This document shows, in pieces, positions 1 through 33,602 of a stretch of 33,602 bases of DNA. The stretch lies in contig JAHRWB010000139.1 of NCBI GenBank assembly GCA_019090385.1, positions 1 through 33,602 of the forward strand. The letters are read 5' to 3'. This DNA is from Pseudomonadales bacterium. GTDB taxonomy: Bacteria > Pseudomonadota > Gammaproteobacteria > Pseudomonadales > Azotimanducaceae. A program made the translations under genes and the position numbers. Below the pieces are notes generated by a model that was not told the DNA's origin, ran no database searches, and worked only from the letters and a program-made list of their open reading frames with translations. The first letter of the stretch is position 1. Every line of letters begins with the position of its first letter.

Positions 1-1
1 G

Positions 2-538
2 CGTTTTGATCGCCTGTCTGGTGGTTCTTCAGTTCATACCGAGGACTTTGCGCAGGTGTTTGATATCTATCCCAAAGATAAATATAAAAATGCCACCTCT
101 AGATATATTGCGAAGGTTATTGCTGCGGAGGGAAAAGAGTCAGATTACGTCGAATTTATCAGGCGCCTAACTTTTAATACGCTTATTGGGAATGCAGACA
201 TGCATTTGAAGAATTGGTCATTAATCTATCCGGATAGGAGGAGTGCAGCAATCGCTCCTGCGTATGATTTTGTTTCTACTATTCCTTATATCTCTGATGA
301 GCATGCAGCTCTAAAATTCAGCCGAACTAACCGTTTTGATGGGTTTGACGAGGATGAGCTTTCTCATCTCGCTGCTAAGGCCTTGATTCCTGAAAGGCTA
401 GTATTGGATACAGCAAAGGAAACGGTTGAGCTATTTCATCAGCATTGGCAAGAGGAAAAGTCGAACCTACCAATGTTTGATAATGTTGTGGAGGCTATTG
501 ATGAACAGCTTAAGAAAGTGCCAATTGCTTCAGCGTAA
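2..538 (+). CDS. HipA-family serine/threonine kinase, C-terminal part (cut by window edge)
   Basis: This is the C-terminal part of a HipA-like kinase, the toxin half of HipBA-type toxin-antitoxin modules. The frame is open from base 2, and the first GTG at 56 is internal, because the residues before it (RFDR, then HTEDFAQV) already match the family. The catalytic-loop motif NADMHLKN, which fits the family's N-x-D-x-H-x-K-N, and the following AYDFVST, which supplies the metal-binding Asp, are both intact. The kinase core therefore looks functional. HipA proteins phosphorylate a translation-related target, classically glutamyl-tRNA synthetase, and are held in check by a HipB-type DNA-binding partner. 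The N-terminal subdomain and any hipB would lie left of the window and cannot be assessed. It is transcribed towards prfC. Confidence 0.85.
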   Translation, partial: RFDRLSGGSSVHTEDFAQVFDIYPKDKYKNATSRYIAKVIAAEGKESDYVEFIRRLTFNTLIGNADMHLKNWSLIYPDRRSAAIAPAYDFVSTIPYISDEHAALKFSRTNRFDGFDEDELSHLAAKALIPERLVLDTAKETVELFHQHWQEEKSNLPMFDNVVEAIDEQLKKVPIASA

Positions 539-552
539 ACGTATATAATGCG

Positions 553-568
553 GCCTGCTGGCGCAGGC
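553..568. terminator. Small GC-rich hairpin after hipA
   Basis: A perfect 6-bp stem, GCCTGC/GCAGGC with a TGGC loop, starts 14 bases after the hipA stop. A T-rich run (TATTTTTTCT) follows only 12 bases later, so this is at best an imperfect intrinsic terminator. Confidence 0.3.
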
Positions 569-589
569 TGAGTAGTTAATTATTTTTTC

Positions 590-607
590 TGTACAAATTG
601 TTGTACA
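590..607. promoter_or_regulatory. Perfect inverted repeat upstream of prfC (possible operator)
   Basis: TGTACAA-ATTG-TTGTACA is a perfect 7-bp dyad with a 4-bp spacer, ending 18 bases before the prfC start. Its size suits a dimeric helix-turn-helix repressor. A TATAAT hexamer at 544-549 could be the -10 of a prfC promoter, but no good -35 is seen. The binding protein is unknown; a HipB-like partner of the upstream kinase is only one guess. Confidence 0.35.
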
Positions 608-625
608 AAATAGGAATTAGATGTA

Positions 626-2212
626 ATGGCAGACGCCAATTTTGTTAATGAAATCAACAAGAGACGCACCTTTGCTATCATTTCTCACCCGGATGCGGGT
701 AAAACTACCATAACGGAGAAATTGCTTTTGCTAGGCAATGCCATACAAATGGCTGGTACAGTCAAAGCAAAGAAATCTAAAAAGCACGCAACATCTGACT
801 GGATGGCGATGGAAAAAGAGCGGGGTATTTCTGTTACTACCTCCGTTATGCAGTTTCCCTACAATGATTGCGTTGTAAATTTGCTGGATACGCCGGGTCA
901 TGAAGACTTTTCTGAGGATACCTACCGCACGCTGACTGCTGTGGACAGCGTGATTATGGTTATCGATGGCGCCAAGGGTGTGGAGCCAAGAACCATAAAG
1001 TTGATGGAAATATGTCGTATGCGCGATACGCCTATTTTGACTTTTATCAACAAGATAGATCGTGAAATCCGAGATCCCATTGAGGTATTGGATGAAATAG
1101 AAGAAATTCTGCAAATACAATGTGCGCCAGTGACCTGGCCAATTGGTATGGGCCGGAATTTGAAAGGCGTATACCACCTGTATGAAGACAAAATATATTG
1201 TTTTGAACAGGGGCACGGCAGCCACTTATTTGATTATCCAGTGATTGAGGGTTTGGACAGTATTGAGGCAAGGAATTATCTGGGTGAAGAATATGATTTC
1301 TATTGTGAAGAAATTGAACTGGTTAAGGGTGCCAGTCATACTTTCAATCGTCAGGATTATCTGAATGCAGTGCTGAGTCCGGTGTTTTTTGGTACCGCAT
1401 TGAGCAATTTTGGTGTTACCCAGATGATAGACGGTTTTGTAGAGTGGGCACCCACACCCTTACCGCGGGAGTCTGTAACGCGTTTGGTAGAACCTAGCGA
1501 AGAAAAATTTTCGGGATTTATTTTTAAGATACAAGCGAATATGGACCCTCGACATCGTGATCGAATTGCCTTTTTGAGAATTTGTTCTGGGAAATACCAG
1601 CACGGTATGAAGTTACATCATGTGCGCTCGGGTAAGGACACCAGGGTAAGTGACGCGGTGACATTCCTGGCAGGAGATCGTGTTCAGACTGATGAAGCTT
1701 TTCCAGGAGATATCATTGGTATGCACAATCACGGATCTATACAGATAGGTGACACATTTACCGAGGGGGAAAAGTTTCGCTACTTGGGCGTGCCAAATTT
1801 CGCACCTGAGTTGTTTCGGAATGTGAGGGTGGTGGATCCGCTGAAAACCAAGCAGCTTGAGAAAGGGCTTGTGCAGTTATCTGAGGAGGGCGCTACTCAG
1901 GTATTTACCCCTTTGACCCGGAAGCAGTCCATTGTGGGTGCAGTTGGTGTGTTGCAATTTGATTTGGTCGCATTTCGCTTGAAGGATGAATATCGTGCTG
2001 ACTGCGTATATGAGCCATCCAATGTATTTAGCGTTCGGTGGATCACGTGTGAAGATAAAAAAATGCTGGAAGAGTTTAAGAACAAGCAGATGGATAATCT
2101 GGCCATGGATGGGGGCGGTTTTTTGACTTATTTAGCGCGCAATCGAGCCAATCTTCAGTTGGTACAGGAGCGGTGGCCAGAAATTGAATTCGCATCAACT
2201 CGGGAGCATTAA
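626..2212 (+). CDS. prfC: Peptide chain release factor 3 (RF3)
   Basis: RF3 is a cytosolic translational GTPase that recycles RF1 and RF2 from the ribosome after peptide release. The product is 528 residues, close to the 529 of the E. coli protein. The P-loop SHPDAGKTT (Lys26), the G3 box DTPGH (Asp88) and the G4 box NKID near residue 142 are all visible. The beta-barrel domain II and a C-terminal domain follow without interruption. The ATG at 626 is preceded by AGGAA. An ATG five bases upstream runs straight into TAA (ATGTAATG), so it is not used for this product. The gene stands alone, after the dyad at 590-607 and before an unrelated response-regulator gene. Confidence 0.97.
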
Positions 2213-2321
2213 CGAGAAGCGGGATTTCTGGCAAGTATGTCTAAGTTTTTCCAGCATAGGCCAACGCATAGTGTAATCCTGTACTAGTGTTAAGCCATAC
2301 GGTTTTGGAAGACTCAAATGT

Positions 2322-2702
2322 ATGGCTAACATCCTGGTAATAGATGACGACGAACAGATACTGAGTGTAGTTAGGGATATGTTGCTTATTGATGGGCATA
2401 CTGTTGAATTAGCCGCTGATGGAAACATTGCCGCTGAGCTATTTAAGCAAAAGGCCTTTGATTTGGTCATTACTGATTTAATCATGCCGGAAAAAGAAGG
2501 CATGGAAACAATTGTTGAAATACGTACCTTGAGGCATGACATCCCTATTATCGCTATGTCGGGTGGTGGTCGAATCGGAACAGTAGACTACTTGAACACA
2601 GCTAAATATATTGGAGCAGATGCGACCCTGGCGAAGCCGTTTAGCCTGACTGAACTCAGTAAACTGGTGAGCCAATTGTTAGATACAGGATCTGGTTCTT
2701 AA
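2322..2702 (+). CDS. Single-domain (CheY-like) response regulator
   Basis: This is a 126-residue receiver domain with no output domain. The acidic pocket is Asp8-Asp9-Asp10, the phospho-acceptor is Asp52 (in ITDLIMP), the switch Ser is Ser80 and the conserved Lys is Lys105 (in AKPF). All phosphotransfer residues are present. Such proteins act by protein-protein contact or as relay intermediates. No histidine kinase or chemotaxis gene lies nearby, so its partner must be elsewhere. GGAAG at 2307-2311 is a suitable ribosome site for the ATG at 2322; the ATG at 2318 is out of frame and stops after three codons. The following gene, fabY, is convergent, with only 33 bp between the two stops. Confidence 0.9.
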   Translation: MANILVIDDDEQILSVVRDMLLIDGHTVELAADGNIAAELFKQKAFDLVITDLIMPEKEGMETIVEIRTLRHDIPIIAMSGGGRIGTVDYLNTAKYIGADATLAKPFSLTELSKLVSQLLDTGSGS

Positions 2703-2735
2703 AGGGTTTTGCCTGTTCCTGGAGCGATCAGTTAG

Positions 2736-4580
2736 TTAGTCCAGTGCAAAGGGGTTGTCTATAGCAAAGCTGACGGTTTGTTCAAAACCCGGAATGCGTA
2801 GCTCTTCTGAAGACATTTCTAAATCTTCTCCTTCTAGTACGCCATCACCAAATTTGTATACCGGCTGTGTTTTACCGTTTATTGTATCTACATCGTATTG
2901 ATGACTGGCAGCCGCAACGGCCTCATTGTTTTTAAGGTAGTGCGTCCAGGCTTTTTGGCCATGTTTTTGTTTGAGTAATTCCGAGGTGAAGTTGGGCGAC
3001 AGGAGTACACCTGTTGCATTGTTTCCACCAAAGCCCTTGGAGTTAATCAGGGTAGCATCCAGTGTTGCAAGATCCAGTTCCAGGTGCGCTTTGGAGAAAT
3101 TCAGATTTTTCTGGTAAACATCGGATGCAATTTCATCCATGGTGGAGATGCCTGGCAACCATCCATGCGCCCAAGTTCCTAGTGCGCTGACTAACTGGTC
3201 GCCCGAGGCGGGTGCCATGGGGTGACCAAGATAAGCTTTAATAGCTGCCACAGGCCAGTTGCTAATACCAAAGGCACCGGCCAGTTCATCCATAATCTGG
3301 GATTCTGTGACTCTGTTTTGTGGAGTGCCAGTACCGTGGGCATGTATACAGGTATGATTGTTTAATGCTTTGTCGCCAAGGATGCTTCTGGTCAGGCCAA
3401 GTGCTTTCCCCATAGTAATATAGTTACCAATGCCAGGGCCGGGGATGGATTTTTTAAAGCCGTCGGCGTTAATGTATACGCCTGGGACTGCACAATGAAT
3501 GTTGGCACCCATTTCCAAGGCTAATTCATCATCCATGAGTATTGTATATATAGATGCTTCTGCAAGAGTAAATCCGCAATTTTCCGCAAATGGGCGGGAA
3601 GCGCGTCGGTAATCGGGATTACCCTGAATACCATCCAATGCACACAGCTCATCGTCTTCCGCCAGGGCTCGCATGGTAGAAAACCCATCGATGATTTCAG
3701 GCAGTATACCGGCTTCTGAGTTACCGACGATGACAACCCGCCGTTTGCCTTGTTTTATATCCTCAATGCCAGCATTGAGATTATATAAATAGGTGGCACA
3801 TGCACCAATAACGGCTCCCGTAGAACCGACATTACCCAGAACATAGGCATTAACGAAATCGCCTGGCATTTCAACCAGTCCCAGTGCTATGTTTTTAGAA
3901 CTGACCCGCTTGCCGATGGACGCCGCTTTGAGTAGGCCGCCATTTCCATGATAGTCCATTTGTCCCATCGCACTGGCAGCATATACAGCGATTTCATCGG
4001 GCTTAACGGCATCCTTTATTGTCTGCCAATCTATCCCGATAGAGCCAACTGCATCGGAAGCACCATAAACGGCCAGCTGCAATCCTCGGGGATGACTGCG
4101 GGACGGATACAATTTCCCTGGTTCAAAGCCGCTTGGTAACTGTCCTGCACAGGATACTTTAGATTTTTTTGTGTCGGGAAAAAGTGCCTCGACATTGCCT
4201 TTAACCTGGATATGGTAGGTGCCATCCTGCTCTTTTACCTGCCAATTATCGGGAATGCTACGAGGCAGGTGTTTTTTTGACAGTTGAAAACTTACTGTGC
4301 CGCTATCATGGGAGAGCTTAACCATCTTTTGAAGCTCAACATTATCTGTGTCAAAGGACTCAATTTTTCGTATTAGGGTGTGTTCATCAATATATTTTCG
4401 AATATCCGCATCACTGGATGACTCCTCAATATTCATCAGCTGAGCCAGACTGGCATAGGTTGAGTCCTTGTCAGCCATACTTAGCTTATCGACGATCAAG
4501 CGTCTGAAGGCGTGATGGTGGGATACACGCCCGGCGGGATTTACCCCGCCAAATCCAACAACTACCGGTAACCGAGTCAT
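2736..4580 (-). CDS. fabY: Beta-ketoacyl synthase, FabY-like
   Basis: This 614-residue ketoacyl synthase is much longer than FabB or FabF (about 410) and resembles the FabY class described in Pseudomonas. FabY condenses acetyl-CoA with malonyl-ACP and so can replace FabH in starting fatty-acid synthesis. The catalytic triad is visible: Cys261 in GACATYLYN, His415 in HAHGTGT and His453 in KAYLGHPMA. The N-terminal 200 residues and a C-terminal tail of about 80 residues are extensions outside the core fold. Its ATG follows the thiolase stop with no gap (TAGATG), which predicts translational coupling. Assignment to FabY rests on length, motif style and lineage. Another long KAS paralogue remains possible. 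Confidence 0.85.
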   Translation of the reverse strand: MTRLPVVVGFGGVNPAGRVSHHHAFRRLIVDKLSMADKDSTYASLAQLMNIEESSSDADIRKYIDEHTLIRKIESFDTDNVELQKMVKLSHDSGTVSFQLSKKHLPRSIPDNWQVKEQDGTYHIQVKGNVEALFPDTKKSKVSCAGQLPSGFEPGKLYPSRSHPRGLQLAVYGASDAVGSIGIDWQTIKDAVKPDEIAVYAASAMGQMDYHGNGGLLKAASIGKRVSSKNIALGLVEMPGDFVNAYVLGNVGSTGAVIGACATYLYNLNAGIEDIKQGKRRVVIVGNSEAGILPEIIDGFSTMRALAEDDELCALDGIQGNPDYRRASRPFAENCGFTLAEASIYTILMDDELALEMGANIHCAVPGVYINADGFKKSIPGPGIGNYITMGKALGLTRSILGDKALNNHTCIHAHGTGTPQNRVTESQIMDELAGAFGISNWPVAAIKAYLGHPMAPASGDQLVSALGTWAHGWLPGISTMDEIASDVYQKNLNFSKAHLELDLATLDATLINSKGFGGNNATGVLLSPNFTSELLKQKHGQKAWTHYLKNNEAVAAASHQYDVDTINGKTQPVYKFGDGVLEGEDLEMSSEELRIPGFEQTVSFAIDNPFALD

Positions 4581-5765
4581 CTACACTCGCTCGATAGCTA
4601 TTGCCGTCGCTTCACCGCCGCCAATGCAAAGTGCAGCGATGCCACGTTGTTTATCGAGGCGTTGCATGGCATGGGCCAATGTTACAATCAGGCGACTGCC
4701 GGTTGATCCAATGGGATGGCCCTGGGCACAGGCGCCACCATAGATGTTGAGTTTTGCGGGATCTATTTGTAAATCACGCAGAGCGATCATCGTGACCATT
4801 GCAAAGGCTTCATTAATCTCAAATAGATCTACGGAGTCTTTACTCCAGCCGGTTTTTTCCAGTAACTTTTCAATGGCCATTACCGGCGCAGTGGTGAATT
4901 TTGAAGGGTGATGGGCGTGGCTGGTATGCGCAACGATACGCGCGAGCGGTTTTAGTCCCTTTTCCTGAACGAGGGCCTCATCCGCCAGAAGCAAGGCGGA
5001 AGCGCCATCGGAAATTGAGCTGGAGTTTGCTGCGGTGATAGTGCCATCATCCTTAAATGCCGGTCGGAGCTTGGGGATTTTTTCCAGCTTTGCGCGTTTA
5101 GGCTGTTCATCGGCTGTGATTTGGACTTCGGTTTTATTTGCGCCCATTACGGTCAAAGGAACGATTTCAGTGTCCAACCATCCTGATTCAGTGGCTTTAC
5201 GCGCTCGTTTCACAGATTCAACAGCATACGCGTCCATTTCCGCCCGAGTGAATTGGTATTCGTCTGCTGTAGTCTGGGCGAATGTGCCCATGGCCGCGCC
5301 AGTGTCTGCATCTTCAAGTCCATCAAAAAACATTGCGTCCTTTAAATCAGTATGACCAATGCGTGCGCCTTGGCGAGCGTTGGCCATCAGGTAGGGTGCA
5401 TTGGTCATACTTTCCATGCCACCAGCGATCATGCAAGGATGGTTGCCTGTGCGAATAAGATCATATGCCAGCATTGTGGCCTTCATACCAGAGCCACATA
5501 CTTTGTTGATAGTGGTTGCAGGGCACGAGTCGGGTAGGCCTGCCTGCCGCATAGCCTGGCGAGCAGGGGCTTGTTTTAATCCGGCGCTGATAACATTACC
5601 AATGATCACTTCTCCTACTTCATCTTCCGCTATGTCGGAGCGCTCAAGTGTGGCACGAATGGCCGCTGCACCCAGTTGGGGTGCGGTGAGATCTTTAAGC
5701 TCACCCTGAAATCCGCCTACCGGGGTGCGGGCTGCACTGATAATGTAAACACTGGGCTCAGACAT
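4581..5765 (-). CDS. Acetyl-CoA acetyltransferase (thiolase)
   Basis: This is a biosynthetic-type thiolase of 394 residues. It would reversibly condense two acetyl-CoA to acetoacetyl-CoA, or cleave 3-ketoacyl-CoA. The active-site residues Cys90 (NKVCGSG), His350 (GHPIGSTG) and Cys380 (CIGGGEA) match the Cys-His-Cys pattern of PhaA/AtoB enzymes almost residue for residue. The frame extends 29 codons further upstream. I chose the ATG at 5765 because MSEPSVYII begins exactly where the family does and AGGT lies about nine bases before it. It is the first gene of a two-gene unit with fabY. A role in polyhydroxyalkanoate or beta-oxidation metabolism cannot be separated from sequence alone. Confidence 0.92.
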   Translation of the reverse strand: MSEPSVYIISAARTPVGGFQGELKDLTAPQLGAAAIRATLERSDIAEDEVGEVIIGNVISAGLKQAPARQAMRQAGLPDSCPATTINKVCGSGMKATMLAYDLIRTGNHPCMIAGGMESMTNAPYLMANARQGARIGHTDLKDAMFFDGLEDADTGAAMGTFAQTTADEYQFTRAEMDAYAVESVKRARKATESGWLDTEIVPLTVMGANKTEVQITADEQPKRAKLEKIPKLRPAFKDDGTITAANSSSISDGASALLLADEALVQEKGLKPLARIVAHTSHAHHPSKFTTAPVMAIEKLLEKTGWSKDSVDLFEINEAFAMVTMIALRDLQIDPAKLNIYGGACAQGHPIGSTGSRLIVTLAHAMQRLDKQRGIAALCIGGGEATAIAIERV

Positions 5766-5890
5766 GTGAATCGACCTAATAATTAGAGAAGAGCAGATTC
5801 TACCCCAGCGTGCTGGAATCGCGCTATGCATTAGGTAAGATTGAGCCCTCAAGATACAAAAAAAGTGATTCCTTTCGATTTAGAGGGGGA

Positions 5891-5910
5891 TCTGTACCTA
5901 AAAATACAGA
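5891..5910. promoter_or_regulatory. Inverted repeat before the MaoC-type hydratase gene
   Basis: TCTGTA-N8-TACAGA is a perfect 6-bp dyad lying 15 bases before the hydratase ATG, in the 160-bp region shared with the divergent thiolase gene. It could be an operator. It overlaps the leader close to the ribosome site GGAGAG at 5912-5917. No regulator is recognised. Confidence 0.3.
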
Positions 5911-5925
5911 CTGGAGAGTACATTT

Positions 5926-6408
5926 ATGTCAGAAAACGCACAAAAAGCCCTTAAAATATTTGAAGCATCCATCGGAGAGCTGGATGGATATAGCGAAAGC
6001 ATCAAAATTGAACAGGAGCGGATCAATGCTTTTGCAGATGCGACTCTCGATCATCAGTTTATTCATATAGATCCGGTTAAAAGTGCAGAGTCCTCTCCCT
6101 ATAAAACCACTATTGCACATGGTTACCTGACAATGTCGCTTATTCCTCACTTTAGTTCGACGATCAAACCGAAAGATCCTGCAGCATTTGAGGGTTTGGT
6201 TGCTGGTATAAACTATGGCATGGAAAAAATGCGCTTCCCTTCGCCGGTTCCGGTAAATTCGGTGCTACGCGCCAAACGTGAAACCCTCAAAGCAGAGCTA
6301 AAAGGGCCCAATGTTATTCAACTGACACAAAGAGTGACTATAGAAATAGAGGGTGGGGACAAACCTGCTTGTGTGGCGGAAACGCTGACACGTTTTATTT
6401 ATGCCTAG
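5926..6408 (+). CDS. MaoC-like (R)-hydratase family protein
   Basis: This is a 160-residue single hot-dog domain of the MaoC/NodN type, which typically hydrates enoyl-CoA or enoyl-ACP thioesters to (R)-3-hydroxy compounds. The signature DHQFIHIDP (residues about 42-50) supplies the catalytic Asp/His pair, and IAHGYLTMSL follows about 20 residues later, as in family members. The start is set by GGAGAG nine bases upstream. It is divergent from the thiolase-fabY unit, so the pair may share a control region. Together they suggest acyl-thioester metabolism. The acyl-chain specificity and the CoA-versus-ACP preference cannot be read from the sequence. Confidence 0.88.
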   Translation: MSENAQKALKIFEASIGELDGYSESIKIEQERINAFADATLDHQFIHIDPVKSAESSPYKTTIAHGYLTMSLIPHFSSTIKPKDPAAFEGLVAGINYGMEKMRFPSPVPVNSVLRAKRETLKAELKGPNVIQLTQRVTIEIEGGDKPACVAETLTRFIYA

Positions 6409-6503
6409 TCCGATATATTGGGTCCTGTATGCTTCGTCCTGTATATGCACCGTTGCACACGCGAAGCGGTCATAAATCTGTAATATTGAACCAGGTCTGG
6501 TAT

Positions 6504-6535
6504 TGCTACCGCTGTGTTATCACATAGCGGTAGCA
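6504..6535. terminator. Strong hairpin between convergent genes
   Basis: TGCTACCGCT and AGCGGTAGCA form a perfect 10-bp stem, extended inside by GTG/CAC with a two-base bulge. It sits between the convergent maoC-like and moaB genes and probably stops transcription in both directions. No T-tract follows on either strand, so it may act mainly as a 3'-end stabiliser. Confidence 0.5.
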
Positions 6536-6554
6536 TCGCGGTCTTCCGGTTTTA

Positions 6555-7094
6555 TCAGGTTTCATTGAAACGTGGAATGAGTTCTACGAAGTTACATGGC
6601 CGGTAATTGATGTTGAGCTGGTGGGTCAATATCTGTTCCCAGCCAGTTCTACACGCGCCCGTAGAACCTGGCAATGCGAATATCAGTGTGGCATTGGCCA
6701 TGCCGCCCACTGCTCTGGATTGTATGGTTGAGGTGCCGATATCATCATAGGACAACTGCCTGAATAATTCTCCAAATCCGGGAATGTATTTGTCAAATAG
6801 TGGGGTCAGTGCCTCGGGGGTCGAATCCCGGCCAGTAAATCCCGTTCCTCCTGTGGTTATAATAGTGTCCACAGTAGGGTCAGCAATCCATTGTGATACG
6901 ACTGACCGCAACAGATAAATATCGTCCCTGACAATTTTTCGGTCAATCAGTCGGTGCTTGTCCGCTTCCAGCAGTTCACACAGCAAGGCACCAGATGTAT
7001 CTTCTGAGATCGTGCGCGTGTCTGATACGGTCAGAATGCAGCATCCCAGGCTTCCCAGGTTTGAATTTTCTTGCCTTTTCCCCACTGCATCCAC
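6555..7094 (-). CDS. moaB: Molybdopterin biosynthesis protein of the MoaB/Mog family
   Basis: Members of this family adenylylate molybdopterin during molybdenum cofactor assembly or carry out a related step. The protein has 179 residues. The fold begins at CCILTVSDTR (residues about 18-27), and the molybdopterin-binding motif TTGGTGFTGRDSTPEAL follows at about 80-97, with a near-canonical C-terminal region (FALPGSTGACRTGW). No other Moa genes are adjacent, so it is a detached member of the pathway. The GTG at 7094 gives the longest frame but has no well-placed ribosome site, so the exact start is uncertain. It is divergent from the large carboxylase gene, with 86 bp between. Confidence 0.9.
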   Translation of the reverse strand: MDAVGKRQENSNLGSLGCCILTVSDTRTISEDTSGALLCELLEADKHRLIDRKIVRDDIYLLRSVVSQWIADPTVDTIITTGGTGFTGRDSTPEALTPLFDKYIPGFGELFRQLSYDDIGTSTIQSRAVGGMANATLIFALPGSTGACRTGWEQILTHQLNINYRPCNFVELIPRFNET

Positions 7095-7144
7095 TCCATA
7101 TCTGTTTGGATAATTATCCGCAAATACATTACAGTACGCGACAG

Positions 7145-7168
7145 TTTTCTACACCATTTTCTATACCA
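7145..7168. repeat. 12-bp tandem direct repeat upstream of the carboxylase gene
   Basis: TTTTCTACACCA is followed directly by TTTTCTATACCA, two copies with one mismatch. It lies in the 86-bp space between the divergent moaB and carboxylase genes, which makes it a candidate regulator site. Confidence 0.45.
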
Positions 7169-7179
7169 CTTTAAAAGTG
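7167..7179. promoter_or_regulatory. Perfect dyad just before the carboxylase start
   Basis: CACTTT-A-AAAGTG is a perfect 6-bp inverted repeat around one base, ending two bases before the ATG at 7181. It adjoins the direct repeat at 7145-7168. A protein bound here would block initiation. Confidence 0.35.
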
Positions 7180-7180
7180 T

Positions 7181-10100
7181 ATGGAGGTGGTGTTGAGTTC
7201 AGCAAACACACAGGATTGGGTTAAGTATTCCATGGAAAATCATGAGCTTGAAGGGGATCAACTATTTCTCATTGCAGAGGGCTTAGCAAAGGACTTCTCC
7301 CTTTTTCCCCCGGCCAAGGAACACGCCGACGTCAGCATGCAGGGATTGCTGAGTAAGGCGCAAATTTCAAGGCAGTATAAAAAACAAAGTAATCTGGATA
7401 TTGATTCATATATCGAGCAGGTAATAGCCCCTGCAGAAAACCCTGGTCGTGTTTCAGCACCTGAGATTATTGCTCAATTGGGCGGGCGAGTGACCAATGA
7501 GCGAAGCGATGGCTCATTTTATTCTGCAATCGTAGATATGGATTTTGGTGGGAGTCAGCGTCTAGTCGGTTTTATAGCCCAAGATCGCTCGGTTCGAAAT
7601 GGTGTGTGGGGGCCAGAGCATCACATGGCTGCCGCAAATATTATTGAAGAGTATTCCAAGCGGTCGATACCTATTGTCAGCATGATGGATACACCCGGGG
7701 CAGATCCGGGAGAACAAGCCAACATCAATAACCAAGCGCACAGTATATCTCGTTTGATTACAGAAATGTGTAATGTAGATGTGCCCAATATCGGTATTGT
7801 ATTTGGCTTGGGCTATTCAGGTGGAGCGATTCCTCTCGCAGCGAGTAACCTGATTTTTTCTGTCCGCGATGGTGTATTTAGTACCATCCAACCGAAAGGG
7901 CTTGCGAGTATTGCCAGACGCTTGAACTTGTCCTGGCAGGAATGCGCAAAATATGTAGGTGTTTCGCCATTCGAGTTGTATAGGCAAGGTAACATCGATG
8001 GCGTGATAGATTACAAGCCGGGAGAAACCGGGGAGTCCCTGAATAATTTGCGCCTTGCAATAGTCACTGGCATTTTGTCTATTGAATCCCGAACCATGAA
8101 GTTTGTGGCTGAAAATCCCTATATTCTTGCGCACTACAAGCGCAGTTTAAATAGATACTTAAATACTTCTGAACAGCTGCAATCCATGGAGACCAGTGCT
8201 GGGTTGAATCTGACAAAGTGCCCAACTGAATATGACAATTTATTTGGCATGGCTTTTCGATATTTAAGATATTTGGGCACACGCAAACGTATAAAAGCCA
8301 CAACCAAGCAACAATATGGCCGTTTATCAGACCAGGAGTTACCTGCGGGAGAACTGGCCAGTCGAGCCGACCTGGAGAGGCGGCAAGTTTTTCTGAGATG
8401 GCTGCAGGACCCGGAAAAGGTCATTTATAGTGAGCAGATTGCTAAAGCCTGGAAGACCTTTAATGAAAAGAAGCAGGCTGTCCATGATGAGCGCGGAAGA
8501 ATTGCACAGCTAATTTTTGGTGAACCTCGAAAAAATTACGAAGATGCTCGCCAACAGCTTTTATCTACCGTCAGCATGTATTTGTACAATCGCTGGAAAA
8601 GTCAGTCTGCTGGAAACTTGCAGGCCCTAAAGCAATACCTTAAGAATCATGAAGACGCACGCAGAATAGTTAGGGTTGCGGAACTTAAAGATCCGGTCGA
8701 GTTACTAAATGCCATTAAGGAAAATGTGAACTTGGGTAATTTCTTTACCGAGCAGTTCACCCACGAGGGGCGAAAATTACTGCTGGCTAAAAGTTATCGG
8801 GGCATGTCTGAAAACTATCTGCGTACCCAGCTGGCGACAGAAATCAATTTGTTGCTTACCAGTGTGCCCTTTAGCGAAAAATCTGCAACGGTAGAGTTGA
8901 GCCGAGAGGCCAGCAAGTTTAAATCTGAGAATGCTTCAAGTCTGAAGTTGAATCGACAGATATTCGATGATGAATTTTCTTCACATATTCATCGTGCCAA
9001 TATGAAAGGTGCGCCTCTTGCACTGAGTGAAATGACCGTTCTGGATGTGCTGACCCAGGAGGAACTTCGTCAGGAATTTATTTCTGAATGTGAAAACCTT
9101 TTGCTGTTCGATTCTGTGTACGATCAGTTAATTAATAATTTGGATTCCGTTGCTGAGGAAGCAAACTCCACACGCAATCTTGCACAATCGTCATTGGAAG
9201 AATTATTGGATACTACGCTTTCACTGGCTTCTCGCGGTATTACAGTGGGTGATCTCGGACTCGATGCGCACTCTCCGGAAGAAATTGCTGAGCGTTTGAG
9301 AGAACAATTTTTTTCCTGGTACTTGCGAATTGCGGGTGAGAGCCGAAGCGGAGAGTTTTTTCGTGCGGTGGAAGAATGGAAGAAAGGCAGTTTTGCAGCG
9401 GTGTCTGATACCTTGTTGGTGGTGGTCACCTTTATATTTGAAAATCTACTGGTATCTTTTTTGCGGGCCAAGCGAGAAGGTAAACGCTATGACGGAAGTA
9501 TCTCTCCACGAAATATTGGGCGAAGAAAGGATTTTTGGAATCGTCTGGGAATAGCTTATCATGATTTGTTACTGCAAAACTTGCTGAAAAAATATAGTGC
9601 CCGACCTGATCAGGGGCATCATGTATTTGTTGAAGAATATTTTACTAACTTCGAAGAACTCAACGAAGACCTTTTGAGTTCTGATCCCTGTGAGTTTCCA
9701 GGTTTTCGCGTTTCAATAGAAAAAGCATTGAAAAATGGCATTCCACCTTGTGGAATTGTTACCGGTCTGGCTGATTTTGATGACGGCAAGCAATGCATGC
9801 GGGTAGGTACTGCAATATCTAATGTTGCTTTTCAGGCAGGTTCTTTTGATATGGCCAGTGCCGAGAAATTTTGTAAATTACTGGTGACCTGTGCGGAACG
9901 GCATCTACCGGTGATCTGCTTTGTTTCATCAGGAGGTATGCAAACCAAAGAAGGCGCGGGCGCATTGTTTTCTATGGCTGCGGTGAATGATCGCATTACG
10001 CGTTTTGTCCGAGACAATGATTTACCAGTAATAATTTTTGGCTATGGCAATTGTACAGGCGGAGCGCAAGCTAGCTTTGTGACTCACCCACTGGTGCAAA

Positions 10101-12151
10101 CTTACTATTTTTCTGGCACATTTATGCCTTTTGCCGGGCAAATAGTGGTTCAGGAAAACTTGCCTTATACCTCAACCTTGTCTAACTATCTTTCTACTCA
10201 GACAGGCTCAATGCAGGGCTTGGTAAAACACCCCTTTTATGAAGGGCTGGATGAAGAGCTGCAAAAAATAGATGGCTCTATCCCAGTGCCGACTGAAACT
10301 GTTAGAGATGTAGTTCAGCGGGTTATGAGTGGCTCTTTGCTTCAGGCCAGGCCGGTTACTATTGTGCGCGGTATTAGTCCTAAAAGCATGGAACTGGCTG
10401 GCTCGGTTAAGCGAGTTCTGATTCACGCACGGGGTTGTACCGCAGTGAAGTTGATTAGAATTGCTCAGCAGAATGATATCGATGTGGTGCTGGTACAGTC
10501 CGATCCAGACATGGATTCTGTTGCTGTAGACATGCTGGGAGAATCGGACAAAGTGGTGTGCATAGGTGGTAACACTGCTGATGAAAGTTATCTGAATGCG
10601 CAAAGTGTTTTGAGTGTTGCGGAGCATGAAAAAGTAGATTCACTGCACCCCGGCATAGGTTTTTTGTCAGAGAACAGTCAGTTTGCAGAACTGTGCAGAT
10701 TACATGGTATAAATTTTATAGGTCCACCGGTTGCCAGCATGAACACGATGGGCAACAAGTCTAATGCTATTAATACATCGCTTAGGTTGGATGTGCCCGT
10801 GGTACCAGGCAGTCATGGAATTTTAACTAGCGCTGAACGTGCTGCGGATGTTGCGGAGAGTATTGGCTATCCGGTGTTGATTAAGGCAGTGCATGGGGGA
10901 GGGGGCAAGGGTATTCAGGTTGTTGAGAAATCCGATAATTTTCATGAACTGTTTCATCAAGTGACTGCGGAAGCTAAAGCAGCATTTGGTAATGGCGATG
11001 TTTATCTGGAAAAGTATGTTACTTCTTTGCGCCACATTGAAGTGCAGTTGCTACGCGACAAGCATGGAAACACCCATGTGCTTGGGTTACGAGATTGTAG
11101 TGTACAGCGAGATAAACAGAAAGTTATTGAGGAATCTGAATCTACGATGCTCACGCAAGAACTGCGGGAGAGTGTTCTTACATACACGAAAAACCTTGCA
11201 GATGAAGTGAGTTATGAAGGTGCGGGTACGGTTGAATTTATTTATGATCTGGCCAATAAGGCTGTGTATTTCATGGAGATGAATACGCGCCTTCAGGTTG
11301 AGCACCCGGTGACTGAGCACGTCTCCGGGATAGATATTGTAAAGCAACAGTTCAGAATTGCATCGAATGAAAATATTGCCGATTTGGAAGTTCAGTCTAA
11401 CGGTTATTCTATGGAAGTCCGAATAACTGCCGAGCGACTGGCATTTGATTCAAATGGGGTTTTAAAATTTCATCCTGATCCGGGGGAAATTCAGGAATAT
11501 TCGTTGCCGGAAGAGGATGGGGTAGAGGTTATAAGTACGGTGGCTGCTGGAAAATTTGTATCGCCGTTTTACGATAGTTTGATCGCGCAGGTGATAGTGC
11601 ATAGCACTGATCGAAGTAGCACCATTGAAAAAATGTTGGAGTACCTGGGTCGCGCCAGAATAACAGGTATTTCTACGAATATTCCCTTGCTGCAGCGTGT
11701 GTTGAAAGATGATGTGTTTCGAAAGGGCATTTACGATACGGATTATTTGCCGGGTCTGCTTCAGCGCACGGATGCTGAAGGCTTAATAGAAGAGATAAAA
11801 CAAGCATCTGGCGTTGAATCGTCGGGCATTGACCTGGAATCCATTAAAATCGAAGACAGTGATGAACTAAAGGTGCTGTGTCCATCCACAGGAATATTCT
11901 ACAGTACGCCCACGCCAACTGAGCCGGACTTCGTTTCCGTTGGCGACAAAGTAGATATTGCCAGTACATTGTGTCAGCTCGAAGCATTTAAGATATTTTC
12001 ACCGCTTAGCCTAAAAAATTATAATGCCGGAGAAGACGAGCTGTACAGCTCTAGCCAGAAGTATGAAATTATGCGTATCAATATGGCATCCGGACAACAG
12101 GTGAATGCGGGAGATTTATTATTTGTGGTTAGGCCTGTGGCTGCTCGATAA
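7181..12151 (+). CDS. Single-chain biotin-dependent acyl-CoA carboxylase (CT-alpha / CT-beta / BC / BCCP fusion)
   Basis: This 1,656-residue protein predicts all activities of acetyl-CoA carboxylase in one chain. Residues about 80-320 are AccA-like (DTPGADPGEQ at 170-179, GYSGGA around 211-216). About 320-840 is a mostly helical spacer that I do not recognise. About 845-1060 is AccD-like (SSGGMQTKEGAG near 916-927, GNCTGGAQASF near 956-966), without the usual zinc-ribbon cysteines. About 1075-1520 is biotin carboxylase (HPGIGFLSEN from 1156; Lys1235; GGGGKG at 1239-1244; MNTRLQVEHPV from 1367). The C-terminus is AccB-like and includes the 'thumb' (TPTPTEPDF) and Lys1604 in EAFKI. ATP-site and catalytic residues are largely intact, so it is probably active. 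The substrate, acetyl-CoA or another acyl-CoA, is unknown. The ATG at 7181 has no ribosome site before it. GGAGG at 7183-7187 lies inside the frame, so a TTG at 7193 may be the true start. Confidence 0.9.
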   Translation: MEVVLSSANTQDWVKYSMENHELEGDQLFLIAEGLAKDFSLFPPAKEHADVSMQGLLSKAQISRQYKKQSNLDIDSYIEQVIAPAENPGRVSAPEIIAQLGGRVTNERSDGSFYSAIVDMDFGGSQRLVGFIAQDRSVRNGVWGPEHHMAAANIIEEYSKRSIPIVSMMDTPGADPGEQANINNQAHSISRLITEMCNVDVPNIGIVFGLGYSGGAIPLAASNLIFSVRDGVFSTIQPKGLASIARRLNLSWQECAKYVGVSPFELYRQGNIDGVIDYKPGETGESLNNLRLAIVTGILSIESRTMKFVAENPYILAHYKRSLNRYLNTSEQLQSMETSAGLNLTKCPTEYDNLFGMAFRYLRYLGTRKRIKATTKQQYGRLSDQELPAGELASRADLERRQVFLRWLQDPEKVIYSEQIAKAWKTFNEKKQAVHDERGRIAQLIFGEPRKNYEDARQQLLSTVSMYLYNRWKSQSAGNLQALKQYLKNHEDARRIVRVAELKDPVELLNAIKENVNLGNFFTEQFTHEGRKLLLAKSYRGMSENYLRTQLATEINLLLTSVPFSEKSATVELSREASKFKSENASSLKLNRQIFDDEFSSHIHRANMKGAPLALSEMTVLDVLTQEELRQEFISECENLLLFDSVYDQLINNLDSVAEEANSTRNLAQSSLEELLDTTLSLASRGITVGDLGLDAHSPEEIAERLREQFFSWYLRIAGESRSGEFFRAVEEWKKGSFAAVSDTLLVVVTFIFENLLVSFLRAKREGKRYDGSISPRNIGRRKDFWNRLGIAYHDLLLQNLLKKYSARPDQGHHVFVEEYFTNFEELNEDLLSSDPCEFPGFRVSIEKALKNGIPPCGIVTGLADFDDGKQCMRVGTAISNVAFQAGSFDMASAEKFCKLLVTCAERHLPVICFVSSGGMQTKEGAGALFSMAAVNDRITRFVRDNDLPVIIFGYGNCTGGAQASFVTHPLVQTYYFSGTFMPFAGQIVVQENLPYTSTLSNYLSTQTGSMQGLVKHPFYEGLDEELQKIDGSIPVPTETVRDVVQRVMSGSLLQARPVTIVRGISPKSMELAGSVKRVLIHARGCTAVKLIRIAQQNDIDVVLVQSDPDMDSVAVDMLGESDKVVCIGGNTADESYLNAQSVLSVAEHEKVDSLHPGIGFLSENSQFAELCRLHGINFIGPPVASMNTMGNKSNAINTSLRLDVPVVPGSHGILTSAERAADVAESIGYPVLIKAVHGGGGKGIQVVEKSDNFHELFHQVTAEAKAAFGNGDVYLEKYVTSLRHIEVQLLRDKHGNTHVLGLRDCSVQRDKQKVIEESESTMLTQELRESVLTYTKNLADEVSYEGAGTVEFIYDLANKAVYFMEMNTRLQVEHPVTEHVSGIDIVKQQFRIASNENIADLEVQSNGYSMEVRITAERLAFDSNGVLKFHPDPGEIQEYSLPEEDGVEVISTVAAGKFVSPFYDSLIAQVIVHSTDRSSTIEKMLEYLGRARITGISTNIPLLQRVLKDDVFRKGIYDTDYLPGLLQRTDAEGLIEEIKQASGVESSGIDLESIKIEDSDELKVLCPSTGIFYSTPTPTEPDFVSVGDKVDIASTLCQLEAFKIFSPLSLKNYNAGEDELYSSSQKYEIMRINMASGQQVNAGDLLFVVRPVAAR

Positions 12152-12872
12152 GACCCGCAATTCCCTTAAGCAGGCAGAGTGTGCCTATGCTGAGTATCAG
12201 GTATTCGCTCGCTCGGCGAAATTGGCGCTCGCTGAGCTTGTCTACGATGTGTGTACCTACACGGGTACCCAGCACGGCTGAGATCATGGCGGCGAGCAAG
12301 ATGCCAAGTGGTAAAGAATCTGTTTGCTGGATGATCAGAGTGTAATAAACCGACTTCAATATGTGTCCCAAAGTTTGGGTTAATGCTTTCGTCGCGATAA
12401 TCTGATGTCGTGTTAATTGTGTATTGAGATAAAACATATCCAGCAGTGGGCCGGACACACCTGCAAATAATTGCGCGCTGGTGACAATAATGCCGGCGGA
12501 GATACTGGCAGGATTGTGCGTAATATTAAGTCCTCGTGACTTGGGCAGTAGGCGAGCGATCCAGGGAAACAAGCCTATGCATATTAAAATCCAGGATACA
12601 TTGGGCACCAAGGTGAGGCTCACAAATATTGCTGTGGCGATACAGGCGCCGACTATATAAGCCGGTAGGACTGACCACTGAATTTGTTTTCTCAAAAAGA
12701 AAGCCCGGCTACCATTTGCTGTCGCCTGCACAAGGCCATGTGCAACCATGGCGGACGAAACAGATAAGACACTAAGCAGTATGGCCATTAATATGATGCC
12801 GCCGGCCATGCCTAATATGCCTGAGAGCAAACTGGTAAAAAATACTGTCGTGAGGATTCCGGCGTAAAGCAT
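12129..12872 (-). CDS. TauE/SafE-family membrane permease
   Basis: This is a 247-residue integral membrane protein with about eight hydrophobic segments. The N-terminal GILGMAGGIILMAIL resembles the first repeat of the TauE/SafE (DUF81) family. The second half has the matching AGVSGPLLDMFYL segment, consistent with the internal duplication of that family. Members export sulfite, sulfoacetate or other organic anions, but the substrate here is not predictable. AAGGA stands six bases before the ATG at 12872. Its 3' end overlaps the carboxylase gene by 23 bp in convergent orientation. It is divergent from a LysR-type regulator, which is a plausible controller. Confidence 0.85.
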   Translation of the reverse strand: MLYAGILTTVFFTSLLSGILGMAGGIILMAILLSVLSVSSAMVAHGLVQATANGSRAFFLRKQIQWSVLPAYIVGACIATAIFVSLTLVPNVSWILICIGLFPWIARLLPKSRGLNITHNPASISAGIIVTSAQLFAGVSGPLLDMFYLNTQLTRHQIIATKALTQTLGHILKSVYYTLIIQQTDSLPLGILLAAMISAVLGTRVGTHIVDKLSERQFRRASEYLILSIGTLCLLKGIAGLIEQPQA

Positions 12873-12974
12873 TGATATCCTTAATAATAAAATTTAATCA
12901 TTTGCCTGTTTGATAGCGCTTGATTAAGAGTGGTCTAGTCTGACAGATTTTATATATGAAAAAAGAGAATATAT

Positions 12975-13024
12975 GGAATAGAATAGGCTCTTAGAAGGAA
13001 TAGAATAGGCTCTTAGAAGGAATA
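12975..13024. repeat. 22-bp tandem repeat (2 copies plus a partial) upstream of the LysR-type gene
   Basis: Two identical 22-bp units (12975-12996 and 12997-13018, beginning GGAATAGAATAGG and ending CTCTTAGAA) are followed by the first six bases of a third. The period is about two helical turns. The array lies in the intergenic region of the divergent permease and regulator genes, and the AAGGA in each unit boundary also resembles a ribosome site. Confidence 0.7.
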
Positions 13025-13035
13025 TAAAACACCCT

Positions 13036-13890
13036 GTGCTGGATAATCTTCAAACATTAATTACCTTGTCTAAAGTGGGTACTATGATGGAAACCAGTAC
13101 CCAGCTAAAGGTTTCACAATCTGCAGTGAGCAAGCGCATAGCTGCACTTGAGAATTTTTATGATCGCCAGCTGGTAGAGCGTCAGGGTAGGCGCGTAGTC
13201 CTTACCTCCCACGGAACGCGTTTGGTAGAAAAAGTCACTCCACTAATTTCGGAGTTGCGTAGTGTTTTTCTAGAAGACAGAGCCCTGAGCAGGGGCAAGA
13301 TCGTGATGGGTGTCTCAGAGGCTATTCTTGCCAGTTGGGGACCAAGTTTGATCGCTGTGGTTCAGCAGGAAATGCCAGAAGTCGAATTTATCTGTCATGC
13401 TCAGCGATCCCCTATAGTTCTGGACAGGATAAGGTCCGGCGAATACATGGTGGGTTTGTGTACGGGTTCATCAGATGCAGAAACAGACTTGCAGAGCGAG
13501 CTCTTGCGACTGGAGCCCATGGTTATTTTGCCTTCTTTACTTCAGACCATAGAGTATGAGGTGGGTGAGCCACTGGATGTAATTACCATTGAGTCACGGT
13601 CCGGCGCCTGGGGATCTATTGAAGAGGATATGCGCAGGTTAAATTTGCGCCGTGCCACTTCATTGGAGTCTTTTTTCTCTACCGCACAAATGGGCCTGGC
13701 GGGTTTTGGTCATGCCCTGGTACCAGAAGGGGTCGCGCGTACCCTGGGTGTAAAGTCGGAGCAAATGATTAATCTCGGGGACAGCGGTTTGAACAGACCG
13801 GTAAGGTTTGTCGCACGAAAATCCATGTTTTCTCAATCCCTGATCCAGAGTTTTTTTGAAATACTGAAAGCGCATACCCAAAAGCTATAA
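13036..13890 (+). CDS. LysR-family transcriptional regulator
   Basis: This is a 284-residue regulator. Residues 1-60 form the winged helix-turn-helix (TQLKVSQSAVSKRIAALE). About residues 85-284 form a periplasmic-binding-like effector domain (KIVMGVSEAIL at its start). LysR proteins bind DNA as tetramers and usually control a divergent neighbour, here the TauE/SafE permease gene. The GTG at 13036 is the likely start because the fold begins directly after it. The nearest AAGGA is about 15 bases upstream, inside the tandem repeat, which is a long spacing. The stop overlaps the hemH stop region by 6 bp in convergent orientation. The effector is unknown; an anion handled by the permease is a reasonable guess. 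Confidence 0.88.
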   Translation: MLDNLQTLITLSKVGTMMETSTQLKVSQSAVSKRIAALENFYDRQLVERQGRRVVLTSHGTRLVEKVTPLISELRSVFLEDRALSRGKIVMGVSEAILASWGPSLIAVVQQEMPEVEFICHAQRSPIVLDRIRSGEYMVGLCTGSSDAETDLQSELLRLEPMVILPSLLQTIEYEVGEPLDVITIESRSGAWGSIEEDMRRLNLRRATSLESFFSTAQMGLAGFGHALVPEGVARTLGVKSEQMINLGDSGLNRPVRFVARKSMFSQSLIQSFFEILKAHTQKL

Positions 13891-14925
13891 AAGCGGTGAC
13901 TGTGCTGCACACCATTCGGCTAGAAACTTGACGTACTCAGCATTTTGATTGAGGCAGGGGATCATGGTGAACTGCAATCCACCCGCTTTGGTAAAAATTT
14001 CCCGGCCACGAATATCGATTTCTTCCAGAGTTTCCAGATTATCTACCGTGAAGGCGGGACAGATAACCGCGATATTTTTGCAAGGGTGGTGTTTATCCTC
14101 TGGTAAATCTTTAAGTACTTGATCGGTATAAGGAGTCAACCATTGCTGCCTGCCCAGACGGGATTGAAAACTGACACTATAGTTGTCAATTCCTAAAGCT
14201 TGCGCCACAAGTTTGGCGGTGGCATATACTTGGTGCCGATAGCAGTACGCGTGGGCTTTCGAGGGGGTGTCGCAGCAATTCTCACTAAGGCAGTGACTAC
14301 CTGTTGGGTCGGCATTTCGAATGTGTTGTTCCGGCAGGCCATGAAAACTGAATAATAGATGGTCAATATTGTCAGGCAAATATTTTTGGCAATCCTGGAC
14401 CAACGCAGCGATATATTTTGGGTCTCGATAAAAAGGCGGCAAGGTGTGTAATTTGGGTTTTGCATTGAGTTTACGCAATGTTTGTGCCACAGCATTTATG
14501 CTGGTGGTGCGGGTAGAGTCCGCATGGTGAGGGTATTGCGGGAGTAGATATATTTCTTCCACTTGCTGATTTATCAGTTGTGTCAGGGCCTCCTCGATAC
14601 TGGGTTGTCCATAGCGCATGGCGATAGCCAGTGAATAACCCTGTGGATTTTCCAGTGTTGACAGGAGGCTTTCTCCCAATGCCCTGGTGTGTTGTATCAG
14701 CGGCGCTTCCTGGGCTGGGTTGGGCCAGATTGCTTGGTAAGCCGCGGCTGATTTTTTTGATCGGAACGGAACAATAATCAGCTTGACCAGAAGCCAGCGT
14801 AAAACCCTGGGTAGGTTTACTACAAAAGGGTCCATAAGAAACTCACCTAGGTAGCGTTTAACTGCAGCAGTGGTTGGGGCATCGGGTGAGCCCAGATTTA
14901 ACAACAGAATACCCTTTTTGATCAC
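13885..14925 (-). CDS. hemH: Ferrochelatase
   Basis: Ferrochelatase inserts Fe2+ into protoporphyrin IX in the last step of protoheme synthesis. The product is 346 residues. The N-terminus GILLLNLGSPDAP is characteristic, and the catalytic His195 lies in LFSFHGLPEQH. A cysteine-rich loop (CLSENCCDTP...CYRH, residues about 210-230) is present, as in many bacterial enzymes; whether it binds an Fe-S cluster is not shown. The start is GTG at 14925, supported by AAGGA about seven bases upstream. It is convergent with the LysR-type gene (6-bp overlap) and divergent from hisH. Confidence 0.97.
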   Translation of the reverse strand: MIKKGILLLNLGSPDAPTTAAVKRYLGEFLMDPFVVNLPRVLRWLLVKLIIVPFRSKKSAAAYQAIWPNPAQEAPLIQHTRALGESLLSTLENPQGYSLAIAMRYGQPSIEEALTQLINQQVEEIYLLPQYPHHADSTRTTSINAVAQTLRKLNAKPKLHTLPPFYRDPKYIAALVQDCQKYLPDNIDHLLFSFHGLPEQHIRNADPTGSHCLSENCCDTPSKAHAYCYRHQVYATAKLVAQALGIDNYSVSFQSRLGRQQWLTPYTDQVLKDLPEDKHHPCKNIAVICPAFTVDNLETLEEIDIRGREIFTKAGGLQFTMIPCLNQNAEYVKFLAEWCAAQSPLL

Positions 14926-15006
14926 CCGGATTCCTTGGTAGTTTCAAGCGTATGGGATAGTATCCGCGCTTCTCTAGTTTGTCATGCCAAGCATGTAGAT
15001 ATTTAT

Positions 15007-15630
15007 ATGACTATTATTGTCGATTATGACGCGGGAAACTTGAAAAGCGTACAGCGAGCCTGCGATTATGTAGGACTTAGTGCCACTATCAGTAATGATG
15101 CAGCCAGTCTGGCCCATGCAGATCGCATTATATTTCCTGGTGTGGGTGCGGCAGGCAGTGCCATGAAAAGCCTCAGGGCCAACGGTTTGGATAAGGCTTT
15201 ACTGCACGCATTTGCTTCCGGAACACCTATATTGGGCATTTGTCTGGGCTTGCAGGTGTCTTTGGATTGGTCAGAAGAGCATGATACTAAAACATTGTCC
15301 TTGTTGCCTGGAGAGGTTGTACGTTTCGATTTTTCCGATCGATCCGTAAAAATACCGCATATGGGCTGGAATGAAGTGAAAGTGGTGAGGCCGCATCCGG
15401 TTTTGAGCAGTATTCGTCAGGGAGACGAATTTTATTTTGTGCACGCTTATTATCCACGGCCTTCAATTCCGGAGCAGGTATTTGCAGAAGCGTCGTATCA
15501 GCATGCTTTTTGCGCCGCCGCAGGCAGCAAAAACTATTTGGGGGTGCAGTTTCACCCTGAAAAAAGTGGGCGGGTCGGGTTGAAACTGTTGTCTGACTTT
15601 GCATCCTGGGACGGTAGTCATGCTGAGTAA
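15007..15630 (+). CDS. hisH: Imidazole glycerol phosphate synthase, glutaminase subunit
   Basis: HisH releases ammonia from glutamine for HisF, which closes the imidazole ring in histidine synthesis and forms the AICAR by-product. The 207-residue protein shows the class I amidotransferase triad: Cys in GICLGLQ (residues about 78-84), and His and Glu in QFHPEKS near 183-189. The frame extends upstream to a TTG at 14935, but [11 protein letters not shown] from the ATG at 15007 is where the family starts. hisF overlaps its end by 11 bp. The rest of the his operon (hisA, hisB) is absent here, so this may be a detached or second copy. Confidence 0.93.
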
Positions 15631-16399
15631 ACGAATCATAGCTTGTTTAGACGTGCGCGACGGAAAGCTGGCCAAAAGTGTGAAGTTTGTTAATACGCGT
15701 GATATCGGCGATCCGGTAGAAAAAGCCAGGGAGTACTATCTGGATGGATTGGATGAGTTGGTTTTTTATGACATTACTGCCAGTAGTGACAAGCGCAATA
15801 TCATGCTGGGGGTTGTCGAAGCCGTGGCTGAACAGGTATTTATCCCGCTTTCAGTGGGTGGTGGCGTACGCGCAGTGCAGGACGCAACAGATTTGCGCCT
15901 GGCAGGTGCAGAAAAAATTAATGTTAATTCGGCGGCAGTAAAGCGGCCGGCACTGATAGCTGAATGTGCCGAGGCTATTGGGACGCAAAATATTGTCCTG
16001 TCCATGGATATTATCAAAGTGTCTGCCAGTGAATTAATTCCTTCGGGTTATGAAATTGTTATTAACGGTGGGCGCACACCCATGGGCATGGATGCACTTG
16101 CATGGGCACTTCAGGGTGAACATTTAGGCGCAGGGGAATTGGTAGTCAACTCCATAGATGCAGATGGAACCCGGGAAGGTTACGAGATTGAATTGACCCG
16201 CATGATATCTGAAGCTGTACGTATTCCTGTTATCGCATCGGGCGGAGCAGGATTACCTGAGCATCTGGCAGCGGTGCTAAAGGAAGGCAAAGCCGATGCG
16301 GCATTGGTGGCATCCATGGTGCACTTTGGCGACTATAAGGTCAGTGAGTTAAAACGTTATTTACATGGACAACAAATTAAAATGCGTATGTCCTGGTAA
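15620..16399 (+). CDS. hisF: Imidazole glycerol phosphate synthase, cyclase subunit
   Basis: HisF is the (beta/alpha)8 cyclase partner of HisH. The product is 259 residues from the ATG at 15620, which lies inside the last codons of hisH. Catalytic aspartates are visible in CLDVRDG (Asp11) and in LSMDI (about residue 130). The phosphate loops SVGGGVR and ASGGAG are intact. Several stretches differ from the common enterobacterial form: AKSVKF replaces KGVQF, and the central [16 protein letters not shown] segment is of another subtype. The protein may therefore belong to a divergent HisF group. The alternative, a HisF-like enzyme of another pathway, cannot be excluded from sequence alone. Confidence 0.9.
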
Positions 16400-16444
16400 T
16401 AAAGAATGCCGCTGGCGTATTAATAAAATCGATAGAGCAAATAA

Positions 16445-17410
16445 ATGAAAGCGATAGAGCAAGTAGAGGGTCGTTTGTGTTGGAACGATGCAGAGGATCT
16501 AAAGCCTGGGGTGGGTGAAATACTCATTGCTAATCGAGCTACTGCTATCAACAGGGCCGATTTGCTTCAGCGCAAGGGTGCTTATCCACCGCCACCGGGA
16601 GCGAGTCAGGTATTGGGCCTGGAATGTGCCGGAGAGGTAATTGCAGTGGGAGAGGGTGTGGCACGTTTTAAAGCGGGTGATGCCGTATGTGCGTTACTGT
16701 CTGGTGGTGGCTATGCGGAGCAGGTTTGTGTTCCTGCAGGGCAAGCATTGCCGGTACCCAAAGGCTTGAGCTTTGAACAGGCTGCCGCTATCCCAGAAGT
16801 ATTTGCAACTGCATATCTAAATTTGTTTAGTGAAGCGGCCATTCAGCGCACAGAGACGGTTTTATTACATGCGGGTGCCAGCGGCGTTGGGACAGCAGCG
16901 ATACAATTGTGCAAGAGTTTTGATAATCCGTGTTTTGTTACAGTAGGATCGGATGACAAAGTCGAACGTTGTATAGAACTGGGTGCGCGTGGGGGATGTA
17001 ATCGGCACAATGAGAACTTCGTAGAAAAAATTGCGGAATGGACTGAGAGTAAGGGCATTGACGTTATTCTTGATCCTGTGGGTGGACGTTACCTGGCTGA
17101 TAATATTGCCAGTTTGGCATTGGAAGGTCGTTTGGTACTGATAGGTCTAATGGGGGGTATTAAAGCTGAATTGTCTTTGGCCATTCTGCTAACCAAGAGG
17201 CTAAAGGTTGTTGGCTCAACGTTACGTACCCGGACAATAGCGGCAAAATCAAAAATAATGTCAAATCTTGAGCAGTATGTGTGGCAGAAATTTGAATCGG
17301 GAGAGATTCAGCCGGTTATAGAAAGGATTATGCCGATACAAGATGCAGACGCAGCGCATAAACTGGTGGAAAGTGATATGACCTTCGGTAAAGTTATTTT
17401 GACGCTTTAG
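16445..17410 (+). CDS. NAD(P)H quinone oxidoreductase, PIG3/zeta-crystallin type
   Basis: This is a 321-residue zinc-independent medium-chain dehydrogenase/reductase. The substrate domain contains NRADLLQRKGAYPPPPG (about residues 37-53), a PIG3-type signature. The nucleotide-binding motif HAGASGVGTAAIQL lies near 140-153, and LDPVGG near 213. No zinc-ligand cysteine pattern is seen. Family members reduce quinones or enones using NADPH. It starts 45 bp after hisF on the same strand and may be co-transcribed, but no functional link to histidine synthesis is evident. A hairpin lies downstream at 17442-17470. Confidence 0.88.
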   Translation: MKAIEQVEGRLCWNDAEDLKPGVGEILIANRATAINRADLLQRKGAYPPPPGASQVLGLECAGEVIAVGEGVARFKAGDAVCALLSGGGYAEQVCVPAGQALPVPKGLSFEQAAAIPEVFATAYLNLFSEAAIQRTETVLLHAGASGVGTAAIQLCKSFDNPCFVTVGSDDKVERCIELGARGGCNRHNENFVEKIAEWTESKGIDVILDPVGGRYLADNIASLALEGRLVLIGLMGGIKAELSLAILLTKRLKVVGSTLRTRTIAAKSKIMSNLEQYVWQKFESGEIQPVIERIMPIQDADAAHKLVESDMTFGKVILTL

Positions 17411-17441
17411 TACCTCTATATTCTGTGTTTTTCAAAGTAAG

Positions 17442-17470
17442 ACCTGAACCTGGATATATCAGGCTCAGGT
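17442..17470. terminator. Hairpin between convergent oxidoreductase genes
   Basis: ACCTGA-A-CCTG and CAGG-C-TCAGGT pair as a 10-bp stem with one mismatch around a GATATAT loop. It sits in the 107-bp gap between the convergent PIG3-type and OYE-type genes. No T-tract adjoins it, so terminator function is only likely. Confidence 0.45.
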
Positions 17471-17517
17471 ATATCTGCTGACTAGTCATTTATAGATGGG
17501 TTTATGGACGGAAAATA

Positions 17518-18594
17518 TTATTCGGCAACAAAACCACGCCATACTTTCATATACTCAATAAAAGTAGGGCTTAAACCTTCATTTGCCAAATAGGCGTGAC
17601 TAACGGGCAAGCTAGTGGAAGAAAATTTGGCATTTTGTGCAAGTTGCTTAGGAAAATCATGATGCAGAATAGCGGCTCTGCCTAACATCACCCAATCCAC
17701 CCCTTCATCGAGCATGCGCTGTGCTTCATCTCCCGTCATGATTTTTCCGGCAACGCCCAGGCGTACATTGTTTCTATCCAGTTCAGTAAAGTAGGAAAGC
17801 AGACTACGCCCCTGATATGCCTCTTCTACGGGTTCTTTAAAAACGTCCCACAGTGACATATCAAGAAAATCGATGCTGTCAGCAGACATTAATTGCTGTG
17901 AATATTCCAGTATCTCGCTGAGTTGCATACCAAAACGTTCCGGTGATAAACGCAGACCTATAATGAATTCATTGCTACAGCGTTTACGAATTCCAGTGAT
18001 GATATCGTCAATTGGTCGTGTTCTGTTTTCCAGGGAGCCGCCGTATTGATCCTGGCGCAGGTTGATTTCGGCACTTAAAAATTGCCCCAAAATATACCCG
18101 TGGGCACCGTGCAGCTCGATGCCCTGAAACCCGGATTTTTCAGCGCGAACTGCGCCTTCAACAAAGTCATTTATTAATTCTTCGACTTCTGTGGCGGATA
18201 GTTCGCGGGCTTTAAATTCTTCGTTTACGGAAGGGCAAACAGGGGTTTCCCCAATTAGATCCTTGGGTGAGCGCATACCAGCATGGTGCAGCTGCACGAT
18301 GGCCAGGCTGCCTTTAGATTTTATATCAGCCGCGAGTCTTGCCAGGCCAACCAGGTGTTTATCATCAAAAATACCTAACTGGCCGGGAAAACCCTGGCCG
18401 TTTGCCTGTACATGGGCAGCACAAGTCATGGTTAGACCAAAGCCGCCTTCAGCGCGTTTGGTGAGCCAGTGGAATTCATCATCGCCCAGGGTGCCATCTT
18501 CGTGGCTTTGCGAATTTGTGAGCGGGGCGAGCATGAAGCGATTTTTCATGTCGGGTCCGTGGGTAAAGGAAAGCGGGCTAAATAGTGGGCTCAT
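17518..18594 (-). CDS. NADH:flavin oxidoreductase of the Old Yellow Enzyme family
   Basis: This is a 358-residue FMN-dependent TIM-barrel reductase. The barrel begins with [10 protein letters not shown]. The substrate-binding His pair lies in [15 protein letters not shown] (about residues 162-176), and [11 protein letters not shown] follows, a family hallmark. [11 protein letters not shown] near 305-315 marks the FMN phosphate end. Such enzymes reduce activated C=C bonds of enones or nitro-compounds. The ATG overlaps the valS stop as ATGA, so it is the last gene of the pepA-holC-unknown-valS run and is probably translationally coupled to valS. The physiological substrate is unknown. Confidence 0.9.
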
Positions 18595-21413
18595 TTTTGG
18601 GGTAGTCCTTTTAACATGATCATTTGTTTGTCGAGATATTTGAGGGTTCGGTCTATTTCGAGCGCGCGTGCTTTTTCTTTGGCAACTACCGCTTCTGGTG
18701 CTTTGCTGACAAATTTTTCATTGGCAAGTTTGGCATTGACGCCTTTCAGCTCTTTACTGAGTTTTTCTGTTTCTTTGTTTAGTCTGGCAATTTCATCAAC
18801 CACGTCTATCAAACCGGCCAATGGCACCATGACCTTCAGATCGCCGACAATTTGCATGGCATTGGGTGGTGGTTCATCGGAGTCTGCCAGCCAGGTTATG
18901 TCATCAACTTTTGCCAGCCGTTTGAATAAAGTATCTGCTTCGGCAAGACGTTTGCGATCCTGTGCGCTACCAGCTTGCAACAATAACGGCACAGTCTGAC
19001 TGGGTTTTATATTTTGTTCACCACGAATATTGCGCAGGCCTGTGATCATGTCCTTTAGCCATTCAACGGTATCCACGGCCTCCTCATCTTGAGGCAGTTC
19101 ATCTAATTTGGGAAAAGCTTGTACCATAATGCTTTTTCCTGAGTTTCCCAATTCCGGTGCTATGCGTTGCCACAGGGTTTCAGTGATGAATGGAATAATA
19201 GGGTGTGCGATACGTAGCAAAACCTCCAGTACTTTGGCCAGTGTGTATCTGGTTGCTGCGATAGTTTGATTGTCGTCTGACTCATCCCAAAGCGCGGGTT
19301 TGCTCAGTTCAAGGTACCAGTCACAATATTCGTGCCAGGCAAATTCGTACACGTGATTGGCATATAGATCAAAACGATAACTTTCAATAGCTCGGGTTGA
19401 GTCCCTGAGTAAATCGTGCGCCCGTGAAATGATCCATCGGTCTACCAGGGTAGGCCGGGTTTCGGCATCAAGCTTTTTATCTGCGACATTCATCAGCACA
19501 AATTTGCTGGCATTCCACAATTTATTACAGAAGTTTCGATAACCTTCAACCCGCTGCATATCCCAGCGAATATCCCGTCCAGTGGATGCCAGCGCACAGT
19601 AGGTGAACCTGACTGCATCGGTACCATAGGCAGGTATACCATCCGGGAATTCTTTGCGGGTTAATTTTCCAATTTTTGCGGCCATTTTGGGCTGCATAAG
19701 ATTGCTGGTTCTTTTTTCAACCAGCTCATCTACTGAAATACCATCTATGATGTCTAGCGGGTCAATGCCATTGCCTTTTGATTTGGACATTTTGTGGCCA
19801 TCGGAATCTTTTACCAGACCATGTATATATACCTGACGAAAGGGTACTTCTCCGGTAAATTTCAGCGACATCATGATCATTCTGGCAACCCAGAAAAATA
19901 TAATATCGTGGCCTGTCACCAATACACTGGTGGGATGGAATTGTTTCAGTTCATTTGTGTTGTCCGGCCAGCCCATGGTTGCAAATGACCACAAAGCTGA
20001 GGAGAACCAGGTTTCCAGAACATCCTCATCCTGGCGTAATTTAACCTCACTACCGAGGGAGTACTTTTTTCTAACTTCCGCTTCACTGGCCCCGACGTAA
20101 CTATTTTTTTGATCATCATACCAGGCCGGAATTCTATGCCCCCACCAGAGTTGTCGGGAAATACACCAGTCTTTTATATCGCGCATCCAGGAAAAATAAG
20201 TGTTTGCATATTGTTTGGGGATAAACTCTATATCGCCATCTTCAACTGCTTTGATGGCAGGATCTGCCAGTGGTTGAATTTTTACGAACCACTGATCTGT
20301 CAGCCAGGGCTCAACTGTTGCACCGGAGCGATCTCCCTTGGGCACCATTAGTTTGTGCGGCTCGGTTTTATCCAGTAAACCCAGTTTTTCAAGGTCGGCG
20401 ATAATCCTTTTGCGCGCATCAAATCGTTCAAGTCCACGATAGGCTTCGGGTGCGTCATCTACTATGTGGGCAGTGCTGGTGAAAATATTGATTTGAGGCA
20501 GGTTGTGGCGTTGGCCCATCTGATAGTCATCAAAATCATGTGCGGGTGTAATCTTTACACACCCGGTACCGAATTCCGGATCGACGTGGGGGTCGCCAAT
20601 GATTGGAATGAGTCGATCGGTTAATGGCAGCTGTATGGTTTCTCCAATAAGATGGGCGTATCGCTCATCTTTAGGGTGGACCGCGACCGCGGTATCACCG
20701 AGCATGGTTTCTGGTCGGGTAGTCGCTACCACCAGGTATTCACCGCAGTTTGCCAGTGGGTAGCGAAAGTGCCACATGTTACCCTGGGTTTCCTCACTGA
20801 TAACTTCCAGATCAGAGATGGCGGTTTCCAACTGTGGGTCCCAATTCACCAGGCGTTTTCCCCGATAGATCAGGTCTTCGTCGTACAAACGAATAAAGAC
20901 TTCCTGCACCGCTGCAGAAAATCCTTCGTCCATGGTAAATCGCTCTCTGGACCAGTCCAGAGAGCAGCCTAATCGTTTAAGCTGTCCGGATATCTGCCCA
21001 CCGGATTCATTTTTCCATTGCCATACGCGCTCAATAAACTTGTCACGCCCCAGTTTGTGTTTGTCGGTACCTTCATTTTCCAATTGCCGTTGCACCAGCA
21101 TTTGGGTGGCAATACCAGCATGATCCATGCCCATTTGCCATAGTGTTTCAGCGCCTTTCATACGGTGATAGCGAGTCAGAGCATCCATCAGGGTATGCTG
21201 GAATGCATGCCCCATATGCAAGGTGCCGGTAACGTTGGGGGGAGGGATTACAATGCAGTAGGGATCAGCACCCTGACCCTTGTCTGATGCGGAAAAATAA
21301 TCCTCATCAAGCCAGCTCTGGTAGATTCCTGCTTCGATTTCCTGGGGATTAAAGTTGGCATCCAACACATTGTTTTCTGTTGTACTGCTTTCTTTACCTG
21401 TGTTGCCGGCCAT
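18591..21413 (-). CDS. valS: Valyl-tRNA synthetase
   Basis: ValS charges tRNA-Val and edits mischarged threonine. The 940-residue product has the class I motifs [13 protein letters not shown] (HIGH-type, about residues 48-60) and [12 protein letters not shown] (about 560-571). An editing domain lies between them. The C-terminal 70 residues form the tRNA-binding coiled coil typical of ValS ([17 protein letters not shown]). AAGGA precedes the ATG by five bases, inside the 3' end of the upstream gene, whose stop lies 17 bases beyond the valS start. The gene is thus embedded in a tight leftward operon. Confidence 0.98.
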
Positions 21414-22206
21414 TGGTGTCCTTATGTGAGAGAAACTCTGGTATGTTTTTTAATTCCTGCCGCAAGGACTGGAGAATGCGGTCTCGAAGTTCATCCGTGT
21501 GTTTTATTAACACGTCATTCACGGCTTCACTTATATTTTGTTCCAGACCAAGGTTGATTTTTTTCATGAAAGCATGCGCGGATGCTTCGGCTCTGTCACG
21601 CGACCAATGAATACGTGCAGTGGAAATCTGTTCGCGTGCTACGCCCAGCAATTCATCGTAAGATTGCTTCCAGCTGTCATCCAATAATGCTTCGATAATA
21701 TTCTCGGACAGGGCTCCGGGGACGGTTGTGGTGGGGGTGTTATTTTCCACATGCTCCGCTGGTGCCAGATTTTCTGCAGGTTGGGCTTGCTCGGAAGATA
21801 TGCCGGAATGTTCTTTACTTGCTGACGGGGATGTTATTGAACTGCTTGGTAGATTTTCAGTATCAGGCTGCTCGACAACAACATCACTGAGAAGTGGAAT
21901 ATCATCAATGGGGATGTCTGCATTTTCAGCAGGTTCTATGGGAGTTTTCTCTTCGTCGGTAATACCGGTATCTGCTTGTATAAAAGAAGGTACTTCCGGC
22001 AGCGTGCTCGCTGATGTTATTTCAGGAGGTGGGGCAGCAGAAAAATTTTTTACCGGTTGTAAGCTTATTTTTTTTTCCTGTTTCGGCGATGCTGACAAAT
22101 GCTGCGTTTCTACCGGTGCAGGGACGACCTTGAGTGTGGAACGCAAGGAATCCAGGTCACCTAGTAGCGAATTCTGAGGAATTTCGTCATCCAGTGATTT
22201 AGTCAT
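21394..22206 (-). CDS. Conserved-position protein of unknown function between holC and valS
   Basis: This is a 270-residue protein starting at the ATG 22206; the frame extends 41 codons further, but that part lies over holC. Residues about 20-180 are low-complexity, rich in Pro, Ser, Glu and Ala, and probably disordered. Residues about 185-270 look like a charged amphipathic helical domain ([16 protein letters not shown], then [15 protein letters not shown]). No signal peptide or membrane segment is seen. It overlaps holC by 8 bp and valS by 20 bp, so it is translated as part of this operon. From memory, Pseudomonas also carries a hypothetical gene at this position. I do not recognise a function. 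Confidence 0.8.
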
Positions 22207-22636
22207 CCCAATCGTCCATGTTGTGGTGAAAGAGCGGGTAGCCCCGATCTCTATAATATTTGTACTTGTCACGGCCTTCAGTTTTAACGGCATCAACGAC
22301 AATTTCAACGACTCGGTCAAACCGTCCAAAGAAACCCGGTACAGTATTATCCAGATTGATTAGAATTTGATCAAAGTGATCAAGCGGGCTGTCACATCCA
22401 ATATATACCGGTAAATCATGCTGGTCGGCATTGTTATCGATACAGGCGTGGGGTAGAAACTGATGTTCAGGGTACTCCCACATTAACTGGTCAAGGGCCT
22501 TTTGATGTTGTGTCGAGCTGGTATGGATATGAATATGCTGTCCACCCGTTAATGCTTTATATGCAATACGGCATGCGAAGCGCATTCGCGCATCCAGATC
22601 AACGTCGCTGAGAATGTAAAAGTCGACTCGCGTCAT
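22199..22636 (-). CDS. holC: DNA polymerase III chi subunit
   Basis: Chi links the clamp-loader complex to single-strand binding protein on the lagging strand. The product is 145 residues, the usual size. It starts with TRVDFYIL and shows the Rossmann-like order of the family, with GRFDRVVEIV near residues 105-114 and a YRDRGYPLFHHNM C-terminus. It begins 17 bp after the pepA stop and ends inside the next gene by 8 bp. The pepA-holC-valS arrangement is typical of gammaproteobacteria. Confidence 0.93.
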   Translation of the reverse strand: MTRVDFYILSDVDLDARMRFACRIAYKALTGGQHIHIHTSSTQHQKALDQLMWEYPEHQFLPHACIDNNADQHDLPVYIGCDSPLDHFDQILINLDNTVPGFFGRFDRVVEIVVDAVKTEGRDKYKYYRDRGYPLFHHNMDDWDD

Positions 22637-22653
22637 TACAGTTCAATGCTTCC

Positions 22654-24105
22654 CTAACACTGGTCGATAAGATATTGAAACAATAATGGCACAGGTCTGC
22701 CAGTGGACCCCTTACGTGCCCCACTTAGCCAGGCTGTGCCTGCTATATCCAGATGAGCCCAGTGGTATTTTTTAGCGTATCGCGAAAGAAAGCAGGCCGC
22801 AGTAATTGAACCTGCTTCGCGGCCCCCGATATTTGCCATGTCGGCAAAATTACTGTTCAGCTGTTGTTGGTAGTCGTCCCAGATGGGTAAGCGCCAAACC
22901 CGATCATGGATAAAATTACCGGCATTATCCAGCTGCTCGGCCAGTTGGTCATGGTTGGCAAACATGCCGGTGGCGTGGGAGCCCAATGCCATAACACATG
23001 CACCGGTGAGCGTGGCCACATCGATAACTGCTTTAGGTTTGTAGCGTTCGGCATAGGTGAGCGCGTCGCATAGTACCAAACGGCCTTCGGCATCAGTATT
23101 GAGAATTTCTATGGTTTGACCGGATAGAGATTTCACAACATCTCCCGGTCTGCTGGCCTTGCCACTGGGCATATTTTCCGCAGCTGCGACCAGTGTGACA
23201 AGATTGATGGGCAGTTTGGCTGCGATAACAGAACTTGTTGTGCCGAGCACTGCTGCAGCACCACCCATATCAAATTTCATTTCATCCATGGCCGCGCCGG
23301 GTTTTAGACTAATACCTCCGGAATCAAAGGTTATCCCTTTGCCCACCAGTACGATGGGGGCTTCTTTCGCTTTTCCTCCACGGTATTCGATGATTATAAA
23401 TTTACCGGGTTGATCACTGCCCGCTGATACGGACATAAATGCGCCCATGCCAAGTTTAGTGATTTGGCGTTCGTCAAGGATCTTTACCGTGGTCTTCTTG
23501 TCCGTACTGAACTTGCGCGCACTGCGCGCGAGATAGCTGGGATTACATATGTTAGGAGGGCAGTTGGCCAAATCCCTGCTCAGAGAAGCCCCTATATCAA
23601 GCGCGTTCCCTTCTCGAACGGCTTTTAGAACCATAGAACGGTCGCGGGCTTGGGTATGTATTGCCAGTTTGCTGAGCGACTTGCTTTTGCTTGTTGAATT
23701 CTTTTGGGCGGCAAATTCGTACAGGGTTGATGAGACCGCATCAAGCGCCAGTCGGGTGATTGCATAGGTTTTTTTGCTGCATTTCAGAGTAAGGCTGGCA
23801 GTAGCACTGGTAAAACCCGCCTTTTTGAAACCTGCGGCCATAGCATTTAGCACTTTTTGCAGTTGGGCATCACTAAGTTGTGATTCCTTGCCAACACCCA
23901 GGACCAGTAAGCGTTTTATAGGGCAAGTGCTGGGGAGAGAAATCAGCAATGTGCGGCCGGGTGCATTATCAAAGTCGCGTGTTACGTGACCCAGATAAGT
24001 ATTTATTTTAAGCTGTTTGCCTAGGCTTCCAAGTGCACTTGAAGGTAGGGCTAAACATTCAGTTTTAATGTTGGCCAGTGGCCCTGTTTTTGTTGTGTAT
24101 TTCAT
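22654..24105 (-). CDS. pepA: Leucyl aminopeptidase (cytosol aminopeptidase, M17)
   Basis: PepA is a hexameric di-metal aminopeptidase. In E. coli it also binds DNA as a Xer accessory factor and as a repressor of carAB. The 483-residue product has Lys256 in [10 protein letters not shown] and the family signature NTDAEGRL at 336-343, with the catalytic Arg342. All metal ligands visible in these motifs are kept. The N-terminal domain (residues 1-160) is diverged, as usual. The ATG at 24105 has no clear ribosome site. Only 48 bp separate it from the divergent lptF gene, so the two promoters must overlap. Confidence 0.96.
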
Positions 24106-24153
24106 ATGTGGGTCAGATTGCGAATTGTTATAGGGATTTTAGTTTAAAAGATC

Positions 24154-25230
24154 ATGGGTGTCGCGTTCCGCTATTTGACAAAAGAGTTATTGGCAGTTTT
24201 TTTAGTAACAACAACCGTTTTGTTACTTGTGGGAATTGGCGGTCGATTTATCGGCTATTTACAGGAAGCGGTGCTGGGCAAGTATGCTGCGGATATATTA
24301 CTGACACTAATTTCCCTTCGACTTCCCGAGTTCTTACAGTTAACCATACCCTTTGCCTATTTTCTGGCAGTAGTTTTAACTACCAGCCGTTGGTATGCGG
24401 ATCACGAAATGACCGCAATTATAGCCGGTGGTGGTAGTCCTGCAAGGGTATTGTTGTGGGTGATGACTAGCGGTGTTGTACTCAGCGCTGTGGTAGCTAC
24501 TTTGACATTTGTTCTGACACCGGTCGCAAGTATAGCCCTGGCCGATGTGTTTTCTGAGCAGCGCCAGGCTCGTGAATTTCAGGGCATCACACCTGGAGTT
24601 TTTCATAGTTTCTCCAGTGGTAAGCGTGTGACATACTCGGAAAATATGTCTGAAGACAAGTCAGAGCTAATTGAGGTATTTCTTTCTGAACAACGCAGTT
24701 CAGGTGCGGAAGTCCTTATTTGGGCGGATAAGGGTACCCAATACTATGATGCCAGTACTGGTAGTCGCTTCTTACTGCTGGAGGACGGGTTTCGGTATGA
24801 GGGTACGCCGGGCACATCTGAGTTTCGAATCGTGCAATTTGAAACGCTCAGCCAGCGCGTGAACTCCTCGCCCAAAAGAGCAAATAGAACAAATATTAGC
24901 GCGTTATCTACCCAGGATTTATTGGTCGCGCCCGGTCGGGAAGCGAAAGCTGAGCTGCATTGGCGATTGTCCCTGCCATTGATGACGCTGATTACCGGTT
25001 TATGCGGGTTTGTAGTTTCCCGGGTAAAGCCAAGGGCGGGTAGGTTTGCCATGATTGTGCCCGCTCTAGTGGTTATTATGACTTATTATTTGCTGTTGCT
25101 TGCTACGCGCCACGCCTTGAGTACCGGCTCATTGTCCGAGCTTGTCGGTTTTTGGCCTGTGCACTTGTTGTTCCTGGTGGGGGGGCTGATTGCCTTGAAG
25201 TTGATGTCGCGGCCTGCAGTGGTGACTTGA
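24154..25230 (+). CDS. lptF: LPS export ABC transporter permease LptF
   Basis: LptF is one of two inner-membrane permeases that, with the LptB ATPase, extract LPS and feed the LptC-A-D bridge. The 358-residue product has the expected order: a cluster of three N-terminal membrane helices (residues about 12-120), a periplasmic beta-jellyroll (about 125-265), and three C-terminal helices (about 270-350). FRYLTKELLAVF at the N-terminus is typical. It is followed after 7 bp by lptG, and the pair is transcribed divergently from pepA, the usual gammaproteobacterial layout. Confidence 0.95.
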   Translation: MGVAFRYLTKELLAVFLVTTTVLLLVGIGGRFIGYLQEAVLGKYAADILLTLISLRLPEFLQLTIPFAYFLAVVLTTSRWYADHEMTAIIAGGGSPARVLLWVMTSGVVLSAVVATLTFVLTPVASIALADVFSEQRQAREFQGITPGVFHSFSSGKRVTYSENMSEDKSELIEVFLSEQRSSGAEVLIWADKGTQYYDASTGSRFLLLEDGFRYEGTPGTSEFRIVQFETLSQRVNSSPKRANRTNISALSTQDLLVAPGREAKAELHWRLSLPLMTLITGLCGFVVSRVKPRAGRFAMIVPALVVIMTYYLLLLATRHALSTGSLSELVGFWPVHLLFLVGGLIALKLMSRPAVVT

Positions 25231-25237
25231 GCTGGAT

Positions 25238-26389
25238 ATGCCAAAAAATAATAAAAAGCAGGGTGTATTTATCTTTTCGACCATGGATCGATACATTGGT
25301 GGTGTCTTACTTAAAACCATTATGGTGGTGTTACTGGCGTTTATCGGCATAAATAGTGTTTTTGCACTTGTGGATGAGCTGGGGGAGTATAAGTCGGGCT
25401 ATGGCTTGCTCGAGGTCTTAAATTTTATAGTACTCACTACGCCCCGGAGAATTTATGAGCTGGCACCCTTTGTTGTATTTATGGGGGCATTGTCTGGTCT
25501 GAGTATGCTTGCCAGCCATTCCGAGCTAACGGTATTTCGCACCAGCGGGGTGTCTGTTCATCGCTTGCTACTCGCGGTTATGGGCCCGGTAGTATTCTTG
25601 TTGATTTGTTCCGCTTTGATTGGAGAATATCTGGCTCCTTGGGGTGAGGAACAGGCTGAACTATATAAAGCGCGGTATCTGGAAGAATTAAAAGAACGCG
25701 ACAATACTGATCCGGGCTCCGAGGGTAAAAAGAGTTTGCAGAGCATTAAGCTAGCAGACTTTCACTGGTACAAGCAGGCTGGGTTGTTTATGCGCGTGCA
25801 GGCCATGGATGAGCAGGGCAATATGTTTGGTATTAAGCAATACCAGGTAAATGAAGAGCATGTATTGGATTGGATAAGAGTAGCCGAAAGTGCGGTTTAT
25901 ATTGGAGATAAGGAGTGGCGACTTAAAAATGTCGTTGAGACGCGTTTCAAGCCGCAAGGTGTTAGCGTTGAAGCACATGAGTATTTTATCTGGCAGACAG
26001 ATGCAGACCCGCGGCAGTTTAGTGCCAGCGTGTTGGTGGAGCCGCGCAAGTTGTCGATCTCTGATCTAATCTATCAGATTGAGTATATGCAGAAGGGCGG
26101 GCTGAACTCCAAGCAGTATCAGTTAGCACTTTGGGGCAAGTTATTGCAGCCAGTTAGCATTATCGCTTTAACCGTGCTTGCGGTGGGATTTATCCTGGGG
26201 CCGCTTCGTAGCGTGGGCATGGGGGCTAGATTATCCATAGGCCTGTTGGTTGGCCTATTGTTTAAATATTCCCAGGATTTGTTTGGGCCGCTCAGTGTCC
26301 TGTATTCGTTACCACCCTGGTTTGCAGTTTTATTACCGATATTTATAACGGCGATGTTTGGCTGGTTAGGCCTGCGGAAACTGGGCTGA
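25238..26389 (+). CDS. lptG: LPS export ABC transporter permease LptG
   Basis: LptG is the partner permease of LptF. It has 383 residues with the same plan: N-terminal helices, a periplasmic jellyroll (about residues 140-280), and C-terminal helices ending in GWLGLRKLG. The segment STMDRYIGGVLLKTI fits the family start, so a second ATG at 25283 (residue 16) is an alternative initiation site. The first ATG gives a basic N-terminal extension (MPKNNKKQ). It lies 7 bp behind lptF in one operon and is convergent with the RDD gene. Confidence 0.94.
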   Translation: MPKNNKKQGVFIFSTMDRYIGGVLLKTIMVVLLAFIGINSVFALVDELGEYKSGYGLLEVLNFIVLTTPRRIYELAPFVVFMGALSGLSMLASHSELTVFRTSGVSVHRLLLAVMGPVVFLLICSALIGEYLAPWGEEQAELYKARYLEELKERDNTDPGSEGKKSLQSIKLADFHWYKQAGLFMRVQAMDEQGNMFGIKQYQVNEEHVLDWIRVAESAVYIGDKEWRLKNVVETRFKPQGVSVEAHEYFIWQTDADPRQFSASVLVEPRKLSISDLIYQIEYMQKGGLNSKQYQLALWGKLLQPVSIIALTVLAVGFILGPLRSVGMGARLSIGLLVGLLFKYSQDLFGPLSVLYSLPPWFAVLLPIFITAMFGWLGLRKLG

Positions 26390-26462
26390 AGTTGGTTTGA
26401 CGACAATTTTTTTCAGCCTTGCTCTCCAATACTCCTCACTGCTTGATGAAGCACCAGTGGGC

Positions 26463-26888
26463 TTAGTCCAGCATAATATATGTGCCGGATAGGAGATCAG
26501 AAAATGAGCGGTTTTGTTTGTCGACAATAATCCATACGTAGCCGAGGCCCAGGCTGGCGATATTGAGTATCGCACCGATTATTCTCAGAACCACGTGCTT
26601 CGGGGTGAGCTCGATCCCGGAAGCAGTAGCCAAGTGAGTGTGCCACGCCATCATACCTAGCGTGCGGCCACGGTACATCCAAAAAAAGTAGAAAAACAGG
26701 AGGGTCTCAAGTAAACAGATTATTTGAACTGCATAAGCCGGTATGATTTGTTCCACTGCAGAGTTTGAATCGCTGGCCATAGCAATAATAACCAGGGTTA
26801 GAAACCAGATCGCAAAAACCAGAAGGCTATCATAGAGAATTGCGCCCAGGCGCTTTGTAATACCGGCAGGTTTTATTGTGGGGCTCAC
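26463..26888 (-). CDS. RDD-family membrane protein
   Basis: This 141-residue protein has the RDD domain: a conserved Arg and Asp in the first helix region (KRLGAILYDSLL, residues about 12-23) and the last Asp in RSFSDLLSGT near the C-terminus. Three hydrophobic helices are apparent. The molecular role is poorly defined; some members are linked to ion or substrate transport. The start is GTG at 26888 with no clear ribosome site. TTGTGAG, which includes this start codon on the minus strand, recurs twice just upstream. It is convergent with lptG. Confidence 0.88.
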   Translation of the reverse strand: MSPTIKPAGITKRLGAILYDSLLVFAIWFLTLVIIAMASDSNSAVEQIIPAYAVQIICLLETLLFFYFFWMYRGRTLGMMAWHTHLATASGIELTPKHVVLRIIGAILNIASLGLGYVWIIVDKQNRSFSDLLSGTYIMLD

Positions 26889-26930
26889 AACGGGATTAAT
26901 AATTGTGAGTCTCCCTTGGATAATTGTGAG
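26884..26930. repeat. Three TTGTGAG motifs around the RDD gene start
   Basis: CTCACAA at 26884-26890 (minus-strand TTGTGAG, containing the GTG start) is followed by plus-strand copies at 26903-26909 and 26924-26930. The last two lie in an 11-bp direct repeat, ATAATTGTGAG, spaced 21 bp apart. The motif resembles half of a CRP or LacI-type operator. A full CRP site (TGTGA-N6-TCACA) is not formed. Confidence 0.45.
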
Positions 26931-27198
26931 CTTGGTGTGTTTTGATGGCCTTCAAATGTGAGTACTGGGTGCAGGGTGTCCAGCTAGAGCACATCAAAGA
27001 CATACTCTAACTGGTGCACTGGCTATCCTATCCAGACCGTCGAAGATTTACGCTTCAACGGGTCAGTATCCACCGACAAGAAGCACTTTAACTTAGCGCA
27101 ACAAATTAATCAACTACATAAAGCTATTGATATAAGTTATTGAATATATACAACTTATTAAAATTAATGTTTGTTGGTATTGCATGCAAGCTGTATAA
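26931..27198. other. Gene-free, decayed-looking stretch
   Basis: There is no open frame of useful length on either strand. One short plus-strand reading at about 27028-27141 (FNGSVSTDKKHFNLAQQ...) ends at a TGA and matches nothing I recognise. The stretch becomes AT-rich around 27120-27190. It adjoins the acyl-CoA dehydrogenase remnant and may be further eroded coding sequence. Confidence 0.4.
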
Positions 27199-27486
27199 GG
27201 GTTTGGTTGTCAACGGCAAGGTCTTGCACTTAACACAGTAGACTTGCCACGGGCATTTGCTAAGGTAATCGGCTTCGGCTCGCGTGCTTTACAGATCATG
27301 TGTGAGCTGACTAACTAACGGGAAACATTTGGTGCATGTATATCAGAGTGGCAGTCAGTACAGTGGTGGGTGACTATTGCCATGGCAATTAATGGCGCAG
27401 CAGATACAACTATGCGTATTTTTGAGGGGCCAAGCGAAATACATCGTTGGGTTGTAGCAAAGCGGATATTGGGGCAATTTGAATGA
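27199..27486 (+). pseudogene. Remnant of an acyl-CoA dehydrogenase gene
   Basis: One plus-strand frame reads PRAFAKVIGFGSRALQIMCEL, a TAA stop at 27316-27318, then RETFGACISEWQSVQW, and ends TTMRIFEGPSEIHRWVVAK up to TGA at 27484-27486. These are, in order, the IG-x-x-x-RAL-x-x-MC and R-x-x-FG segments of the C-terminal helical domain and the final EGPSEIHR motif of acyl-CoA dehydrogenases, resembling the ACAD10/11 type. The stretch normally lying between the second and third pieces, several tens of residues, is missing, as are the N-terminal and FAD domains. It is therefore a broken gene with a nonsense codon and an internal deletion. Its stop overlaps the next gene's ATG (ATGA), the trace of a former operon. 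Confidence 0.75.
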
Positions 27487-28484
27487 AAAATTATTTACTG
27501 GGACTGATAGTCAGCTTGCTGTTTGGAATAGCGCCTTTGGCTCATGCGTGGAATGATGCGGGTCATGCCACAATAGCGGTTGCTGCTTTTGAGAAATTGC
27601 CGGTTAAAATACAGCGCAAGTTTATCCTCCTCCTGGAAGCACATCCCAGGTTTAAAGAAGACTTTTTTGACTTAAAGCAACAATTCCTAAAAGCCAATTC
27701 GGATGGCCCCGGCTCAAATAATACTTTGTCTGAAAATAATTTGTGGTTGGTTGCGATGGCTTCTGCCTGGCCGGATTTGGCCAGGCATTTTGGTCATATT
27801 AAAGATAGGAAGGAGCGCGATGCACTGGTAGAAAGATATCACCGTGGACGCTGGCATTATGTAAACCACCCACTGTATCTAACGCTAAAGGATGAGAAAA
27901 AATTGGCGATACCGGCTGTGTCTCTGGGTATTAAACCACCCCCGCTGGCGAAAACTATGAACCTGGTTCAGGCGCTCGCTTATGCAGAATTAAAGATCAG
28001 TAGCCCGCGCTTACCTGCTGCGAGAAAGGCAGTGTATCTATGTTGGTGGTTGCACCTGATGGGTGATTTGCATCAGCCCTTGCACAATGTCGCCATGTTT
28101 TCAAAAAAACGCTTTCCAAAGGGAGATAAAGGTGGAAATGCCATACGCGTGGGTAAGAAGAAAAATTTACATCAACTTTGGGATGGTGCAATTGCAAGGC
28201 AGTTTGATGAAAGGCCAGAGTTTCATGAACTCCCAGGCATGGAAGCGCATACGCCATTATTGTCCAGGGACAGGACCACAAACTATTCGGGCTGGTCATT
28301 TGAGAGTGCTAGACTGGCAGCGAATAAAATATACAGTAAGCCGGTTCGTCAATTACTGCTGAAGAAAGGACGACTGGTCGAGCCTGATCCAATCCAGGTT
28401 ACTGAGCGCTCTGCGCTGGCCAGGCATCAAGCTGCTGTGGCAGTCAATCGTATGGCGTACGTATTGAATAATATTTCCAAGTGA
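27483..28484 (+). CDS. Secreted zinc-dependent S1/P1-type nuclease
   Basis: This 333-residue protein has a clear signal peptide (residues 1-22, ending AHA), which leaves Trp23 as the mature N-terminus. In S1/P1 nucleases and zinc phospholipase C, the N-terminal Trp is a zinc ligand. The other ligand motifs follow: NDAGH (24-28), RWHYVNHP, WWLHLMGDLHQPLHN and LHQLWDG. It would hydrolyse single-stranded nucleic acids or 3'-nucleotides in the periplasm or outside the cell; a phospholipase role is less likely given the motif style. Its ATG overlaps the stop of the acyl-CoA dehydrogenase remnant, with GGGG eight bases upstream. It is followed by an AhpD-like gene. Confidence 0.9.
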   Translation: MKNYLLGLIVSLLFGIAPLAHAWNDAGHATIAVAAFEKLPVKIQRKFILLLEAHPRFKEDFFDLKQQFLKANSDGPGSNNTLSENNLWLVAMASAWPDLARHFGHIKDRKERDALVERYHRGRWHYVNHPLYLTLKDEKKLAIPAVSLGIKPPPLAKTMNLVQALAYAELKISSPRLPAARKAVYLCWWLHLMGDLHQPLHNVAMFSKKRFPKGDKGGNAIRVGKKKNLHQLWDGAIARQFDERPEFHELPGMEAHTPLLSRDRTTNYSGWSFESARLAANKIYSKPVRQLLLKKGRLVEPDPIQVTERSALARHQAAVAVNRMAYVLNNISK

Positions 28485-28517
28485 GATTATGGGCTTTTAA
28501 AAATTGTGGAGATCAAA

Positions 28518-29081
28518 ATGTCAGATATAAGTTCCTATCCAATTCCTGTGCTGTCTGAATTGCCAGATGACGTGCGGGAGCGTATTGAACAGATAGGTGA
28601 AAAATCCGGGTTTATACCCAATGTATTTTTGGCTTTCGCCTATCGACCGGGAGAATTCAGAGCATTTTTTGACTATTACGATGCGCTGATGACACGTGAT
28701 AGTGGTCTGAGTAAAGCAGAAAAAGAAATGATAGTGGTGGCAACCAGCGGGGCTAATGATTGTAGTTATTGCGTGATTGCGCATGGAGCGCTACTAAGAG
28801 TATTTGCTAAAGATGCAAAAATCTCTGATAAAATACTGGCAAATTATCGCTCTGCTGACCTGTCTGAACGGCAGAGAGAAATGCTGAGAGTCGCTCTGAT
28901 ATTGGCACGTACACCGGAGCAGGTGGGCCAGAATGAGTATGATGCATTATTTGCGCAGGGTTTTAGCCAGGATGATATTTGGGATATCGGTGCGATAACT
29001 GCGCTGTTCGCATTGTCTAATCGCATGGCGCATTGGGCTAATATGCGGCCCAATGATGAGTTTTATGGCATGGCGCGATAG
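28518..29081 (+). CDS. AhpD-like / carboxymuconolactone decarboxylase-family peroxidase-related protein
   Basis: This is a 187-residue all-helical protein of the CMD/AhpD fold. The redox motif Cys82-Ser-Tyr-Cys85 followed by His89 (CSYCVIAHG) is the AhpD-type alkylhydroperoxidase signature. The spacing and the C-terminal segment (FALSNRMAHWANMRPNDEFY) suit the 'peroxidase-related enzyme' subgroup. The frame also opens at a GTG at 28506, but GGAGA at 28508-28512 is a good ribosome site for the ATG at 28518, so I use the latter. It follows the nuclease gene by 33 bp and may be co-transcribed. The in vivo reductant and substrate are unknown. Confidence 0.88.
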   Translation: MSDISSYPIPVLSELPDDVRERIEQIGEKSGFIPNVFLAFAYRPGEFRAFFDYYDALMTRDSGLSKAEKEMIVVATSGANDCSYCVIAHGALLRVFAKDAKISDKILANYRSADLSERQREMLRVALILARTPEQVGQNEYDALFAQGFSQDDIWDIGAITALFALSNRMAHWANMRPNDEFYGMAR

Positions 29082-29099
29082 TCGCGCTTCATTATTGTT

Positions 29100-29145
29100 G
29101 CTGCTTTTGACTTCGCTGCTTGTACTTTTACGGCTGCTTGTACAT
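29100..29145. repeat. Imperfect GCTGCTT repeats downstream of tRNA-Leu
   Basis: GCTGCTT occurs at 29100, 29115 and 29133. The last two copies extend to GCTGCTTGTAC followed by similar A/T-rich tails. They lie between the AhpD-like gene and the 3' end of the tRNA. Function is unknown. Confidence 0.4.
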
Positions 29146-29152
29146 TTACAAT

Positions 29153-29239
29153 TGGTACCTGGGGTCGGAGTCGAACCGACACTGAGTTGCCCCAACCAGA
29201 GTTTGAGTCTGGCGCGTCTACCAGTTTCGCCACCCAGGC
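29153..29239 (-). tRNA. tRNA-Leu (anticodon CAA)
   Basis: Read on the minus strand, the 5' acceptor arm GCCTGGG pairs with CCCAGGT (one G-T wobble), followed by discriminator A and an encoded CCA. The anticodon stem CCAGA/TCTGG carries the loop CTCAAAC, giving anticodon CAA for UUG codons. A long variable arm (class II, as expected for Leu) and the T-arm GTCGG-TTCGACT-CCGAC are complete. It stands alone, with tandem repeats on both sides and no integrase nearby. Confidence 0.95.
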
Positions 29240-29253
29240 ATATTAGTAACTAT

Positions 29254-29327
29254 GCACATCTTATCATACTGAAGAGCACATCTTATCATACCGAAGAGCG
29301 CATCTTACAATCAGAGCGCGCATCTTA
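29254..29327. repeat. 22-bp tandem repeats in the tRNA-Leu upstream region
   Basis: Two 22-bp units differing at one base (29254-29275, 29276-29297) start GCACATCTTATCATAC. They are followed by two shorter, decayed units starting GCGCATCTTA (29298 and 29318). On the tRNA strand each full unit contains TATGAT, a -10-like hexamer. The proximal one ends 23 bases before the tRNA 5' end, so the array probably overlaps the tRNA promoter. Confidence 0.7.
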
Positions 29328-29553
29328 GACTGTTCCCGGAATGTTTCAAGGGGGAGGTGCTGACTGTTGTATTTTATCGTTATCGTTATAGCGTACCTCT
29401 TGGCGTATTAGGAGGCCCGTAAAGTTGACCGTGCAAAGCAGTCATCACAGTAGCAAAGCTTAAATGAGCGACTATCATTCTTGTTAACTTGGCACTACAC
29501 TGCTGCCGTTTCTACAATCACACTTCATGGTCGGTAAAGCCAATGAAAACTTC

Positions 29554-30612
29554 ATGAGCAAGTTACGCTCTGACTACCACTATATTTTACCCAAAGAACT
29601 GATTGCTCAACATCCTGCCGAAAGACGGGACGGCAGTCGTTTGTTGGTACTAAGCGACGGTATTGAACACAGGAAGTTTCCCGAATTCGTCGACATGCTC
29701 GACCCGGGTGATTTGCTCGTGATGAACGATACCCGGGTTATTCCAGCAAGGTTGTTCGCGCGTAAAGACAGTGGTGGAAAGGTTGAAATATTAATTGAGC
29801 GAATAGCGTCTGAAAATGTTGCTATTTGTCAGGTGCGCGCCAGCAAGGCAATTAAACCGGGCCGGCGACTTACTATCGATGACAGCTCGGTAGAGCTCAC
29901 TGTGGGTCCGCGGGTGGGAAGTTTATTTAGTCTGCATTTTCCGGTCCCGGTAATGGATGTGCTGGGTGTTCACGGGAGGGTGCCTCTACCACCTTATATC
30001 GACAGACAGTTAACTGAAGACAATGATACAAAACGATACCAGACAGTTTTTGCGTGCCAGACAGGCGCCGTCGCTGCACCGACAGCGGGTTTACATTTTG
30101 ATGAGGCTTTGTTAGAAAAAATTCAACGCTCTGGCGTGGGATTGGCATATGTGACCCTGCACGTTGGTGCGGGAACTTTCTCGCCGGTCAGGGTAGATAA
30201 TATTGACCAGCACCAAATGCATTATGAGCGTTATAGCGTACAAGCTGACACTATTAATGCTATCAGGGCCGTCCGGAAAAACGGTGGTCGAATTATAGCG
30301 GTGGGAACCACTGTGGTGCGCACGCTGGAGACTCTTGCCTTAAAGGGCTGGTTTGAACCTGATAGAGAGCAAGGTCTGGAAGCACCAGAGGGCGAGACAA
30401 ATATCTTTATTTCACCCGGATTTGAATTTCAGGTAGTGGACGCATTACTGACAAATTTTCATGTGCCCGAATCCTCACTGATTATGCTTGTATCTGCTTT
30501 TGTGGGCAGGCAGCGTGTGTTGAATGCTTATGCAGAGGCTGTTAATGCGCGCTATCGATTTTTTAGTTATGGCGATGCGATGTTTATTCCACGGTCTTTG
30601 CCGGATGTCTGA
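29554..30612 (+). CDS. queA: S-adenosylmethionine:tRNA ribosyltransferase-isomerase
   Basis: QueA transfers the ribosyl part of SAM to preQ1 in tRNA, forming epoxyqueuosine. From the ATG at 29554 the product is 352 residues, close to family size. The N-terminus SDYHYILPKELIAQHP aligns with other QueA starts, so the earlier ATG at 29527 (nine extra residues) is less likely. Typical motifs are visible: NDTRVIPARL, TAGLHFDEALL, LHVGAGTFSPVR and NFHVPESSLIMLVSAF. It heads the queA-tgt-yajC-secD run. The 220 bp upstream contain a TTATCG triple repeat (29372-29389) but no convincing promoter hexamers. Confidence 0.96.
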   Translation: MSKLRSDYHYILPKELIAQHPAERRDGSRLLVLSDGIEHRKFPEFVDMLDPGDLLVMNDTRVIPARLFARKDSGGKVEILIERIASENVAICQVRASKAIKPGRRLTIDDSSVELTVGPRVGSLFSLHFPVPVMDVLGVHGRVPLPPYIDRQLTEDNDTKRYQTVFACQTGAVAAPTAGLHFDEALLEKIQRSGVGLAYVTLHVGAGTFSPVRVDNIDQHQMHYERYSVQADTINAIRAVRKNGGRIIAVGTTVVRTLETLALKGWFEPDREQGLEAPEGETNIFISPGFEFQVVDALLTNFHVPESSLIMLVSAFVGRQRVLNAYAEAVNARYRFFSYGDAMFIPRSLPDV

Positions 30613-30653
30613 ATATCCTTTGAGTTGTGCGCTGTACCAGCAGAGAAATATAA

Positions 30654-32112
<1,459 letters not shown>

Positions 32113-32197
32113 CTGACTCAGGCCGTGGTTTTATTGCGTCGACCCCGGTAAACGTTAAACGCCGGGCTCAGCGTTATTTGCAGCTTGATGGTGCTTT

Positions 32198-32219
32198 CTA
32201 CAGTTGAACTACAGTCGAA
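32198..32219. repeat. 11-bp tandem repeat in the yajC-secD gap
   Basis: CTACAGTTGAA is followed directly by CTACAGTCGAA, differing at one base. It lies 42 bases before the secD ATG. Its role is unknown; it may simply be a replication-slippage duplication. Confidence 0.4.
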
Positions 32220-32260
32220 TAAAATTTCTGGTTGGTGGTGTGTGATGTTGTGCGGTATAT

Positions 32261-33602
32261 ATGAATGACAAGTCGCTGGTGGGCGAGAGTCTGATCGGGT
32301 TACCTAATGGGCGACCCCGTGGCCTAAACAGTTTTGCTTTGTGGCGTTATCTGCTTATCTTGGCAGTTGTGATCATTGGCACAATATATGCGTTACCTAA
32401 TTTCTATCAACCTGATCCTGCACTGCAGATCAGAATGGAAGCATCTGATGCCAGCGTCAGCGCTGAGTTGGGGCCCCGTATTGCGGCCATGCTCAAAACC
32501 GCAGATATCCCTATCAAGGGCGCTGAAATAGCCGGGTCTAACTATCAGGTTAGACTGGTCAACATCCAGGATCAATTAAAGGCCAAGGCAGTATTGTCTG
32601 AGGGGCTTTTGTCAGAAAACTTGGATGATCGCTATGTTATTGCTTTAAATCGCGCGCCCACCACGCCCCAATGGTTGGTGAACCTGGGTGCCAAACCAAT
32701 GTCGTATGGCCTGGATTTATCAGGAGGGGTGCATTTCCTGTTGCAGGTTGATATGGAAAAGGCGGTCTCCGATAGAATGGAGAGCGAGGAAGCCAATTTC
32801 AGGACTATCTTCCGAGAGCATGAGCCGCGCTTGCGGTATGTCGGCCGTGACTGGGTAGATGGCACGCGCTTGAGAATAGGCTTTCGGGATGCAGCTGACC
32901 GGGATATGGCCCGAACCGCTCTGCAAGCACAATACGGTGAGTTTACGATCGTTGCGCGGGATGTAGATGATAATCCTGGTTTGCTGGTGACCCTGTCAGA
33001 TCAAAAAATCCGTGAAATCGAAGATGATGCAATTTCTCAAAATCGTCAGAGTATTAAAAAACGTGTCAATGAACTGGGGGTCTCGGAACCCCAGGTGCAG
33101 CGGCTTGGACGATCCCGCATAGTGGTTGATTTACCCGGGGTCCAGGATAGTGCGGCTGCCAAACGCATTCTTAATAAATTTGCCAATCTGGAATTCAGAA
33201 TGGTAGCAGCTGCGGATGCCAGGGCTTCACAGACAGAAACCTATCCCTATGAGGGGCGAGATGTCGTTATTGCCCGGCGTAATATAGTTACCGGAGATCG
33301 GGTAATTAACGCTCAACAAAGTTACGACCAGGATAGTGGTCTGCCCCAGGTGAGTATCACGCTGGACAGCGTTGGCGGCAGCATGATGAATGCGGTTACC
33401 GGCAAGAATATCGGAAATAAAATGGCCATCCTGTTTAAGGAACTGATCCCCAGAGAAAGTGTTCGGGTAAAGGAAAACGGTGAAAAAGAAAAGTTCTTTT
33501 TCACCGACGAGATAAAACGTCTGATTAACGTGGCCACCGTTCAGTCAGCACTGGGATTTCGGTTTCGTATTACGGGGTTGGGGCTTGGGGAAGCGCGCGA
33601 CC
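32261..33602 (+). CDS. secD: Protein translocase subunit SecD, N-terminal part (cut by window edge)
   Basis: SecD is an RND-type membrane protein that, with SecF, uses the proton gradient to help move preproteins through SecYEG. The window holds 447 codons of an expected 600 or so. The first membrane helix lies at about residues 28-48 (FALWRYLLILAVVIIG), followed by ALPNFYQPDPALQI. The large periplasmic domain contains the expected SYGLDLSGGVHFLLQVD and RVNELGVSEPQVQR segments. Translation from the ATG at 32261 gives about 25 residues before the conserved start region, longer than usual. That extension lacks a strong ribosome site, so the true start is uncertain. The 3' end and secF lie outside the window. 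Confidence 0.95.
   Translation, partial: MNDKSLVGESLIGLPNGRPRGLNSFALWRYLLILAVVIIGTIYALPNFYQPDPALQIRMEASDASVSAELGPRIAAMLKTADIPIKGAEIAGSNYQVRLVNIQDQLKAKAVLSEGLLSENLDDRYVIALNRAPTTPQWLVNLGAKPMSYGLDLSGGVHFLLQVDMEKAVSDRMESEEANFRTIFREHEPRLRYVGRDWVDGTRLRIGFRDAADRDMARTALQAQYGEFTIVARDVDDNPGLLVTLSDQKIREIEDDAISQNRQSIKKRVNELGVSEPQVQRLGRSRIVVDLPGVQDSAAAKRILNKFANLEFRMVAAADARASQTETYPYEGRDVVIARRNIVTGDRVINAQQSYDQDSGLPQVSITLDSVGGSMMNAVTGKNIGNKMAILFKELIPRESVRVKENGEKEKFFFTDEIKRLINVATVQSALGFRFRITGLGLGEARD

Follow-up and report, generated by a model that had tools for sequence, protein, structure and literature searches.

A single open reading frame of the window, by which we mean the whole stretch of 33,602 nucleotides that was analysed, very probably encodes an acetyl-CoA carboxylase of the AccS/AccADCB type that does the work of the missing AccA and AccD proteins. 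This reading is based on the domain order, the homology, the fold match, the failure of accA and accD to reach the family cut-offs and the conservation of the key lysine and of the biotin carboxylase (BC) motif. Judged by its sequence, the product appears as a new member, of a long-spacer subtype, of an enzyme kind known from Shewanella oneidensis. AccS-type enzymes are thereby found in 34 of the 37 genomes sampled from a further family, in which the usual AccA and AccD are missing.

Domain layout and the Shewanella homologue

The frame starts with ATG and runs over 1,656 residues with zero internal stops. Family profile models confirmed the predicted succession of AccA-, AccD-, AccC- and AccB-like parts within it, with the carboxyltransferase (CT) halves first:

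7181..12151, + strand: accS/accADCB homologue, putative single-chain acetyl-CoA carboxylase of 1,656 aa, order CTalpha - helical spacer - CTbeta - BC - BCCP
7586..8023, + strand: AccA-like (CTalpha) core, residues 136-281, NF041504 (E 9.4e-30) and PF03255, including G-Y-S-G-G-A in the 25-row alignment
8126..9694, + strand: helical spacer, residues 316-838, whose model shares its fold with the corresponding region of the S. oneidensis enzyme (9kkm_A)
8651..9022, + strand: subtype-specific spacer insert, residues about 491-614, without counterpart in 9kkm and 12-14 residues long in G042 and G052
9647..10192, + strand: AccD-like (CTbeta) core, residues 823-1004, TIGR00515 (E 5.6e-13)
10406..11761, + strand: biotin carboxylase (AccC-like) domain, residues 1076-1527, NF006367 (E 5e-152), with EMNTRLQVEHP
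11846..12130, + strand: BCCP (AccB-like) domain, residues 1556-1650, TIGR00531 (E 9.4e-10), biotin-attachment site E-A-F-K1604-I
13036..13890, + strand: LysR-type regulator, conserved near the gene and not AccR-like, with a possible regulatory link

The AccA and AccD matches of the fusion are clear, though far below the equivalog cut-offs of the heteromeric proteins (TIGR00513, 70.1 against 319.3 bits; TIGR00515, 48.9 against 317.45 bits). The TIGR00515 profile (285 positions) is matched only from position 71 onwards, which leaves out the N-terminal region of AccD, a zinc ribbon in E. coli. K1604, presumably the biotin lysine, and E1374, N1368 and R1370, which we take to be the catalytic motif of BC, are present in the alignments; a lysine occupies the biotin site in all 24 rows that reach it among the 25 aligned. 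The residue preceding this lysine is M in 21 of the 24 rows and F in three, and the EAFKI found here was counted against the AccS-type reading. In the proposed mechanism, the C-terminal carrier domain would bear biotin on K1604, the BC domain would carboxylate this biotin using ATP and bicarbonate, and the fusion would do the work of the absent AccA and AccD in the source organism.

The fusion and the heteromeric acetyl-CoA carboxylase (ACC) of E. coli have the four functional parts in common; in E. coli these are four proteins, among which we know of no spacer. In eukaryotic and actinobacterial multidomain ACC, as in the palmitoyl-preferring single-chain acyl-CoA carboxylase, BC comes first. 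The window's protein resembles these enzymes in holding all activities on a single chain, whereas its BC and BCCP come last and its CT halves are arranged alpha-beta; the predicted opposition to the eukaryotic order is thus borne out, and the profile models did not find the eukaryotic-type layout (BC N-terminal, CT last) in 7181-12151. According to excerpts of one article, the actinobacterial ACC (SACE_4237) is homologous to eukaryotic ACC from end to end, and one single-chain multidomain acyl-CoA carboxylase has a Km for palmitoyl-CoA far below that for acetyl-CoA (PMC6491548). The string 'accADCB' in work on Berkiella was considered as a further fusion; in PMC9803151 it is used as a gene list, so that no fusion is demonstrated there.

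An end-to-end match with the order CTalpha-CTbeta-BC-BCCP was found, and the original prediction that no characterised protein has this layout does not hold: the S. oneidensis enzyme with the same order has been both published and solved. Among solved structures the top match is to PDB 9kkm/9w4a, entered as 'Acetyl-CoA carboxylase multifunctional enzyme AccADCB' (1,517 aa; 1,734.5 bits), the 9kkm alignment covering residues 25-490 and 615-1653 of the window's protein. According to its title, entry 9kkm (released 2025-11-19) is the E1238A mutant of the S. oneidensis protein as a holoenzyme dimer; in the alignment, the mutated position corresponds to E1374 of the window's protein. A predicted structure of residues 22-1062 (mean pLDDT 77.5, pTM 0.67) superimposes on 9kkm across 1,034 columns, with a TM-score of 0.80 when normalised by query length; the fold matches ranking next are AccA and AccD structures.

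The two proteins are alike in domain order, end-to-end homology and spacer fold. They differ in that the window's protein is 139 residues longer, mainly through the insert at 491-614, has EAFKI where 9kkm has EAMKM at the biotin site and is encoded without an adjoining divergent LysR gene. As excerpted, the literature on S. oneidensis states that AccS (SO_0840, 1,517 aa) replaces AccABCD and tabulates a separate AccB (SO_0511; PMC4793157), and a separate accB is likewise retained in the source genome. Excerpts of a second article describe a biotinylated band at roughly 170 kDa as AccS, mention two bands, AccS and LiuD, on a streptavidin blot in Shewanella and include its authors' remark that the domain order is unlike that of eukaryotic ACC (PMC11602165). 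In the same excerpts AccR, a regulator of the LysR type, is an activator of accS, and the growth defect of an accR deletion is cured either by accS or by E. coli accA, accD and accBC (PMC11602165).

An all-helical structural model of residues 316-838 (mean pLDDT 79.5, pTM 0.76) upholds the prediction that roughly 500 helical residues separate the CT halves. This model aligns with 9kkm_A over 295 of its 523 residues (VIA Z 25.2, rmsd 3.0), and the Shewanella enzyme is its single Foldseek match at E <= 0.001 (E 1.7e-15). The spacer was rejected as another known domain on the basis of this single Foldseek match and of Z values of at most 5.1 in the other VIA rows displayed, which leave other folds possible. 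Zero Pfam families had their best stretch in 316-838, the position of a second Carboxyl_trans stretch being undisplayed. At positions 491-614, where the Shewanella enzyme shows no match, the 25-row alignment falls into two length classes, with 107-138 residues in 23 rows, 14 in G042 and 12 in G052. Since the spacer fold matches 9kkm and two length classes exist, the spacer is taken to belong to the known enzyme architecture, with the insert marking a long subtype. As modelled, the spacer would be a structural part of the holoenzyme, common with the Shewanella enzyme. What appears new from the alignment, though modest, is the long subtype itself, with 107-138 spacer residues as compared to 12-14 in the short type.

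Distribution of the fusion and loss of accA and accD

The search covered 58 genomes: the source genome, members of its genus and family (family f1, n = 37) and others of the same order (n = 21). The fusion is present in 34 of the 37 f1 genomes and in three of the 21 others (G042, G052 and G057), in some of them interrupted at contig ends. Genes above the family cut-off for accA were found in 0 of 37 f1 genomes and 18 of the 21 others, and for accD in 0 of 37 and 19 of 21. The genomes of the order without accA are G048, in which the match at a contig end scores 318.6 against 319.3 bits, G052 and G057, the latter two also being those without accD. As accA and accD exceed the cut-off in none of the 37 genomes and the fusion occurs in 34, the fusion appears to replace AccA and AccD in the window's lineage and not to stand alongside them. 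It is not invariably the sole ACC, since G042 and G223, a genome of the wider survey described below, hold the fusion together with accA and accD. Three f1 genomes (G003, G020 and G028; completeness 96, 91 and 85%) have neither the fusion nor accA or accD above the cut-off, so that another route or assembly gaps exist; like G042 and G223, they speak against a simple account. In these three, accB and accC lie side by side.

In a class-wide sample of 229 genomes the fusion was found in four, with the source genome counted. Eight further fusion-bearing genomes include five records titled 'chromosome: 1'; accA and accD were detected in G223 only, and the five chromosome records gave 0/5 for each gene. 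With respect to named genomes, a relative is encoded by 416 of 436 pattern-matched stretches. The best 80 of these 416 relatives are all from metagenome-assembled genomes (MAGs), mostly titled Gammaproteobacteria or Pseudomonadales, and include single HTCC2089, K189A and OM182 clade records. Plasmid records yielded partial matches in 1,248 cases and coverage of 80% of the protein in none. A MAG titled Klebsiella pneumoniae (L109) has this gene type at 57% identity over the CT part; the title is probably wrong.

By analogy with the Shewanella work, the fusion would most likely be the main acetyl-CoA carboxylase and malonyl-CoA source of its host, and activity, biotinylation and the dimeric form would be expected to carry over in the same manner. 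An improbable alternative is a carboxylase for another acyl-CoA, propionyl-CoA or longer, with malonyl-CoA supplied by a PCC/MCC-type carboxylase of the genome. The source genome indeed contains frames of 519-556 aa whose AccA/AccD-type matches are weak and which are interpreted as PCC/MCC-type carboxyltransferases, as well as another BC gene (a 581-aa frame), and the three family members with neither fusion nor accA/accD would fit such a reading; however, the CTalpha half fits Pfam ACCA (residues 141-279, E 1e-25) better than Carboxyl_trans (E 2.7e-18), AccA/AccD structures follow 9kkm among the fold matches, the close homologue has been named and investigated as an acetyl-CoA carboxylase, and in family f1 the absence of accA and accD accompanies the fusion. 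Two of the frames in question, of 547 and 519 aa and assigned to the PCC/MCC type as well, were also met by the broader Pfam ACCA model (29.4 and 24.2 bits), the cut-off of which is low at 23 bits.

Much less probable still is the accessory second ACC of the original prediction, working alongside a conventional accABCD set. Such an arrangement holds for G042 and G223, and a stand-alone accB is present in the source genome, but in this genome (99.35% complete) separate accA, accD and accC above the cut-off were not found and accB has no adjoining accC, a lone accB being all that is left of the usual set. The five chromosome records without accA and accD also speak against it, and for the source genome an accessory role was rejected, unless both genes fell into assembly gaps. 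An assembly artefact fusing separate genes, which had been named as a possible refutation, can be dismissed, as the same full-length protein is encoded at one place in 28 of the 37 family genomes, the frame is unbroken in the five records titled 'chromosome: 1' and the solved homologue has the identical domain order. One stop was flagged in six of the 28 genomes; as the open frame spans 1,619-1,635 aa in the four that were fetched, it sits at the frame edge.

The lone accB

A separate accB exceeds the cut-off in 24 of the 37 f1 genomes, and its locus was viewed in 23 of them, that is, all except G020, in which accB and accC are adjacent by coordinates. In 17 of the 23 loci accB is followed by prmA with accC absent between them (aroQ lies upstream in 15 of the 17), and six retain accB-accC-prmA. 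The source genome shows aroQ-accB-prmA with accC missing (G000:C88, L035 714-2577, outside the window), and 16 other family genomes likewise have accB without accC; in G003, which lacks the fusion, the order is aroQ-accB-accC-prmA. The biotin site E-S-M-K-M-M-N is retained in each of the 17 lone AccB proteins. The disappearance of accC from aroQ-accB-accC-prmA in 17 genomes, leaving accB on its own with its biotin site preserved, is a new though modest observation. The 34 fusion-bearing f1 genomes comprise 17 with accB only, four with accB and accC and 13 without accB above the cut-off. The stand-alone accB of the source genome was counted against the AccS-type reading.

A tree was made of 27 fusion proteins, representing 25 of the 34 fusion-bearing f1 genomes, G042 and G057; it leaves out G052, with a truncated protein, and G007, G010, G021, G023, G027, G031, G032, G035 and G036, four of which are accB-only. 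All 13 accB-only rows fall into one 17-row group (support 82/92) alongside four accB-less rows, and the four rows with accB and accC into another group of eight rows (100/100), together with four accB-less rows. By the tool's count the accB label requires four changes on the tree and forms no single clade. It may be that accC was lost once, on the branch leading to the 17-row group, though this is unproven; the tree is midpoint-rooted and G042 forms a long branch. The EAFK motif was tried as a cause of accB retention and rejected; it is not simply linked to retention, because G008 (L029) has EAFK as well and no separate accB above the cut-off.

The replacement stages, namely the fusion with accB and accC, with accB, or alone, coexist within the family, which makes the swap of an essential enzyme testable and raises the question why the lone AccB is retained. 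One speculative and rather unlikely answer is that it acts in trans with the fusion, as second biotin carrier or as regulator of biotinylation or acc expression, and that the spacer insert could dock or control it; if so, the enzyme would operate with two carriers.

Gene neighbourhood and the nearby LysR gene

Upstream, a MoCF_biosynth gene is the immediate neighbour of 7181-12151, followed by MaoC, thiolase and ketoacyl-synthase-like genes; the ketoacyl-synthase-like gene (614 aa) and the thiolase gene directly adjoin each other at 2736-5852 of the window. Downstream lie TauE, LysR and ferrochelatase genes; the frame of the carboxylase and the convergent TauE frame share 23 bases at their 3' ends (12129-12151). 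Conservation was counted among the best 80 named loci, using those with at least 3 kb upstream (n = 73) or downstream (n = 54). MoCF is found in 68, the ketoacyl-synthase-like gene in 67, thiolase in 58 and MaoC in 17 of the 73 loci, and a LysR gene on the same strand in 37 of the 54.

In Shewanella a divergent accR is conserved next to the gene, and it is found in some other genera too, though it is not a required feature; next to the window's gene it was not found, the upstream neighbour being the MoCF_biosynth gene. The LysR at 13036-13890 was considered as AccR and rejected, since it had zero blastp and phmmer matches to the LysR beside the acc gene of plasmid pOXA436, which is probably AccR, judging from its place. 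A second LysR of this sort, sharing about 30% identity with AccR and encoded close to accS in the same orientation, is mentioned in excerpts of PMC11602165. A further new, though modest, observation is that a LysR gene without likeness to AccR is conserved in the vicinity, which makes it a candidate second regulator.

The plasmid pOXA436 (L018, Enterobacter asburiae) itself carries a partial acc gene of this type which, together with the LysR gene, adjoins blaOXA-436. The same gene adjoins lysR and blaOXA-48-like genes in Shewanella according to an excerpted report, from which a Shewanella origin of the plasmid-borne acc gene is likely (PMC3480492).
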